This document shows, piece after piece, positions 1 to 64,000 of a stretch of 64,000 nt of DNA. The notes beneath the pieces are model-generated. The model was given only the letters and a program-made list of their open reading frames with translations, was not told the DNA's origin and did not search any database. Position 1 is the first letter of the stretch. Every line of letters starts with the position of its first letter. This DNA comes from Methanosalsum natronophilum (GTDB taxonomy: Archaea > Halobacteriota > Methanosarcinia > Methanosarcinales > Methanosarcinaceae), in NCBI RefSeq assembly GCF_024808815.1, contig NZ_JANUCS010000005.1, positions 1 through 64,000 of the forward strand. Direction: 5' to 3'. The position numbers were made by a program, and so were the translations under genes.

Positions 1-55
1 TATGATTTTTCACAAAACCATATTCACTTTAATAATATATATTTATTGTTATTAA

Positions 56-163
56 TTAGCTCAGGCTTTGCAACCCCAAAGTTTTTGACAGCCCCCACAA
101 AACAGTTCCCAAAAGATTGGAGTACATCTCAGCAACACCTTGTGCTCTTCTTGGTATGCAAGT
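56..163 (-). other. possible C-terminal fragment of a lost gene
   Basis: The stretch 1-314 holds no complete gene. On the minus strand, 35 codons read openly into a TAA at 56-58, with a protein-like sequence (RAQGVAEMYSNLLG, then LSKTLGLQSLS). There is no plausible start, and a stop lies directly upstream at about 164-166. It looks like the tail of a gene whose front has been lost, next to another damaged gene. An open stretch this short could occur by chance, and I recognise no family. The rest of 1-314 is AT-rich with nothing else I can support. Confidence 0.25.
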
Positions 164-314
164 TTAATCGACCACATAATAAACATTGCTGTAATGTAAT
201 GCATTTTTTTGTTTATTGAGAATGTTGATCGAAATCTTATAATGACAAATAGGAGTTCTAAAGAGCACGGGTTTAGAAACTTTTATTATTTATGGATTCT
301 AACATCCACTACAA

Positions 315-1106
315 ATGCTAAGTAGCTATATATATAGAATAATGCGACTATATCGAGTATATGTTCCCTTTAGTTTAAAGAAAAAGTTAGGAACTATACT
401 ACGGAATAAAAAATTTAAACTGTTAACTAGTTTGAATTATAGCACTTTATCTATCAAATACACAGCAATAAGTAATCCTTATAAAATAATCTGGGTATAC
501 ACTAATGATATTAAATATATTCACACAAAAATGAACAAGCAGTATATTGGAAAAATTATAGATTCTGACTTCGATGAAACAAGTAATTTAGTCGAATTTG
601 ATGACAATATCAGAGTTAAAGGGTTAAAAGAGCATTTCTATAAAGACATTAATTGGCTTGATACTACATACTTTAAACATGTTAAATCTAAAATAAACAA
701 AAATGGAGAATATGATGGATATAAAGACATAAGCACTTTTTTACGTATCCGATGTGCTTATTTAGATGATTTATTTTTTTCTATGAAAAAAAATGGTTAT
801 GTTAAAAACAAAATCATAGGTAATAATGTGCCAAGCCAAGATGGAAGGTTCAATCGGTATGATAGTAGCTTAGAACCTTTAGTTATAATAGGCAGTAATG
901 GACACATTTTTTTAAAGACGGGTGTGCATAGAGTAACAATAGCAAAGATTATTGGGATAAAAAAGATTCCCGTAAATGTATAAGGAAGGTACAAAAAATG
1001 GCAACTACTGCGAGAAGAAATAGCTAACTCGCAAAATATGGCCCAATTACCAAAAGAATATCAAAATCTTCTTAATCATCCTGATTTACAAGATATAATT
1101 AATTAG
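315..1106 (+). pseudogene. ParB-like domain protein interrupted by in-frame TAA
   Basis: The first 222 codons (315-983) encode a basic N-terminus and end in a ParB-like segment, VHRVTIAKIIGIKKIPVNV. Proteins of this kind are often found near polysaccharide genes. The TAA at 981-983 is followed in the same frame by 40 open codons ending at TAG 1104-1106. They read GRYKKWQLLREEI and later LLNHPDLQDII, which looks like the natural continuation of the domain (IPV.V..R.KKWQ). The simplest reading is a nonsense change, for example TTA to TAA, in a roughly 263-residue gene. A naturally shorter product of 222 residues is possible. TAA is not the pyrrolysine codon, so recoding by Pyl does not apply. 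Molecular function is not known to me. Confidence 0.6.
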
Positions 1107-1245
1107 GTTCTGGAAAATTCTTTTTATAGAATAAAGCTATTTATAATCATATTTGTTTAGTAAAAAGTAAAATAATATACATCAAATATGGGCTTGGAAA
1201 TAATAAAATCTAAGTCAATTACAACCTCTTATCAAGGTGAAATAC

Positions 1246-3822
1246 GTGACCAATTCGGATACAAACACTACTAGTCTTACAGCAATCAGTAACAATAATG
1301 ATAAAATCACCAAATTTAACAAACACTTAAAGAGTAGTTTGCCATACATAATAGGAATAGTTGTTTCATTCATTATTGCTTTTTATATTAGAATAATTCC
1401 TGCTGACAGTGTATTTATAGGTGATTTTGTAAGATTTGGAGGATGTCCTGACCCTTGGTACTATATTCGCTTAGTTGAAGTTATAATTCATAATTATCCT
1501 CAATTTCTATGGTATGAAACTTATACTTATTACCCATATGCCATGAGCCAAACTTGGGCGCCCGGATATGCTATGATACTAGCAACTATTATAATGATAC
1601 TTGGACTTGGAGATCCAAGCACTGAACTAATTCATACCGTATCAGCATACTATCCAGCATTCCTTGGAGCACTAGTGGTAATACCAGTTTATTTTGCTGC
1701 AAAGTGGATCTTTAATGACAGAAGAGTTGGAGTATTCGCTGCATTCTTGATTGCAATCGCTCCAGGACAATTTCTTTCAAGATCAATGATAGGGTTCAAT
1801 GATCACCATGTAGCTGAAGTACTTTTCAGTACAATGGTAGCAATGTTCATGGTAATGGCCTTAATTAAGTCAAGAGAATATAATATAACTTTTGATAAAA
1901 TAAAATCATTTGATTTAGCTAGCTTAAAAACACCACTCATCTACTTCGCACTAGCAGGTTTCATGATAGGGGTCTATTCCATATCTTGGAAGGGGGCACT
2001 GTTCTTTACATTTATGATAGGCTTCTATATCGCTATTCAGCACATAATAGATCATATGCACAACAGAGATACATCATATCTTGGTGTAGGTGGTCTGGTC
2101 GCATTTATTATAGCGTTAATAATGGTCTCCTTGACACCAGAAATTGGTGGTGACAAATCAAAACACCTGATCGGTTTAGCTATAGGAATACTAGCATTTC
2201 CAGTCCTTACTGCAATATCCCTTGAATTTAATCGGCGTGGACTCAATAAATACTATTATCCTTTAGCCGCAATAGTCCTTGCAGCAGTCACATACATATC
2301 TGCACGACTCTTCATCCCTGAACTTTATTCACTAATTGGTGAGATTGGAACTTATTTCTTAAGAGAAGCTGGTGGACTCACAATCGCAGAAGCTTCTCCT
2401 CTACTAATAAGAGGCGGCGAATTCACACTTGCACCACTATGGTACACCTTTGGTGCAGGTGCAATAGTCTCATTCCTTGTCTTGGCATACTTACTATTCA
2501 TCTCTATAACTCAAAAGAACACCCAGGAAAAGACTTTTCTTATAGTATGGTCAGTGATTATAATCTGGGCAATGTTACAACAAAACAGGTTCACATACTA
2601 CTATGCAGTAAATGTTGCAATCCTTTGTTCATTTGCCGGCATCATGGTACTAGACAAAGCTGGATGGCCACAACTTATCAACAGTTTAAAAAATAAATTG
2701 AGCAATAATGGTACCGAGTCCATTGAACCTAAAAAGAAAAAGAAGAAAAGTAAAACCAAATCAAAAAATATCAGCGATAATCAAAAGCCTACTATCTGGC
2801 ACATTGTAAGTGTCTTGATAATAGTCCTTGTTTTGGTATATCCAGCTGCATCATTATCTGTAGAGCAAGCTTCAAGAGATATTGGTGGCCTTAATGGGCC
2901 ATGGATAGATTCAATGCATTGGCTCAAATACAATACCCCTGATAACGGTGTGGATTATCTTGAGATCTATGAACCACCACCTGAAGATGCTGAATATTAC
3001 CCTTATCCAGAAGAAGCTTATGGTGTGATGTCATGGTGGGACTACGGTCATTGGATCATGGCTATAGGTGAAAGAATACCACATGCGAACCCATTCCAAC
3101 GTGGTGCTCGAACTGCAGGTGCTTTCTTTACAGCACCTTCCGAATCAGATGCTACTGATAAACTTTATGAGATTCATCCAAACCCCGATAAAGCTGCTGC
3201 AAGGTACATAATTTCAGATATCGAAATGGCTACAGGCAAATTCCATGCAATGGCTGCGTGGGCAGAAGAAATTGATGCATGGGGTGCAAGTAGTTCAAAT
3301 TATTTCATGCCAGTACAGACTGATATGGGCACTCAAATAGTACCTAGTGAGAAATACTACAATACAATGGAAGCAAGGTTACATATCTTTGACGGTGACG
3401 GTATGCAACAATACAGAATGGTATACGAGTCACCACAAGGTAGATCACAAGAAATAGCATACAAGAACATCTATAACCAACTGTTTGGTGGAGATGTACC
3501 GGAAGTTGATTCTGGATATGTTAAAATATTCGAGTTTGTTGAAGGTGCATTGATTGAAGGTGAAGCACCTGAAGGTACTGAAATTACATTAAGTAACGAA
3601 ATAATAACTAATCAAGGTAGGACATTCAGTTACACTCAAACCACAGAATCCAATGGAACTTTCACATTCAGAGTACCCTATTCAACCACAGGACCAATTG
3701 AAGGCGAAACTAACTTTGAAACTATGCCTGTAGGTCCGTACATGATCAGTTTTGATGATACTGAACTAGAAGTTGATGTCGATGAACAGGATGTCCTTGA
3801 TGGTAACACAATAACTCTTTGA
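1246..3822 (+). CDS. aglB: AglB/STT3 oligosaccharyltransferase catalytic subunit
   Basis: Transfers a lipid-linked glycan to Asn in N-X-S/T sequons of exported proteins at the outer face of the membrane. About a dozen hydrophobic segments fill the first 500 residues, followed by a soluble C-terminal domain. The STT3 signature WWDYGHW lies near residue 600, and an early acidic motif (GDFVRFGGCPDPWYY) is present. A lysine-rich cytoplasmic linker (KKKKKK-S-K, coding about 2728-2765) separates the membrane part from a last hydrophobic segment. The end resembles a carboxypeptidase-regulatory beta-sandwich. I prefer GTG at 1246 because AAGGTGA at 1235-1241 is then a well-spaced ribosome binding site; an in-frame GTG at 1237 overlaps that site. 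A TATA-like CTATTTATA lies near 1136. S-layer and archaellin proteins are the usual clients. Confidence 0.95.
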   Translation: MTNSDTNTTSLTAISNNNDKITKFNKHLKSSLPYIIGIVVSFIIAFYIRIIPADSVFIGDFVRFGGCPDPWYYIRLVEVIIHNYPQFLWYETYTYYPYAMSQTWAPGYAMILATIIMILGLGDPSTELIHTVSAYYPAFLGALVVIPVYFAAKWIFNDRRVGVFAAFLIAIAPGQFLSRSMIGFNDHHVAEVLFSTMVAMFMVMALIKSREYNITFDKIKSFDLASLKTPLIYFALAGFMIGVYSISWKGALFFTFMIGFYIAIQHIIDHMHNRDTSYLGVGGLVAFIIALIMVSLTPEIGGDKSKHLIGLAIGILAFPVLTAISLEFNRRGLNKYYYPLAAIVLAAVTYISARLFIPELYSLIGEIGTYFLREAGGLTIAEASPLLIRGGEFTLAPLWYTFGAGAIVSFLVLAYLLFISITQKNTQEKTFLIVWSVIIIWAMLQQNRFTYYYAVNVAILCSFAGIMVLDKAGWPQLINSLKNKLSNNGTESIEPKKKKKKSKTKSKNISDNQKPTIWHIVSVLIIVLVLVYPAASLSVEQASRDIGGLNGPWIDSMHWLKYNTPDNGVDYLEIYEPPPEDAEYYPYPEEAYGVMSWWDYGHWIMAIGERIPHANPFQRGARTAGAFFTAPSESDATDKLYEIHPNPDKAAARYIISDIEMATGKFHAMAAWAEEIDAWGASSSNYFMPVQTDMGTQIVPSEKYYNTMEARLHIFDGDGMQQYRMVYESPQGRSQEIAYKNIYNQLFGGDVPEVDSGYVKIFEFVEGALIEGEAPEGTEITLSNEIITNQGRTFSYTQTTESNGTFTFRVPYSTTGPIEGETNFETMPVGPYMISFDDTELEVDVDEQDVLDGNTITL

Positions 3823-3850
3823 TCTCTGAATCGGAGATCACTGTTTTTTA
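3821..3850 (+). terminator. hairpin plus T-run after aglB
   Basis: GATCTC (3821-3826) and GAGATC (3834-3839) form a 6-bp stem around a 7-base loop that overlaps the aglB stop codon. A run of six T follows at 3844-3849. A T-run is the known archaeal termination signal; the role of the hairpin is inferred. Confidence 0.5.
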
Positions 3851-3925
3851 TTTCAATATTGTAAGAAAAAGAACATGTTCGTCATTTAAATATACTTAAA
3901 ACTATAACTCAACTCAGGTGAAATC

Positions 3926-4408
3926 ATGAATAACATTAAAGGTCGTGCCTGGAAATATGGGAATAATATTGATACTGACGTAATAATCCCTGGGAAATAT
4001 TTGAGAACCACTGATATGCAGGTCTTTGCAGACCATGCAATGGAAGGAATTGATCCCGAATTCTCAAATAAGGTTCAAAAAGGTGATGTTTTAGTAGCAG
4101 GCCATAATTTCGGATGCGGGTCATCAAGGGAACAGGCACCTTTGGCACTAAAACATGCAGGTATTTCATGTGTTATTGCAAGGTCATTTGCACGTATCTT
4201 TTTCAGGAACTCGATCAATGTCGGATTACCTGTAGTGGAATCGGATATCGAATGTGATGAAGGTGATATAATAGAAGTAAATCTGCATGAAGGTTGGGTG
4301 AAAACACCTAAAGGTACCTATAATTCAAACGCAATACCTGAATTCCTATTAGATATCTTAAATGATGGTGGACTGGTGGCACACCGTAAAAAGAAGGTTA
4401 GAGAATGA
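3926..4408 (+). CDS. leuD: 3-isopropylmalate/homoaconitate hydratase small subunit
   Basis: Small (swivel-domain) subunit of the aconitase-like hydro-lyase acting in leucine or 2-oxosuberate (coenzyme B) synthesis. At 160 residues it has the family length. It carries the N-terminal [15 protein letters not shown] loop and the [14 protein letters not shown] motif near residues 60-75, which helps bind substrate carboxylates. Methanogens have paralogues for isopropylmalate (LeuD) and homocitrate/homoaconitate (HacB), and I cannot decide between them from this sequence. The large Fe-S subunit is not in the window. The ATG is preceded by AGGTGA, and the stop overlaps the next start (ATGA, 4405-4408), so the genes are probably translationally coupled. 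Confidence 0.9.
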
Positions 4409-5241
4409 TGATCTTTCCTGAAGAATATAAGAATATAGGAATTTGTCACGAAAATGACGATATTTCATCCAAAATATATTTTCTCTCCGAGTACCTTTTA
4501 AAACAAGAAGATGGTCAATGGAACCTTTATCAGGTGAACAGCACCAAAAAACCAATCCTTACAACCGTAGAATCACTTGAACTCATTGCTACCAGTGACC
4601 AGATATTATGGTACGATAAAAAACTTAACATTAAAGACCGTACACTTCTAATAGAAACTGCAAACAAGTTCTGTACTGAAAAGATCAATACCGTGATATT
4701 CACTGGAATTGATGAACATGTAACGTTCGTACACCAGCCCGACATAACATCCATAAACATAATAGAAGTACTTGATATAGAACCGCCATTACCATGGCTT
4801 GCAGACTGTGTTCAACGCCTTGAGAGAAGTGGTATATTCTCTGATCTTCAGATAAGATTCGAGTACAACATAACAAACTTAAAACAATTCGAGGATAAGA
4901 ACACAGTATTCCCATGTTGCTGTTCAGGATTAAAGGGTCAGTTCTTAGATTCTAGTAAGATCGAGGGTACTGATCTGATAGTTATAGGTTGTGAAATATC
5001 TGACACTATCTTGAAAACAAAGTACCCTACCTTGAAATATGAGAGGTACAGTTTCTGCCCGTTCAGTTCAAACCTGGTGAAACCCAACAAAATGTTCATT
5101 GCCAGATGTTGCAGGAAAGAAATGTGTGGACCCACTACAATAAACGGGCATAAGGGTACAGTTGTGCATTGGGGTGCAACAGAACACGATATTGCAGTTG
5201 CAGTACGAAACCTTGTTCGTAATGGAGTTTTAGAATCATGA
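4405..5241 (+). CDS. conserved Cys-rich protein of unknown function, coupled to leuD and leuB
   Basis: A 278-residue soluble protein that I do not recognise as a characterised family. It overlaps leuD and leuB by 4 bases each (ATGA at 4405-4408 and 5238-5241), so it is embedded in their operon. The C-terminal half is cysteine-rich: FPCCCSG, a lone GCE, FCPF and RCCRKEMCG. These groups could bind a metal or Fe-S cluster. A region near residues 115-135 ([18 protein letters not shown]) looks like an ordinary alpha/beta fold. From context it may serve leucine or 2-oxosuberate synthesis, for example in cluster handling for the partner dehydratase, but that is only inference. Confidence 0.75.
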
Positions 5242-6251
5242 AAAAGATCGCAGTAATTGAAGGTGACGGGATTGGGCGTGAAGTTATCCCACAAGCATTG
5301 AAAGTATTGAATGCATTAGAGTTCGAGTTTGAGAAAATTGAGCTTAATGTGGGGTATAGTCGTTGGGAAACAACTGGTGAAGCTATCTCGAACGATGATA
5401 TCAATACATTAAAAGAATGTGACTGTATACTTTTTGGCGCGATCACTACTCCAAATGACCCTGATTATAAGAGTGTTTTGTTAAGGATACGAAAAGAACT
5501 CGAACTCTACGCAAATGTACGTCCAATTCGACCCATTGCCGCAATTACGGGTGCTGTAGGTCACAAGAACTTCGATCTTGTTATTGTGAGAGAGAATACC
5601 GAATGTCTTTATGCAGGTCTTGAGGAGATATATGAAGACCGTGCATACACTACCCGGGTCATAACAAGAAATGGATCTGAACGTGTAGCTAAATATGCAT
5701 GTAAACTAGCTAATGCACGAAGAAAACATCTAACAATTGTGCATAAATCCAATGTCATCAAATCAGATAAACTGTTCCTTGAAACGTGTCAAGAAATAGC
5801 TGATAAGGAAAAGATCAATTTCGATGATAGATTAGTTGATTCAATGGCGTTCAGTCTGATAACAGAGCCGTGGAAATATGATGTTGTAGTGACCACTAAC
5901 ATGTTCGGTGATATTCTAAGTGACCTCTCGGGTGCTCTTGTTGGGAGTCTTGGGTTGTTACCAAGTGCAAATATCGGGTTGAATCAAGCGTTCTTTGAAC
6001 CTGTGCACGGTAGTGCGCCTGATATTGCTGGTGAGAATAAAGCTAATCCTATTGCAGCGATCCTATCAACAAAAATGATGCTTGAATGGTGTCAGGAGTT
6101 TGAGAAAGCGTCTATGATAGAAGAGGCTATTAACCAGACATTGTGTCGTAATATAAGAACACCTGATATTGGTGGGCATAGTACTACTGACGCTTTCGGG
6201 GATGCTGTTGCCGAATATATTAAAGATACAATATCATCCAATTCCAAGTAA
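5238..6251 (+). CDS. leuB: isopropylmalate/homoisocitrate dehydrogenase
   Basis: NAD(P)-dependent beta-decarboxylating dehydrogenase, 337 residues, as usual for the archaeal LeuB/AksF group. Visible motifs are IEGDGIGREVIPQA at the N-terminus, RKELELYANVRPI, RENTECLYAG, the active-site Lys region HKSNVIKSD, and TTNMFGDILSDLSGALVGSLG. LeuB (leucine) and AksF (coenzyme B precursors) cannot be separated by eye. The start overlaps the stop of the unknown Cys-rich gene. The 3' end overlaps the convergent arlJ 3' end by 18 bases (6234-6251). Confidence 0.92.
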   Translation: MKKIAVIEGDGIGREVIPQALKVLNALEFEFEKIELNVGYSRWETTGEAISNDDINTLKECDCILFGAITTPNDPDYKSVLLRIRKELELYANVRPIRPIAAITGAVGHKNFDLVIVRENTECLYAGLEEIYEDRAYTTRVITRNGSERVAKYACKLANARRKHLTIVHKSNVIKSDKLFLETCQEIADKEKINFDDRLVDSMAFSLITEPWKYDVVVTTNMFGDILSDLSGALVGSLGLLPSANIGLNQAFFEPVHGSAPDIAGENKANPIAAILSTKMMLEWCQEFEKASMIEEAINQTLCRNIRTPDIGGHSTTDAFGDAVAEYIKDTISSNSK

Positions 6252-7892
6252 TGACGATACTGCTTCCTGTGTCACAACTGCACTGATTGCAGCGATCCAT
6301 ACCATAATAACAAAGTTTGTAACCGCGATCAGCATATGACCACCGTCAACAACTTTCAGTAATATGGCTGATAAAAGAGAATGTACGATCATTATTAACA
6401 GTACAAGTAATGAAAGTGTCCCCATATCCCCAATATCCGTATAGATCACCATACCCATAGACATTCCTGGCGGCATATCTATTGTCATGAACATGTCTTG
6501 CATTAGTTCAACCACGCTTAATGAGATATAAAGTGTGAATCCAATACCTGCAGTTAATCCATAAAGTGATCCCACTAAACTATTAGCAGACTGTACTCTT
6601 TTTTTCCTAAGCGCTAATATACGATGAAAGTTTGTTGCTATCATGTTACCAACCACTTCGGGTTTACCCCCAAGATGTGTGGCTTCAACAAAGGTTACAC
6701 TGAATCGTTTGATCAAATGGCTCCCTGTATTATCAGCAAACATTTCCCACGATTTCACCTTATCAACACGTGTATTGATCCTTCGATATAATCCATTCAC
6801 ATCGTTTGTAAGTGGCCCGAAATCGTGTATTCTTAACGCTCTTAGTGCTTCATCGATAAGACCACCTCGTGCACCTGCCGAACTTCCAAGTGATCTTATA
6901 AAAGCGGGAAAATTATTATCTCGTCTCCTGATACTCTTCTCTATATTGCTAGCAACCCTACCCGTGTATACCAGTGGTGTGAGACATAATGCAACCGCTA
7001 TCGGTGTCTCGAGGTCACCATGTAAAATCACAAGGATCGTGACTATGAGACATCCGCCTAGTGATATGGGGATCGATCGATATAATTTCAATCTATAATC
7101 AGTAACATACCTGCCAGGAGCTTGCCATACGGGGTCTGTAGGCACTTTATTCTTAGTATACATCAGTATCATGAGATCAGTCACTACAAATGTAGCTAAT
7201 ACTATCAGGAGCAGAGTAACTGCATCCATACCAGTGATCACTGGCATGATAACAGCAAATGATGCCAGGAATATGAGTGACATTATAAGTGAGATGAACA
7301 TCTCTTTAATAACCTCAATATTATACATGGCACCGTTATACATCGATTCATATTCGTTCATGACAACGTTCTGTTCAGATGATAGGAAATCCTTAATATC
7401 CTCACCCGACTTGAGACCGTGTGCCAGTCTGTCAAGAAAATCCTGGAATATGACCGATGGTGTACGTTTAGCTATGAACCTACATCCATCCTCCAAACTC
7501 TTGTTCCAAATAGTTACAAGTTCAAATATTTTCTTTGTCTCTTCCGCGAGATACCCATACTCCTCATTCTCAGATACTATCCGAACAATATCTACACGAG
7601 GTGTTTGTGCTGTAGCAACTGCACCCATCTGAGAAATATAATAATGCATCTGGTTATCTATCTCTGACCCTTTTCCTTCAGCTGCAGAGATTGGGTAAAG
7701 GACGGCGAACAGTATACAAATAACAGGAATCAGGGCAGGAATGACATTCGCGGGACCGCTAAACAGGTCTGGTAAGAATAAGTAGAATATACCAGCGAAC
7801 AGAAACCCGAACAGGACTGCGGGTATAGCGAACCGTTTCATGTAAGATACGGGATCCATATCAATTACATGAAACGCTCTCTTATAATCCAT
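6234..7892 (-). CDS. arlJ: archaellum membrane platform protein ArlJ (FlaJ)
   Basis: Polytopic membrane component of the archaellum motor, homologous to the type II secretion F / PilC family. It anchors the ArlI ATPase and the filament base. The roughly 550 residues contain two T2SSF-like cytoplasmic domains (about residues 80-190 and 310-420) separated by pairs of membrane helices, with a cluster of helices at the C-terminus (GLTAGIGFTLYISL; LLVLLIMIVHSLLSAILL). I prefer ATG at 7892 (MDYKRAF) because AGGTTG sits about 10 bases upstream; an in-frame TTG at 7904 overlaps that site. It is last in arlFGHIJ, 34 bases after arlI when the longer start is used. Confidence 0.92.
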   Translation of the reverse strand: MDYKRAFHVIDMDPVSYMKRFAIPAVLFGFLFAGIFYLFLPDLFSGPANVIPALIPVICILFAVLYPISAAEGKGSEIDNQMHYYISQMGAVATAQTPRVDIVRIVSENEEYGYLAEETKKIFELVTIWNKSLEDGCRFIAKRTPSVIFQDFLDRLAHGLKSGEDIKDFLSSEQNVVMNEYESMYNGAMYNIEVIKEMFISLIMSLIFLASFAVIMPVITGMDAVTLLLIVLATFVVTDLMILMYTKNKVPTDPVWQAPGRYVTDYRLKLYRSIPISLGGCLIVTILVILHGDLETPIAVALCLTPLVYTGRVASNIEKSIRRRDNNFPAFIRSLGSSAGARGGLIDEALRALRIHDFGPLTNDVNGLYRRINTRVDKVKSWEMFADNTGSHLIKRFSVTFVEATHLGGKPEVVGNMIATNFHRILALRKKRVQSANSLVGSLYGLTAGIGFTLYISLSVVELMQDMFMTIDMPPGMSMGMVIYTDIGDMGTLSLLVLLIMIVHSLLSAILLKVVDGGHMLIAVTNFVIMVWIAAISAVVTQEAVSSLLGIG

Positions 7893-7938
7893 TAGAACAC
7901 ACAACCTGTTTTCACATTAAAAATAAACTAAAATCAAA

Positions 7939-10900
7939 TTAAACCATGAACGGTAATCCATCCACACCATGTTTATAAAACTCTACAAGAATGTCATGTA
8001 CTTCATGATAATCTTCAATACCGTGGTTATGCATCTCTTCCAATATCTTTGCACGTAGGAAAAGATCATCATATATCTTCCTCTTATCCTCATAACCAAG
8101 GATTGTAGCGATCTTATCTTCAAGAATGAAACTGTTGTTCAATCCTCTAAACTTATGAGTATCAGTTTCGGGATCCCATTGGAACACTGCACGTGTTACT
8201 ACACCCCCAGCTTCCTCGTAATATCCCTCGATCTCTTCGATCGAGATACATCTACGCAAAAATTTGCCGTTACGGTACACTGCCTGTAATATCATGGCCA
8301 CGTTCAAGTTATCAACAAAGGTCACAGGAACATTTATGGGTTCACCAGTTAATCTCTGTATCATCTTCTTGACAGCAGATGCGTGAAATGTGGCTACTAC
8401 AGGGTGACCCGTATCATAGACATAACTCGTCATTACATTCCCACCGATATAATAACTGCCATCATTCATCGAAATATCGTACGTGTGATCCCTGACACTT
8501 TCCTCCACATGAACTATCCGAGCAGTGTCCAGTTGCTTGAATGTGAAATACTTTTCAGTGTACCAACCATTATCTTCACTTACAAGAGTATACCCGAATA
8601 TCCTGGCAAGCATTGATAGATCAGGTAATATTTCTTTATGCACAGAACAAGTATAGGTCTCGATCTCAAATGTATCATTTTCATTTAAGTTTGGTACAAT
8701 ACCCATAAAGGTGCGCAATACATCGACCTTATCTCTAGAATGCATGTAAGGTATGACAGATTCCATCCATCTATTCCATACATCCTGTTTAGTATTAGAT
8801 GAAAAGTTGATAGTTACTGAAAGTGAACCAAACCCGCTTTGAACCTCTTTTACTACATCATACCCTTTATCTGTACAATACTTTGAAATACTTGAAACAA
8901 AATCTGTATATTCCTCAATATATTCAACCAGTATCCTATCAATTTGTGGTACCATATCATGTTCAAGTGATGTCAAGATGTTCAGTTTATCAAGTAGTTC
9001 TTTCTTATCATCATGATGATTTAATCCAAACTCCATTGTCACATTGAATGAATTAGTACCACAATATAAAATGTCTGTTATATCACTATCAAGTAAACCT
9101 GCTATGTATCCATTAAGGTTCTTTATACAGTCCAGAGATGGTACACGTACATTACATGAACATTCATCTTCTTTTATTAGAATAAATCCAGATTTAGTTA
9201 ACCAGTCAATGAATGAGCGATCAATATATTTCAAGTCAAGGTACAGCTTATCAGTATCTTCATCGATATGTTCGTGTACTGTACCCGAAGTGTTGGGTAT
9301 GGTCTCCAGAATATCACGTTTCAGTTCTTCTTTACTCGATCCATGATCCTCATTACATCCAACACGCCATACAATATCATTATCAATGTACTGTATGGAA
9401 TCAGTGCTATTGAGTCTGCCAATATAATACCAAATCCTATCAGATACTGATATGGTTGAAGTTTGGGTCAGTTCTTGGAGTTCTCTCAATATTATTTCGA
9501 GTTGGGAGTAGCCAAAGTTCCAGAATGGTTTAGGGACATGAGTCTTATCAAAACCCATTATATCCTCAATAAGTACCATATCTTTCTCAGATATATTTTC
9601 ACGAATACCTAGAATATAATGAGCAATTGATCTTAATGCAGACTCTGAGATATTAACAGGTAAATTAACTAAGTTACCTCTATCATCCTTGACATTTACA
9701 ACCATTTTATCAACTGATTCTATATCTATATCATTACTTTCAACTAAATCTAAAACTGTTATTTGATCATTGTTCGACCAATTGATGGGTGGTGGTAATA
9801 TGGCTGTAGGATAGTTATTTGAATTGAGAAGCTCTTTTGCTTCGATCTCTGTACCCCCTTCTAGCAAGAACCTATGATTCGGAGTAACTTCGAGCCGTTC
9901 ACCTGTATCAAACCTGATATCCAGTAAATCCTGCATGTCCATCTTGTAAACGTTAGTTATTGTGGATAACATGATTTTACCGTCAGGTCCTGAAGTGTAG
10001 ACCGGGATTTCCTGACCAATTAGATCGATCACATATTTACCGTCATTTCTTTGTGCAGTACTGGAATTAGATTCGTACAAGTCCCTGATATTCACTGGAC
10101 CTTGATCTGGTACTGCTATGTATCCGTTGCGTACACATTGCATTGCCTGGAATGCAACTGCACCTTCAGCGCCACGAATTTCACCTACAATGATATAATT
10201 TGGTCTTGATCTGAGTGCTGCTTTTAGTAATGTGAAAGTGTCCACACGAGAATCCGGGGGACCATCTTCACGAGTGATCAGTTGTTGCCAGACGGGTTGG
10301 GGTGGTTGGACTTCCGCAGTATCCTCAGCTGAATAGACCTTGGATTTAGGGTTCACGAAACAGAGACAGGCGTTCAGCATAGTGGTCTTACCACTCGCAG
10401 TTTCACCACTAAAGAAAATACTCATACCGTTCTCAAGACACATCCACATATATGCGCCCATCTCGTAATTGATAGCACCCCAACTTATGAGCTGGATTAT
10501 ACTGATAGGTACTTCACTGAATTTACGCATAGTAAAACTACTACCACGCCGGCTAATATCGGGACTGTAAATGATATTGATACGTGAACCGTCAGGTAAT
10601 GCGCCATCTGCGATTGGTTTTGAGTCACTTACGGGTCTACCTATACGTTCACTCATACTGCGTAACCAGTTATCTAACCTAACCTCGTCACCAAATGAGA
10701 TATTTGTTTTTAGCATATCCAGGATCTTGTGTACAATGAATACATTATTCACTCCAATACTGTGAATATCTTCGAGGTAAGGGTCCCTGATAACGGGTTC
10801 AATTGGACCTGAACCTATAATGTTACGTTCAATATGATACAATAGCTGGTTATATTCAGTATCATTTACTGGTACTTTATTTTGGGGTGGGAACAGTTTC

Positions 10901-11319
10901 TCGATAATGGGTCTGAGTTTATTATCCTCTTTCTCAACCTCGAAACCGCCGATTTCGGTGGAATCGTTGAAGAGTTTCATGATAAGTTCTTTGAGTTCGG
11001 CTTCGGATTCGGGTAATGTTTCTTTAGCTGCTTTCTCAAGAATGAGGTCCATGATAATATCGTATTTCTTCTCTTCCGCCTTGCTCAGCTGAGGTTCAAC
11101 TGCCCGGTATTCGACCTCACCCATCTCAGGTGTACCGTAGAGGTGAATGAATACGGGATCTCCTACTGGTATAAGAATATTGACATCTTCTCTATCAATA
11201 TCTTTGGGGATAGTTACCACGAATTCGGGTAGAGTTCCAGTTTCACGGTTGAACTTGACCAAATATTCCTTTAAGTGAGGGTTTCTTTGCATTGCTTTTT
11301 GAAACTCTGGGTCAACCAT
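7939..11319 (-). CDS. arlI: archaellum motor ATPase ArlI (FlaI) with an intein
   Basis: Hexameric secretion ATPase of the GspE/PilB/VirB11 superfamily; it drives archaellum assembly and rotation. The 1126-residue precursor has Walker A GETASGKTT at 305-313 and the Walker B/Asp-box region RPNYIIVGEIRGAEGA at 372-387. The host sequence breaks after FQAMQ (394) and resumes with TGHPVVATFHA at 970. The 575 residues between are an intein. Removing it leaves 551 residues, the normal ArlI length. The stop lies just upstream of arlJ, and arlH ends 19 bases before the ATG. Motility would depend on splicing, since the insertion separates the Walker B region from the conserved TGH.V.ATFHA segment. Confidence 0.95.
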   Translation of the reverse strand: MVDPEFQKAMQRNPHLKEYLVKFNRETGTLPEFVVTIPKDIDREDVNILIPVGDPVFIHLYGTPEMGEVEYRAVEPQLSKAEEKKYDIIMDLILEKAAKETLPESEAELKELIMKLFNDSTEIGGFEVEKEDNKLRPIIEKLFPPQNKVPVNDTEYNQLLYHIERNIIGSGPIEPVIRDPYLEDIHSIGVNNVFIVHKILDMLKTNISFGDEVRLDNWLRSMSERIGRPVSDSKPIADGALPDGSRINIIYSPDISRRGSSFTMRKFSEVPISIIQLISWGAINYEMGAYMWMCLENGMSIFFSGETASGKTTMLNACLCFVNPKSKVYSAEDTAEVQPPQPVWQQLITREDGPPDSRVDTFTLLKAALRSRPNYIIVGEIRGAEGAVAFQAMQCVRNGYIAVPDQGPVNIRDLYESNSSTAQRNDGKYVIDLIGQEIPVYTSGPDGKIMLSTITNVYKMDMQDLLDIRFDTGERLEVTPNHRFLLEGGTEIEAKELLNSNNYPTAILPPPINWSNNDQITVLDLVESNDIDIESVDKMVVNVKDDRGNLVNLPVNISESALRSIAHYILGIRENISEKDMVLIEDIMGFDKTHVPKPFWNFGYSQLEIILRELQELTQTSTISVSDRIWYYIGRLNSTDSIQYIDNDIVWRVGCNEDHGSSKEELKRDILETIPNTSGTVHEHIDEDTDKLYLDLKYIDRSFIDWLTKSGFILIKEDECSCNVRVPSLDCIKNLNGYIAGLLDSDITDILYCGTNSFNVTMEFGLNHHDDKKELLDKLNILTSLEHDMVPQIDRILVEYIEEYTDFVSSISKYCTDKGYDVVKEVQSGFGSLSVTINFSSNTKQDVWNRWMESVIPYMHSRDKVDVLRTFMGIVPNLNENDTFEIETYTCSVHKEILPDLSMLARIFGYTLVSEDNGWYTEKYFTFKQLDTARIVHVEESVRDHTYDISMNDGSYYIGGNVMTSYVYDTGHPVVATFHASAVKKMIQRLTGEPINVPVTFVDNLNVAMILQAVYRNGKFLRRCISIEEIEGYYEEAGGVVTRAVFQWDPETDTHKFRGLNNSFILEDKIATILGYEDKRKIYDDLFLRAKILEEMHNHGIEDYHEVHDILVEFYKHGVDGLPFMV
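8413..10137 (-). mobile_element. intein (575 aa) with degenerate LAGLIDADG endonuclease, in arlI
   Basis: In-frame protein intron at precursor residues 395-969. The N-terminal splicing block starts at Cys395 (CVRNGYIAVPDQGPVNIRDLY). Block B is LEVTPNHRFLL with the T-x-x-H set T489-H492. A LAGLIDADG-type motif, GYIAGLLDSDI (737-747), keeps the acidic D746. The other candidate motif, IAHYILGIREN (565-575), has Ile where the catalytic acid belongs, so the nuclease may be dead. Block F is TYDISMNDGSYYIGG. The end is SYVYD, then Thr970: the usual penultimate His is Tyr968 and the terminal Asn is Asp969. The boundaries follow from the unbroken FQAMQ/TGHPVV host sequence. Confidence 0.9.
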
Positions 11320-11338
11320 TTAGAAAACACATCCTTTA

Positions 11339-12034
11339 TTATCCAACTGCAGCTATCTCTACCACGAGTCCGACCCTAGGTTCTATCCTGAACCCGATCA
11401 TTTGACCTACGGGTCCTTTTGCGCCAGTGAACTTATTGACAACAATTGTACGTTTAACTTCATTTGACATTGGTTTTACTTTGAGTGAACAGTAAATGTC
11501 ACAGGAAGACCTGAACATTGAAGCTATCTCTTCATTGAGTTGACTGGGTTCTATCGTGAGTATGATGATCTTACCCATACCGTTAAGTTTTTTGAAAAAT
11601 GAGATGAGTTCAAGACTCTTTTCAGTATTCACGCTATACTTGATGAGTGAGGATATCGTGTCAACAATAATAATATCGTTCTCGAACAGTTCCTGTGCCG
11701 ACATGAGGCGTTCAATAAAATCTATTCTCGATTTAGCTGCTCTTACAAGAGGTATCACGGGGATGTAAAGAAAAGTTCCGTTAAGTAGACTTGAAGCTAT
11801 AGGATAGTCTATAGAATACATCTGATGAATGAAACCTTTGGTTGTCTGCTGAGTTGAAATGTAGGTTACAGTACCCTTGTTCTGTAGGAGACCGTAAGTT
11901 AACCGTTGTGATATGGTGCTTTTACCTGCACCACTTCCACCTTCGATCAATACAAAAGAACCTTTAGGAAACCCACCGCCTAGCTTACGGTTAAGGTCAT
12001 CTCGCTGAATCTCGAACGAATAAATGTTACCCAA
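11339..12034 (-). CDS. arlH: archaellum RecA-like regulator ArlH (FlaH)
   Basis: ATP-binding KaiC/RecA-like protein that docks on ArlI in the archaellum motor. Walker A is IEGGSGAGKST near residue 35 and Walker B is ENDIIIVDTISSLI. The typical N-terminal phrase QRDDLNRKLGGGFPKGS precedes it. I place the start at TTG 12034, because GAGGT at 12043-12047 is then 8 bases upstream. A TTG at 12049 overlaps the arlG stop (TTGA) but lies on the Shine-Dalgarno itself. The length of about 231 residues fits the family. Confidence 0.93.
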   Translation of the reverse strand: MGNIYSFEIQRDDLNRKLGGGFPKGSFVLIEGGSGAGKSTISQRLTYGLLQNKGTVTYISTQQTTKGFIHQMYSIDYPIASSLLNGTFLYIPVIPLVRAAKSRIDFIERLMSAQELFENDIIIVDTISSLIKYSVNTEKSLELISFFKKLNGMGKIIILTIEPSQLNEEIASMFRSSCDIYCSLKVKPMSNEVKRTIVVNKFTGAKGPVGQMIGFRIEPRVGLVVEIAAVG

Positions 12035-12045
12035 TCTAAAATACC

Positions 12046-12573
12046 TCAATTATTTTTTAACTTGAAATTCATAGTAGCCGTCTTACCGTTCTCTGTAGAT
12101 ATGAGTACTCTGTTAAGTCTTTCATCATCAACTAAATTATCAGAGATTTCCAGTACAATTACATCTCCAGGTTGTGCCATGATGTGTTCAGTATCACCAT
12201 TAATAGATGGCCGAATATCATTTGAGGATACCATTGCACCGTTCAGAACGATCGTCATATATTGAGCATTTATCTCGGAACTTCCTGTGTTCTTGATATA
12301 GAAAGTGATATTATTATCTTCATCTCTTATAACCATCTCGGGATCGTTTATTATTGTAATATCTGTTCTGAGCTGATCAGCTAATGTCTGACTCCCTGCA
12401 GTTGTGGCACCGGTAATGTTCTGGACATTAACTGTGACAATTGCTACAATACTCATCGCAATGATAACTGCAGCTATGAAGAAAATGAGGTGTGACATTG
12501 CGATATCCGCATTCTCGTCTTCTAATAGATTGTACCTGAACCGATTAGTATTCGTAGTTGATGTTTTGTTCAT
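12046..12573 (-). CDS. arlG: archaellum stator-type protein ArlG (FlaG)
   Basis: Small pseudoperiplasmic archaellum protein with one N-terminal membrane helix (MSHLIFFIAAVIIAMSIVAIV) followed by a beta-sandwich (TFYIKNTGSSEINAQYMTIVLNG). ArlF and ArlG are known to form a filament that connects the motor to the S-layer. ATG at 12573 (MNKTSTTN) is my choice; an in-frame TTG at 12588 overlaps the arlF stop. Family assignment rests on fold pattern plus position between arlF and arlH. Confidence 0.88.
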   Translation of the reverse strand: MNKTSTTNTNRFRYNLLEDENADIAMSHLIFFIAAVIIAMSIVAIVTVNVQNITGATTAGSQTLADQLRTDITIINDPEMVIRDEDNNITFYIKNTGSSEINAQYMTIVLNGAMVSSNDIRPSINGDTEHIMAQPGDVIVLEISDNLVDDERLNRVLISTENGKTATMNFKLKNN

Positions 12574-12584
12574 GGCTCTTTTTC

Positions 12585-13001
12585 TCAAGTAGATATATTA
12601 TAATAAGCTGAAATACCGTTATGTGTGACTATTTTTATTCTATCTCCATCAGGGATCTCAGAGATGGTTCTTTTTTCCCTTGGCGTCCATACCTGTGAAT
12701 TGTCAGGAGAATAATCTGGGACTAATTCGCCATCTACAAGGACAGTTAATCTATCAATATAAAGAGGTTCATTACCAGTGTTCTTCATATGAACCTTGTT
12801 ATTTTCAGAATCAGTTGAATTGAGTGTAATACTTGTAATTTCAAGATTTGTATGTAACTTTGATAATCTCAGGTCGTAATTTGACTGGGTCGCTTCTTCT
12901 ATGACAGCATTTGATATACTCATTGACGAATAGACAGATGTACCCAATATGAGTGCAGCTACAAAGAATATAGCAATTACAACAGATGTCTCAAAACCCA
13001 T
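12585..13001 (-). CDS. arlF: archaellum S-layer-binding protein ArlF (FlaF)
   Basis: A 138-residue protein with an N-terminal pilin-like hydrophobic helix (MGFETSVVIAIFFVAALILG) and a beta-rich exported domain (KVHMKNTGNEPLYIDRLTVLVDGE). In known archaella ArlF binds the S-layer and acts with ArlG as stator. The start has a good site, GAGGA, before ATG 13001. It is the first gene of the minus-strand arl operon here. The 224 bases upstream are a divergent promoter region shared with the methyltransferase gene. No archaellin (arlB) or arlC/D/E gene lies in the window. Confidence 0.88.
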   Translation of the reverse strand: MGFETSVVIAIFFVAALILGTSVYSSMSISNAVIEEATQSNYDLRLSKLHTNLEITSITLNSTDSENNKVHMKNTGNEPLYIDRLTVLVDGELVPDYSPDNSQVWTPREKRTISEIPDGDRIKIVTHNGISAYYNIST

Positions 13002-13225
13002 ACAATTCCTCTTATCCTCTAATTGAAAATATCAAACATTGGTCCACAAATTCTCATTCTTGTTATTTAATTGATGAACTAAAATTCTAATCTTTATTTC
13101 TTATCACATTTCAATGAATTATAAAGATTTTGTATGGGAGATACTCGATATCTTGGATTTGTTTAGATCAATGTAACTAAACCAAGACATTTAATACCTG
13201 AATTTTCAATCTATGTATCATATTC

Positions 13226-14266
13226 ATGCCACGAAAGAAGAAGTTTGAGAAACAGATGTATACTGCAAAGGACGGAGTTAGGTTCGCTACACCAGTAGAG
13301 GTCGCACAATATCGAGCTGAGAGACTTCAGTGTAATACTTTGGCTGAGATCGGGTGTGGTATTGGTGGTCAAACAATACATTTTGCTCGAATGTGTGAGA
13401 AAGTGTATGCTGTTGAGATCGATCGATCTAAACTTAATAGTGCAAAAAAGAATTGTCGTGAACACGGTCTTGATAATGTTGTATTCGTGTTAGGTGACGC
13501 ATTGTCACGTGATGTGATCGATAAAATACCTGAAATAGATATCCTTTTCTCAGATCCACGAAGACCTGCAATGGAATCTCAACGAAAAGTTACCAGTCTG
13601 GAACCAGGTTTATCTGATATGATGAAAGCATATTCTTCAAAGACAACAAATTTCGTTTTCGAGGCACCACCGAAACTGACACCTGAACGTGTTCAGTTTA
13701 ATTGTGAGAAAGAGTATATTTCACTGGACGGTCAACTTAACCGGCTCACATTATATTTTGGTGATATGAAACAAGCAGAAGTATCTGCACTGAAATTGCC
13801 TGAAAATATTCGATTAAACTGTGATAGCCAAAAACGTGAACCTGAAATCCAAATTACGTCTGATATTCTAGCATATGCAAGTGAGCCTGATCCTTCAGTC
13901 GTTCAAGCCGGATTAATGCCGGAACTTTTCCATGACCTGAGTTTAAGTACGGGTACTGAACCAAAACTTGTCAATATCGATAAAAAAAGAATGCTAATCA
14001 CTTCAAATACCCCTTTAAATCATCCTATGATGAAGAACAAGTATAAGGTTATTTATAAAGATAAACTTGACCTTGATCATGTGAACATGTACCTTCGAGA
14101 TATGGGGGTAAAGCAAGTGGTTTTACGAGCGGGTATTGCACCTGAACAATATTGGGATGTACGAAACAGGTTAGAGGAAGGGTTGAGTGACACTAAAAAT
14201 AATGGTGAAAAGGTAGTACACCTTTTCGTAATGGATGATATTGGAATCATTTGCGAGAAAATATAA
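13226..14266 (+). CDS. SAM-dependent methyltransferase (THUMP-like type)
   Basis: Class I methyltransferase fold: motif I LAEIGCGIGGQTIHFAR (about residues 39-55), motif II VYAVEIDR, and a motif IV-like SDPRRPA near residue 112. The C-terminal 130 residues resemble the THUMP-like domain seen in a family of uncharacterised archaeal and bacterial methyltransferases. Substrate is unknown; an RNA substrate is plausible. The N-terminus is basic (MPRKKKFEKQ). The gene stands alone, divergent from the arl operon and convergent with alaS. Confidence 0.8.
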   Translation: MPRKKKFEKQMYTAKDGVRFATPVEVAQYRAERLQCNTLAEIGCGIGGQTIHFARMCEKVYAVEIDRSKLNSAKKNCREHGLDNVVFVLGDALSRDVIDKIPEIDILFSDPRRPAMESQRKVTSLEPGLSDMMKAYSSKTTNFVFEAPPKLTPERVQFNCEKEYISLDGQLNRLTLYFGDMKQAEVSALKLPENIRLNCDSQKREPEIQITSDILAYASEPDPSVVQAGLMPELFHDLSLSTGTEPKLVNIDKKRMLITSNTPLNHPMMKNKYKVIYKDKLDLDHVNMYLRDMGVKQVVLRAGIAPEQYWDVRNRLEEGLSDTKNNGEKVVHLFVMDDIGIICEKI

Positions 14267-14298
14267 TATAATATTCCAGTTTACCCTCGTTTTAATTT

Positions 14299-17088
14299 TC
14301 AGCTTGATGCTTTAAGTTGTTGTTTTAATGTATCCATTCCTGCATTAATAGCATCTTTTAATTTACTGAGGTCATTACCGCCACCTTGTGCGATAGTGGG
14401 TTTACCACCTCCACCTCCACCAGCCGCCTTTGATGCTGCTTTTACGATACTGCCACAGTTCGCACCTTTCTTGACAACGTCCGAACTCGCTGCAGCTACT
14501 ATCTTCATACCACCAGAATCACCGACCAGTATTACTACCATATCATCGTTTTCAGTGAGTTCACCAGCGATCTTCATCAGTTCTCCCGTATCTGCACCTT
14601 CGATCAGCGTAGCTATCACGTGTACACCTTCCACGTTCTCACAGTCCTGCATGAGCTGTTGTACACGAGAAGATGCGAGATCGGACCTTAATTTATCGTT
14701 CTCTTTCTTCAACTCTTTCCATTCACTGAAAAAGCGTTCTATGGTTGGAGGGAGTTGTTCTGGGCGAACACGTAACGCATCAGCTGACTGGGTTAAGAGT
14801 GAACTCAGTTCTTGCATGGATCGAACTGCGGCTTCACCTGCAGCATACTCTAACCTTTCAATACCGTCCTGGATACGTTCAGTTTTCAGGATCTTAATGG
14901 GACCTACATTGCCCGTGGATTTTAGGTGAGTACCTGCACAGGCTTCAACATCATCACCTACTTTCAGTACACGTATCTTTTTACCGGGTGGTACACCGCC
15001 CTGGTAGAGCTTGAACCCGTACAGTTTCTCTGCTTCTATACGGTCCATCCATTCAGCAACAACCTTGGTGTTCTTCATCACTATCTGGTTAGCTACGAGT
15101 TCTATTTCGTTGAGTTCGTTTTGTGTGATCCTTTTATAGTGAGATACGTCAAGTCTTGCTCTATCTTCGGATTTCTGGGCACCCATTTGCCAGATATGGT
15201 CACCTAATACCTTTCGTGCAGCATCGATCACTACATGTGTTGCTGTATGGTGTGATGCATGGTACATCCTTCTCTTCTCATCTATATGAACTGTAACAAA
15301 ATCGCCTTTCCTGACATGCAGCTCATTCTCGATATTACCTGCAATATGTATCACAATATCGTTGATCTGTTGTACATCCACGATATCGATCTGGTGATCG
15401 TTTATTGTCATTGTACCATGATCTGCAGGTTGACCTCCGCCTTCGGGATACATCAGAGTACTGTCAAGCACGATCTTGTTCTCGAACGTGTCAAGGACAA
15501 CTGCTTCGAATTCCATTCTGTGTGGATCGTCATAGAACAGTTTTTTGGTTGATGGTAAATTAACTAACCTGTCAACAAACTCGATATCTTTTTCTTCAAC
15601 AACCTTTTCTTCAGCACTGCTATGCTTGGAAGCTACAAGGGAATAGAAATTGTCTGGTAATGATACTGATACACCCTCTTCAGATGCAACTTCACGCGTG
15701 ATCTCGGGTGGAATTCCGTGCGTATCGTACATGTCAATGAGTGTTTCGAGTGGGATATCTTCATTCTTTTTCTTGTAATGTTGTGCTGATTTCTGGATCA
15801 TGCGTTTACCTCTATCCAGTGTTTCAGCGAATTTATCCTCTTCATGATGAAGTATATCAGCGATTGTATCAAATCTTTCCTCGAACTCGGGATATTCTGG
15901 CAAGTTCTTGATATGCATGCTCACAAGTTCTGATAATGGGATCTTGATATCAAGGTCACGCATCATCCTAAGTGTTCTTCGAAGTACAAGACGGGCAAGG
16001 TATCCTGCCTTTACATTAGATGGAACAATACCGTCACCTAACATGAAAGTGAGACACCTTGTATGGTCAGTGATAGAATACACGGATTCCACGGGTTCCA
16101 TTATGGACGTGAGTTTTTCCACGGATATGCCTATATTCGAAGCTACTTGTTTACGCAGCTCGAAAAGATTAGCTTTTTCACTGATATCTATCATGCCAGC
16201 AAGACGTGCATTTTGTGCAAGGATATTGGAATATTCAGTGTCTTCGAGTTGATGTTCAATTCCTGCAAGGTCCATTATTTCACTGACGATCGTAGGGAAT
16301 ATAGCGTCATAGATCGTGGGTGAACCTTTAGAGGCCCAAACGAACCGTTCAAGACCGTATCCAGTATCCACGATATAATTATCTTCCATCTTGGAATACA
16401 TGTCACCATTAAGTTCAATAGTGCCTTCCCTTGACTTTTGCAAGTTCATGAAGACCAGTGTGGCTACTTCAAGACCGCCTACGAGTGCTTCAAGGCATGG
16501 ACCCGCATTCCCTCCACCTGCCCATGGTTCTTCCTTGTATGTGACTGCGAGTGGGTCAGTACCAAGTGATGTCAGTAATTCGTCACATAACCTTACAGTA
16601 TCATCTTTCCAGTATATCTCCTTGGTCTTCGTGTTGAATGTATGGTGTGCCATCATCTCAAATGTAGTAAGGTGTCGACCACTTCTTCCTACAGCATCGA
16701 GGTCGGATAGCCTGATACATGGTTGAGAGATAGTTAAAGGATTAGCTGGTGGTGGTACTTGTCCCGACGTGACAAATGGTTGAAAATCTGCGATTGACGC
16801 GATAGTTAAATAAATATCGTCACGCCACCTGGCTACTACTGGGTAGCGATCCATTCGTTCATGATCTCTAGTTTCAAAAAAGTCTAGATAATATTCTCTC
16901 ATTTCTGAGAGTTCGAGTTGTTTCTTGAAAACAGGTGCACCTATGAAAGTATAAGGGTCACACGGTGCATCCCCACATGTTTGTCTCTCAATGTCCCGTG
17001 TCCAGTAAAACTTACCACAACTTGTACACTGTTTTCTCGTGAAACCATTATCTGAAAAGAATTGAAGTTGATATTCTTCTTCAAGCAT
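14299..17088 (-). CDS. alaS: alanyl-tRNA synthetase (archaeal type)
   Basis: Charges tRNA-Ala. The 929 residues carry an archaeal N-terminal extension with zinc-type cysteines (CTSCGKFYW, CGDAPCDPYT), then the class II core (PCIRLSDLDAVGRSGRHLTTFEMMAHHTF; AGGGNAGPCLE). The editing domain has the metal ligands HHTATH and CAGTHLKSTGN. A C-Ala region with a glycine run (GGGGGGKPTIAQGGG) and a final helix ends the protein. Length and domain order are complete. It is convergent with the methyltransferase gene and divergent from surE. Confidence 0.97.
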   Translation of the reverse strand: MLEEEYQLQFFSDNGFTRKQCTSCGKFYWTRDIERQTCGDAPCDPYTFIGAPVFKKQLELSEMREYYLDFFETRDHERMDRYPVVARWRDDIYLTIASIADFQPFVTSGQVPPPANPLTISQPCIRLSDLDAVGRSGRHLTTFEMMAHHTFNTKTKEIYWKDDTVRLCDELLTSLGTDPLAVTYKEEPWAGGGNAGPCLEALVGGLEVATLVFMNLQKSREGTIELNGDMYSKMEDNYIVDTGYGLERFVWASKGSPTIYDAIFPTIVSEIMDLAGIEHQLEDTEYSNILAQNARLAGMIDISEKANLFELRKQVASNIGISVEKLTSIMEPVESVYSITDHTRCLTFMLGDGIVPSNVKAGYLARLVLRRTLRMMRDLDIKIPLSELVSMHIKNLPEYPEFEERFDTIADILHHEEDKFAETLDRGKRMIQKSAQHYKKKNEDIPLETLIDMYDTHGIPPEITREVASEEGVSVSLPDNFYSLVASKHSSAEEKVVEEKDIEFVDRLVNLPSTKKLFYDDPHRMEFEAVVLDTFENKIVLDSTLMYPEGGGQPADHGTMTINDHQIDIVDVQQINDIVIHIAGNIENELHVRKGDFVTVHIDEKRRMYHASHHTATHVVIDAARKVLGDHIWQMGAQKSEDRARLDVSHYKRITQNELNEIELVANQIVMKNTKVVAEWMDRIEAEKLYGFKLYQGGVPPGKKIRVLKVGDDVEACAGTHLKSTGNVGPIKILKTERIQDGIERLEYAAGEAAVRSMQELSSLLTQSADALRVRPEQLPPTIERFFSEWKELKKENDKLRSDLASSRVQQLMQDCENVEGVHVIATLIEGADTGELMKIAGELTENDDMVVILVGDSGGMKIVAAASSDVVKKGANCGSIVKAASKAAGGGGGGKPTIAQGGGNDLSKLKDAINAGMDTLKQQLKASS

Positions 17089-17150
17089 GATTATTCCAAC
17101 TATAACTGAATTGTAAATATATTGAATTAAACTAAATTGAATTTAATTGA

Positions 17151-17189
17151 CTTGACTTGACTTGACTTGACTTGACTTGACTTGACTTG
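17151..17189. repeat. tandem CTTGA pentanucleotide array
   Basis: About 7.8 head-to-tail copies of the 5-base unit CTTGA, with a related ATTGA just upstream at 17146-17150. It lies in the 222-base gap between the divergent alaS and surE genes, on the upstream side of both. Such short arrays change copy number by slippage and could alter promoter spacing; that role is inference. Confidence 0.9.
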
Positions 17190-17310
17190 TATAGTCCTAT
17201 GAGCTATATTTCCAATATTTAAAAACATTGCTTCATTGACTGTACGAAAAAGAAAATGTATCTGTCTAGTTCCATAAAGATTAAACGTATGGAAATGAAT
17301 TGAGCATAAC

Positions 17311-18102
17311 ATGGATAATAAGATTTTGGTCACTAACGATGACGGTGTGTATGCAGCAGGAATACGGGCAGCTTATAGGAGTGTAGAGACATTAGGTGAT
17401 GTTACCGTAGTAGCACCTGCTGTTCAGCAGAGTGGTGTTGGTCGTGCAATATCCATATTCGAACCGTTACGGATCGATAAAGCTAAAGTCGATGGAATGA
17501 ACGCTTATGCCGTTGGTGGTACTCCCACAGATTCAGTAATACTCGCATTATTTACTGTAATGGAGAAAATGCCTGACCTTATTCTTTCAGGATTCAATAT
17601 CGGTGAAAATATCAGTACTGATACGATAACTACCTCGGGAACCATCGGTGCTGCACTTGAAGGCGCGAGTTACGGTATTCCCGCAATAGCTGCATCTATC
17701 CAGGCTGTGGATGAAAGTATGAAATTCGATGATCTAAGAGATTACGATCACGATTTCGAAGTGAGTATAAATGTAGTTAACAGAATCGCAAAGAATGTGA
17801 TCAAGTACGGATTACCAGAAAATGTTGATCTCTTAAACGTGAACATCCCTCATAATGCAACAGATGATTGTGAGATCAAAGTCACAAGGCTTGCCAGAAA
17901 GGTGTTCAGGACAGAAGTTGAGGAACGAAAGGATCCCAGAGGTAGATCATATTACTGGATCGCTGGTGACCTGATACAAGACGAGAGTGAGGGAACTGAT
18001 GTGAACACTGTCATGAAAGAAGGTAATATCTCAATCACGCCCATTACCCTTGACGCAACTGCACCTGTTGAGTTCAATGAAATAAAAAAATATTATGAAT
18101 GA
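17311..18102 (+). CDS. surE: 5'-nucleotidase SurE
   Basis: Metal-dependent survival-protein-E phosphatase acting on nucleoside 5'-monophosphates. Family motifs: ILVTNDDGVYAAGIRA at the start (metal-binding Asp pair), VVAPAVQQSGVGRAIS, YAVGGTPTDSV, and DLILSGFNIGENI. At 263 residues it is the normal length. It runs divergently from alaS behind the CTTGA array. A TATA-like AATATTTAAAA precedes it near 17213. Confidence 0.95.
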   Translation: MDNKILVTNDDGVYAAGIRAAYRSVETLGDVTVVAPAVQQSGVGRAISIFEPLRIDKAKVDGMNAYAVGGTPTDSVILALFTVMEKMPDLILSGFNIGENISTDTITTSGTIGAALEGASYGIPAIAASIQAVDESMKFDDLRDYDHDFEVSINVVNRIAKNVIKYGLPENVDLLNVNIPHNATDDCEIKVTRLARKVFRTEVEERKDPRGRSYYWIAGDLIQDESEGTDVNTVMKEGNISITPITLDATAPVEFNEIKKYYE

Positions 18103-18143
18103 TAAAATATTATGAATGATAATTAGTGAAAAAATCGTTATAT

Positions 18144-18299
18144 TCATTTAATTATCTTTATATTGATCTCTTTCCAATCATCATCAACACCGTGCAATTG
18201 TTCCACGGCACCCGCAATAGTACCGCTGAGAATACTTTGTACAAATTCGTTCATTGCAATATATTCACCGTCAACCTTGAGTTCGATCTCCATTGTCAT
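18144..18299 (-). CDS. conserved small protein of methanogens, unknown function
   Basis: A 51-residue acidic protein starting MTMEIELKVDGEYIAMNEF and ending DWKEINIKIIK. The start at ATG 18299 is favoured by GGAGG about 10 bases upstream; a longer reading to 18347 has no site. The pattern, a beta hairpin plus an amphipathic helix (VQSILSGTIAGAVEQLHG), looks folded. I know no function. It lies just downstream of moaA on the same strand, with 52 bases between, and may be co-transcribed. Confidence 0.7.
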   Translation of the reverse strand: MTMEIELKVDGEYIAMNEFVQSILSGTIAGAVEQLHGVDDDWKEINIKIIK

Positions 18300-18351
18300 T
18301 TTTATCAGTCCTCCAAATATTTTTTTATGATATTTGATGATATTCAAGGGT

Positions 18352-19284
18352 TCATCTACAAAAAGGTATTCTTCTACTAACAGCTAACTCTAACATCTCG
18401 TGCATTGCATCAATGTCAAGTTCATTAACGTCGACGAGATTATCATTTACTAGAAGACACGGTTTTAATTGACCTTGTGGTGTTACACGTAACCTGTTGC
18501 AACCGGCACAGAACTTAGAATTGTCGATAGGTCGTACGAACTCCACAATTGAGCCATTAATAGAATAACGGTTCCTCCGATGCATTGTACGTGTAGTGAT
18601 ATTATCTGAGATCGATTTGAGATATTCTTCGATCTTATCCGCATCAATACTATAAGACTCAATGCCATTTGAACTAAAGTCCATGAGTTCGATTAATTGT
18701 AATACTACATCGGGCCCGAATTGACGCGTGAATTCCATCATGGGTTCGATCTCAGTATCGTTCATGCCGTTTAGTAAAACCATATTGATCTTTACAGGTA
18801 ATAGTCCAGCATCAACTGCAGTATACACTCCATCTATAGCTCGGTCAAGGTTTTTTGGGCCTTTACCTGAAATCACTTTATACTTTTCTGGATCTAGTGT
18901 ATCCAGGCTAATATTGATCCGGTCAAGTCCACTCTCTTTAAGTTCATGTGCACGGCCGGATAGGAGTGTGCCGTTTGTAGTCACTGAAATATTCTTCATT
19001 TCAGGTAAGTTTGTGAGAATATCTTCAAAATCATTACGTAAAAGTGGTTCACCCCCCGAAAACTTGAGCTTTGTCACTCCGTGCGACTGTGCGGCAGTGA
19101 CAATGTTCTGGATTGTTTGGATTGAGATCTCTTTTGGAACCGTGCCATTATCACAAGTATTACCTTCATGGTGACAATAGATACAGTTCAGATTACATCT
19201 ATCTGTAATAGATATACGAAGACTTGAGATGCTGCGACCAAACGAATCTTTGAGTGGGGATGTGTTAGATGTAAGATTTTTCAT
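18352..19284 (-). CDS. moaA: GTP 3',8-cyclase MoaA
   Basis: Radical-SAM enzyme for the first step of molybdopterin (here perhaps tungstopterin) synthesis. The N-terminal cluster ligands are C30, C34 and C37 in DRCNLNCIYCHHEG. The second cluster is held by C259, C262 and C276 in FCAGCNRLRVTPQGQLKPC. The SAM-binding GGEPLLR is at 77-83. At 310 residues it is full length; the C-terminus lacks the Gly-Gly tail of bacterial MoaA. It is divergent from cbiA/cfbB across 85 bases. Formylmethanofuran dehydrogenase is the main user of this cofactor in methanogens. Confidence 0.95.
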   Translation of the reverse strand: MKNLTSNTSPLKDSFGRSISSLRISITDRCNLNCIYCHHEGNTCDNGTVPKEISIQTIQNIVTAAQSHGVTKLKFSGGEPLLRNDFEDILTNLPEMKNISVTTNGTLLSGRAHELKESGLDRINISLDTLDPEKYKVISGKGPKNLDRAIDGVYTAVDAGLLPVKINMVLLNGMNDTEIEPMMEFTRQFGPDVVLQLIELMDFSSNGIESYSIDADKIEEYLKSISDNITTRTMHRRNRYSINGSIVEFVRPIDNSKFCAGCNRLRVTPQGQLKPCLLVNDNLVDVNELDIDAMHEMLELAVSRRIPFCR

Positions 19285-19339
19285 CTGATATCAGCTATAT
19301 CTTAATTTACTGTTTGATACGAATTGTGATTGAACAATA

Positions 19340-19352
19340 ATATATATAAAAT
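19340..19352 (+). promoter_or_regulatory. TATA box of cbiA/cfbB, leaderless-type spacing
   Basis: ATATATATAAAAT is centred about 25 bases before the ATG at 19370, the normal archaeal TATA-to-start-site distance. No Shine-Dalgarno sequence precedes the ATG. The transcript is therefore probably leaderless. Confidence 0.55.
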
Positions 19353-19369
19353 CAACCCAATTATTAGTC

Positions 19370-20689
19370 ATGACCAGAGCACTACTTATCGCAGGTACTC
19401 ATAGCGGTGTTGGGAAAACAACTGTTGCTATGGGGATAATGGCAGCTTTTACTAAACGTGTGAATAAAGTGAAACCTTATAAGGTGGGACCCGATTATAT
19501 CGATCCTACACATCATAGTGTAATATGTGGTCAACCATCCCATAACCTTGATACTTATATGATGGGAGTGGATGGTGTCCAGGATACATTTAACCGAACT
19601 TCACAAGGTGCTGACATCTCTGTTGTGGAGGGTGTTATGGGTCTATATGACGGCATGGACTCTACCGAGATCGCTAGTTCTGCACATGTAGCAAAGTCAT
19701 TAGGATTACCAGTACTGCTTGTACTGAACGTGCACGGAATGTCAAGGAGTGCAGCTGCACTTGCACAGGGTTATATCAATTACGATTCAGACGTGAACGT
19801 TGCAGGTATTATTTTGAACAAGGTGGGTAGTCCACGCCATGCACAGATGATCAAGGATGTAATACAAGATGTACCTATAGTAGGAACATTACCTCGTAAC
19901 AAGGACCTAACCGTACCTTCACGTCACTTAGGGCTACATATGGCATCCGAGCAGGAACATGATATTGAAGGGTTGGCACAGTTTATTGAAGAGAATGTTG
20001 ATATGGACAACATTACAGAGATCGCAGAAAGTGCACCCGAAACGAATCATGGTGAGAATATACAAGAAGTGCCAGAACCCGACGTTACTATCGGAGTTGC
20101 TATGGATAGTGCTTTTTGTTTTTATTACCAGGACATGTTCGATATGTTCAGGCACTATGGTGCTGAAATTAAATTTTTCAGTCCATTAAATGGAGAAGTA
20201 CCTGATGTTGACGGAATGTATTTTGGTGGTGGGTACCCAGAACTCAATTTAGCTGAACTTGAAAAGTCAAATACAACTTCAAAACTGGCAGATCTGGCAT
20301 CTGACGGATTACCCTTATACGGAGAATGTGGTGGTCTTTTATACTTATCCAAATCGTATGAGAACGATGACGGAAAGTACATGATGGCTAACGTATTCCC
20401 TACAGAGGTTCGATTGACCAAAAGATTGCAAGCTCTTGGGTACACTAAAGCAAAAGCTAACGGTGGATATTTGAATTCTATAATAAAAGGACATGAGTTC
20501 CATTATTCAGTGACTGAATGTGATAAAGATTGTAGACTCATCTACGAAATGATCAGGGGTAAAGGTATACAGGACGGATGGGATGGTGTAATGGAACATA
20601 GTTCGCTTGCAAGTTATATGCACGCACATCCACTTACATTCCCTGTAAAGAGTTTTGTTGATGAGTGTAGAAGATATAATCGTAGTTGA
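19370..20689 (+). CDS. cbiA: cobyrinate or Ni-sirohydrochlorin a,c-diamide synthase
   Basis: ATP- and glutamine-dependent amidase of the CobB/CbiA family. It has an N-terminal P-loop GTHSGVGKTT (residues 9-18), KVGPDYIDPTHH, and a C-terminal class I glutaminase-like part with YGECGGLLYLS (nucleophile Cys) and the closing MHAHPLTF. In methanogens two paralogues exist: CbiA for corrinoids and CfbB for coenzyme F430. I cannot tell them apart without a tree. At 439 residues it is full length. The gene stands alone, convergent with priL. Confidence 0.9.
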   Translation: MTRALLIAGTHSGVGKTTVAMGIMAAFTKRVNKVKPYKVGPDYIDPTHHSVICGQPSHNLDTYMMGVDGVQDTFNRTSQGADISVVEGVMGLYDGMDSTEIASSAHVAKSLGLPVLLVLNVHGMSRSAAALAQGYINYDSDVNVAGIILNKVGSPRHAQMIKDVIQDVPIVGTLPRNKDLTVPSRHLGLHMASEQEHDIEGLAQFIEENVDMDNITEIAESAPETNHGENIQEVPEPDVTIGVAMDSAFCFYYQDMFDMFRHYGAEIKFFSPLNGEVPDVDGMYFGGGYPELNLAELEKSNTTSKLADLASDGLPLYGECGGLLYLSKSYENDDGKYMMANVFPTEVRLTKRLQALGYTKAKANGGYLNSIIKGHEFHYSVTECDKDCRLIYEMIRGKGIQDGWDGVMEHSSLASYMHAHPLTFPVKSFVDECRRYNRS

Positions 20690-20708
20690 GAATATTAATT
20701 AACAACGA

Positions 20709-21794
20709 TTATTCTTTTATTCCATCATCAGAGTCTTCATTTCCACTTTCATCTTTAGTTTCTGATTGATTAGAATCTTGTTTTGAGGTTAACCATTGCT
20801 TGCGTTTATAGTAAGTCAATGGATGACTGAGTTTAGTACAAAGTTTATCTTCACCAAAACAGTTCCCATAAGTCTTCATGGTATTGCATGAGGGTGGTTT
20901 GTAAGTATTACCAGTTGCACCTGCAATATGTTCTATCTGGTACCGTGTCTTCTCCTCATCAAAGTCTGGTGATATATTGAACATGTTTACTACCTCATCC
21001 ACTGACATCCCGATATTGAGCAGGAACGATGTCATGGCAAACCGCATTGAATGTGGAAGATTTGAACCCGACTTTACCTGAGATATAGCGTACTTTACAC
21101 ATGGCGGAAATGAATCAGTATCAACTTCACTGGTATCAATTCGTTCAAAGTTCTTTTTACGTTCTTCCAACTTAGCTTTGATCTCTTTCAGGTAAGGTTC
21201 AAGCTGTTCACAGAGTTCTGATGATAATTCTAGGGGTAATGAATCCTGTATTTTGAACTTGATGGCTTCCTGGAGTAAACGTGCAAGGTCTCGTTGAGAT
21301 AATGATACATTACCATAATCCATTTTTCGGTTCACAAGTTTCCATTCGAGTTCTTTCATGTTACTTGAGAGGTGAAGATAATCTGTGAAATGTAAAAGGA
21401 ATAGAGTTGAAGTTACCGGTTTAATATTTATACCGAACTCGGTACTGAACTCGATCAGGAACTGTGAATCTGATTGTGAGAGCAGAGTACTCGAAGATTC
21501 GGCTTCCTTTAATGCATATCTGCGTGTAAGATAATTATCATCTATACATGATAATAATATACGAGAAAAAGGATATGAGAGAAGTTCGATCATGAAAGAA
21601 GTTTCATCTAGGGTTTCAGGGTAAGGTTTAGTAAGAGTACCTTCAAGTGCTTCAATGATACGTTCTTTCCCACGAATTCGTGCAGATTCGAATGCTCTGG
21701 ATTCGAGTAACCTGTCAACTGATATGCCCAGTCCCTTTACATGTTCTGATGCCTGGGGAATGAATGGATACAGTGCCAGGTATGTCTGGTCCAT
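20709..21794 (-). CDS. priL: DNA primase large subunit PriL
   Basis: Non-catalytic subunit of the archaeal primase. It binds PriS and carries a 4Fe-4S cluster. Four cysteines fit the cluster: C232 (FPPCVKYA), C303, C312 and C319 (PSCNTMKTYGNCFGEDKLC), followed by the HPLTYYK region. The last 25 residues are acidic and disordered-looking. It lies 16 bases downstream of pcn on the same strand, grouping two replication genes. Confidence 0.93.
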   Translation of the reverse strand: MDQTYLALYPFIPQASEHVKGLGISVDRLLESRAFESARIRGKERIIEALEGTLTKPYPETLDETSFMIELLSYPFSRILLSCIDDNYLTRRYALKEAESSSTLLSQSDSQFLIEFSTEFGINIKPVTSTLFLLHFTDYLHLSSNMKELEWKLVNRKMDYGNVSLSQRDLARLLQEAIKFKIQDSLPLELSSELCEQLEPYLKEIKAKLEERKKNFERIDTSEVDTDSFPPCVKYAISQVKSGSNLPHSMRFAMTSFLLNIGMSVDEVVNMFNISPDFDEEKTRYQIEHIAGATGNTYKPPSCNTMKTYGNCFGEDKLCTKLSHPLTYYKRKQWLTSKQDSNQSETKDESGNEDSDDGIKE

Positions 21795-21810
21795 AAATTG
21801 AACATCTCAA

Positions 21811-22548
21811 TTATTCTGCTTCTATTCTTGGTGCTAAGAGATAGTTCACAATACCTTTACCGTTTGCAACCTCAAAATTGATCTTTATCGGGAAATCTTT
21901 ACCTATGTTCAGTTCAACTTCGTTAGATTTTGATGCGGGTTTCACAATGTCAGATAAGTAGTCGAGTGAGAACATTGAACGTGCATCACCAGCTTTCATA
22001 TCGATCAACTGGTCACGTGTCATCTCGAGCCTTACTTTATCAGTATCACCTTCAGCTTCCATGTAAAATATCTCGTCCTCGATACCTAACATGATATGGT
22101 CACTGATCTTCTCTGCAGCCTTTATTGCCTTTCTCATTTCGGAACCGTTCAGGATAACCTGACCTGCGAGATCGAGTTGTGGTATACGTGGTTCTGAACG
22201 GATGGTCGATGGATCTATCAGAGATAAAGTGTAAGAAAAACCTCCAATATGTATTTCCATTTTCTGAGTTTCCTCTTTCAGCTCCAGAACAATATTATCG
22301 TTCTTTTCAGCTACACCCATAATATCGTTTATCTTGGTAAGGTCCATCCCGATCTCGGTATCATCGCCTTCGAACTCCTCAAAGGCCTCGGATTCTAGAT
22401 TAAAACTCACCATTGCTACATTAGCCGGATCTACTGCTTTTACTGAAAGCCCCTCTTTAGATATCTTAAACCTTGCTTCATCCACGAGCACTGAGAGTAT
22501 TTCAATAGAATCTTTCAGAAGAGATGCTTCAATTGTTGCCTTGAACAT
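21811..22548 (-). CDS. pcn: DNA polymerase sliding clamp PCNA
   Basis: Ring-forming processivity factor for DNA polymerases, FEN1 and ligase. The 245 residues have the duplicated clamp fold, with MFKATIEASLLKDSIEILSVLVDEARFKI at the start, an interdomain segment near residue 120, and the C-terminal NYLLAPRIEAE. The surface is strongly acidic, typical of the family. It is followed directly by priL. Confidence 0.96.
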   Translation of the reverse strand: MFKATIEASLLKDSIEILSVLVDEARFKISKEGLSVKAVDPANVAMVSFNLESEAFEEFEGDDTEIGMDLTKINDIMGVAEKNDNIVLELKEETQKMEIHIGGFSYTLSLIDPSTIRSEPRIPQLDLAGQVILNGSEMRKAIKAAEKISDHIMLGIEDEIFYMEAEGDTDKVRLEMTRDQLIDMKAGDARSMFSLDYLSDIVKPASKSNEVELNIGKDFPIKINFEVANGKGIVNYLLAPRIEAE

Positions 22549-22642
22549 ACCGATTCTCCATTAAAATTAAATGATCATTAAGTAATACCACTTAGTATTT
22601 ATTCCAATATATAAAGTTCTTTATATGAGTCAACGAGATATT

Positions 22643-22957
22643 TCAGTCATATTCTCTCCATGTCTTCTGGCACTTGGTACATTTGAAGAACCGAGTTTCG
22701 GATTCGTCAGCTGACCTGAGTTGTCGTAACCACCAATAAGCTAAATTATGCCCGCATTCTGGACATCGCGCATTGGTTGTAGGTAATCCTATATCAGTAT
22801 CTTCTTCAAGGACAGTTACGTCACTATTATCACGAGATGTCTTGGATACAAGTTCAGTCTTATCAGTTTCACTTATTTTCACATAACCGCATTTTTTGCA
22901 GCTCATTTCGCCTTCTTTTGGGTACATTAAACTTTTACATTTTGGACAGAATTCCAT
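22643..22957 (-). CDS. tfs: transcription factor S (TFIIS/RPB9-like)
   Basis: Stimulates transcript cleavage by archaeal RNA polymerase. It has two zinc ribbons: an N-terminal CPKC...CKKC and a C-terminal CPEC...CTKC. The RSADE acidic tip that enters the polymerase active site is intact. I use ATG 22957 (MEFCPKCKS) because AAGGATGAT lies just upstream; a longer start at 22966 sits inside that site. It overlaps the end of the Nudix gene by 23 bases, so the two form one unit. Confidence 0.94.
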   Translation of the reverse strand: MEFCPKCKSLMYPKEGEMSCKKCGYVKISETDKTELVSKTSRDNSDVTVLEEDTDIGLPTTNARCPECGHNLAYWWLRQLRSADESETRFFKCTKCQKTWREYD

Positions 22958-23351
22958 AGATATCATCCTTTGCGTCTTCTATTATTCTTGAATGGTCAAA
23001 TGCCATTTCAGGTAATTCATCGATATCGAACAGTTCAAGTGATACAGCGTCCGATCCCGCTCTGGGAACGTCGTCTGATATTGCAAGGTAGGTCACTGAG
23101 ACCGTATGACCGCGGGGGTCACGGGAAGGTTCTGAATATACTCCAACCAATTTAATTATTCTGATATGAAGTCCAGTCTCTTCCAAGGATTCACGTATTA
23201 CAGCATTTTCAACCGTTTCCCCGATATCAACAAAACCGCCAGGTAATGCGAACTGGCCCTTAAACGGCGGGTTTCTTCTTTTAATGAGAACGAGTTTACC
23301 TTTAGATATTATCACGGCATCTACTGTCAGTTTAGGTGTTTGAGGTTCCAT
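22935..23351 (-). CDS. Nudix hydrolase (ADP-ribose pyrophosphatase type)
   Basis: The Nudix box GGFVDIGETVENAVIRESLEETG matches GX5EX7REUXEEXGU in full. SEPSRDPRGHTVSVTY after it fits ADP-ribose and related sugar-nucleotide pyrophosphatases. The start at ATG 23351 (MEPQTPKLTVDAVI) is supported by a TATA-like AATAAATATA centred about 28 bases upstream, implying a leaderless message. The further-upstream reading to 23411 would run through that promoter. It precedes tfs. Confidence 0.88.
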   Translation of the reverse strand: MEPQTPKLTVDAVIISKGKLVLIKRRNPPFKGQFALPGGFVDIGETVENAVIRESLEETGLHIRIIKLVGVYSEPSRDPRGHTVSVTYLAISDDVPRAGSDAVSLELFDIDELPEMAFDHSRIIEDAKDDIYGILSKM

Positions 23352-23374
23352 ATTACAATATTTAGTACAATGGC

Positions 23375-23386
23375 TATATTTATTAA
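23375..23386. promoter_or_regulatory. AT-rich promoter shared by Nudix/tfs and artA
   Basis: TATATTTATTAA on the plus strand reads TTAATAAATATA on the minus strand. It is centred about 28 bases from the Nudix ATG (23351) and about 33 bases from the artA ATG (23414). The 62-base gap is the whole regulatory space of both divergent genes, so one element may serve both directions. Confidence 0.45.
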
Positions 23387-23413
23387 TAAGTATTAATGAT
23401 AATGTAGTCAAGA

Positions 23414-24241
23414 ATGTTAGATAATTTGTTATGGATTGCCGTTGCGTTAATGCTTATTTCAATATTGATTCCAAAGAATGCACGTACCGGTAAACTACTT
23501 GGTGGAATTGGTTGGACCTTTTTTGGATTTCATTGGTTAAACCAACCTGTGTATTATATTAGTATCAATGACTATTTCAATGCAGTGCTAACTGTGTTCA
23601 TAGCACTCTTCTGTTTATTCCTTGCCTACATTATGGTTTTCCAGGAATTCAAGAACTCAATCGAACTCAACCCTGACCTCAAGATCGATGTGACACATAT
23701 GGCTACCGCAGCTACCGCGATCGGGTCACTGATGTATTTCCCGTTCGCTACGGTTCAGTCAATGGAGATGTGGTTAGTATCAATTGTGACCACGCATACG
23801 GTCTGGATGTTAAATGTGCTTGGATACCCTGCGTTATTAACTGCATGGGACGTTATTACACTTAATGAGTACAGTGTAAGAATAATTCTTGCATGTACGG
23901 CTATTGAGAGTATTGCGTTATTCACTGGCCTTATTTTAGCAGTTAAAGCACCGGTTAAAAGACTGGTAACCGCATTCATGGTATCTATACCTGTGATATA
24001 TGGACTTAACATTGTAAGGAACACTTTTGTTACAGTAGCGTTTGCAGGACAGTGGTTTGGTCCTAACAGTTTTGAAATTGCACATCATTTCATTGCAAAG
24101 GCGGGATCAATAGTAGCATTATTGGTAATTGCGTATCTCGTGTTAAGAATATTACCAGAACTTATTGACCTGATCGATGGGTTAAGGATAATCGGAACTG
24201 ATCATGTCCAGGTCATATTCAACAAAATATCAAGGAAATGA
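23414..24241 (+). CDS. artA: archaeosortase A
   Basis: Membrane cysteine transpeptidase-like enzyme that processes PGF-CTERM tails and is coupled to lipid anchoring of surface proteins. About eight hydrophobic helices are visible. The catalytic Cys is in ILACTAIES (C161), the essential Arg in NIVRNTFV (R202), and a His pair (H224/H225) follows in EIAHHFIAK. At 275 residues it is normal for the family. The next two genes encode archaetidylserine decarboxylase and synthase, whose homologues are needed for ArtA-dependent maturation in haloarchaea. A predicted client lies at 39288-40709. Confidence 0.92.
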   Translation: MLDNLLWIAVALMLISILIPKNARTGKLLGGIGWTFFGFHWLNQPVYYISINDYFNAVLTVFIALFCLFLAYIMVFQEFKNSIELNPDLKIDVTHMATAATAIGSLMYFPFATVQSMEMWLVSIVTTHTVWMLNVLGYPALLTAWDVITLNEYSVRIILACTAIESIALFTGLILAVKAPVKRLVTAFMVSIPVIYGLNIVRNTFVTVAFAGQWFGPNSFEIAHHFIAKAGSIVALLVIAYLVLRILPELIDLIDGLRIIGTDHVQVIFNKISRK

Positions 24242-24247
24242 TGATAT

Positions 24248-24868
24248 ATGGTTGCCAAAGGTTCTTCTTGTTGGATAGTGACTGCATTTGTTGTAACTGT
24301 TATGATAGGAATTATTGCATATATTACTCAGTTCAAGTTAGCATTATATGCAACTGCGAGTTCAATGTCAATAGCTCTCTTTTTTATTTGGTTCTTCAGG
24401 GACCCTGAAAGGAACATCCAGTATTGTGATCAGAGCATAGTAGCACCGGCTGATGGTCGTGTCATTGATATCAGAGGTACTAAAGTTTGTACGTTCATGA
24501 ACATACATAATGTGCATGTGAACAGAGTACCGCTATCAGGTACTGTGAAAAATATTGAGTATAGCAAAGGTGGATACTTACCAGCATTTTGTAAAGATTC
24601 TGACCGTAACGAAAGGGCTGAGATTACCTTGGATACAAAATATGGTGATATTGTAGTAACACAAATTGCAGGTGCACTTGTTAGAAGGATCGTATCTTAT
24701 GTGAATGTGGGTGACAAAATTGAGCAGGGCGATAAAATTGGTATGATACGGTTTGGGTCAAGGGTCGATGTGACCATCCCAGAATCGTTCAAAATAACGT
24801 GTAAAAAAGGAGATAAAGTTATTGCCGGTGAAACAATACTTGCAACATGCATGAATGAACTTAATTGA
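24248..24868 (+). CDS. asd: archaetidylserine decarboxylase
   Basis: Pyruvoyl-dependent decarboxylase making archaetidylethanolamine from archaetidylserine. There are two N-terminal hydrophobic helices, then a compact soluble domain with FFRDPER, ADGRVIDI, CTFMNIHNVHVNRVP and the self-cleavage region IRFGSRVDV, where the Ser after Gly becomes the pyruvoyl group. At 206 residues it matches the short archaeal PssD form. It lies 6 bases after artA and 21 before the synthase gene. Confidence 0.92.
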   Translation: MVAKGSSCWIVTAFVVTVMIGIIAYITQFKLALYATASSMSIALFFIWFFRDPERNIQYCDQSIVAPADGRVIDIRGTKVCTFMNIHNVHVNRVPLSGTVKNIEYSKGGYLPAFCKDSDRNERAEITLDTKYGDIVVTQIAGALVRRIVSYVNVGDKIEQGDKIGMIRFGSRVDVTIPESFKITCKKGDKVIAGETILATCMNELN

Positions 24869-24889
24869 TTAATAGAGGATGAACCATCC

Positions 24890-25573
24890 ATGAACGTGTT
24901 TCGAATTATCAGAATACCGGACCTAGCAACACTTACAAACGCTATTCTAGGCGTTTCTGCAATGTTCATGGCAGTTATGGGATATTTTCAAGTAGCTATT
25001 CTATTAATACTGGTCGCATGTATTGCTGACGGTCTTGATGGGTTCCTGGCAATACATTTAGAGAACAGTCCAATTGGAAAATATCTTGATTCTTTGGCGG
25101 ATGCGATATCTTTTGGAGTGGCGCCCATAGTAATAATATTCACTATGTATGGTTTAGAGTATACTTACATGATAATACCTATACTCTTATTCTATGTCAT
25201 ATGTGGGATACTTCGACTCGCACGGTTCGATAACAAGGAATCGGAAATATTGGACTTTGAAGGTGTGCCTATAACAGCGTCTGCTGTAATGTTATCTACA
25301 TACCTACTCATGAACCCTAAATACATTCATCCTTACGTGCTCATGTTCATTTTATTATTACTTTCAATACTCATGATAACCACTTATCCTTACCCCAAGT
25401 TTAGAAATATTAAAGTGTTAGTACCCATTTTCATCCTATTCGTTTCATTGATAGTAACTACAATATTATTCCAAGAGTTAGGGTACATTTTAGCTACCAT
25501 CTTGTTCATTTTAATGGTATTATACTTGGAATCACCTATAATGAAAATACCTCGACAATATTATCGGGATTGA
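24890..25573 (+). CDS. pssA: archaetidylserine synthase (CDP-alcohol phosphotransferase)
   Basis: Membrane enzyme joining serine to CDP-archaeol. The CDP-alcohol motif is ADGLDGFLAI...GKYLDSLADAISFG near residues 44-73, with all four Asp present. The Ala-Arg step after the second DG reads Ala-Ile, so the usual Arg is missing. The enzyme in this window at 32840-33448 keeps it. Six or more hydrophobic helices follow. It is third in the artA-asd-pssA unit, and its stop touches the next gene's leader. Confidence 0.88.
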   Translation: MNVFRIIRIPDLATLTNAILGVSAMFMAVMGYFQVAILLILVACIADGLDGFLAIHLENSPIGKYLDSLADAISFGVAPIVIIFTMYGLEYTYMIIPILLFYVICGILRLARFDNKESEILDFEGVPITASAVMLSTYLLMNPKYIHPYVLMFILLLLSILMITTYPYPKFRNIKVLVPIFILFVSLIVTTILFQELGYILATILFILMVLYLESPIMKIPRQYYRD

Positions 25574-25589
25574 GGTGAGGATACATAAT

Positions 25590-26324
25590 ATGTTTAACAG
25601 TACCGAACTTGAGAGATATAACAGACAAATTATGTTGTTTGGAGAAGAAGGTCAGTCCAAATTAAAACAGGCTACTGTGTTAGTTGCGGGTTTGGGTGGA
25701 CTGGGATCACCTATAGCTATTTACCTGGCTGCTGCAGGAATTGGGAAATTGAAAATAGTGGATTTCGATAATGTAGATATCACAAACCTAAATCGTCAAG
25801 TACTCCATTACGAAAAAGACATTACCAGGATGAAAGTAGTTTCTGGACAAGAAAAGTTACAGCAGCTTAACCCTAATATCGAAATTGAACGAGTAGTTAC
25901 AAGAATAGATGAGAATAATATTAAGAGTATTACTGAAGGCATTGATGTTATAGTAGATGCAATGGATAATTACGATACAAGGTTCGTGCTCAACTCCGCT
26001 ACAGTTTCAAAAAGAATACCGCTAATTCATGGTGCTGTAAGTGGACTCGATGGTCAGGTAACTACAATAATCCCTGGTAAGTCACCATGTCTCAAATGCC
26101 TGTTCACATCAACACCACCAAAAGAAGTATTCCCAATATTGGGTACTACTGCAGGTATTATTGGAACAATACAGGCAAATGAAGTAATCAAGTATATCAC
26201 GGGGAAAGGTGAATTGTTGGTAGGACAATTGCTGTTATGGGACGGGTCAAGTAATGGTTTTGAAAAAATTAGTATCATGCCAAACACCAACTGTGATGTT
26301 TGTGGACATTTACATGAAGAATAA
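25590..26324 (+). CDS. ThiF/MoeB/HesA-type adenylyltransferase (E1-like)
   Basis: Adenylates the C-terminus of a ubiquitin-like sulfur carrier (ThiS, MoaD or SAMP type). The nucleotide loop GLGGLGSPIA is near residue 35, then DFDNVDITNLNRQVL and DAMDNYDTR. Structural zinc is held by CLKC and CDVC. The start at ATG 25590 is supported by GAGGTGAGG about 9 bases upstream; an in-frame GTG at 25575 lies inside that site. Its carrier partner is not visible here, so thiamine, molybdopterin and tRNA thiolation all remain possible. It precedes mptD. Confidence 0.9.
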   Translation: MFNSTELERYNRQIMLFGEEGQSKLKQATVLVAGLGGLGSPIAIYLAAAGIGKLKIVDFDNVDITNLNRQVLHYEKDITRMKVVSGQEKLQQLNPNIEIERVVTRIDENNIKSITEGIDVIVDAMDNYDTRFVLNSATVSKRIPLIHGAVSGLDGQVTTIIPGKSPCLKCLFTSTPPKEVFPILGTTAGIIGTIQANEVIKYITGKGELLVGQLLLWDGSSNGFEKISIMPNTNCDVCGHLHEE

Positions 26325-26372
26325 TTATAATAGATTTTGTTCCAATTCCAGATATGAGGAGATAATAAAGGT

Positions 26373-26732
26373 ATGACAGGTATAATTACATCAAGAGATA
26401 ATGCATTGTTTGAAGCTGGTATCAAGTTAGGTGCATTGTATCATCAGTTCACGGGTTCACCGATTAACCTTGATACTGTACAGAGTATGGAAGTAGCGAT
26501 ATCTAGAAGTATTTCAGTACAACCTTTCGTAGAAACCATTACAGTAAATATTGATCGCGATATGATCAGATCAAGGCTTAACCAGGAGTTCGGGTACTGT
26601 GAACTTGAAGGTAGAATGTTGGACGTGCAATTGAAAGTTGTTTTTGAGGACTGTACTGCAGTGGTTGCACTAGAATATGATCAAGTTCTAGAATATCCTT
26701 TAATGAAAATAAAACATGTCCGTCAAAAATGA
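26373..26732 (+). CDS. mptD: archaeal dihydroneopterin aldolase MptD
   Basis: Converts dihydroneopterin to 6-hydroxymethyldihydropterin and glycolaldehyde on the way to tetrahydromethanopterin/tetrahydrosarcinapterin. At 119 residues it matches the archaeal family that replaces FolB (once DUF372), with FEAGIKLGALYHQFTGSPI near the start and CTAVVALEYDQVLEYPLMKIKHV at the end. The site GAGGAG lies somewhat far upstream, and a weak AAGG abuts the ATG. Its product feeds the pterin used by MtrH. Confidence 0.88.
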   Translation: MTGIITSRDNALFEAGIKLGALYHQFTGSPINLDTVQSMEVAISRSISVQPFVETITVNIDRDMIRSRLNQEFGYCELEGRMLDVQLKVVFEDCTAVVALEYDQVLEYPLMKIKHVRQK

Positions 26733-26755
26733 CATGAAAGAACCTTTTACTTTTT

Positions 26756-27850
26756 TTAGTTACCTAAGAATGATCTGAATGTGGTAACAAGTTTCTTATT
26801 TTGTTCATTTGTACCTACAGTGACTCTGATCAGAGAATCACCTGCGTCCCTGAACGAAGTACAGTCCCTCACAATAATACCGTGATTCAATAAATGTTCT
26901 GAGACCTCTGAGGCTGTATATGGATACACGTCAACTAACACGAAATTGGCCTGGGAGTCATAGACCTTGAACGGTAATTCGTGTTGTAAGAACTTTCTGC
27001 CAGTTTGAACCATTTCCTGGCTGCGGTTCAAATGAGACTTGTCATTTAGTGCAGCTATACCCCCAGCAATAGCAACAGAGCTTACATTAAACGGTGTTGA
27101 TACTTTCATATATTCCGACTTGAGCCATGGAGGCATTAAACCATATCCAATCCTAAGCCCAGCAAGACCAAAGGCTTTAGAGAACGTTCGCCCAATAACA
27201 AGATTGTCATAGTCTTTTAATAGATGTGAAACGTCACGGTCAGCAAATTCAATATAAGCTTCGTCTACAAAAACTAAACTTTCAGTTGATTCTAATATTA
27301 TCTTAATGTCATCTTCTGGTATGGTATTACCTGAAGGATTGTTTGGTGAGCATAAGAAGATGAATTTGGTTTTATCTGAGATAGATGATCGTATTTCATT
27401 AATATCAATATTGAAGTTAGAATCCCTTTTAACAAATATAGGTATTGCGCCATTTGCTCGTGATGCTATTTCATAATATGAAAATGTAGGTGTAGTGATA
27501 ATAACATTATCGCCGGGTTCAAGGACAAGTCGTAACAGACCATCAATTAATCCGTCCATCCCCGGGCCTGATGCAACAATGGAATCAGTATCAATACCAG
27601 TATAAGAAGAAAGTGCAGTTACGAGTTCAATAGCGTCAGCTGATGGGTAAATGTACATATCCCCCAATTGCGACATGACTGCCTCAACTGCTTTTTTGGA
27701 CGGTCCTAACGGGTTCTCGTTAGATCCAAGTTTGATTATAGTTGAAGGGTCCAGACCTCTATCAAGTGCAATCTCATCAATAGATCTTCCAGGAACATAG
27801 GATTTGATATCAGTTATACCTCGTTTAAGAATATTATCATGCTTGTTCAA
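26756..27850 (-). CDS. hisC: histidinol-phosphate aminotransferase
   Basis: PLP enzyme of histidine synthesis, 364 residues. Motifs: LGSNENPLGPS near residue 40, the cofactor region TPTFSYYE, SPNNPSGN, VDEAYIEFA, the PLP-lysine phrase RTFSKAFGLAGLRIGYG, and the substrate Arg in LIRVTVG. The ATG lies inside the end of argD (14-base overlap), so the two are translated together. It is convergent with mptD. Confidence 0.95.
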   Translation of the reverse strand: MNKHDNILKRGITDIKSYVPGRSIDEIALDRGLDPSTIIKLGSNENPLGPSKKAVEAVMSQLGDMYIYPSADAIELVTALSSYTGIDTDSIVASGPGMDGLIDGLLRLVLEPGDNVIITTPTFSYYEIASRANGAIPIFVKRDSNFNIDINEIRSSISDKTKFIFLCSPNNPSGNTIPEDDIKIILESTESLVFVDEAYIEFADRDVSHLLKDYDNLVIGRTFSKAFGLAGLRIGYGLMPPWLKSEYMKVSTPFNVSSVAIAGGIAALNDKSHLNRSQEMVQTGRKFLQHELPFKVYDSQANFVLVDVYPYTASEVSEHLLNHGIIVRDCTSFRDAGDSLIRVTVGTNEQNKKLVTTFRSFLGN

Positions 27851-29024
27851 GTATATTCACCACAGTATCGATCTGGTCTTTAGTTATAACTAACGGGGGT
27901 ACTAATCTTAACACAGATTCAGATGTGTTGTTGAGTAGCAGTCCATGTTCTCTTGCATAACCCACAATATCAGCACAGTTTGAGCTGAGTTCAAGTGCGA
28001 TCATTAGACCACTACCACGTACATCAACTATATCAGAACGGTTCATACCCTCCAATTTTTGTTTGAAGTAAGTGCCGAGTTCACTGGTTCGTTCAATCAT
28101 ATTCTCTTCTTCAATAGCTTCGATCGTGGCAAGGGATGCCGCACAAGCTAAAGGCGAACCGCCGAAGGTAGATGCATGTTCACTTTTACTAAATGAAATA
28201 CCGTCCCTAGCAACAATTGCACCCATTGGGAACCCGCCACCTATGGCTTTTGCCATGGTCATGATATCTGGTATTACTGAACTATGGTCTTTACAGAACC
28301 ATTTACCGGTTCTTCCAAACCCAGTTTGCACTTCATCGAAGATCAAAAGGGTATTAGTTTCATCACATATTTTTCTAACATTGCTCAAATAGTCTGGGGA
28401 TGGTATTATTACACCAGCTTCGCCCTGTATGGGTTCGAGTATGACTGCAGCCGTGTTTTCATTGATGTTTTCTGATATAGAATCAATGTCATCATAAGGT
28501 ACAAAAGTTGTAGCTTCAACCAAGGGTTCAAAAGGTTTCCTGAACATGTTCTTATGAGTTAGGCTCAGAGATCCAAACGTTCTACCATGAAATGCACCAC
28601 TGGCAGCAATGAAATTATGTTTACCTGTACTCACCCGTGCAAGTTTCATAGCTGCTTCCACGGCTTCAGCACCAGAATTACAGAAAAAGGCTTTCGACAT
28701 ACCCGTGAGTGATACCAGTTTTTCTGCAAGTTTTAATTGTGGGATGTTGTAATAGAGGTTGGATACATGGATAAGTGATTCTACCTGGGATTTAATCGCT
28801 GAAACGACCTTAGGGTGACAGTGTCCCACATTATTCACAGCTATACCTGCAACACAGTCAATATATTCCATACCCTCAATATCATAAACTTTAGCACCTT
28901 CACCTTTTACAAGAGCAATTGGTTGTCTTGTATATGTAGGCATAACATAACTGGAATCTATACTTGTAACAGTTTCAAAATTAAGGTTCTCATAATCATA
29001 ACTAAATGGTTCATTGAAATGCAA
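27837..29024 (-). CDS. argD: acetylornithine aminotransferase
   Basis: Class III PLP aminotransferase in arginine (and possibly lysine) synthesis. Visible are YIDCVAGIAVNNVGHCHP, FFCNSGAEAVEAAMKLAR, FDEVQTGFGRTG and the PLP-lysine phrase MTMAKAIGGGFPMGA. A TTG at 29024 is the likely start: GGGAAGGTG ends 6 bases before it. The open frame runs on to 29054 without a better site. It overlaps hisC downstream and lies 26 bases from the beta-helix gene upstream. Confidence 0.94.
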   Translation of the reverse strand: MHFNEPFSYDYENLNFETVTSIDSSYVMPTYTRQPIALVKGEGAKVYDIEGMEYIDCVAGIAVNNVGHCHPKVVSAIKSQVESLIHVSNLYYNIPQLKLAEKLVSLTGMSKAFFCNSGAEAVEAAMKLARVSTGKHNFIAASGAFHGRTFGSLSLTHKNMFRKPFEPLVEATTFVPYDDIDSISENINENTAAVILEPIQGEAGVIIPSPDYLSNVRKICDETNTLLIFDEVQTGFGRTGKWFCKDHSSVIPDIMTMAKAIGGGFPMGAIVARDGISFSKSEHASTFGGSPLACAASLATIEAIEEENMIERTSELGTYFKQKLEGMNRSDIVDVRGSGLMIALELSSNCADIVGYAREHGLLLNNTSESVLRLVPPLVITKDQIDTVVNILEQA

Positions 29025-29050
29025 AAAAACACCTTCCCATAAAAAAAGGA

Positions 29051-29953
29051 TCAAACTTCAAGATCCTTTAATTCGCTATCACTTAAAACATCTTCATTTT
29101 CACGTTCGAATATGGTACCTTTTTGGGATCGAAGTACACCATCAACGCGTGCATGTTCGTGTATCTTTATGTATCTCGCATTGATCTCACCCAATACATG
29201 TGTACCCTGGGCTACATAGACATCGCCACGTGATACGATATTACCATGGATGATGTTATTCTCACCAATAACAGCATCTCCAAGTGTCCTTATACTTCCA
29301 TAGAGTGTATTCTCTGTACCTACATCGATCGAAGTAGCACGGATATTCCCTACTAATCGACATTTATCGCCAATGATTGCACCGGAAGGAACACGGATCG
29401 CATCCATTGATATCTTAGAACCGTTCGGTACGATCATTGCATTAGTTTCATCGACTGTATCGATGTCTTCCTCGAAAAGTTCTTCTAAGGCTTTCTCGAC
29501 CTCTTCATCTTTACCCAATCTTAACATTTCACTAAGATACATGAAAAGATATGCTATCACTGGTATGGGGTTACGGATAACTATCCACCCTTTAGCCTCG
29601 AACCCGCCATTGATCTTTACATCATTTCCAATATCCAGGTCACCTTTGACCACGAGTTTACCGTCAATGGTAACAAATTCACCTATATATGCATCCGAAT
29701 GCGTCTTCACATTACCTCCAATGCGAGACCACATATCTATCCTGACATCTGAGGTAGTGATCAAATTACCTGAGACATTAACACGTTCACCAAGTATTGC
29801 GGTGTTAGCTATTAGACCATAACGTATATCCGAATGGTTCCCAATGATCACATCGCCATCTACCACAATGGTATGTTCTTCCATTGAAGTATTGTCAGGT
29901 ATAATAAAGGTCTTTAAGAGATCATCATGGTCAGTAATGTGCTCACACTCCAA
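29051..29953 (-). CDS. polymer-forming/beta-helix repeat protein (bactofilin-like)
   Basis: A 300-residue soluble protein of two blocks of short beta-strand repeats (about 30-125 and 175-280: VDGDVIIGNHSDIRYG; VDGKLVVKGDLDIGNDVKING; GSIRTLGDAVIGENNIIHGN). A helical linker (LFMYLSEMLRLGKDEEVEKALEELFEED) separates them. The pattern suggests a right- or left-handed beta helix, as in bactofilins and hexapeptide acyltransferases. No catalytic His typical of acyltransferases stands out. Function is unknown; a cytoskeletal or scaffold role is inference. It is upstream of argD-hisC on the same strand. Confidence 0.75.
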   Translation of the reverse strand: MECEHITDHDDLLKTFIIPDNTSMEEHTIVVDGDVIIGNHSDIRYGLIANTAILGERVNVSGNLITTSDVRIDMWSRIGGNVKTHSDAYIGEFVTIDGKLVVKGDLDIGNDVKINGGFEAKGWIVIRNPIPVIAYLFMYLSEMLRLGKDEEVEKALEELFEEDIDTVDETNAMIVPNGSKISMDAIRVPSGAIIGDKCRLVGNIRATSIDVGTENTLYGSIRTLGDAVIGENNIIHGNIVSRGDVYVAQGTHVLGEINARYIKIHEHARVDGVLRSQKGTIFERENEDVLSDSELKDLEV

Positions 29954-30026
29954 TTAGAGGTATATAATAAAACTATGCAATAAATCAAGTTATGGTACAA
30001 TTATGTATAAACATCATATATAATAT

Positions 30027-30455
30027 CTATTTTATTCCTAGCCTAACATCTACAGCAGGTCCTCTATCAATCCCAAGAATCTCATTAGGGTTCATCATGA
30101 GCTGACCAGTTGCAAGAAGATTATCTTCACTATCAACAACTAATACCTCTTCACCCACTCTCAACTGTGGATCAATATCAATCACATGTTTAGCAAATGC
30201 CGTTTTTCCAGTAGAAACGAAGGGCTTTGCCTCTGGATGGATCACTACTCTCATGTTAGGCCATGGGAGATGAGAGTGCAGACGTGTAGCGCCTTTTATA
30301 CTCAGAGTGAATATTCCGTCCTTAGCTCTCACAGTAGCAATACGGTCACCGTTATGCACTATTTGTCGTACTCTTTTTGTTTTGGAGTACTGGAACGAAA
30401 CATCGTCATCGAACAAGGCAGTACCGCTTCCTTTCCCGAATTGATAATCTGCCAT
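30027..30455 (-). CDS. PUA-domain protein of the archaeosine transglycosylase type
   Basis: A 142-residue stand-alone protein whose second half is a PUA RNA-binding domain (PEAKPFVSTGKTAFAKHVIDIDPQLRVGEEVLVVD...LLATGQLMM). The first half (DYQFGKGSGTALF...) matches the domain preceding PUA in archaeal tRNA-guanine transglycosylases. Some Methanosarcinales carry this part as a separate gene, so a role in archaeosine at tRNA position 15 is plausible. AAGGTCA is a good site for ATG 30455; the open frame continues to 30491 without one. Confidence 0.82.
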   Translation of the reverse strand: MADYQFGKGSGTALFDDDVSFQYSKTKRVRQIVHNGDRIATVRAKDGIFTLSIKGATRLHSHLPWPNMRVVIHPEAKPFVSTGKTAFAKHVIDIDPQLRVGEEVLVVDSEDNLLATGQLMMNPNEILGIDRGPAVDVRLGIK

Positions 30456-30585
30456 GATTCTGACCTTTTTTAGATTTTTATCTGTTTGCATAACTAGGTA
30501 GTAGATTAAACATTCTGATTAAAACTTTATCGGTTAGACCTAAGCTTTAGATTATTCCAATTTTTGCTTAAATTAGCCAAACACC

Positions 30586-30593
30586 TTAAATAC
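30586..30593 (+). promoter_or_regulatory. TATA box of the RNA candidate at 30618
   Basis: TTAAATAC, preceded by purine/C-rich CAAACACC as a possible BRE, is centred about 27 bases before 30616-30618. Predicted transcription starts where the long stem of the candidate RNA begins. Confidence 0.5.
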
Positions 30594-30617
30594 CATGATA
30601 ATCTATAATAGTTTATA

Positions 30618-30718
30618 GAGGAAACGGGTACGAGTGTTTGTTGAAATGAATACTTTTTTCAAAGTGACTGTAATCATCTAACAAACCGTTCATCCCCTCA
30701 GATCTACACCGTTTCCTC
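30618..30718 (+). ncRNA. candidate structured RNA closed by a 10-bp stem
   Basis: GAGGAAACGG (30618-30627) pairs perfectly with CCGTTTCCTC (30709-30718). Inside, GTTTGTT (30636-30642) pairs with AACAAAC (30680-30686), and ATGA/TCAT can stack within it. An alternative inner hairpin uses TTGAAA/TTTCAA. A TATA-like box sits at the right distance upstream and T-rich sequence follows. There is no credible reading frame. It lies in the 310-base gap between the PUA-protein gene and rtcB. I do not recognise the class; the length of about 100 nt and terminal stem suggest a small stable RNA. Confidence 0.55.
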
Positions 30719-30765
30719 GTTTATTCTCATAAAATAATAGCTGAAGATAAAAAAGATAAGTTAAG

Positions 30766-32235
30766 TTAACCTTTAGCTACACCCATAGGAACCATGCGGA
30801 CCACTTTTTGTGCTATCCCAGAGTCATGGACTACATTTACTACATCACTGCTCTTTTTATATACTTCAGGTGCTTCCTCTGCAATAACAGCAGGATTCAT
30901 GGCTTCAACATGGATACCCATGGCTGCAAGGTTTCTTTTAACATCTTCACCTTTATATGCACCTTTAGCCTTTTTACGGCTCATTGCCCGACCTGATCCA
31001 TGGCATGCACTTCCAAAGGTTGTATCCATTCCTTGTTGTGTACCATGAAGAACAAATGAAGGTGTACCCATACTTCCTGGTAAGAGTACGGGTTGACCAA
31101 TGGCACGATATTGTTGGGGTACTTCACTATGACCTGGTGGGAATGCTCTAGTTGCACCTTTTCTATGAACGTACAGTTTTTTCTTAGTACCGTCAACTAT
31201 GTGTTCTTCTAGTTTGGCTATATTATGAGCAACGTCATATACTAGATCCATCTCTAAACTGTCAATATCGGTTTTAAATGTTTTAGCAAACACTTCACGA
31301 GTCCAATGCATTATTATCTGTCTGTTAGCCCACGCATAGTTTGCTGCACATGCCATTGCTTTAAAGTAATTCTGGGCTTCAGGTGATGTTGTGGGAGCGC
31401 ATGCTAACTGTTTATCCGGTAATTGAATGCCGTATTTGTTCACTGATTGGGATAATGTACGAAGATGGTCAGTGCATATTTGATGACCGGCACCACGTGA
31501 CCCGCAGTGGACCATGAACGTGACCTGGCCTTCCTCGAGACCGTAGGCTTGTGCTGCCTTTTCATCATAAACATTATCTATATACTGTATTTCAAGAAAA
31601 TGATTTCCACTACCTAGAGTACCCAGTTGAGGTTTACCTCTCTTCCGGGCTTTTGAGCTGACCTGGGAAGGATCGGCACCTTCGATCATACCATTACCTT
31701 CACAGTGTTCCACATCAGATTCAACACCGTATCCCTGTTCAACTGCCCAACGAGCACCTTGTAAGAATACGTTATCCAGTTCATTATCATTTACTCTTAT
31801 TCTACTCTTGGACCCGAGCCCTGATGGTATCTCCTGGAATATGTTCTTGATAAGTTCACTGATAACTGGCCTAACTTCATCAACATGAAGATTTGTACGT
31901 ATTAATCTAACACCACAGTTTATGTCAAACCCTACACCACCGGGACTAATGACACCTTCCTCACTATCAAATGCAGCTACGCCGCCGATAGGAAATCCAT
32001 ATCCCAGATGGGCATCCGGCATTGCTAATGAGTGTTTTTGAATGCCAGGTAAGGCTGAAACATTAGCTACCTGGTCAATAGTCTCTCTTTCCATTGACCT
32101 CAGCATATTCTCAGAAACAAATATTTTGCCTGGTACCCTCATGAACGGTTTATATTCCTTAGGTACCTCCCACGTATTATCGTCAATCTTTTTGACAATA
32201 TCGAAAATATCATTGTTGTTATTCTCCTGCTCCAT
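30766..32235 (-). CDS. rtcB: RNA-splicing ligase RtcB
   Basis: Joins tRNA exon halves (2',3'-cyclic phosphate to 5'-OH) using GTP and Mn. Motifs: MPDAHLGYGFPIGGVAAF, SPGGVGFDINCGVRL (metal Cys, about residue 107), GTLGSGNHFLEIQY, HCGSRGAGHQ, and the guanylylated His region ACHGSGRAMSRKKAK. At 489 residues it is full length. ATG 32235 (MEQENNN) follows GGGGTG; the open frame to 32244 lacks a site. Archease, its activating factor, is encoded next on the same strand 109 bases upstream. Confidence 0.96.
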   Translation of the reverse strand: MEQENNNNDIFDIVKKIDDNTWEVPKEYKPFMRVPGKIFVSENMLRSMERETIDQVANVSALPGIQKHSLAMPDAHLGYGFPIGGVAAFDSEEGVISPGGVGFDINCGVRLIRTNLHVDEVRPVISELIKNIFQEIPSGLGSKSRIRVNDNELDNVFLQGARWAVEQGYGVESDVEHCEGNGMIEGADPSQVSSKARKRGKPQLGTLGSGNHFLEIQYIDNVYDEKAAQAYGLEEGQVTFMVHCGSRGAGHQICTDHLRTLSQSVNKYGIQLPDKQLACAPTTSPEAQNYFKAMACAANYAWANRQIIMHWTREVFAKTFKTDIDSLEMDLVYDVAHNIAKLEEHIVDGTKKKLYVHRKGATRAFPPGHSEVPQQYRAIGQPVLLPGSMGTPSFVLHGTQQGMDTTFGSACHGSGRAMSRKKAKGAYKGEDVKRNLAAMGIHVEAMNPAVIAEEAPEVYKKSSDVVNVVHDSGIAQKVVRMVPMGVAKG

Positions 32236-32343
32236 TTTGAACACCCCTGTTATCCTTTGATGATAAGATTTTTCTCAATAATTGAGTTCTAGAAAATGAT
32301 ATGGTCTATTAGATAAGATAAGGCAAGACAATATAAGATAATA

Positions 32344-32793
32344 TCATGTATCTATAGTAACTTGAAGGACCCAGTATGAATTTTCTTTTGTTACTTGAAG
32401 GCCATTATAAGTAACTGCTTTTGCGTGCGTATTGAACTTGTGAGTCGATGGGTCGATGGGTTCACCTGCAACTTCACCTACGATCTTATATTTATTATCT
32501 TCCTGTTGTGATACTGACTCTACTTTAAAATTTCCAAACACAATCTCTTCTACTTCGAATAGGAACAATATCTCTGATAACCAATCTACAACTAGATCAT
32601 CTAAACTCGATGATTCTAACTCTACATGTTTTGTGATAAGGCCTTTTATTGGAGTGGTATCTATCATAACATTCATTGTAGCCATGGCAACATTCTCGAA
32701 TGCTTCTTCAAGAGTGGTACCATAAGCCTTGAATTTAGCGTCAGCTGTATGTTCTAAGAACTCGAACTTTGTTGGAATAGTATCAGATACCAT
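32344..32793 (-). CDS. archease, RtcB cofactor
   Basis: A 149-residue protein that accelerates RtcB guanylylation and multiple turnover. Typical phrases are KFEFLEHTADAKFKAYG, EEAFENVAMATMNVMID, the acidic LDDLVVDWLSEILFLFE, and the C-terminal AVTYNGLQV with a final metal-binding Asp (QVTIDT). The order archease-rtcB on one strand supports the assignment. Confidence 0.95.
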   Translation of the reverse strand: MVSDTIPTKFEFLEHTADAKFKAYGTTLEEAFENVAMATMNVMIDTTPIKGLITKHVELESSSLDDLVVDWLSEILFLFEVEEIVFGNFKVESVSQQEDNKYKIVGEVAGEPIDPSTHKFNTHAKAVTYNGLQVTKENSYWVLQVTIDT

Positions 32794-32839
32794 AATTTAG
32801 CACATACTTTTTTTGATACATTAAGCTTATCCATCAAAG

Positions 32840-33448
32840 TCAAAGGTTATTCCAAATATGATGGATGCGTTGAAGTGCAGTTATATGACTTCCTATAGCT
32901 ATCAACAGAATAGACCAGCCAGGTGCCGTAAGTCCCCAGACATTGTATGGATATAGGTAATACACAATCGATGCCGCCATTATAAGTACTAACCTGTCAG
33001 CACGGCCCATTATACCTCCATAGAACCTGCCAAGACCCAACGCCTGTGCCTGAGTACCTAAATAACTAGTTATAAGAACACCAATTATTGCTATAGTACC
33101 GAGTGCCCATGAAATAAAACCTCCTGCCACTATCCCCAATATTATAAACGCGTCAGCATACCTGTCAATGACATGGTCAAGAAAATCTCCTTTTGGTCCT
33201 TCTTTGTTCATATATCTTGCAATCGATCCGTCAAGTGCATCAAGGAACGAATTCAAAGCAACAAAAATACCACCAAGTAACATCAGACGCGGATCTGCTA
33301 GAGAGTAATAGAAAGTTATACCTGCAAGTACTGCAAAAATAAGTGATATTCCGGATATAAGGTTTGGTGATATCCCCCATTCTGCAACTGTCTTTGCAAA
33401 AGGTTCAATAAACTTTGTAAAAACTGGTCTAAGATCGTTGAAGGTCAT
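32840..33448 (-). CDS. archaetidylinositol phosphate synthase-type CDP-alcohol phosphotransferase
   Basis: Membrane enzyme joining a polar head group to CDP-archaeol. The motif DALDGSIARYMNKEGPKGDFLD...DRYAD near residues 68-98 keeps all four Asp and the Ala-Arg step. Six hydrophobic helices are visible. The wording DGSIAR...GDFLDH.IDRYAD is closest to archaetidylinositol-phosphate synthases; the head group is not proven. At 202 residues it is a normal length. The ATG 33448 has no strong ribosome site. Confidence 0.87.
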   Translation of the reverse strand: MTFNDLRPVFTKFIEPFAKTVAEWGISPNLISGISLIFAVLAGITFYYSLADPRLMLLGGIFVALNSFLDALDGSIARYMNKEGPKGDFLDHVIDRYADAFIILGIVAGGFISWALGTIAIIGVLITSYLGTQAQALGLGRFYGGIMGRADRLVLIMAASIVYYLYPYNVWGLTAPGWSILLIAIGSHITALQRIHHIWNNL

Positions 33449-33550
33449 GATATCATATACTCATGAAAGTTCCAATAGCTAACTTTAGTGTTCTAAGTGA
33501 TGTATAGTTTTAACTAATATTATTTATTATGACATGCTAATTACTTAACA

Positions 33551-34102
33551 TTATTTCTTTGCCAGGTCATACCAATATTTAATGCGGCATGAATGTTCTA
33601 TTTGAGTGGTGATTATGTACGCTTCCCTGAGATCAGCGCCCGTTGCAAACGTACCATGACCACGCACAATAGCTGCATTATGATCCATTAATGCATTAGA
33701 TGCATTTTTTGCAAGTTCAATAGAACCAATTTGACCTGAGATGAGTGGGATGGATTTTAGGAACAGTTTGCCTTCACTGTCAAGAGGTGAAATGTTGTTT
33801 TCTTCAACTAACAATGATTCTACAACTGAAAATGGGCAATGTGCATGAATTATTGCTTTACAGTTAGAATTTTGGTAAATTAATCTGTGTACAATGGTTT
33901 CGGATGATGCGATCTCATCGTTCTCGCAAATAGAGTTCAGTCCTACCTCAATAACATTATCTTCTTTAATTTCGTCAAGTGCACAGCCTTTTGCTGTAAT
34001 GAAAATACTTTCATTTGATCTTACACTTATATTACCAAAATGAGATTCTACTAAACCTTCATTAACCAACTTATTTCCAAACTTTGAGATTTGTTCCCAC
34101 AT
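33551..34102 (-). CDS. class II aldolase/adducin family protein (fuculose-phosphate aldolase-like)
   Basis: Zinc-dependent aldolase fold: GNISVR near residue 23, the metal ligands HAH in AIIHAHCPFS (about 79-88), and GHGTFATG late in the protein. In methanogens such proteins have been linked to L-fuculose-1-phosphate or related dihydroxyacetone-phosphate aldol reactions. The actual substrate is uncertain. At 183 residues it is slightly short but apparently complete. It is divergent from the tRNA-Thr gene. Confidence 0.85.
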   Translation of the reverse strand: MWEQISKFGNKLVNEGLVESHFGNISVRSNESIFITAKGCALDEIKEDNVIEVGLNSICENDEIASSETIVHRLIYQNSNCKAIIHAHCPFSVVESLLVEENNISPLDSEGKLFLKSIPLISGQIGSIELAKNASNALMDHNAAIVRGHGTFATGADLREAYIITTQIEHSCRIKYWYDLAKK

Positions 34103-34178
34103 AATAGACTAAATAATGTATTTTCATCCATAAAATTTATTTGCTATTATGATATCTAAGGTGTGGTTACTAAATTGT

Positions 34179-34252
34179 GCCTCGATGGCTCAGTCTGGCA
34201 GAGCGAGTGATTTGTAATCACTAGGTCGCGTGTTCAAATCACGCTCGAGGCT
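34179..34252 (+). tRNA. tRNA-Thr (anticodon TGT)
   Basis: Acceptor stem GCCTCGA pairs with TCGAGGC (34245-34251), with T as discriminator. The anticodon stem AGTGA/TCACT encloses TTTGTAA, giving TGT. The T-arm is GCGTG-TTCAAAT-CACGC. CCA is not encoded and there is no intron. TATA-like sequence lies in the AT-rich stretch just upstream. Confidence 0.96.
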
Positions 34253-34262
34253 TTTTTTTTTT
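34252..34262 (+). terminator. T-run terminator of tRNA-Thr
   Basis: Eleven consecutive T (34252-34262) begin at the discriminator base of the tRNA. A T-run is the standard archaeal termination signal. Confidence 0.7.
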
Positions 34263-34482
34263 AAAAAAAAAATAAGGTAAATGAAACTAGTTCTGATATT
34301 AAAAGAATTTATCAAATCCTGGTTCACTTTATACTGTTCTGATCAAAATTTTAAAAGTTAGTCTTGTAAAATACTTTATAGCAATTGTCTATAATTTATT
34401 TATAGCCACATATTGACCATAATTAAGAACAAAACCAATATATTTTATCTGAAACGATATCGTCACTAAAGAAGGGTACTTT

Positions 34483-34587
34483 ATGAGGAATTCGTTAGAA
34501 ACTTTTGCAGATTATATTTCCTATTCACTTGCTTTACTATTTATAATAGTAATTTTGTTTATTATATATAACAGAATATTTGGATAG
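34483..34587 (+). CDS. possible 34-residue single-span membrane peptide
   Basis: ATG 34483 opens a short frame: a polar start (MRNSLETFADYISY), a strongly hydrophobic stretch (SLALLFIIVILFIIY) and a short basic end (NRIFG). AAGG lies about 7 bases upstream. The composition is that of a genuine single-span peptide, and the gene precedes the anchored hydrolase by 65 bases. It may be a small membrane protein or a chance frame in AT-rich DNA, which favours Ile/Leu/Phe codons. Confidence 0.4.
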   Translation: MRNSLETFADYISYSLALLFIIVILFIIYNRIFG

Positions 34588-34652
34588 ACACTGAAATAAA
34601 GATCCAATTTACATATTAGAGAGTTTTTCAGGTAATGAACGAGTAGATTATT

Positions 34653-35609
34653 ATGAGATACAAAAAGAAACTTAAACTAATTGTTATTGCAGCAATAGTT
34701 CTGTTAATTCTAAGTGTCTCAATTATAGTTGGGAGTAGTTACCTGAACCATCAATATTTAATGGATAAGGAAAAAGAAAACTATCCTGCTCCAGGAAATC
34801 TAGTTGATGTAAATAATGATGGAAATAAGGTGCATGTTTATGCACAAGGTGAAGGAAACAAAACACTTGTTTTCATGTCAGGACTTGGAACTAGTTCCCC
34901 ATTATATGATTTTAAGGTCCTTTACAAAAATTTAGCACAAGATAATAGAATCATAGTAGTAGAACGTGCTGGGTACGGTTGGAGTGATATCACTTCTACA
35001 CCAAGGGATATTGATACTATACTGGAAGAAACCCGTAAGTCACTGATACTTTCTGAAGAAGAGCCACCATACATTTTAGTTCCACATTCTATTGCTGGTT
35101 TGGAAGCATTATATTGGGCTACACTTTACCCTGAAGAGGTTGAGACCATTATAGGATTAGATCCTTTAGTTCCAGGTTATTATCAACAAACAAAAGAAAA
35201 ACCCTCATTTTCATATATCATAACTATACTAGCACGTACAGGCCTCATGAGAGAACAACCAGATGTTTTTAGTGAAAATTTTCCTGCTATGAAAAAAGGT
35301 CATTTGACAGAATATGATGCCAAAGTCGCTAAAACGATATTTTATCGACGTGTCCATACGGAGAATATGAGGGAAGAAGGAGCTATGCTACCAGTTAATT
35401 CTCATATAGTTAAAGAGCAAGGAATACCTGAAATACCATTCCATGCATTTATTTCCAGTGAAAATGAAAATATTTATTGGGAAAAAACCATAACTTCTTA
35501 TGTAAATGCTACTGGAGGTGAATATTTCATTTTAGATGCTGGCCATTACATTCACCTTGATGAACCCGATCTTATACCAGAAAAAGTCAGGACATTGATT
35601 AAGACATGA
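34653..35609 (+). CDS. membrane-anchored alpha/beta hydrolase
   Basis: An N-terminal signal-anchor helix (KLKLIVIAAIVLLILSVSIIVGSSYL) is followed by an alpha/beta-hydrolase domain: FMSGLGTSSPLYDF (oxyanion region), ERAGYGWSD, the nucleophile elbow VPHSIAGLEALYWA, and the catalytic His in DAGHYIHLDEP. The first Gly of the usual G-x-S-x-G is Pro. The substrate is unknown. The catalytic domain probably faces outward. It lies in the accessory segment and looks bacterial-like, so transfer is possible. Confidence 0.85.
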   Translation: MRYKKKLKLIVIAAIVLLILSVSIIVGSSYLNHQYLMDKEKENYPAPGNLVDVNNDGNKVHVYAQGEGNKTLVFMSGLGTSSPLYDFKVLYKNLAQDNRIIVVERAGYGWSDITSTPRDIDTILEETRKSLILSEEEPPYILVPHSIAGLEALYWATLYPEEVETIIGLDPLVPGYYQQTKEKPSFSYIITILARTGLMREQPDVFSENFPAMKKGHLTEYDAKVAKTIFYRRVHTENMREEGAMLPVNSHIVKEQGIPEIPFHAFISSENENIYWEKTITSYVNATGGEYFILDAGHYIHLDEPDLIPEKVRTLIKT

Positions 35610-35785
35610 AATGAGATACAACGCCAATCAGTCCAAAGCTAAATAGCTACTCGTTTCATTCATCTATCTTTAGTTCCTACATAGATTTAAAACTGAGTAT
35701 AGTTTTTGATAATTTAGTTTTTAGTTAGCATGAAATATCAGTAGCTAATTCAGATTAACTATTCACTTCTCAATAATCGTTTAAT

Positions 35786-36478
35786 CCTAAGTTTGCCAGT
35801 TTAAACTATTTTTGATTAAATATTACTAATTTTTGTCGGAAAATGAGTTTGCCAGTTCAGCTAATTTTGTTGATTTTACTATGATTTTAGCCACTTTGGA
35901 CTCAATATTAGTGTATTTATTGCATCAAAATTAGAATAAATGAACTTTTTTACCTTCTTTTTAGCAAAATCTACGGTAACTGTCAAATTCAATAAGCTTT
36001 TTTTTATGAATTTTGTTGATGTAGATTTGAGTTCTTTGAACTCAAACCGCATCAACGAGATAAATAACTGTGCTATGAACCCAATGATAATAGCTCCATA
36101 GATGCTAGCATCCGACCATACTCGTAATGGTTTTATTTCCATCTCTTTCTTGAGCGAATGAATGATTTTTTCCACGGGATCTTTTTTGCGCTCGATTTGA
36201 AGAGCATCTTTTGCTATCAAATTCTTGCTTAATCCACTTATGAGCTTTGTTTATACTGAAATTATACTTGTTGCTATCTATTCCATTCTTCTCATGCTTT
36301 CCAAAAACAGTAGAAAAATCAAGTGATTCATAGAAGTAATCAACTGCTAAAATGGTTCCAATAGGAAATGATATATTTTCATTTGGCTTAATTGTGTTTG
36401 TTCTTAGTTTTTGGTGCATTTTTATCGAATAATACAAAGCCAAGAACACTTTTATTATTTATGACTGGCAAACTTAGG
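35786..36478 (-). mobile_element. deleted IS1634-like element with 15-bp inverted repeats
   Basis: CCTAAGTTTGCCAGT (35786-35800) and its exact reverse complement ACTGGCAAACTTAGG (36464-36478) bound 693 bases. The flanks TTTAAT (35780-35785) and TTTCAT (36479-36484) differ at one of six positions, like a decayed target duplication. Inside are the two ends of a transposase gene with the middle missing. A second copy of the repeat core, AGTTTGCCAGTT, lies at 35846-35857. Family assignment is from the transposase fragments; the element is non-autonomous. Confidence 0.85.
35879..36449 (-). pseudogene. transposase remnant (IS1634-like), deleted and frameshifted
   Basis: Residues near the right end (PIGTILAVDYFYESLDFSTVFGKHEKNGID, then NFSINKAHKWI) match the N-terminus expected of IS1634-type transposases. 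The left part (KKDPVEKIIHSLKKEMEIKPLRVW...GFIAQLFISLM) matches the C-terminus, including the DDE-family Glu region. The central catalytic portion is absent. The two parts lie in different frames, changing near 36215-36220. Intact relatives are over twice this size, so the gene is dead. Confidence 0.85.
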
Positions 36479-36583
36479 TTTCATTGATTGTGCCTGATAT
36501 TAGAAAATATCATGTCTGTTTTTGCTTAAAAAATAATATGATAGAAATCCTATAAGCCTCCTCAATCATATCAATATTGCAAT

Positions 36584-37977
36584 TTATACATACTCTTTCT
36601 CGAACTCAATCGTATAAACAGTGCCTTGAGACCCATTTATTTGCAAATTTCCGTTTAATTGTAAAACTAACATGTCTACTAAGTTTAATCCTAAAGAATC
36701 AGTATTATTAGAATCAAATTTTTCTTGAGACATTCCTATACCGTCATCACTGACAGTTAATTTATAATTAGTTCCACAATCTTTAAAAATTATTGAAATC
36801 GAGCCTTCCGATCTGTTAGGAAATGCATGTTTTAATGAATTTGTAACTAGTTCATTTAAAATCAGTGATAATGGAACAGTTTCGTCCATGCTAAGTTCAA
36901 TCTCGTCAATATCCAGGTCAAGATTGATCTTCATATCCTGTGCCTTATATGCATCGATAATATCTTTAACAAGAGCACTAATATAATCAGACATTTCAAT
37001 ACTACCGAGATGATGAGATTCATATAATTTTTTATGGGCTAGTAACATTGCTTTAACACGTGCTTGACTCTCTCTGAATGAATTCTTTACATCTTCATCT
37101 TCAAATTTCCTAGCCTGCATATTAAGTAAGCTCATAATAACTTGCAGATTGTTCTTTACACGGTGATGTACTTCTTTAAACAGTAGTTTTTTCTTTTCAA
37201 GTTCTTCTAATCGTTTTCTTTCAGTTATATCTATCATGAATCCGCGTAGCTTTGATGGTGTGCCATTATCCATCTCTACATTAACTACATCATGTATCCA
37301 TACAGTTGACCCATCTTTTTTTAGGAACCTGTACTCAAATTTATGTGCTTCCCCTTTACCTGTACATTCATTACAATAGTTCACAGCCCAGTCTCTATCG
37401 TCGGGATGGATATGTTCAGCCCAAAAATCCAAACCTGACCATTCATCTGGTGTATAACCTAGAATTGTTTCTACTTGAGGTGCTATATATGTCCATTCAT
37501 CCGCTGAACATCATATTCCCATAAAATAGCGTCAGTAGATTCTGCAAGTTTCCTATACTTCTCTTTACTTGACCTTAATTCTAGCTGTGCTAATTTTTTC
37601 TCTGTTATGTTTTCGTGATATATCACGATATTATCCTGACCTTTACATCTACTAGCATGCATCAAAAACCATCTTTTTTCTTCCGGGGAGTGACATGGAT
37701 ACTCCAACTCAAATCTGTCACGATTACCTTCTATAAGATCCAAGAGGCCATTATACGCTAAATTTGCAGTATCATCTTCGTCCTCAAAAATTGCCCTTTT
37801 AGTTACTTCTAGATAATTTGAACCTATCTCACTATTGATAAGGTCAGGATTCCCGTTATCAACTGCAAAGTCTATCCATTTATTGTTATAGTTCAAAATA
37901 TTACCAGAATTATCTAACAGTACAATGTTCAGGTCAAAGTTATCAAGTATAGTTCTACTGAAATTAGCTGGGTCCAT
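36584..37977 (-). pseudogene. PAS-PAS sensor histidine kinase (HisKA_2), frameshifted
   Basis: Upstream part (37483-37977): a PAS domain from residue 1 and the start of a second (KYRKLAESTDAILWEYDV). Downstream part: WTYIAPQVETILGYTPDEW, then PAS/PAC (HPDDRDWAVNY...DITERKR), the phosphoacceptor HHRVKNNLQVIMSLLNMQ, and an HATPase with N-box NELVTNSLKHAF and G-box DDGIGM. The frame changes between 37486 and 37510, since a TGA bounds the second frame and a TAG the first. One missing or extra base restores a kinase of about 465 residues. It has no transmembrane helix. A sequencing error cannot be excluded. Confidence 0.85.
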
Positions 37978-38133
37978 ATTATCCTTAAAGCTGTACTTTA
38001 TATAATGAATTCAAAAATTATAGAGAAAATATTTTAAACTGAAAGTATGTTAATTTAGGTTATATAATTCCAAATATTTAGTTCTTCTTTAATAAGCAAA
38101 CTATAATAACTACTTAATCCCTATACAATCATT

Positions 38134-38367
38134 ATGTTCATGAGTGAATTTGTTGCAGTACCAAACTTTATATTCCTATTCTTTGGGATATTCATTGTTG
38201 GAACCCTGTTTTGGTTATGGATGCTTATAGATTGTGCTGTAAATGAGACAACTCAAGGTAACGAGAAAGTGGTTTGGATCATAATAATAGTATTCACACA
38301 TTTATTAGGTGCTATTGTTTATTACTTGGTACGCAGACCTAAACGCAAGCAAACGCTTGGCAACTAA
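38134..38367 (+). CDS. small membrane protein, PLDc_N-like
   Basis: A 77-residue protein with two hydrophobic helices (FIFLFFGIFIVGTLFWLWMLIDCAV; VVWIIIIVFTHLLGAIVYYLV) and a basic end (RRPKRKQ). The pattern of a first helix ending WLWMLIDC and the second reaching GAIVYY is that of the phospholipase-D-nuclease N-terminal family, small proteins of unknown role. The start may be ATG 38134 or 38140. The next gene begins 22 bases beyond its end. Confidence 0.78.
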   Translation: MFMSEFVAVPNFIFLFFGIFIVGTLFWLWMLIDCAVNETTQGNEKVVWIIIIVFTHLLGAIVYYLVRRPKRKQTLGN

Positions 38368-38389
38368 AGTTGAACAGGTTGTCAATAAA

Positions 38390-38848
38390 ATGAATTCAAG
38401 AAATTTATTCATTGCTATAATGCTAATAATAATTACTATATTAGCAGTCTTACTTATAATCTCTATTGGAGGGTATTTAAGTTACACCCACGAACCACAA
38501 CCACATCATCACGAGACATACATTCATATTTTTCCAGAAACTCATGTTTATGGTACTGATAATGTCACTTTCATGTATACACCAAATATTGGTAGAACAT
38601 TAATAGTTACATATACAGTAACTGAAATAGAATCCGATAATGTCCACAACATAATTGAAACGGTTGAAAGGCAGGAACATGAGCTAGATCCTCTAAATCC
38701 ATTAAAAATAGAAGTGGAGCCAAGAGAAATAGGACACAAATACCAAGTTGAAATGACAGTTGAAGATATGAACAATAATATTATACACAGATCAACAATG
38801 TCTGCAAGGATTCCAGATGAACAAGACAATTTTATTTCTAATCCTTAG
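38390..38848 (+). CDS. membrane-anchored exported protein, unknown function
   Basis: From ATG 38390 (AGGTTG about 9 bases upstream) there are 152 residues. An N-terminal helix (LFIAIMLIIITILAVLLIISIGGYL) is followed by a His-rich stretch (HEPQPHHHETYIHIF) and a beta-rich extracellular domain (YTPNIGRTLIVTYTVTEIE). The five histidines near residues 36-45 could bind a metal. The frame extends upstream to 38309 inside the previous gene without a site. I recognise no family. Confidence 0.65.
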   Translation: MNSRNLFIAIMLIIITILAVLLIISIGGYLSYTHEPQPHHHETYIHIFPETHVYGTDNVTFMYTPNIGRTLIVTYTVTEIESDNVHNIIETVERQEHELDPLNPLKIEVEPREIGHKYQVEMTVEDMNNNIIHRSTMSARIPDEQDNFISNP

Positions 38849-38923
38849 AGTTCTTGATAACCTCTGCCTATTGAGTAAAAAATAAATAAAATTAAACTGC
38901 ATATTTCACTTGGTGTACTAAAA

Positions 38924-39226
38924 ATGAAAAAATCCACTATCAATTTTATAGTTGCATCTTTAATGTTTCTAGTTCTTATGGGGTTAATTGGCTCAGGACT
39001 TTCCCTGTGGCTGGTAATGCATGTGTATGAAACCATCCATTTATTCTTGGGATCTGTGATGGTTATTCTTGTTTTGATTCATTTGTACCTACACAAAACA
39101 CAGATTGTAAAAATGTATGAAAGACTCATACCTGATCCGAATAAAAGAAAAGTGATTGCTTTAGGGTATACAGTGATATGTTTAATACTTCTATCAATAT
39201 TCATTATTACACTCAATGGATATTGA
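38924..39226 (+). CDS. DUF4405-like small membrane protein
   Basis: 100 residues with three hydrophobic helices (INFIVASLMFLVLMGLIGSG; ETIHLFLGSVMVILVLIHLYLHK; VIALGYTVICLILLSIFIITL). Histidines at HLFLG and HLYLH within one helix are spaced as in families that hold haem b or similar groups, which is the DUF4405 pattern. It precedes, convergently, the gene for a secreted haem-type protein; a redox link is inference. Confidence 0.68.
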   Translation: MKKSTINFIVASLMFLVLMGLIGSGLSLWLVMHVYETIHLFLGSVMVILVLIHLYLHKTQIVKMYERLIPDPNKRKVIALGYTVICLILLSIFIITLNGY

Positions 39227-39287
39227 GTTTAAGTCTCTGAAAAAATTGAATGAAGAAGGAATATATTTATCCTTCCTTTACTTCATA

Positions 39288-40709
39288 TTATTTTGATCTT
39301 TTATACAAATAGATAGTTGTTGCTACCAAACCAAATAATGCAAATAATACTCCAAATCCGGGTATAGATTCTGGTTCTGGCTCCGGTTCAGGTTCAACGT
39401 CTACCGGCTCTGTAAAGCTTCTTTCAAGATCAAGACCAAACTGCCCCATAACCTCGGGAGAATGTGGTGACGACGTACCTCCTGCACGAGTACATGCAGC
39501 ACCACCCAAGGTATGAGATTCTTCATCCAAAAGGAAATCATAGCTAACCACACTTGGATAAAACAGAGTTATAGTTGTACTTGGCACTTCATTCCAGTCA
39601 GGTGTACCTGTAAAACTTACAGCTTCAATATCAGCTTCAGTTCCAATTCCAAGAGAATAGCCCCATGTGACATAATGGTCACGACCTGAAGTATCGCCAA
39701 TATGTACAGCTGGTGCTATGTAATAGATCTCACCTTCTTCAAATTTTACATCTTCTAATGCATAGCCAGTATCCAATTTTCTTACAAGTTCTACTGTCCA
39801 TAAGCCATCTTCCCATGTACCATCAGCAGTAATCTGACCACGACTTTCAGTTGGTTCTGTTAGTATTCTGCGAGGTATTGTATCGCCATCTTCCCATTCA
39901 TGTTCGGGATCAAATGGAACTGCGATATCTTCTGATAGGTAATAATAATCATTTATACCAATCTCCTTATTTTCAATGCTAGACCAGCTAAGTGCAGCAA
40001 AACCAGTTATGTCAGAGTTGAACATGTATGCTGGTTGTTCATTTTCATCGTCCCAATTTGTGTAATATGGGGATTGACCAGTATCACTGTGGCGATACTC
40101 CAAAACATATTGAGAATCTGAATATCCAATTGGATTACTTCTATGTGCTCTCCAATGTATCAGATCCAAAAAGACATTTTCTTCTCGTAACTGATCAAGT
40201 TCTTCCTGAGATACTACATTATCCCATGTAACTTCCTCACCTCTACTTTCTGGTATATATTTTCTAATATCACTAGCACCAAGAACTCCACCAAAATATT
40301 CGTGGTCACTCACCTCATCTGATGAAGGTGCATCTGGCATGAACCTGAAATCATCATGACATGCAACATAACACCCAAGTGTATCAAAGGAATTTACATG
40401 GTGGTCTCCCATTAACATTGTCATCCTATCTTCACTATATCCATCACGAACCCATTCCCCATTTTCGTATCTATAATAATCATGGAATATACCAGGATAG
40501 GCCATATCCTCAGACTCGAATTCGAATAAGAAATAGATATTTTCGTTATCATATGCTGCCTTGATCGTCAAATCAACCGTAGGTTCCTCTACAGGAACTT
40601 CGGCTGCAGCTAATGAAGTTAGTAACATCAACACCATAGTAACTAGCAACAGCTTAAAAGTTAAATTACATACCTTGTTATCTAAAAATAAAGCATTAAT
40701 TTGTTTCAT
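39288..40709 (-). CDS. secreted ethylbenzene-dehydrogenase-type haem protein with PGF-CTERM tail
   Basis: A 473-residue exported protein. The signal peptide (LTFKLLLVTMVLMLLTSLAAA) is about residues 16-36. The body matches the dimethyl-sulfoxide-reductase/ethylbenzene-dehydrogenase gamma-like haem domain in general layout (DLTIKAAYDNENIYFLFEF; LDLIHWRAHR; DGLWTVELVRKL). C113, C117 and H118 form a CX3CH motif, one residue longer than the usual haem c site. After a Pro-Glu repeat the protein ends with PGFGVLFALFGLVATTIYLYKRSK-type sorting sequence (residues 450-473), a predicted ArtA client. GAGGTG precedes the ATG. Confidence 0.83.
   Translation of the reverse strand: MKQINALFLDNKVCNLTFKLLLVTMVLMLLTSLAAAEVPVEEPTVDLTIKAAYDNENIYFLFEFESEDMAYPGIFHDYYRYENGEWVRDGYSEDRMTMLMGDHHVNSFDTLGCYVACHDDFRFMPDAPSSDEVSDHEYFGGVLGASDIRKYIPESRGEEVTWDNVVSQEELDQLREENVFLDLIHWRAHRSNPIGYSDSQYVLEYRHSDTGQSPYYTNWDDENEQPAYMFNSDITGFAALSWSSIENKEIGINDYYYLSEDIAVPFDPEHEWEDGDTIPRRILTEPTESRGQITADGTWEDGLWTVELVRKLDTGYALEDVKFEEGEIYYIAPAVHIGDTSGRDHYVTWGYSLGIGTEADIEAVSFTGTPDWNEVPSTTITLFYPSVVSYDFLLDEESHTLGGAACTRAGGTSSPHSPEVMGQFGLDLERSFTEPVDVEPEPEPEPESIPGFGVLFALFGLVATTIYLYKRSK
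39291..39362 (-). other. PGF-CTERM sorting signal
   Basis: The last 24 codons encode PGF, a hydrophobic helix (GVLFALFGLVATTIYLY) and a short basic end (KRSK). A PEPEPEPES linker precedes it. This tripartite form is recognised by archaeosortase A, encoded at 23414-24241. Confidence 0.88.
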
Positions 40710-40992
40710 TCATTCACCTCTCTAATTAAAAAAACAAGAATTAATAGCAAAAAGTAGTGGATTGCCCACTTTACTTTTACCTACTTATAAAATTTATTTT
40801 TACTGATATATAATGTTTCGTTTTGAGGCAAATTGGGTCTTGATTCCTTTTCACAGTGATATTGTAAATATACATACACTGAAGTGACTTTAAAATAGAA
40901 AATTCTTAAATTATTTTTATTTCACATCAATTTGAAATAAGTATTTATATATATTGTTATTACGCATTCAAATTAACTCTAAAAATGGTGGT

Positions 40993-42033
40993 ATGTTGGT
41001 AATAGAATACATTTCCTATTTAGCAGCAATTGGTTATGAATCTCTACAGGAATATCTTGCAGCACATGTATTATTGTGTCTAATTCCTGCATTTTTCCTA
41101 GCTGGCGCAATTGCAGCATTATTTTCAAAGGAAACTATACTAAAGTTCTTTGGAAGAGATACACCAAAATATATTTCTTATTCCGTTGCTTCGGTTTCAG
41201 GGACGGTGCTCGCGGTCTGCAGCTGTACCGTACTTCCATTGTTTGCAGGTATTAATCGAATTGGAGCAGGAATTGGGCCGGCATCTGCATTTCTATATTC
41301 AGCACCAGCGATCAACATTCTAGCAATTGTTTATACTGCCCAAATACTTGGATTCGATCTTGGATTAGCTAGGGCTTTGTTAGCCATTCTGTTTGCGATA
41401 GTTATTGGGCTCACTATGGCCATGATATTTGAAAGAGAGAAGAGTGAAGAGACACAAATGCATTTAGAAGATAGTGGAATTGATATGAAGAGTGTTAAAC
41501 TTTTCATGTTACTGCTTGCAATAATGATATTACCAAATTTCTTTGATTCATTAGCAATAAGTTTGGTTGTAATCTCACCTCTTGTAGCCGTTACCGTATA
41601 TTATTCATTCATGTGGTTTAGTAAAGATGAACTTCGTTCCTGGATGAATGAAGTATGGTTCCTTGTAAAACAAATAGTACCTCTATTGCTTGTTGGTATT
41701 TTCTTTGCAGGAATAATTGTGGAACTGTTACCCGCCGAATATGTTGTGAGGTATGTAGGAGAGAATACCTTAGTTTCAAATCTTACAGCTGCTGTTGCTG
41801 CAGGTTTAATGTATTTCTCGACTTTAACTGAAGTACCTATCGTGGGTTCGTTAATATATCTTGGAATGGGGAACGGACCAGCACTTACCATGTTATTAGC
41901 TGGCCCTGCAGTAAGTTTACCTAACATGATAGTGATCACACGTATAATAGGTCTCAAAAAGGGATTGACATACGTCCTATTAGTTACATTAATTTCGGCA
42001 TTTGCAGGACTTATTTTTGGGTTCCTGGTATGA
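40993..42033 (+). CDS. ArsP/DUF318-type permease
   Basis: Polytopic membrane protein of about 346 residues with eight or more helices in two halves separated by a hydrophilic loop (EREKSEETQMHLEDSGID). The motif VCSCTVLPLFAG (Cys-Ser-Cys) in the first half and FSTLTEVPIVGSLIYLGMG in the second are characteristic. Relatives export organoarsenicals, but many are uncharacterised. I use ATG 40993; the frame extends upstream to 40954 without support. The CXXC thioredoxin-like gene 107 bases downstream is a common partner. Confidence 0.85.
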   Translation: MLVIEYISYLAAIGYESLQEYLAAHVLLCLIPAFFLAGAIAALFSKETILKFFGRDTPKYISYSVASVSGTVLAVCSCTVLPLFAGINRIGAGIGPASAFLYSAPAINILAIVYTAQILGFDLGLARALLAILFAIVIGLTMAMIFEREKSEETQMHLEDSGIDMKSVKLFMLLLAIMILPNFFDSLAISLVVISPLVAVTVYYSFMWFSKDELRSWMNEVWFLVKQIVPLLLVGIFFAGIIVELLPAEYVVRYVGENTLVSNLTAAVAAGLMYFSTLTEVPIVGSLIYLGMGNGPALTMLLAGPAVSLPNMIVITRIIGLKKGLTYVLLVTLISAFAGLIFGFLV

Positions 42034-42140
42034 ATTGTGATTGTGATCTAACTTCAAACATGAGAATAGAATAGCTACCATGATTGTCAGCGATTCTTAT
42101 TTAAATATGAAAATACACAAATGATAATAGGAGTGATTGG

Positions 42141-42374
42141 ATGAAAATAGAAATACTTGGAACCGGTTGTGCAAAATGCAAAATGGTACTTGAAAATGTA
42201 GAGAAGGCCGTGAATAGTGTAGGAGTTGATGCTGATATCAAGAAGATTGAAGATATAAATGATATTATGGGGTATGGAGTAATGGTCACTCCTGCGGTTG
42301 TCATTGATGGTGAAGTTAAGGTCTCCGGTAAAGTACCAAGCGAAGATGAGATTAAATCATGGCTAACAGTGTAA
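42141..42374 (+). CDS. small thioredoxin-like redox protein
   Basis: 77 residues with a thioredoxin fold and the active site GTGCAKC at residues 8-14, and a cis-Pro in MVTPAVVIDG. It belongs to the small 'redox-active disulfide' proteins often encoded beside ArsP/DUF318 permeases, as here. AGGAG lies 9 bases before the ATG. It probably supplies or accepts thiols for the permease's CSC motif (inference). Confidence 0.9.
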   Translation: MKIEILGTGCAKCKMVLENVEKAVNSVGVDADIKKIEDINDIMGYGVMVTPAVVIDGEVKVSGKVPSEDEIKSWLTV

Positions 42375-42558
42375 GTATAAGAGTACACTAAATACAGTAA
42401 AAAAACAGATTTATTTTTCCTTTATTTCTTTAATTTGGTGTTCTTAGTTCTATTTATAGTGACATATTTAATTATCTTGAGGGATATCCTATAATATAAG
42501 AATTATAGATAATTTTTTAGTAACTGCAAGTATAAAGTATAGGGAGAAGATTAGATAC

Positions 42559-43365
42559 ATGAACCGTACACAATTGATCCGAATTGTTACATTACTAGCT
42601 TTTTTGTTAATGGTTAGTGTCAATATACTAGCCAATACTTTACCAATAAACGAAGTAACAACTGGTCAAGTATCTGACTCATATCCAAACCTTTTTGCGC
42701 CTGCAGGATTCACATTCGCAATTTGGGGTCTCATCTACCTCTTATTAGCAGGATACACAGTTTACCAGCTAGGATATTTCAAAAAGAGTACAGCTGATGA
42801 GAACACTGAACTATTGAACAATGTTGGCATTCTATTCTCCATATCTTCTGTTGCAAATGCTGCATGGATATTTGCATGGCATTACCAGCAAATATTCTTA
42901 GCCTTGTTATTGATAGTTGTGATCTTGGTTTGCTTGATACTAATAAATCAAAATACAAGAAATGATATGTTTTCTTTGAATGAGAGACTTTTTATCGCTA
43001 TTCCTTTTAGCGTTTATTTTGGTTGGATCACCGTAGCTACGATTGCAAATGTTACTACATTGCTTGTAAGTATCAACTGGGATGGATTCGGAATTGCTGA
43101 ACCCACATGGACCGTGATCATAATCTTTATCGGATTTCTCATTGGAGCTACAACCATGTTGAAAAATCTCGATCTTGCCTATGGCCTAGTGATTATCTGG
43201 GCATATTCTGGAATATTATATAGACATATATCATCAGAAGGGTTTGATGGCGAATATACTTCAATCATCGCCATTACATTACTTTGTATTATTTTACTGT
43301 TAATCTCAATAATCTATATTATATATCGAAGAAGAAATAGTAATAGTGCTTATAACCAACTTTGA
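42559..43365 (+). CDS. TspO/MBR-related membrane protein
   Basis: 268 residues, seven predicted helices. FAPAGFTFAIWGLIYLLLAGY, NAAWIFAWHY and FSVYFGWITVATIANV match the tryptophan-rich extended branch of the TspO/MBR family. Known TspO proteins bind porphyrins and sense oxygen or stress; the role in this longer branch is not established. GGGAGAAG precedes the ATG by about 12 bases. The gene stands alone. Confidence 0.83.
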   Translation: MNRTQLIRIVTLLAFLLMVSVNILANTLPINEVTTGQVSDSYPNLFAPAGFTFAIWGLIYLLLAGYTVYQLGYFKKSTADENTELLNNVGILFSISSVANAAWIFAWHYQQIFLALLLIVVILVCLILINQNTRNDMFSLNERLFIAIPFSVYFGWITVATIANVTTLLVSINWDGFGIAEPTWTVIIIFIGFLIGATTMLKNLDLAYGLVIIWAYSGILYRHISSEGFDGEYTSIIAITLLCIILLLISIIYIIYRRRNSNSAYNQL

Positions 43366-43479
43366 TTGGCTTTGTACCCATTCTTTATTACTGACAATCA
43401 ATACAACTTATCCTTAAGATTGTTTGTTTCTCTGTAATTAGTAATTAGCTAACTATACAATTCTAACCTTTGTGGTATT

Positions 43480-44895
43480 TCACTTTCTTCCAAAGTGGAA
43501 TAGACCAAGCCACATCCAGAAAGCCAATAAAACAATCGCAAGGATGAGAACTGGCACGGGACCGAATTGGAATATGAGGGGAACTGATGCTGCTGTAAAA
43601 ATTCCACCACCAACAATAGGTTCAAACAAGAGCTGTTTGTATCCGAAACTCTCGAGTGCAGGTGATTTGTTTTCAGGATCTGCTATTTTCATTAGCAATA
43701 GACCACTGGCAGTCATACCCATGGATTGACCAAAATTACCAATACCTCTTTCAAACCAATAAGAAGGTATCATCCTTGGTGCTAAATAGAGATATGCTAC
43801 AATGTTCCAAACAATACCTACTAGAGCTAAAATCAAGAACGGTGCAAGGTTCTCACCAATAACTGTTAGTGATAAGGTCGCAATTGCACTTACAATTAGA
43901 ATGTCGAGTGAAAGACCTTGAATTCGCATCATAATATTTCGATCAAGTGTTTGGTGGACATCGAACTTATCAAGGAATAGTTGTAGAAGAATACCTCCTA
44001 TCATAGCCAGAGGGAACAGTGGAATATATTTCAATAGATAGATATCCATTGATTGACCCCACATCAATTCTTCTATCAAGATAAGTATTTCAAGTAAAAT
44101 GTAACCTATACCAATAGCAACACCAACGTAAGCTAAATGTAATGATAGTGGTTCAATTGATTCAGGTCTTGTGGTGATAGATCCTGCTGATTCCCTTGCA
44201 TCAAAGTCAACAATACCTGCTTGCTGCAACTTATCCATTTTAATCTCACTTGAATCCTTTAAAACTGATGAATCACCACGCCGAATACCATAATTCAATA
44301 AAATTATCCCGAAAACAACACCTACCAAAATACCAATTGTTGCCAAACCTAATGCAAGATCTGCACCTTCTTCAAAACCCAGTTCTTCAAATGTGCCGGC
44401 CATTCCTGCCGCTGTTCCATGTCCACCTTCAAACCCTATCTCAATAAGTGCACCTGCCATTGGATTTACTGCAAAGAAAGGTGTCAGGATAAGTAATGTT
44501 ACTAAGATACCAAAGACATATTGGCCCCATGCCATAGATTGACCATGTGCTACTTGAGGCCCGGCGATGAGCCATATCTTCTTGAGATTAGGTATCTTTT
44601 TACCAAGGAAAAGTGTTGCAAATATTATGTTGATGAAAAGGCCAGGTAGAACTGCCCATGAATCCAGAATATTTTCAGGAAATAGACCGTCAGCTAAAAA
44701 TGTATTATCATAACCAAGCCATGTTACTATATAACCAAGAACGTCAGGACCAAGAAATAATGCAAGAAATCCACCTATCAATGAACTTGGAATGAAGAGT
44801 CTTTGTAAAGGCGGGGACATTAAACGAATCCATTTACCTAATAATAAAATAATACCAAGTAAAAGAAAACTCATTCCTACCATTGAAGCTGACAT
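43480..44895 (-). CDS. gltS: GltS-type sodium:glutamate symporter family
   Basis: 471 residues, about 12 helices. Two inverted repeats are marked by GFEGGHGTAAGMAGTFEELG (near residue 155) and GNFGQSMGMTASGLLLMKIADP (near 390), the reentrant-loop signatures of the family. A hydrophilic loop of about 45 residues lies mid-protein. The substrate may be glutamate, possibly for osmotic balance, but specificity is not shown by sequence. The gene runs convergently with the TspO-like gene. Confidence 0.87.
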   Translation of the reverse strand: MSASMVGMSFLLLGIILLLGKWIRLMSPPLQRLFIPSSLIGGFLALFLGPDVLGYIVTWLGYDNTFLADGLFPENILDSWAVLPGLFINIIFATLFLGKKIPNLKKIWLIAGPQVAHGQSMAWGQYVFGILVTLLILTPFFAVNPMAGALIEIGFEGGHGTAAGMAGTFEELGFEEGADLALGLATIGILVGVVFGIILLNYGIRRGDSSVLKDSSEIKMDKLQQAGIVDFDARESAGSITTRPESIEPLSLHLAYVGVAIGIGYILLEILILIEELMWGQSMDIYLLKYIPLFPLAMIGGILLQLFLDKFDVHQTLDRNIMMRIQGLSLDILIVSAIATLSLTVIGENLAPFLILALVGIVWNIVAYLYLAPRMIPSYWFERGIGNFGQSMGMTASGLLLMKIADPENKSPALESFGYKQLLFEPIVGGGIFTAASVPLIFQFGPVPVLILAIVLLAFWMWLGLFHFGRK

Positions 44896-44963
44896 TGATC
44901 TTACATCCCTACACTATCACTTTTTTTCTACTTAGCTGTTATTATAATGATAATATTTTAAAG

Positions 44964-45734
44964 TTAAACCTTTTCATTACCTTGTTCTCTTGAACGTATC
45001 CAGACATTATAAAGATAGCTCTTTGCATCATCCCCAAGATCAAGAAGTTCATCTCTACTGAATTGTTCAAACCGATTTAATCCTGTGTCCAATGTATTTT
45101 GATTATTTCCTTGTTGGATCACAAAGGGAACTTTCGGATCAAGATTTGAAGCAATCCAGTTAGAGATATCAAGTATCTGAGCGGGTGTACCGACCAATCC
45201 TTTCATAACCGTTGTACGTATCTCTAACTCTATATTAGAACTATGAATATATTTAAGAGACTTCTTTACCCGATCAATCACTTGAATAGGATTTAAATTA
45301 GTACTATATTTCGAGTCAAGACCACATACTTTTGAATATAAGTAAATGTCACTAAAAGGTGCTTTTAGATCAATAAAAAACCTGTCAACCATATTTTGAG
45401 ATATTAAGTACTTGATAGACTCATCAAAAAAGCCGTTAGTTTCAACCCCTACCAATAACCCTTTTTCTTTAGCAAAAGATGCTAACTCCAATAGGCCATT
45501 CATATGTAACAAAGGTTCACCTCCTGAGAAAACAACAGCGCTCACAAAAGGAATTGATTTAATTATATCCTGTTTAGGTACAGAAATATCTATAAGTTCA
45601 TTTTTCTCCAAAAGTTCATGGTTCTGACAGTAGGGGCATCTAAACGGACATTGATTAAAAAAAAGAACGGTTGATGCTCTGCCATACCAATCAACCGTTG
45701 ATACTGAAACTGAACTCGAATAGTTCACTTCCAT
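44964..45734 (-). CDS. nrdG: anaerobic ribonucleotide reductase activating enzyme
   Basis: Radical-SAM glycyl-radical activase. Cluster ligands C29, C33 and C36 lie in QCPFRCPYCQNHE. VVFSGGEPLLH (SAM binding) and VETNG follow. At 256 residues it is longer than bacterial NrdG and of the archaeal type. It begins 8 bases after nrdD, so the two are co-transcribed. Confidence 0.92.
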   Translation of the reverse strand: MEVNYSSSVSVSTVDWYGRASTVLFFNQCPFRCPYCQNHELLEKNELIDISVPKQDIIKSIPFVSAVVFSGGEPLLHMNGLLELASFAKEKGLLVGVETNGFFDESIKYLISQNMVDRFFIDLKAPFSDIYLYSKVCGLDSKYSTNLNPIQVIDRVKKSLKYIHSSNIELEIRTTVMKGLVGTPAQILDISNWIASNLDPKVPFVIQQGNNQNTLDTGLNRFEQFSRDELLDLGDDAKSYLYNVWIRSREQGNEKV

Positions 45735-45742
45735 AATTATTC

Positions 45743-48133
45743 TTAGACCATGTCGGATGAGTTATATCTCATACGATCTTTCAATTCTTGCTTTTTCGCT
45801 GCGTTCCATCCACCTACTGCTTGAACATACCCAGTGACCCTTGATAAATGTTCAACATTATCCGAATTACAGTTTGTACACATGTCTTTCAGGCCAGAAT
45901 CCACATGGAAATCGTTCATACATACAGTCATATCTTTAGTAAAAGCAAAATAACCAACCTGTGTATTCTTGGCTATATTCATAGCAAAGTCTTTAAGACC
46001 TTTAGGATCGGGATGACCTTCTCCCATCCATACATGCAAGATATTCCCACCATCAACTATTGGGAAGAACACATGTTCGACATTGATTCGATCTGTTATA
46101 GATACATTTGCGCCTGGGGGTACATGTGTACCATTGGTATAATAGATCGGGAGATCCCTTGTATCTTTGATCTGAGCCCTGGTACTTTCAATATCACCTT
46201 TAATGACATTCTCTGCATAGCTAGAGAATTCTTCGTGGAGCAGATCAGAGACTGCAAAACGCTGACATGTTGTTTCTGCAGGAGTTCGAGCTAACGCAAT
46301 TTCCATAGAATATTTAGAACTAAGCTGTTTTGAATAGAGTTCCATTTCTGTCATGCACCTTATAGCAAACTTGAAAGCATCCTTTGATTCATGCATTTGG
46401 TATCCTGTGTGATGCTGGACAAGTTCATTAAGACCTATTACGCCTATAGTATATACTAATGAATCTATATCTACTGCAATAGCTCCTTTCTTTCCGGTTA
46501 CTGGGTCTTTGGGCTGTTGAGTTGCAAACGGCATTCTACCATTATTGATAATATAATCCATCCACCGCCTCTTTACCTTGAACACCTCAACTGCTTGATC
46601 CATTAATCTCCTGAGTTCCTTGAATAAGGATTCATCAGTACCGTTTGCCCTATATGCAGCCCTGGGACAGTTCAAGGATACAACCTGCCATGCACCCATT
46701 GAAAAGTGCATTCCATCCTTGAAATACAACTTATCCTCGAAATAGGAATCTGCATCAGCAGTTGCTGAGAACTGGTATGCGCAACACTGGTAACAGGATA
46801 TACCCTCACCTGCTCCCCTATAAGAAGGCAATTGATTATCAAAATAAGGTGTCCCAAACTTAGAAGCAAGTTCAAACGACATTGTATACAGTTCATCGTA
46901 TGTTGGAAGTTCTGGGTTCAGACGATTGAACTCTTCATCCTCTTCCATAAAATCAGGCTCAATCGATATCTCAGGTTTGGGGAAATTGAACGGTTTACCC
47001 CAATAGTCCCCTTGTAACATGACATTCATTAAAGCCTTAAACCCGAGTCTTACTTCACGTTCGAATTCTCCATATGTCCTAAGAGGCACGTCTTGACCAT
47101 TCCATACACGGCCTTTTGCAACAATTGGTTTATCTCTCCACAGTTTAGGTACGCCTGGGGATAGTTGTACCGATGAGAATACTAGTTGCCCGCCTCTAGC
47201 AACCATCATTTGTGTCATTTCATACACGAACATTTGCATTAATTGTTCGATCTCCTGATATTCCATCCCTTCAAAATAAGGAGCTATGAAAGTAAGGAAG
47301 TTATAGAAGCCTTGTCCACCTGCAAAGTTGGTCTGGGCACTACCAAGAGCCTTAACTGCATGGAGTATAGCAACCTCTGCATTTTTTGACGGACCTGCGA
47401 CACTGGCCTTTGTACCAGAACCGTCTGGCATTAGACCATAATAGAAAAAGTATCTTAAATCCCAGTCCTGGCAGAATGCTCTAGTACCCAAATATTCTAA
47501 ATCATGTATATGAATATCACCGTTTAAATGAAGGTCTGCAACCTTTGGCGGTAGTAAAAGAAGGTACTGTTCCTTTGAGATCTTATCAGCTTTCTTTTTA
47601 TGAGAAGTTTCTGCATTCTCTTGAAGGTTTGCATTATCTTTAGCCTCAAATCCGGTACCGATATCTATCTTATAAGCGTCATAAACTGGTGTACCTACCC
47701 TCGTAGATATGTTCCTCCACTCAACATGTCCTCGTTCAATAAGAACAATATTGACAAGTTCCCGTACAAGTGGACTTGACAAGAACTTTAAGTTCATACC
47801 ACGGATCCTCTTCTCCGTTTCTTTTGCGATCTCTTTAGCCTCTTCCAATGTCACTGCGGGCTTATCATAGAACTGTTCACATAGCTGTGTTTCTTTAAGC
47901 AGCTGATTGACAACAACATTGCGGTCCCAATCAACAATATGTCCGTCAGTGGTTCGCACCTTTGGCATAGCTGGTACTACTCTACCTTCCAAAGTTTGTT
48001 GTTTTGGCATGTTCTCTAAGTGGGTTTCGCCTTGTTTCATATCCATACCAGCCTCTTTCTTATTCAATTCACTTCTCTTTAATTCGTTAATTTTATTATC
48101 TTCGGTTAAAGTACCAGTTTCACAACCATGCAT
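45743..48133 (-). CDS. nrdD: anaerobic ribonucleoside-triphosphate reductase (class III)
   Basis: Oxygen-sensitive glycyl-radical enzyme making dNTPs. An N-terminal ATP-cone (about residues 50-145: VRTTDGHIVDWDRNVVVNQLL) is followed by the barrel (LHLNGDIHIHDLEYLGTRAFCQDW). The C-terminus has zinc-type cysteines (CMNDFH...DMCTNC) and the radical loop RVTGYVQAVGGWNAAKKQEL. The start ATG 48133 follows GAGGTG by 5 bases; an in-frame GTG at 48139 is alternative. There is no intein, although this family often hosts them. The operon is redoxin-nrdD-nrdG. Confidence 0.96.
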   Translation of the reverse strand: MHGCETGTLTEDNKINELKRSELNKKEAGMDMKQGETHLENMPKQQTLEGRVVPAMPKVRTTDGHIVDWDRNVVVNQLLKETQLCEQFYDKPAVTLEEAKEIAKETEKRIRGMNLKFLSSPLVRELVNIVLIERGHVEWRNISTRVGTPVYDAYKIDIGTGFEAKDNANLQENAETSHKKKADKISKEQYLLLLPPKVADLHLNGDIHIHDLEYLGTRAFCQDWDLRYFFYYGLMPDGSGTKASVAGPSKNAEVAILHAVKALGSAQTNFAGGQGFYNFLTFIAPYFEGMEYQEIEQLMQMFVYEMTQMMVARGGQLVFSSVQLSPGVPKLWRDKPIVAKGRVWNGQDVPLRTYGEFEREVRLGFKALMNVMLQGDYWGKPFNFPKPEISIEPDFMEEDEEFNRLNPELPTYDELYTMSFELASKFGTPYFDNQLPSYRGAGEGISCYQCCAYQFSATADADSYFEDKLYFKDGMHFSMGAWQVVSLNCPRAAYRANGTDESLFKELRRLMDQAVEVFKVKRRWMDYIINNGRMPFATQQPKDPVTGKKGAIAVDIDSLVYTIGVIGLNELVQHHTGYQMHESKDAFKFAIRCMTEMELYSKQLSSKYSMEIALARTPAETTCQRFAVSDLLHEEFSSYAENVIKGDIESTRAQIKDTRDLPIYYTNGTHVPPGANVSITDRINVEHVFFPIVDGGNILHVWMGEGHPDPKGLKDFAMNIAKNTQVGYFAFTKDMTVCMNDFHVDSGLKDMCTNCNSDNVEHLSRVTGYVQAVGGWNAAKKQELKDRMRYNSSDMV

Positions 48134-48148
48134 TCTCACACCTCTTAA

Positions 48149-48406
48149 TTATAACTCGGCTAATTCATCGATGATTTCTTTTTTCACTGCATTCCCATGG
48201 AACAGTTCTTCATGGGTATAGAACTTATTATCAACTTGTAACACTGGAGCAGTGACACTGAACACGCCATTTACACGAAGTTCTGTCAGAGCATCGGGTG
48301 ATGTCATGTCACTCTCTTGGTATTCTATATTATGTGTTTTCAAAATTTCCTTTAACTTGTTACATTTCGGGCATACTTGAGTCGTATATACGATGATTTG
48401 CGTCAT
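48149..48406 (-). CDS. glutaredoxin/NrdH-like redoxin
   Basis: 85 residues with YTTQVCPKCNKLK (CXXC at about 12-15) and the cis-Pro region SVTAPVLQVDNKFY. It lies 15 bases upstream of nrdD, so it is the likely thiol donor in dNTP synthesis. ATG 48406 (MTQIIVY) is preferred; an in-frame GTG at 48415 is possible. A TATA-like sequence lies near 48462. Confidence 0.88.
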   Translation of the reverse strand: MTQIIVYTTQVCPKCNKLKEILKTHNIEYQESDMTSPDALTELRVNGVFSVTAPVLQVDNKFYTHEELFHGNAVKKEIIDELAEL

Positions 48407-48415
48407 TTCATTCAC

Positions 48416-48802
48416 AACCGCTTATTGATGTTACATGATACTGATATTAAATTCAAGACTTGATATACAAATAACATAGACTCCGTGTTGATCGTATGGA
48501 CAATTTATCCAAAACACACAGCCCACCACCACTTCCTGATACCAAGTCCAATTATGTTGGAATTATTTTATTGGTACTTTACTTAGACAACTTTGAGCTT
48601 AATAATAATTTTCCATGCCATCTTTGCATCAAAAAATAATTTGTTATGTACCATATTTGATAACAAACTTGATTACAGACATGGTAACAAAGAATTATAA
48701 AGATATTGATATAAGTATCTTGACATTAAGAAGATGTAAAAAAATATACTTTTCCATAAAACGTATATTGTATATAGTCATTCTACAACTAAAACCTAAC
48801 CG
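48416..48802. other. long intergenic region between redoxin and radB
   Basis: About 390 bases of AT-rich DNA. It should hold the minus-strand nrd promoter and the plus-strand radB promoter. A 68-codon plus-strand frame (48615-48821) reads through it, but its composition (Ile/Lys-rich, no site, overlapping the radB start) argues against a gene. I see no RNA or repeat. Confidence 0.5.
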
Positions 48803-48808
48803 AGGTGT
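48803..48808 (+). promoter_or_regulatory. ribosome binding site fixing the radB start at an ATA
   Basis: GAGGTG ends 5 bases before ATA at 48814, the first codon of the frame after an in-frame TAA. The same GAGGTG-type site precedes many genes in this window at similar spacing. Confidence 0.65.
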
Positions 48809-48813
48809 AGTAA

Positions 48814-49482
48814 ATAAGTAAATATGTATCTTCTGGTTGTGAACCGCTCGATAAGCTTCTTGGCGGTGGATTTGAAGCGGGTGTTGTCACACAATTGTTT
48901 GGAGAAGCGGGTAGTGGTAAGACCAATCTATGTATTCAAACAGCAATAGAATGTGTCAAGAGTGGAAAGAAGGCTGTTTTCATTGATACTGAGGCATTGT
49001 CTCCAGATAGGTTTGAACAGATTGCGGGTGAGAATTCGAGAAAAATAGCCGCAGATATAATCATCTATGAACCTAAAACTTTTGAAGAACAATATTCTGC
49101 AATAATAGATATCAATAAAGTAATTGAAGAGAATATAGGACTGATTATAGTAGATTCTGCTACATCTTTTTATAGATATGAGCTTGATGACGAAAATGTT
49201 GGAGTTCAAAATAGAAGGGAATTATCTAACCAATTGGGCGTTCTACACGGTTTTGCAAGAAAATATAAAATACCTGTGATCATTACCAACCAAGTATATA
49301 CTGATATAGTTTCTGGAAGTTACAAACCCATTGGAGGTAGTGGGATTGAGCACATATCTAAAACAATAGTACAGTTAGAAAAGACAGGTATTGGTACAAG
49401 AAAAGCAAAACTATGGAAACATAGGTCACAGCCAGAGGGTGAATATTGTAACTTCACCATAACTGCAACTGGCGTGAAGTGA
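48814..49482 (+). CDS. radB: RadB recombinase paralogue, apparent ATA start
   Basis: RecA/RadA-like ATPase thought to assist RadA filaments. Residues before the first usual start codon (SKYVSSGCEPLDKLLGGGFEAGVVTQLFG) are clearly RadB N-terminus and lie in frame, so the gene must begin upstream of the TTG at 48895. The only codon between the in-frame TAA (48811-48813) and this sequence that fits is ATA 48814. Walker A is GEAGSGKT and Walker B is LIIVDSATS. Total length is 222 residues, normal for RadB. The stop touches a hairpin-bounded element. Confidence 0.88.
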   Translation: MSKYVSSGCEPLDKLLGGGFEAGVVTQLFGEAGSGKTNLCIQTAIECVKSGKKAVFIDTEALSPDRFEQIAGENSRKIAADIIIYEPKTFEEQYSAIIDINKVIEENIGLIIVDSATSFYRYELDDENVGVQNRRELSNQLGVLHGFARKYKIPVIITNQVYTDIVSGSYKPIGGSGIEHISKTIVQLEKTGIGTRKAKLWKHRSQPEGEYCNFTITATGVK

Positions 49483-49745
49483 ACTACTCCTGAGCTAAAG
49501 ACTCAGGTGCTTCCTTCTACCGATTCCTTGAGGAATCTGATATCACAGCTCATACCCAACTGGAAAGGCAACGAACTATGGGAACCCTTTACGAAGACCC
49601 CTATCCCATGGGTGTCCAATTTAAATTCCTTTTGGCTTGGTTCTCGCCATCGGTTAATTAAATACATATTGAGACTTATTTAGAATATAGTTGACGCTTA
49701 CATCCACTATGCTAAAGACATAGTGGTTTTACGCTTTAATTATAA
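49483..49745. mobile_element. probable IS200/IS605-derived non-autonomous element (two-hairpin type)
   Basis: There is no gene in this stretch. A hairpin CCTGAG-CTAAAGA-CTCAGG (49489-49507) stands at one end, directly after the radB stop. A second, CCACTATG-CTAAAGA-CATAGTGG (49704-49726), stands near the other. Stems differ while the loop is identical. Their contexts (GAACTACTCC..GGTGCTTCC and CTTACATCC..GGTTTTACGCTT) resemble the subterminal hairpins of IS200/IS605 elements. Smaller palindromes (GATTCC-TTGA-GGAATC) lie between. The exact ends are unknown. Confidence 0.55.
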
Positions 49746-49762
49746 AAAAGGAATAACAATAA

Positions 49763-50518
49763 TCATTTCCTTGCTATTGTAATAAAACCTGTATGTCCCA
49801 CTCTTGAAGTTGATGGTCTGGTACCACGTTCTGAAAAGGAGATGGAGCGTTCCATACATTCAATGGTGTTTACATCTTCAAATCCTGCCAGAGTTAGTGA
49901 TGAACGAATTTCTTTTGTTTGCTCAATAAAAGGGGAATAAGTGGCTATATATCCACCATCTCTAAGAACTTGAGATGTATGTGGGATTACATGCATGGTA
50001 TTTAACGAATCTAGTGTAATTACATCGAAAGTGTCAGTGATATCCCTGATCGCTTCAACGATATCTCCACACCGTACCTCCACTGTATTTTCAAGGCCGG
50101 CATTAACTATGTTTTTTCTGGCCACAGTAACAAACTCTTCCTTGATTTCATAAGAGATAACCTTTTTTGCAATAGATCCAAGATATATAGATAGAATACC
50201 TGACCCAGTACCAGAATCTAGTACAGTGTCGTTCTTATTCAAACCGGTATAGGCGATGATAAGCCCAATATCTTTTGGCATCATAGGTGCACCGGTCCTC
50301 TTCGCGTGTTTAAAGAAATCTGGTGTTCGTGGCGAATTTATCTTGAATGTATGACCGTTGTGCGACTGTACCGTATCACCTATATCCTTATCATACAGTT
50401 GATTCATATCAATTATACCAAGGTCTGTATGTAATGCTTCATCTGAAACTCGTGTGATGAATTCTCGATGTTTATTACGATGGACTGTTCTAAGAAGTAT
50501 AATATCATCTTTTTTCAC
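49763..50518 (-). CDS. trmI: tRNA (adenine-N1)-methyltransferase TrmI
   Basis: Methylates A57/A58 in the tRNA T-loop. The N-terminal small beta domain is followed by the SAM fold: VLDSGTGSGILSIYLG (about residue 98), VISYEIKEEF, and FDVITLDSLN. RTPDFFKHAKRTGAPMMPKDIG is the characteristic phrase linking the domains. The start is GTG 50518, with AGGTG 6-7 bases upstream. It follows the HD gene by 8 bases on the same strand. Confidence 0.9.
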   Translation of the reverse strand: MKKDDIILLRTVHRNKHREFITRVSDEALHTDLGIIDMNQLYDKDIGDTVQSHNGHTFKINSPRTPDFFKHAKRTGAPMMPKDIGLIIAYTGLNKNDTVLDSGTGSGILSIYLGSIAKKVISYEIKEEFVTVARKNIVNAGLENTVEVRCGDIVEAIRDITDTFDVITLDSLNTMHVIPHTSQVLRDGGYIATYSPFIEQTKEIRSSLTLAGFEDVNTIECMERSISFSERGTRPSTSRVGHTGFITIARK

Positions 50519-50526
50519 TTAAACAC

Positions 50527-52356
50527 CTATTTATATCTGCTTTTAGGTAAACTTAACATATCTCTGGGTATCTGATGCTGTGTTCTTTTAATGAAATTCA
50601 AAATTTCTTCAAGTTCCCTTTTGTAAGAGTCAACCAACTTCCTGCAATACAGCACACCTTCGTTGGTCAAAACATATTCATACCTCTGCTTGATACGTCC
50701 ATGTTTCTCATAGTATCTAAGGTCTTCATCTACCATCCCCATTGCAACCAGAAGCTGCACATGTTCATAGACTTTCTCACTATAAGGAAATCCAAATTTT
50801 TCATGAAACTTGTAATCGAACAAGTACTTCAATACTTCATTATTACTAAACTCTTTTATTGTTCTGTATAACCAAGTAATGTTCCTTATACGTGGAATGG
50901 ATATTTTATTCTCATGTAACTCTTCAAACGTACTGTGGACACTATAGAATAGTAAGAGTATGCCTTCAATAGCGAGATATTGATCTTCACGAACGAACCT
51001 AAGTAGCTTAGGAGATAACTTATTCACAATATCCAACATCTTAGTTTCTAATATACTCATATCTTCCAAATCAGATACATCAGTTTCATTTTGTACAAAA
51101 CATGTTAGTGAAATATTACGAGATATTGCACGTACAAGCCCGTTCGCAAGAGCAGATTCATCGTATAGAAAACTTTCAAACTCACCTGACAAGAACCTCA
51201 TTGTCTTAGGTAGGCCTGTAGCTACATTCAAGTCAATAAGTATATTCTCCATATCAAGTAATTTTATGAACTCAGATTCAAACATCTTGCACGCTATACC
51301 ATGTCTTGCAATGGTAGAAAGTGACATCTTTGTGGATGAAGGCAGTCTTTTTTGATTGAATCTGACCTTTGGTGTGTAGAGATTTCCTCTAATAATTCTT
51401 GATACCAATTCTTTAGATCTACCTGACCCATATTTGTTAATAAAATTTAAAAGGTCGTTATCATTATATAACGTGAAAAAATCCTTGACCTTGTTAGTTG
51501 CTATGTTCTTACCATTAATCTTTTCATATGAATATATCGCATCTTCAAGCGCATAAAGTAGCATGGATCTTGCTGCCTGTGTCCTTGGATGATGGATAAT
51601 AGCAGTATAATGATGAGAACGTGCAATTAGCATCGATTCGGCAGCTGTAATGACGAGGTCTTCATTATAGCTTGATTCTGAGATAGCACCGAGTACTAGT
51701 CGATTATCTTTGATGGTTAAACTCTGTACAATTTGATCAACATCAATTAATCCAAGAGAAATGCCTGTATGATACGAATCTCTTAATAGAAAATCAATTC
51801 TATCAGCATCAATATCGCTTGAGATGATTTGTGATAGGTAAGGTTTGGCCACATTTTCTGTATCTCCGATAGCAATATTTCCTATCTCTTTTAGAAAATA
51901 GACCGGGTCAACACCGTTCATTTTCTCGATCAGGTTACATATTTGATCTGAGTTTATGAGTTGAGTTTGAATCAGAAACCGTGTGAATGATTCATGACTG
52001 GAACATTTTTTGTTATTCAGGACAGGTTGAAGGTCAGGATTTCTTAACAAAACGTTTTCAACAGCATGTGAAAATGCAGCATGACCTACATCATGTAGAA
52101 GACCAGCAAGTCTTATTTTCTCAATATCTTCCTGGCATAGGTTTAATGAATTACCTATAATGGAAGCTGTTTGCATTGTACCAATACTATGCTCGAACCT
52201 CGTGTGATTAGCTCCGGGATAGACAGTATCAGCTAAACCAAGTTGCTGTATTTTACGTAATCTTTGTAAACAGTGGTCATTTATCAGAAGTTGTTCTAGC
52301 TCATTCAGTACAACTGTACTATGTACTGGATCATGAACCATAAATGGTTTTGTCAT
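50527..52356 (-). CDS. HD-domain phosphohydrolase (SAMHD1/dGTPase-like)
   Basis: About 609 residues. The HD metal site is formed by RFEHSIGT, LLHDVGHAAFSH and the later SSDIDADRIDFLLRDSYH, the pattern of the SAMHD1/dGTPase superfamily. The C-terminal half is helical with no domain I recognise and ends in a basic, winged-helix-like region (YEYVLTNEGVLYCRKL). A dNTP or nucleotide triphosphohydrolase role is likely but not proven. ATG 52356 follows AGGTG by about 7 bases. It is upstream of trmI. Confidence 0.87.
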   Translation of the reverse strand: MTKPFMVHDPVHSTVVLNELEQLLINDHCLQRLRKIQQLGLADTVYPGANHTRFEHSIGTMQTASIIGNSLNLCQEDIEKIRLAGLLHDVGHAAFSHAVENVLLRNPDLQPVLNNKKCSSHESFTRFLIQTQLINSDQICNLIEKMNGVDPVYFLKEIGNIAIGDTENVAKPYLSQIISSDIDADRIDFLLRDSYHTGISLGLIDVDQIVQSLTIKDNRLVLGAISESSYNEDLVITAAESMLIARSHHYTAIIHHPRTQAARSMLLYALEDAIYSYEKINGKNIATNKVKDFFTLYNDNDLLNFINKYGSGRSKELVSRIIRGNLYTPKVRFNQKRLPSSTKMSLSTIARHGIACKMFESEFIKLLDMENILIDLNVATGLPKTMRFLSGEFESFLYDESALANGLVRAISRNISLTCFVQNETDVSDLEDMSILETKMLDIVNKLSPKLLRFVREDQYLAIEGILLLFYSVHSTFEELHENKISIPRIRNITWLYRTIKEFSNNEVLKYLFDYKFHEKFGFPYSEKVYEHVQLLVAMGMVDEDLRYYEKHGRIKQRYEYVLTNEGVLYCRKLVDSYKRELEEILNFIKRTQHQIPRDMLSLPKSRYK

Positions 52357-52452
52357 CAATAACACCTATAATCATCAGAATATATATACCAACTGGAAAC
52401 GTGAACTGTACCAATACCTATATTTCAAAAAAAATAATTGGATGATTTTCAT

Positions 52453-53472
52453 ATGAGAACAATCGATTGGGATAAAGAAACAAAAACAATAAAGTTGATA
52501 GATCAAACATTATTGCCTGTAGAGTATAAGGTCATAGAATGTAGCAACCTTAGTTCACTATGTGAAGCCATTAGTTCCTTACGTGTACGAGGAGCACCCG
52601 CCTTAGGTGCAGCAGGTGGTTTTGGACTAGCTTTAACTGCCACTTTAAGTAGTGCAAGGACAATGGATTCATTATTAAATGATCTTGAAAAGGCAGGAAA
52701 TGTGATAAAATCAACTCGGCCAACTGCTATAAATCTTTCATGGGCAATAGATAGAGTACTTCAAGCAACTTCAGATGCATATGACGTTGAAGGTATGCGT
52801 GACATTGTGATAGATGAAGCTTTAAGGATCGCTGAAGAGGATGTTGATACAAACAAGAAGATAGGTAAAAATGGTGCTGAGTTGCTCGAAGATGGAGATG
52901 TTGTCATGACACACTGTAATGCGGGTAGGCTTGCTTGTGTTGACTGGGGAACTGCACTTGGAGTTGTAAGGTCAGCTGTTGAAGATGGGAAAGATATAAA
53001 AGTAGTTGCTTGTGAAACAAGACCTTTAAACCAAGGAAGCCGATTGACCACTTGGGAATTAATGCAAGATAACATCCCAGTAACATTAATAACCGATTCA
53101 ATGTCAGGTCATGTCATGAGAAAAGGACTGATTGATAAGATCATTGTAGGGGCAGATAGAATCACAGAAGATGTAGTATTCAATAAGATAGGGACTTATA
53201 CTCATTCAGTATTAGCAGCTGAACATGAGATTCCGTTCTTTGTAGCTGCACCAACCTCAAGTTTCGATTTTGAGGGTTGGGAGGGTAGTGTCAAGATAGA
53301 AAAAAGAGACCCTGATGAACTCAGGTTTATTGGAGGCGTACAGTACGCACCCTCTGAAGTAAAAGTCTATAATCCCGCCTTTGACGCAACACCTATGGAA
53401 AATATTTCAGCAATAATCACAGAAAATGACGTATTCTATCCACCCTTCATTATTGATGAAATAAGAATGTGA
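52453..53472 (+). CDS. mtnA: methylthioribose-1-phosphate isomerase family
   Basis: Isomerises 5-methylthioribose-1-phosphate (or a related ribose-1-phosphate) to the ribulose form in nucleoside and sulfur salvage. Motifs: LRVRGAPALGAAGGFG near residue 45, THCNAGRLACVDWGTALG with the catalytic Cys, ETRPLNQGSRLT and VGADRI with the catalytic Asp. ATG 52453 follows GGATGAT by about 8 bases; an in-frame TTG at 52438 precedes it. At 339 residues it is nearer MtnA than the shorter ribose-1,5-bisphosphate isomerases. Confidence 0.9.
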   Translation: MRTIDWDKETKTIKLIDQTLLPVEYKVIECSNLSSLCEAISSLRVRGAPALGAAGGFGLALTATLSSARTMDSLLNDLEKAGNVIKSTRPTAINLSWAIDRVLQATSDAYDVEGMRDIVIDEALRIAEEDVDTNKKIGKNGAELLEDGDVVMTHCNAGRLACVDWGTALGVVRSAVEDGKDIKVVACETRPLNQGSRLTTWELMQDNIPVTLITDSMSGHVMRKGLIDKIIVGADRITEDVVFNKIGTYTHSVLAAEHEIPFFVAAPTSSFDFEGWEGSVKIEKRDPDELRFIGGVQYAPSEVKVYNPAFDATPMENISAIITENDVFYPPFIIDEIRM

Positions 53473-53552
53473 GCAATAACATTTTAATAGATAAAATCGT
53501 ATTAAGAACCATAATAGTGTACATACAAGTTAAAATATTAAGGGGATAAAAT

Positions 53553-53726
53553 ATGGCTAAAAAGAAATCTCAAGGTAGCGGACTGATGTCTTCGGCCGGT
53601 CTTATGCGTTATTATGACGCAGATAAAAGATCACCACACCTTAATCCAAAAGGTGTCTTGATTGTCGGCTTATTGGTAGGAATATTGGTCCTTTATGTTA
53701 ATGCAATGTTTGGAATGTGGCCCTGA
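53553..53726 (+). CDS. secG: preprotein translocase subunit Sec61 beta
   Basis: A 57-residue tail-anchored protein of the archaeal SecYE-beta channel. The N-terminus is polar (MAKKKSQGSGLMSSAGLMRYY), then DADKRSPHLNPKGV, a single membrane helix (LIVGLLVGILVLYVNAMFG) and a stop. The SSAGLMRYYD...DPK-type phrase is diagnostic. AGGGGAT lies 6-7 bases before the ATG. It follows mtnA by 80 bases and is complete. Confidence 0.95.
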   Translation: MAKKKSQGSGLMSSAGLMRYYDADKRSPHLNPKGVLIVGLLVGILVLYVNAMFGMWP

Positions 53727-53797
53727 ATGACCAATTCAATTCAGGTACATTTCACATTTAATTAATACCTTTTTTTATTCATAAATTGGAACAAGCT

Positions 53798-53807
53798 ATT
53801 TATACTG
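53798..53807 (+). promoter_or_regulatory. TATA box of the 53841 micropeptide gene
   Basis: CTATTTATAC matches the archaeal TATA form and lies about 38 bases before the ATG at 53841, leaving a short leader with a strong GGGAGGT site. Confidence 0.5.
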
Positions 53808-53840
53808 ATTTTAAAATAAGATTATTTTGGGAGGTTTATT

Positions 53841-53939
53841 ATGATAGGAAGATGGATTAAGCGAATGATAATGGTATTCATAAAAGCTAAGATCATTCTT
53901 TGGTTAAAACGATTGATCCTTAGAAGATTTAGAAGATAA
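53841..53939 (+). CDS. 32-residue strongly cationic amphipathic peptide
   Basis: Sequence opens MIGRWIKRMIMVFIKAK and ends RLILRRFRR. Eleven of 32 residues are Lys or Arg and nearly all others are hydrophobic, with a spacing that makes an amphipathic helix. GGGAGGT lies about 6 bases before the ATG, and a TATA-like box is upstream. It stands alone between Sec61 beta and the betaine transporter. I recognise no family. A membrane-associated or antimicrobial-like role is only inference. Confidence 0.6.
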   Translation: MIGRWIKRMIMVFIKAKIILWLKRLILRRFRR

Positions 53940-54094
53940 AAAAGTGTTTTTTTAAAACAAATTATATTATATTTATTCTATTTTTAGTTATATTCAAATA
54001 AACGGAAATTATTCTTCATTAAGAATAATATACTTTTTTTCAAGAAAATATTACAAAAAAAAAGAATGTATTGTATAAGGGATAAATAGTACCC

Positions 54095-54970
54095 TTATTC
54101 ACCAATCCATTCATTTACTGTATCTTGATTCTCTTCTACCCATAGGGCAGCAGCGTCTTCTGGAGACATTCCATCTTCAATATTCATCATTACTTCTTGA
54201 ATATCATCTTGTTCCCAGTAGAATCTTGAGATTATGTCATAAAGTTCTGGTTTATCTTCTTGAAGTCCGGCACGTGCAAGTGTTGCAACATATTCTGCAT
54301 CACCGTATGAACCTTCAGGGTCATCAAGATACTTGAGGTCCCATCTGTCAAATTTCCAGTGTGGACTCCATCCAGTGACAACGATCCATTCTTCATTCTG
54401 TACAGCTGTCCTGAGCTCAGCTGCCATACCAGCACTACTGCTTGCCACAAGTTCATAGTCAAGATCATATGCATCGATCGCACCTTCACCTTCGGTAGAA
54501 CTTTCGGTAGACTTCATAATACCAGCACCAGGTTCAATACCAATTATCTGGCCATCGAATTGATCTTTATGATCGTTCAGTTCTTCAATTGAATCAATTT
54601 CAACATACTGAGGTACTACGAGTCCTATTTTACATCCTTCAAGGTTAGTAGATACTTCTTCAAAATCATCACCGTACTGTTCCATATAATGACCATGGGT
54701 GTGTGGTAACCATGCGGATGTTGTGAAATCGAACTGACCTTGTGCAAGTCCCTGATATAGAGGTCCTGCATCTACTGCAATAATCTCAACATCATATCCT
54801 GCTTGTTCAAGCACTTGTTTCATTACATTTGTACTTGCAACTTCTCCGTCCCAAGTAACATAGCCTATTGATGCGGTCATTTCATCATCAATAGCATCTA
54901 GACATCCTACGCCTACGATACCAATAATGAAAATTGCGCTAATTGCCAATACTTTCATTTTATCATTCAT
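54095..54970 (-). CDS. opuAC: glycine betaine/proline ABC transporter, substrate-binding lipoprotein
   Basis: Exported binding protein of about 291 residues. The signal peptide ends in a lipobox (GIVGVGC), so the mature Cys is lipid-modified. The OpuAC fold shows in YVTWDGEVASTNVMKQVLEQAGYDVE, FDFTTSAWLPHTHGHY and WIVVTGWSPHWKFDRWDLKYL, whose Trp residues form the betaine cage in relatives. The preferred start is ATG 54970. A TATA-rich run near 55005-55020 suggests its own promoter, 121 bases after the permease gene. Confidence 0.93.
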   Translation of the reverse strand: MNDKMKVLAISAIFIIGIVGVGCLDAIDDEMTASIGYVTWDGEVASTNVMKQVLEQAGYDVEIIAVDAGPLYQGLAQGQFDFTTSAWLPHTHGHYMEQYGDDFEEVSTNLEGCKIGLVVPQYVEIDSIEELNDHKDQFDGQIIGIEPGAGIMKSTESSTEGEGAIDAYDLDYELVASSSAGMAAELRTAVQNEEWIVVTGWSPHWKFDRWDLKYLDDPEGSYGDAEYVATLARAGLQEDKPELYDIISRFYWEQDDIQEVMMNIEDGMSPEDAAALWVEENQDTVNEWIGE

Positions 54971-55100
54971 GTACATCACATCTTATTCATATTTTTTAAA
55001 GAATATATTTATATATATACAATCAACCACTTTATTTCTTTTTCAATACTTATAAGCTTTCGGGTTTTTTTACTAAAAAATAAAAGGAAGTAGTTTTCAC

Positions 55101-55946
55101 TTATTTTTCTGGGGTGAGACTTTGTGTCAATCTATCAAGTATGATAGCGATTATCACAATACCAAGACCAGCTTCAAATCCTGATCCGATATCTATTCTC
55201 TGAATCGCAGCGAGTACCTGATAACCTAGGCCAGGTGCACCTATCATTGCAGCAATAACTACCATCGATAGTGAAAGCATGATACATTGGTTCACTCCTG
55301 CCATAATTGAAGGGAGAGCAGATGGCAATTCTATCTTGATCAGTTTCTGCATAGGTGTGGAGCCAAATGCATCCCCTACCTCTTTAAGTTCTTTAGGGAC
55401 ATGTTTAATGCCTAAAACTGTTAGTCTAATTGGTGGTGGCATTGCGAAAACTGTGGTTGCAACAAGTCCTGGTACATTACCCAAACCAAAGAAAATGACC
55501 GCAGGTATCAGATATACAAAGGAAGGCATTGTTTGCATGAAATCAAGCATCGGCCGAATTATCTGATACAAGGTCTCACTTTTAGCGGCTAGTATCCCTA
55601 TCGGAATAGCTATAACAAGTGCAACCAAAGCTGCTGCAAGCACGAGTGAAAGTGTTTGCATTGTAAGTGCCCATAACCTCATACTTTCAATAAGTGTCAA
55701 TGCTACAGCCACACCCACAGCTAACTTCAAGTCACGTCGACTTATCAAGTAAGAAATAGCTGCAACAACTATGATAAATAAGACTGGTGGTAAAAAGAAC
55801 AGAACATCCCTAATACCACTTATCAAGATATTCATTATTGTGGTGAATATATCAAGCAAAAAACCGAGATTCTGCTCAATCAATTCTACAACTTTCTCTG
55901 CACCATCACCAAGTGGTATCTTTGGAATTTCTAAAGCTTGTGCCAT
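55101..55946 (-). CDS. opuAB: glycine betaine ABC transporter permease
   Basis: 281 residues with six or seven helices and the EAA loop KHVPKELKEVGDAFGSTPMQKLIKIELPSALPSIMAGVNQ that docks the ATPase. It belongs to the ProW/OpuAB family. GGAGGA precedes the ATG, 2 bases after the ATPase gene ends, so the two are coupled. Confidence 0.94.
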   Translation of the reverse strand: MAQALEIPKIPLGDGAEKVVELIEQNLGFLLDIFTTIMNILISGIRDVLFFLPPVLFIIVVAAISYLISRRDLKLAVGVAVALTLIESMRLWALTMQTLSLVLAAALVALVIAIPIGILAAKSETLYQIIRPMLDFMQTMPSFVYLIPAVIFFGLGNVPGLVATTVFAMPPPIRLTVLGIKHVPKELKEVGDAFGSTPMQKLIKIELPSALPSIMAGVNQCIMLSLSMVVIAAMIGAPGLGYQVLAAIQRIDIGSGFEAGLGIVIIAIILDRLTQSLTPEK

Positions 55947-55948
55947 GA

Positions 55949-57133
55949 TTATTCCTCCATTGCTAGTGCTCCTAGCACACTTCCTCTAACAACTACACCC
56001 AATAGTTTCTTTCTCTCATCAACCACAGCAACTGGAGATGTAGATTCTATAATAGGAATTAGTTCGTTCAGTGGTGTATCAGGAGATGTGGTCTCACTAT
56101 CCTTTTTCATCACATCATCAATTGTCTTGCCAGCTTTCATACCCTCAATTGCTTCATCTATAGTCACAAAACCTTTTAGTATCTTGTTTCGATCAACAAC
56201 ATAAATCGATGATATACCATGTTTCCTCATTAGCTGAACTGCAACTTTTAATGTAGAATTGATAGATATTACCGGATCTGGTCGTTTCATTACAGCTTCT
56301 GCAACCAGCACTTTAGATCTATCTACACCGGCAACGAATTTAGCAACGTAATCATCTGCAGGTTCTGTTAAGATTTCTTCTGCAGTTCCTATCTGTACAG
56401 CTTTTCCTTCATTCATCAATAAAATCCTATCACCCAGTTTGAGTGCTTCATCAAGATCATGTGATACGAAGACAATGGTTTTTTGCATCCTGTCCTGGAG
56501 TGCTAAGAGTTCGTCTTGCATCTCACTCCTAATAAGGGGGTCAAGTGCACTGAAAGCTTCGTCCATTAAAAGAATATCTGGGTCGGTTGCAAGAGCACGT
56601 GCTAGTCCAACACGTTGCTGCATACCACCACTTAGTTCAGAGATACTACTATTCTCATGACCCTTCAAACCAACGTTCTCGATGGCTTCAATTGCTTTTT
56701 TGTACCTTTCCTCTTTATCAATACCACGAACCTCTAATCCATAAGCCACATTATCAAGAACACTTCTATGTGGGATTAGTCCAAAGTTTTGGAATACCAT
56801 CCCTAATTTATTTCGTCGTAGTTCTCGAAGTGTTTCTGACTTCATTTTCACTACATCTGATCCATCGATCAATATCTCTCCAACTGTAGGTTCTATTAAT
56901 CTATTAATACATCTAAGAAGTGTTGATTTTCCTGAGCCTGATAGACCCATTATCACAAATATCTCCCCATCTTTGATCTCAAAATTAAGTTTATAGAGAC
57001 CTACATTGTTACCCGTCTTCTCTAAAATATCAGCTTTAGATAACCCCTCTTCCAACAAACCTAAAGCTTTTTTCGGATTTTTACCAAAAACCTTGGAAAC
57101 ATCCTTGATTTCTATTTTCGTCTTTTCTTCCAC
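55949..57133 (-). CDS. opuAA: glycine betaine ABC transporter ATPase with CBS pair
   Basis: 394 residues. The ABC domain (about 1-265) has Walker A GLSGSGKST, Q-loop VFQNFGLIPH, signature LSGGMQQRVGLARALA and Walker B ILLMDEAFSALDP. The C-terminal tandem CBS pair (about 270-390) senses ionic strength or nucleotides in relatives. The start is GTG 57133 with GGAGAT upstream. It is first of the opuAA-AB-AC set, which imports compatible solutes under salt stress. Confidence 0.95.
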   Translation of the reverse strand: MEEKTKIEIKDVSKVFGKNPKKALGLLEEGLSKADILEKTGNNVGLYKLNFEIKDGEIFVIMGLSGSGKSTLLRCINRLIEPTVGEILIDGSDVVKMKSETLRELRRNKLGMVFQNFGLIPHRSVLDNVAYGLEVRGIDKEERYKKAIEAIENVGLKGHENSSISELSGGMQQRVGLARALATDPDILLMDEAFSALDPLIRSEMQDELLALQDRMQKTIVFVSHDLDEALKLGDRILLMNEGKAVQIGTAEEILTEPADDYVAKFVAGVDRSKVLVAEAVMKRPDPVISINSTLKVAVQLMRKHGISSIYVVDRNKILKGFVTIDEAIEGMKAGKTIDDVMKKDSETTSPDTPLNELIPIIESTSPVAVVDERKKLLGVVVRGSVLGALAMEE

Positions 57134-57306
57134 GTTTTAATCTCCAATTTAACAATTAAACCTTGTTTTTATCTCGGATATACGTATAAAATAATAATTT
57201 TTGGATAATATATAATTTATCCGTAATTGTATATAAATAATCATGTTAGACTTTGTGCATAGTTGCTAAACTAAAACCTAAAACCATGACATATCAGGTC
57301 TATTTT

Positions 57307-57519
57307 TCAGTTCTCACTGACATTGTAACCTGCTTTAATAACAGTATTTTTAATAGTGTTTGAATCAGTCATTTTCTCATCGTATTCGACTATTGCAGTA
57401 CCTTCATCAAGGTTTACCTCAGCAACCAAGATACCATTAAGTGAAGATAATGAGCTTTCAACTGCTGACTTACAATGTTGACATGACATACCTTCAATAT
57501 CAAACTTAACCTTCTTCAA
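57307..57519 (-). CDS. CopZ-like heavy-metal-associated protein
   Basis: 70 residues forming one HMA domain, with the metal site GMSCQHC at residues 10-16 and the ferredoxin-like pattern SSLNGILVAEVNLDEGTAIVEY. It is a likely Cu(I) chaperone, but no copper ATPase is nearby. The start is TTG 57519, 6 bases after GGAGGC. Confidence 0.9.
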   Translation of the reverse strand: MKKVKFDIEGMSCQHCKSAVESSLSSLNGILVAEVNLDEGTAIVEYDEKMTDSNTIKNTVIKAGYNVSEN

Positions 57520-57570
57520 CTTTTTGCCTCCATGTGTAAATAAAGTGTATATCAGGTTATACGAAAATAT

Positions 57571-57867
57571 TCAGGCAGTATTCCTTTTCTTCTTTATACT
57601 ATCTGCTATAAGTCTGGCTATCTTAGTTTTTGGTTCAGTATTATCTACAAGAATCCTACCACTTCTCTCCCACCATGATCTCGGGTATTTTTTATCAGCT
57701 TCTACTTCAGGATTTAATCCCAACTCTGTAGCTGCTACTTCAATTTCGGACAGGTGTGGTTCCTTGACTGATTTCTTTCTTGAGATTATACGACCTTGAT
57801 TTCTTGTTTTGGTCTTGTCTATATAGGCAGGCCAGATAACCAGTTTACCTCTCTCTTTCATCAGCAT
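57571..57867 (-). CDS. srp19: signal recognition particle subunit SRP19
   Basis: 98 residues; binds 7S RNA and prepares it for SRP54. Key phrases: KLVIWPAYIDKTKTRNQGRIISRKKSV, PEVEADKKYPRSWWERSGRILVD and a basic tail. A TATA-like TTTAAATT lies about 28 bases before ATG 57867, with no Shine-Dalgarno, so the message is probably leaderless. ATG 57861 is an alternative start. Confidence 0.95.
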   Translation of the reverse strand: MLMKERGKLVIWPAYIDKTKTRNQGRIISRKKSVKEPHLSEIEVAATELGLNPEVEADKKYPRSWWERSGRILVDNTEPKTKIARLIADSIKKKRNTA

Positions 57868-57966
57868 GTGTTGAATATGAAACGTTCATTGAATTTAAAT
57901 CTGATGAATACTATCAAAAAATATGAAGCTAACTTTTATCTATTAGGACATTTATTTGTATAAATC

Positions 57967-58215
57967 ATGGCAACAAATGAGAGTTCAATCACTGTATCAC
58001 CTGAACTTAAAGAATATATTCAAAAAAAACAAAAAGATTATCGAGTGAATACCACATGTGCTGGACCTCTGATACTCCCTCTAGAAATGAAAGACAATAA
58101 ACCAACTGATATAGTGATCAATGTAGGTGATCAAAAACTCTACATCTCGGCAGTTCAGGCAAGGTTTGTCAAACATGTTGATCTATCCATGCTCTGTAAA
58201 TGTGTAATGGAATGA
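57967..58215 (+). CDS. conserved small protein of methanogens, unknown function
   Basis: 82 residues, soluble: a helical start (SPELKEYIQKKQKDYRVN), then TTCAGPLILPLEMKDNKPTDIVINVGDQKLYISAVQARFVKHVD, and a Cys-rich end (MLCKCVME). Three cysteines (one central, CKC at the end) might bind a metal. A TATA-like stretch lies about 29 bases upstream, suggesting a leaderless message. No function is known to me. It is divergent from srp19. Confidence 0.75.
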   Translation: MATNESSITVSPELKEYIQKKQKDYRVNTTCAGPLILPLEMKDNKPTDIVINVGDQKLYISAVQARFVKHVDLSMLCKCVME

Positions 58216-58224
58216 ATTAATTTT

Positions 58225-58701
58225 TTAGTCCACCATTTCTTCATTTATGTTCCTGAAAACTTCTGCAATGATCTTTTGAACCTCGATATCATGGGCTTCA
58301 GAAACTTCATTGTTCTCGGCCCGAGTAAGAGTCGCGAGGTCTGAAATTATTGAATGTATCATATCAAGCATTTCATCTTTTGATATGAGACCTGCATAGT
58401 ATGCATAAAAAAAAGTTGTCCCTGACCTTCTTACTTTTTTTTTGAACGTAGAATAGGAATTTGAAACTTCATGTCTTGAATAAGGTTCTTCAGCGAATGG
58501 AACCAATTGTGGCAAATTCTCGCCAATCCATGTCATTTGTGATCGATTCAGTGTATCTTTAAAGTCAGAACAAAGATGAGCAATCATCCATTCGCGTGCT
58601 GTAAGATGTGTGGTCTTTTTCAGATATCTAGTAACATCTCCGTAGCTCTTACCGTTCATTTTTTGAAACTTTTGATAGCGAAATGCTTTTTTGTCCTCCA
58701 A
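58225..58701 (-). CDS. conserved archaeal protein (DUF5806-like)
   Basis: 158 residues, helical. FQKMNGKSYGDVTRYLKKTTHLTAREWMIAHLCSDF, WIGENLPQLVPF and FKKKVRRSGTTFFYAYYAGLIS resemble a family known from haloarchaea and methanogens (DUF5806, from memory). No catalytic motif is evident. GGTGG precedes the ATG. It is convergent with the 82-residue gene and divergent from the mtr operon. Confidence 0.72.
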   Translation of the reverse strand: MEDKKAFRYQKFQKMNGKSYGDVTRYLKKTTHLTAREWMIAHLCSDFKDTLNRSQMTWIGENLPQLVPFAEEPYSRHEVSNSYSTFKKKVRRSGTTFFYAYYAGLISKDEMLDMIHSIISDLATLTRAENNEVSEAHDIEVQKIIAEVFRNINEEMVD

Positions 58702-59056
58702 GTTACCACCTTTAAAAGGAAAAATAGCTATATGGATTTAGTATTGCAACCAATATAATATTGGCGTATGTGGTCCTATTATATAAAAATACCTAATAAC
58801 TTCAAACATATTGATGTCTAATTTGAATTTAACTTGAAAAATAGTATACTCAAAAAATGAAAAGTAGCGCCTATCAGTGAATTCGAAAAGTTTATGAAGG
58901 ATTCAATGTATTCAAATACAGTTGACATTAGTCTATATCATGTCTTGAGATATAGAATAATCGATATGCAACAGAGTGCTATACGTGGCACATAAGCTAC
59001 TCAATTAATTAAAATCTAAAATATAAAAAAATAAAGACAAAATAGGAGGAAAATGA
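58702..59056 (+). promoter_or_regulatory. upstream region of the mtr operon
   Basis: A 355-base AT-rich region with no gene. It holds a 7-1-7 palindrome CCAATAT-A-ATATTGG (58750-58764), a TATA-like TTATATAAAAAT near 58776, and a further AT-rich TAAAATATAAAAAAAT near 59018-59033. The strong AGGAGG site before mtrE ends at about 59049. The leader may be long. The palindrome lies nearer the minus-strand gene (start 58701) and could be an operator for either side. Confidence 0.5.
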
Positions 59057-59968
59057 ATGGACCCACTCATAGGTATGGGTGTATTAGCATTAATGGGTGC
59101 TGCTGCAGTTATTGCCGGCATTTCCGAGGATTCGGAATCAAATGTCGGTTCTCAAAGTAACCCTAACTCTCAGGTACAGTTAGCACCACAAATGATGTAT
59201 CCGCATAGAATATTCAACAAAGCTATTTCCGGAGAACCACCCTCAAATGCACTAATGTGTGCTATAGGTGGTACTACAGCAGCCATATTGATGGATGCAC
59301 TTGGAATGTCTGCTTTATTCTCAATAACAATTGGTGCATTTGTCGCAGCTCTTGCACATGGATCGTATTCGACTATGTCTTTTTTTGGAAGACCCACAAG
59401 TCAGAGCAGGTTCAAGCAGCCAGTGTATATGGACATTCTAAGAGGACATATATCACCAATTATGGCTTATGCGTTTGTTACAACTTTTTCGATCGTAATT
59501 ATATCTTACATAATGATTTCAGTTCTAAACCATCCGTTCCCGCTCGCACTGCTTGCGTTCATATGGGGAACTGCAGTTGGTGCAATTGGATCTTCAACTG
59601 GAGATGTTCATTACGGAGCTGAAAGACAATACCAGAACACTGAGTACGGATCTGGAGTCAATGCTGCCCAGTCTGGAAACATTGTAAGGAACGGTGAAGC
59701 TGGACTTCGTAACGGAATTGATAATTCATGGTTCTGCATTAAGTTCGGTGGACCTGCAACGGGTCTCGCATTCGGAATGACTGTATTCCTGTCAGGTTGG
59801 ATCACTATGGTGTTCGACCCGTCTATTAGTCAAATGATTGCATGGGCATCAGTCATAGCAGGCCTATTAATTGTATTAGTATTGATTATTTTCAACAGGA
59901 TGATAGAAGTTTCCTCACGGAAAAGTTATGGACCTTATAAAGCTGACAATGACGAGGTGACCGCATGA
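59057..59968 (+). CDS. mtrE: methyl-H4SPT:CoM methyltransferase subunit E
   Basis: Membrane subunit of the Na+-pumping Mtr complex, 303 residues with about six helices. MDPLIGMGVLALMGAAAVIAG at the start and the long conserved FIWGTAVGAIGSSTGDVHYGAERQYQ near residue 170 are family marks. AGGAGG precedes the ATG. It is the first gene of the eight-gene operon and overlaps mtrD by 4 bases. Confidence 0.97.
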   Translation: MDPLIGMGVLALMGAAAVIAGISEDSESNVGSQSNPNSQVQLAPQMMYPHRIFNKAISGEPPSNALMCAIGGTTAAILMDALGMSALFSITIGAFVAALAHGSYSTMSFFGRPTSQSRFKQPVYMDILRGHISPIMAYAFVTTFSIVIISYIMISVLNHPFPLALLAFIWGTAVGAIGSSTGDVHYGAERQYQNTEYGSGVNAAQSGNIVRNGEAGLRNGIDNSWFCIKFGGPATGLAFGMTVFLSGWITMVFDPSISQMIAWASVIAGLLIVLVLIIFNRMIEVSSRKSYGPYKADNDEVTA

Positions 59969-60684
59969 TAGATTATGTAGGTCTTATGGCTGATAACTTA
60001 TTATATCTATTACTGATAGTTGTTGGCGGATTGTTAGTAGCAATTGGTGTACACTTCGTTCCTGTCGGAGGAGCACCTGCGGCAATGGGACAAGCTACTG
60101 GTGTAGGTACTGGTACTGTACAGCTTGCTGCAGGAGCTGGATTGACTGGACTTGTAACAGCTGCTGCTGTAATGAGAGTTGCAGATGATATGTTGTTGGT
60201 TATCGCCTCGGGTATGGTCGGTGCGATGATCATGATCGGAAGTACAATGCTTGTAGGTAATTTCATGTACATTTATGGAGTTGGAGTTACACCTGCTTCT
60301 GGTAAAGTGAAATATGACCCTATCACCAAAGATAGACAGGACCTATATTTGTCACAAGGTACTGAAGGACACGGAGTACCAACATCATGTTATATCAGTG
60401 GTATTATTGGTGGAGGACTTGGTGGACTTGGTGGTGCAATGGTCTATTTCGCACTCCTAAGTGTAACTAATGCTACAACTGCTCTAAACGTGATAGGGCT
60501 TGCAAGTATACTTGCTGTAGCGATATTCTTCATCAATGCAGTCATTGCTTCCTATAACATTGGAGGTACAACTGAAGGGTTCATTGACCCTAAGTTCAAG
60601 AGAGTTCCAAAAGCTATTGTTGCATCAATAGTAGTAACATTCTTGAGTGCTATCATGAGTATAATCATAATAGGAGGGATTTAA
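59965..60684 (+). CDS. mtrD: methyl-H4SPT:CoM methyltransferase subunit D
   Basis: 239-residue membrane subunit with six helices. HFVPVGGAPAAMGQATGVGTGTVQLAAGAGLTG near residue 30 and TEGHGVPTSCYISG are typical. With MtrC and MtrE it is proposed to form the sodium path. ATGA overlap with mtrE; 1 base separates it from mtrC. Confidence 0.97.
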   Translation: MIDYVGLMADNLLYLLLIVVGGLLVAIGVHFVPVGGAPAAMGQATGVGTGTVQLAAGAGLTGLVTAAAVMRVADDMLLVIASGMVGAMIMIGSTMLVGNFMYIYGVGVTPASGKVKYDPITKDRQDLYLSQGTEGHGVPTSCYISGIIGGGLGGLGGAMVYFALLSVTNATTALNVIGLASILAVAIFFINAVIASYNIGGTTEGFIDPKFKRVPKAIVASIVVTFLSAIMSIIIIGGI

Positions 60685-60685
60685 T

Positions 60686-61498
60686 ATGGCAGCAGGTGGA
60701 GAACCCAAAAAAGTGAAATCCGCTATACCTCCAAAGACAATGATCGCCTTTGGACTAATTGGTGGATTGATTGGAGTGTATGCAGGCCATTTCCTATCAG
60801 ACATGTTTGGACCCGTACTATCGTTCTTCGGTGCACTTGGTGCAATCTGTGCAATCGTATGGGGTGCTGATACTGTAAGACGTGTATGTAGTTATGGTAT
60901 CGGAACTGGTGTACCTTCAATTGGAATGTTAGCAATAGGTATCGGAATTGTTGCGGCACTGTTTGGTCTAGCAGTTGGAGGAATTGCAGGACCTATTATT
61001 GCAGTAATTGTTGCAACAATATTAGGATTGATTATAGGACTCCTTGGAAACAGGTTAATGAAAATGGGAGTCCCAATTATGGAAACTGCAACTGCTGAGA
61101 TTGCTGCTGCAGGTACTATTACTATAATAGGTATAAGTACAGCTATGGCAGGTACGTTCGAGATTACAGGTATAATTGATAATGTGATAGCAAACGGATT
61201 TATTGCAGTAGTGTTCATAGTAGGTGCAATTGCGATATTACATCCATTTAACGCAAATCTAGGTCCTGACGAAAAGCAAGACCGTACATTATCGGTCGCT
61301 TTCATTGATGGTTCAATCGCGATGATTTTAGCAGGTATTGTAGTTGCCGGTGTTAGCTTGGCTTCAGCTGTACCCGCAATATTGATTGGGTTGGCTATAT
61401 GGCTTTTCGCGTTTGCTAAATACTTAGGTTATGTTAAACGTGATGCATATAAGGTAGTTGGTACCGGATTATTGCCTACAGAGGAGGAATTGAGTTGA
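60686..61498 (+). CDS. mtrC: methyl-H4SPT:CoM methyltransferase subunit C
   Basis: 270-residue membrane subunit with seven or so helices. Glycine-rich transmembrane segments (GLIGGLIGVYAGHFLSDMFGP; GIGTGVPSIGMLAIGIGIVAA) match the family. The stop overlaps mtrB. GGAGGG precedes the ATG within the end of mtrD. Confidence 0.97.
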   Translation: MAAGGEPKKVKSAIPPKTMIAFGLIGGLIGVYAGHFLSDMFGPVLSFFGALGAICAIVWGADTVRRVCSYGIGTGVPSIGMLAIGIGIVAALFGLAVGGIAGPIIAVIVATILGLIIGLLGNRLMKMGVPIMETATAEIAAAGTITIIGISTAMAGTFEITGIIDNVIANGFIAVVFIVGAIAILHPFNANLGPDEKQDRTLSVAFIDGSIAMILAGIVVAGVSLASAVPAILIGLAIWLFAFAKYLGYVKRDAYKVVGTGLLPTEEELS

Positions 61499-61821
61499 GT
61501 ATGGTACATATAGCACCGGAAGCACATCTTGTGCTAGATCCTGAGACTTCATTATTGGCTGAAGAGAGGCCTGATGTGATTAGTTACTCAATGGATCCTA
61601 TGATGGTGCAAGTTGATAAACTGGACCTAATCGCAGATGATCTGATCAGTTCATTGACACCTGACCAAAACCTAGCTTCATCGTATCCAAATAGAGGTCG
61701 TGCATCGTATCATGCAGGTCTTGTTAGCAGTGCTGCTTATGGAATACTAGCAGGTTTTGTATTTACAGGAATACTGGCACTCATTCTGTACATAATGGCC
61801 CTTTTTGGAGGAGTGATCTAA
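61495..61821 (+). CDS. mtrB: methyl-H4SPT:CoM methyltransferase subunit B
   Basis: 108 residues: a soluble N-terminus (MSMVHIAPEAHLVLDPETSLLAEERPDVISYSMDPM-type) and one C-terminal helix (YGILAGFVFTGILALILYIMALFG). The start is TTG 61495, or ATG 61501 two codons on, after GAGGAGG in the end of mtrC. It is 1 base from mtrA. Confidence 0.95.
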   Translation: MSMVHIAPEAHLVLDPETSLLAEERPDVISYSMDPMMVQVDKLDLIADDLISSLTPDQNLASSYPNRGRASYHAGLVSSAAYGILAGFVFTGILALILYIMALFGGVI

Positions 61822-61822
61822 C

Positions 61823-62545
61823 ATGGTAGATAAAAGAGAACCTGCACCTGATTGGCCAATCCTAAAAGGAGAATATGATGTAGGAAATGTAGAAAACTGT
61901 GTAGCAGTAATTACACTTGGATCACATTTACCTGCTCAGCCTTTACTGGATGCTGGTGCATCAATTACGGGTCCCTGTAAAACAGAGAATCTTGGCCTTG
62001 AGAAGGTTGTTGCACACATCAATTCAAATCCAAATATTAGATATCTGCTAATAACAGGATCTGAGGTCAAAGGTCATATTACTGGAGATGCATTCCTAAA
62101 AATACATCAAAACGGTGTGAAAGAGAATCGAATTGTAGGTGCTATAGGTGCAATACCTTATGTAGAGAACCTCACTCCAGAAGCCATTGAAAGGTTCCAG
62201 CAACAGGTAGAATGTGTCGAGCTGATAGGTACTGAAGATATATCCGAGATCTCAGCCAAAATAAAAGAACTTGCTGACAAGGATCCAGGTGCTTTTGATG
62301 CTGATCCTATGGTTATCAAAGTTGGAGAAGATGGTGGAGATGAGGATGCAGCTACTGGAATTAAACCAATGGCATCTGAGGTCGCGGTCATTCAATCCAG
62401 GATCAAGGATATTGATAGAGACATGATCCAAGCCGGTATTATGAATAAATACCATTCAGGTATTCATGCCGGTAAGATCGAAGGTATAATGATAGGGCTA
62501 ATTACATCATTGACATTGCTTGGCCTTTTATTGTTCGGGATGTGA
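61823..62545 (+). CDS. mtrA: methyl-H4SPT:CoM methyltransferase corrinoid subunit A
   Basis: 240-residue subunit that carries the cobamide prosthetic group. The soluble corrinoid domain (about 1-170) contains GSHLPAQPLLDAGASITGPCKTENLG and LLITGSEVKGHITG, where H85 corresponds to the axial His84 of Methanothermobacter. A linker leads to one C-terminal helix (GIMIGLITSLTLLGLLLFGM). The corrinoid is methylated by MtrH, and the methyl group then goes to coenzyme M with Na+ export. GGAGTG precedes the ATG. Confidence 0.97.
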   Translation: MVDKREPAPDWPILKGEYDVGNVENCVAVITLGSHLPAQPLLDAGASITGPCKTENLGLEKVVAHINSNPNIRYLLITGSEVKGHITGDAFLKIHQNGVKENRIVGAIGAIPYVENLTPEAIERFQQQVECVELIGTEDISEISAKIKELADKDPGAFDADPMVIKVGEDGGDEDAATGIKPMASEVAVIQSRIKDIDRDMIQAGIMNKYHSGIHAGKIEGIMIGLITSLTLLGLLLFGM

Positions 62546-62550
62546 TTTGA

Positions 62551-62778
62551 ATGAGTGAAGAAAACCAAGGAAGTGGAGTTCCAACTGTTGTTAAGCCACA
62601 AATGGGAACAATAGATAACACTATGAAAAGTATTGAATATCGTGCACAATTGATAGCACGAAACCAAAAACTAGATTCAGGCGTGGCAGCTGCTGGTATG
62701 AAAGGATTTGCAATTGGATTCGTACTTACAGTCTTGTTCGTGCTCATACTTCCAATGATAATATGGCAGGTGTTATAA
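62551..62778 (+). CDS. mtrF: methyl-H4SPT:CoM methyltransferase subunit F
   Basis: 75 residues with a soluble start ([34 protein letters not shown]) and one C-terminal helix ([20 protein letters not shown]). It resembles the MtrA C-terminus and is the short MtrF of Methanosarcina-type operons. One base separates it from mtrG. Confidence 0.95.
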
Positions 62779-62779
62779 T

Positions 62780-63007
62780 ATGAGTGATGACGAGAATGTA
62801 ATTCCAATCTCAGTAGTTGACACTGATGATTATGAGCAAGTAATGAAAAAACTTGACCTGATTGATCAGAAGGTCGAGTTCTTCAATAGTGAAGTCGCAC
62901 AACGTATAGGTAAGAAAATAGGAAGAGATATAGGAATATTGTATGGATTAACTATTGGTATCTTAATATTCCTTTTATATATCTCACTGTCATCGATTGT
63001 TTATTAA
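62780..63007 (+). CDS. mtrG: methyl-H4SPT:CoM methyltransferase subunit G
   Basis: 75 residues: an acidic, helical front (DTDDYEQVMKKLDLIDQKVEFFNSEVAQRIGKKIGRD) and one C-terminal helix (IGILYGLTIGILIFLLYISLSSIV). It is a single-span stalk subunit; the mtrH site GAGGTG overlaps just after its stop. Confidence 0.95.
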   Translation: MSDDENVIPISVVDTDDYEQVMKKLDLIDQKVEFFNSEVAQRIGKKIGRDIGILYGLTIGILIFLLYISLSSIVY

Positions 63008-63020
63008 CCGAGGTGTTTTA

Positions 63021-63977
63021 ATGTTTAAGTTTGACAAGAAACAAGAAGTTTATGAAGTTGGAGGGATCAATTTTGGAGGTCAGCCTGGCCAGTATCCTAC
63101 TGTATTAGTAGGAACTATGTTCTATGCTAGGCACAAAATAGTTTCTGATGAAGATAAAGGTGTCTTCGATAAAGAGGCTGCAGAATCTCTCTGGAAAGCA
63201 CAGGAAGAAATGGGTGACGTTACAGGAAACCCATATGTGAACCAGATTGTAGGTGAGACTACAGAAGCAATGAAAAACTACATAGACTGGTTCGTTGAGA
63301 TCGATGACAAGACACCATTCCTAATAGATTCTTCTGCAGGAGATGTACGAGCATTCGCTGCAGAGTATGCAACTGAGATAGGTGTTGCTGACAGGGCAAT
63401 ATATAATTCAGTAAATGCAAGTATCCAGGAAGAAGAAACATTAGCTATCACAAAAAGTGATGTTGAAGCTGCCATAGTTCTAGCATTCAATGCAACCGAT
63501 CCAACTGTAAAAGGTAAGATCGATATTCTTGAGACCGGCGGTTCCGGGCAAGATAAGGGAATGTTAGAGGTTGCAAAGGAATGTGGTATCACCAAACCAC
63601 TGGTAGATGTAGCTGCAACTCCACTTGGTGCAGGAGCAGGTGCAACTATGAGAAGTATCATCGCCATTAAAGGTAGGCTTGGACTCCCTGTTGGTGGTGG
63701 ATACCACAACATGGCATCAGCATGGGACTGGATGAAAGCATACAAAAAATCATTTGAGACCAAGGAAGAGAGAAGAGAAGTCTATTTACCAACAGACATA
63801 GGAACTAATCTTGTTGCACAGATATTGAGTTCTAATTTCCAACTCTACGGTCCTATTGAGAATGCAAAAACAGTATTCCCTGCAACTGCTATGGTTGACA
63901 TAATGCTTGCAGAAACAGCAAAAGAACTTAATCTAGAGATATTGGATGAAGGACATCCAATAAATAAACTGGTTTGA
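63021..63977 (+). CDS. mtrH: methyl-H4SPT:CoM methyltransferase subunit H
   Basis: Soluble TIM-barrel subunit that moves the methyl group from methyl-tetrahydrosarcinapterin to the MtrA corrinoid. At 318 residues it is complete: MFKFDKKQEVYEVGGINFGGQPGQYPTVL at the start, FLIDSSAGDVRAFA, ILETGGSGQDKGML, and GLPVGGGYHNMAS-type pterin loops. ATG 63021 follows GAGGTG. It is the last gene of the operon; the stop lies 23 bases from the window end. Confidence 0.97.
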   Translation: MFKFDKKQEVYEVGGINFGGQPGQYPTVLVGTMFYARHKIVSDEDKGVFDKEAAESLWKAQEEMGDVTGNPYVNQIVGETTEAMKNYIDWFVEIDDKTPFLIDSSAGDVRAFAAEYATEIGVADRAIYNSVNASIQEEETLAITKSDVEAAIVLAFNATDPTVKGKIDILETGGSGQDKGMLEVAKECGITKPLVDVAATPLGAGAGATMRSIIAIKGRLGLPVGGGYHNMASAWDWMKAYKKSFETKEERREVYLPTDIGTNLVAQILSSNFQLYGPIENAKTVFPATAMVDIMLAETAKELNLEILDEGHPINKLV

Positions 63978-63999
63978 TTTTACAATACCAGTTCTCTTT
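63967..63999 (+). terminator. possible terminator of the mtr operon
   Basis: AACTGGT (63967-63973) and ACCAGTT (63987-63993) form a 7-bp stem over the mtrH stop codon, followed by CTCTTTT. The T-run may continue beyond the window, so the call is provisional. Confidence 0.45.
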
Positions 64000-64000
64000 T

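Follow-up and report, generated by a model that had tools for sequence, protein, structure and literature searches.

A probable trans-acting small RNA with a dedicated, tandem-site mRNA target in one clade of Methanosarcinaceae

The RNA gene between the PUA gene and rtcB

The window, a stretch of 64,000 nucleotides from the genome of the halophilic methanogen Methanosalsum natronophilum, contains an RNA gene of about 100 bases at 30618-30718 on the plus strand, in the intergenic region between a PUA gene and rtcB. The RNA is 101 nt long here and between 81 and 101 nt in the homologues, and its predicted 5' end coincides with the first bases of a terminal stem. The divergent neighbour (30027-30491, minus strand, with its start at 30491) encodes a protein with TGT_C2 and PUA domains that resembles the C-terminus of ArcS. 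The convergent neighbour is rtcB (30766-32244, minus strand), whose 3' end faces the small RNA. Because rtcB is encoded on the minus strand, the two genes are convergent, with the sRNA located about 48 bp past the rtcB 3' end, and the placement "upstream of rtcB" in the first-pass annotation was wrong. Nine other loci of the family have similar DNA at the corresponding position, flanked by the PUA gene and rtcB. The order PUA gene, sRNA, and rtcB was the same in each of the ten loci that were compared at first, and also in two further genera. The closeness to RtcB, archease, and a tRNA looks incidental. In the genera without the sRNA no RtcB-coding sequence was found within about 1.5 kb of the PUA gene (L279-L293), so that the clade with the sRNA may also be the only one with the PUA-rtcB arrangement.

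A covariance model built from ten sequences was searched against 112 Methanosarcinaceae genomes and identified the sRNA in 65 of these. The TATA-like box that had been pointed out earlier is CTTAAATA at 30585-30592, and together with the preceding BRE-like CAAACACC it forms the predicted sRNA promoter (30578-30592, plus strand). On the plus strand, the motif TTTAWATA is matched at all eight positions in 62 of the 65 homologues and at seven of the eight in the other three, and the distance from the TATA box to the stem is 30-31 nt in 64 of the 65 and 33 nt in this genome. Archaeal transcription starts about 25-30 nt downstream of the TATA box, and therefore the predicted start of the sRNA falls at the stem. 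On the minus strand none of the 65 homologues contains a complete TTTAWATA motif and the distances are scattered. The upstream conservation, too, is one-sided and restricted to the plus strand. Conservation, covariation, and the placement of the TATA box together strongly support the earlier suggestion of a non-coding RNA that starts at its terminal stem under its own archaeal promoter. The RNA is followed by the T-rich stretch GTTTATTCT at 30719-30727 (plus strand), which is the likely termination region and is also T-rich in most homologues.

The terminal stem P1 is indeed perfect over 10 bp, as had been claimed, with the 5' arm GAGGAAACGG at 30618-30627, the 3' arm CCGTTTCCTC at 30709-30718, and 81 nt between them. 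In the 65 genomes P1 is kept as an 11-bp helix, and five of its pairs have been changed on both sides. Considering the 46 distinct sequences, 97.4% of the cells are paired and six pairs show changes on both sides, a result that none of 500 shuffles matched. On the plus strand 20 G.U cells stand against 9 A.C cells, which favours this strand as the RNA strand, and the folding energy of this strand is lower than that of all 200 dinucleotide shuffles (z -2.8). Stable folding is likewise predicted for the opposite strand (z -3.6); an RNA transcribed from it was considered and rejected in view of the promoter conservation and the G.U evidence. The nested 7-bp stem of the first-pass annotation, P2, is present in this genome (GTTTGTT at 30636-30642 with AACAAAC at 30680-30686, plus strand) but is a local feature. 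Its counterpart elsewhere, UGCUUG/CAAGCA, is shifted by a few bases among the genera and weakly supported as a consensus helix, and an unguided consensus fold (RNAalifold) recovered P1 only. The absence of an open frame was noted correctly, given that the RNA does not contain any ORF of more than 15 codons and that no ORF is conserved among the homologues. Searching Rfam 15 with gathering and with relaxed thresholds did not reveal any match at the locus, the best sub-threshold hit nearby being an unrelated 35-nt piece with an E-value of 4.5. The stem is thus conserved in the relatives and the locus does not match a known family, the two points at which the earlier proposal could have failed. 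Neither C/D boxes nor an H/ACA hairpin with a 3' ACA were found by inspecting the alignment of the 65 sequences, and there was no match to an Rfam guide RNA.

According to the homologue alignments, the segment AGUGACUGUAAUCA (30663-30676, plus strand) is almost as conserved as the pairing segment described below although it is unpaired, and no partner was found for it. It is possibly a protein-binding site or a second seed.

Predicted pairing of the seed with the leader of an unlinked gene

Between P2 and P1 the RNA contains a mostly unpaired C-rich segment of the form AAACC[A/G]UUCAUCCCCUCA, which we call the seed (AAACCGUUCAUCCCCUCA at 30683-30700, plus strand). Its longest invariant part, AACCAUUCAUCCCCUCA, is identical in 62 of the 65 homologues, the exceptions being this genome, which has a G variant, and two Methanohalobium, in which the terminal base is U. 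The invariant unpaired segment AACC(A/G)UUCAUCCCCUC is complementary to both hairpins in the leader of one other gene, with 15-20 bp and -29 to -39 kcal/mol. The 15-mer CCRTTCATCCCCTCA typically occurs in two to three copies per carrier genome. One of them is the sRNA copy, and the one or two others are on the opposite strand, with few exceptions in the 5' leader of this one gene. The reversed control pattern of the 15-mer did not match anywhere in the 112 genomes.

In this genome the target ORF is unlinked to the sRNA and encodes 376 aa (L021:3191-4321), and the two target sites are at 176123-176137 and 176154-176168 of contig C2 (genome G000). Here the pairing of the seed extends to position 30702, and the duplexes with the two sites have energies of -37.9 and -37.8 kcal/mol. 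Over all genomes the cognate duplexes range from -29.4 to -39.3 kcal/mol compared with about -12 kcal/mol for shuffled leaders, and the best of the 59 other gene starts in the window reaches -16.3 kcal/mol with the sRNA. The target ORF begins directly 3' of the sites in 56 genomes, and seven more were recovered via the protein. Two sites are present in 60 of 63 leaders, 31-38 nt apart from each other, with the last site usually 33-39 nt before the AUG, and 120 of the 123 sites have the sequence UCUGAGGGGAU. Each site typically folds as a hairpin comprising a GAGG apical loop, the core UCUGAGGGGAU, and a lower stem such as AACCAU/AUGGUU. TATA-like boxes cluster about 110 nt before site 1, implying a leader of about 150 nt, and both sites should therefore be transcribed. 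The sites end slightly upstream of the Shine-Dalgarno/AUG region and cover neither of the two.

One of the two sites is often mismatched (e.g. GAUAAAUGG in Methanolobus) or contains insertions (G081 and G122). In these variants it is the hairpin more than the duplex that is preserved, and the hairpins may thus also bind another partner, which could be a protein or the ribosome. We also considered the GAGGGGAUGAAUGG in the leader as part of an upstream ORF and rejected this reading. Most Methanolobus no longer have its AUG in site 1, and the AUG directly adjoins a G-run, so that the sequence is better explained as the stem of the hairpin.

Cognate pairs of seed and leader are not significantly better than swapped pairs, with 2879 of 20000 permutations being as good. 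This weak trans-covariation is due to the seed, which is nearly invariant and hardly varies. The sole co-change of seed and target is found in this genome, where the sRNA has CCG and target site 2 has ACGG; the stem of site 2 itself offers an alternative explanation for it. A seed with three A's and a target with three U's had been predicted for the basal Methanohalophilus, and this prediction was not cleanly borne out (GGUAUUGC).

The target protein and the shared distribution

The target protein is conserved at its N-terminus and in its C-terminal domain, and the two are joined by a long Q/P-rich linker. The C-terminal domain shows weak similarity to Penicillinase_R in 15 of 16 members and is predicted to fold as a winged helix (mean pLDDT 75), and its nearest solved folds are winged-helix regulators with modest scores. 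Based on these models the target is a putative DNA-binding transcription regulator. In this genome the gene is located near genes that, from reading their sequences, we name uvrB and a PAN-like ATPase.

The sRNA is found in at least eight genera, namely Methanosalsum, Methanococcoides, Methanolobus, Methanohalophilus, Methanohalobium, Methanomethylovorans, ANME-3, and one further genus. Outside the Methanosarcinaceae, the covariance model did not produce any credible match among 186 genomes of the order. Within the family, Methanosarcina (genus g7, taken as such) has no match better than an E-value of 0.5, and the PUA locus of the genera without the sRNA did not give a match even when searched with the filters switched off. 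With a 71-aa query the target protein was found in 65 of the 112 genomes, covering the same genera as the sRNA plus genus g12. Both partners are present in 63 genomes and both are absent from 45, while two genomes have the sRNA only and two the target only; all four single-partner cases are incomplete MAGs. Genus g12 is represented by two MAGs of 75% completeness, in which the target with two sites is present and the sRNA was not found. Methanosarcina lacks the sRNA as well as the target gene. In a tree of the PUA and bactofilin proteins the carriers form one clade apart from Methanosarcina, although the inner branches are weakly supported. Because the carrier genera form a single clade, the co-occurrence represents one evolutionary event and not many independent ones, and sRNA and target are best read as one co-inherited innovation. 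A Fisher P value for the shared distribution should accordingly not be taken as evidence of repeated, independent gains.

Proposed mode of action and relation to known sRNAs

The gene with its promoter, strand, conservation, and terminal stem, the complementarity, the tandem sites, and the co-distribution can all be read from the genomes. From these we propose, with a probability of roughly 80%, that 30618-30718 on the plus strand encodes a trans-acting base-pairing sRNA with a dedicated target, which would exert post-transcriptional control on a putative transcription regulator. The sRNA would be expressed from its own TATA promoter and closed by P1, leaving the seed exposed. In the cell the seed would bind to one unlinked mRNA, whose 5' leader of about 150 nt contains the two stem-loops in tandem. 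We infer that the CCUC of the sRNA would nucleate on the GAGG apical loops and then displace the hairpin to form 15-20 bp. If both leader sites were occupied, two sRNAs would be bound per mRNA. Given that the sites are just upstream of the Shine-Dalgarno/AUG region, the likeliest outcome would be reduced ribosome loading, altered mRNA stability, or both, and we lean slightly towards repression as the effect on the target. The AUCCCCUC of the sRNA resembles the anti-Shine-Dalgarno sequence AUCACCUC of the 16S rRNA. A more far-reaching and, in our view, rather unlikely version would be a circuit of one sRNA and one mRNA that arose once with the clade of methylotrophic methanogens and ANME-3, in which the twin GAGG hairpins would be ribosome stand-by sites and the sRNA an anti-Shine-Dalgarno mimic shutting both of them at once.

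The target hairpins seem to be constrained themselves, as indicated by their invariant core and GAGG loop, and the minus strand of the locus folds well (z -3.6). Therefore, the UCUGAGGGGAU hairpins could be the site of an RNA-binding protein, with the locus carrying the motif on a minus-strand transcript, either as a decoy or as leader of the PUA gene, and without any pairing between sRNA and mRNA. This is very unlikely because the promoter is conserved only on the plus strand, which is also favoured by the G.U pairs, and because the minus-strand motif is not closed by the CCAU/AUGG stem of the leader. In addition, the adjoining AACC is invariant and matches the GGUU of site 1, as pairing predicts. 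It is even a little less likely that the 15-bp element acts as DNA, namely as the operator of a transcription factor within both transcribed regions. The factor might be the predicted winged helix of the target itself, and a pair of sites in the leader of its gene would be in keeping with autoregulation. However, the sites are far downstream of both predicted transcription starts, their spacing varies from 31 to 38 bp and thus has no constant register on the DNA helix, the sRNA locus lacks the dyad of the leader hairpins, and the sRNA copy is part of an RNA segment that is predicted to be largely unpaired.

Accepting the RNA as real, it might act mainly on other mRNAs while the tandem hairpins of the leader titrate it as a sponge. 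Two near-identical high-affinity sites on one mRNA would fit such a role, as would the extra hairpins of Methanosalsum (L141) and Methanohalobium (L102 and L104) that contain the 15-mer. We consider this a shade less probable again than an operator, because this genome contains just one further seed match within one mismatch and the distributions of gene and sRNA coincide. Hardly any chance can be given to the initial proposal of a precursor undergoing processing through its stem, or circularisation by the RtcB of the adjacent gene. The synteny with rtcB is kept, but there is no bulge-helix-bulge, P1 being uninterrupted over 10 bp in this genome, and conservation falls on the seed, not on any splice site. 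Archaea commonly have RtcB, whereas the RNA is confined to one clade. An RtcB substrate is therefore unsupported, the strongest signal being a seed complementary to an unlinked mRNA leader.

A trans-acting sRNA with a dedicated target thus is the preferred reading, and comparable pairing is known from bacteria. In Staphylococcus aureus RNAIII and Listeria LhrC, C-rich unpaired segments meet G-rich loops of mRNA-leader hairpins, sometimes at two sites, which resembles the pairing proposed here. These RNAs are bacterial, not homologous, have multiple targets, and use C-rich loops, whereas the present RNA uses a junction strand. Among archaea, sRNA162 of Methanosarcina mazei (191 nt, between MM2441 and MM2442) is also an intergenic trans-acting sRNA, which uses a single-stranded linker to bind the translation start of an mRNA encoding a transcription regulator (PMC3510493). 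It has been reported only in three Methanosarcina species and differs by its locus, by having also a cis target, and by lacking tandem hairpin sites (PMC3510493). The present RNA has no match in Methanosarcina. M. mazei sRNA154 and sRNA41 are, as summarised in PMC5867862, trans sRNAs with exposed segments against ribosome-binding regions. The same paper describes an anti-RBS segment in loop 2 of sRNA154 and proposes a change in mRNA stability for this RNA (PMC5867862). By the descriptions given there, both are set apart by their regulation of nitrogen or ACDS, their several targets, and their occurrence in Methanosarcina (PMC5867862). Judged by its sequence, the present RNA would have what characterises sRNA162, sRNA154, and sRNA41, namely a non-coding transcription unit of its own and a conserved unpaired segment complementary to a distant mRNA. 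We regard it as a new family of probable trans-acting archaeal sRNA, which is a known kind, and what is unusual is that a dedicated target carrying twin hairpin sites is predicted in so many genera. We found no description of this RNA in the open literature; the 195 sRNAs listed for Methanolobus psychrophilus (PMC5378194) may include it as an unnamed transcript.

Few archaeal sRNAs have known targets, and the best studied are from Methanosarcina. The present family spans at least eight genera, its predicted target is equally conserved and nearly exclusive, and there are two pairing sites per mRNA. Because Methanosarcina, for which genetics is available, lacks both partners, transferring the pair into it would give a clean test, with just two components, of an archaeal sRNA acting on a leader. 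For methylotrophic and methane-oxidising archaea, the target, a clade-specific protein with a predicted winged helix, would offer a new regulator to study.

Some further copies of the seed motif were observed. The sole additional match within one mismatch in this genome (G000 C3:156742-156756, corresponding to L305:1501-1515) lies in what seems to be an intergenic region. A small minus-strand ORF, predicted to be regulator-like, has this copy about 385 nt upstream of it, and the match may be there by chance. The ANME-3 genome G122 contains a second hairpin RNA candidate (L143, 1365-1470; contig C135 near 1811-1825) with CCATTCATCCCCTCA in its loop. On that strand it shows two G.U pairs, and a TATA-like box precedes the stem by about 25 nt, so that the candidate may be another sRNA sharing the seed. 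In Methanohalobium, a long hairpin between convergent genes has the same 15-mer in its loop (L102 and L104; G007 C1:2211452 and G020 C45:2550). An intergenic 13-bp hairpin of Methanosalsum also encloses the 15-mer (L141 near 1362; G001 C1:344962) and could be a decoy if it is sense, or another sRNA if it is antisense.
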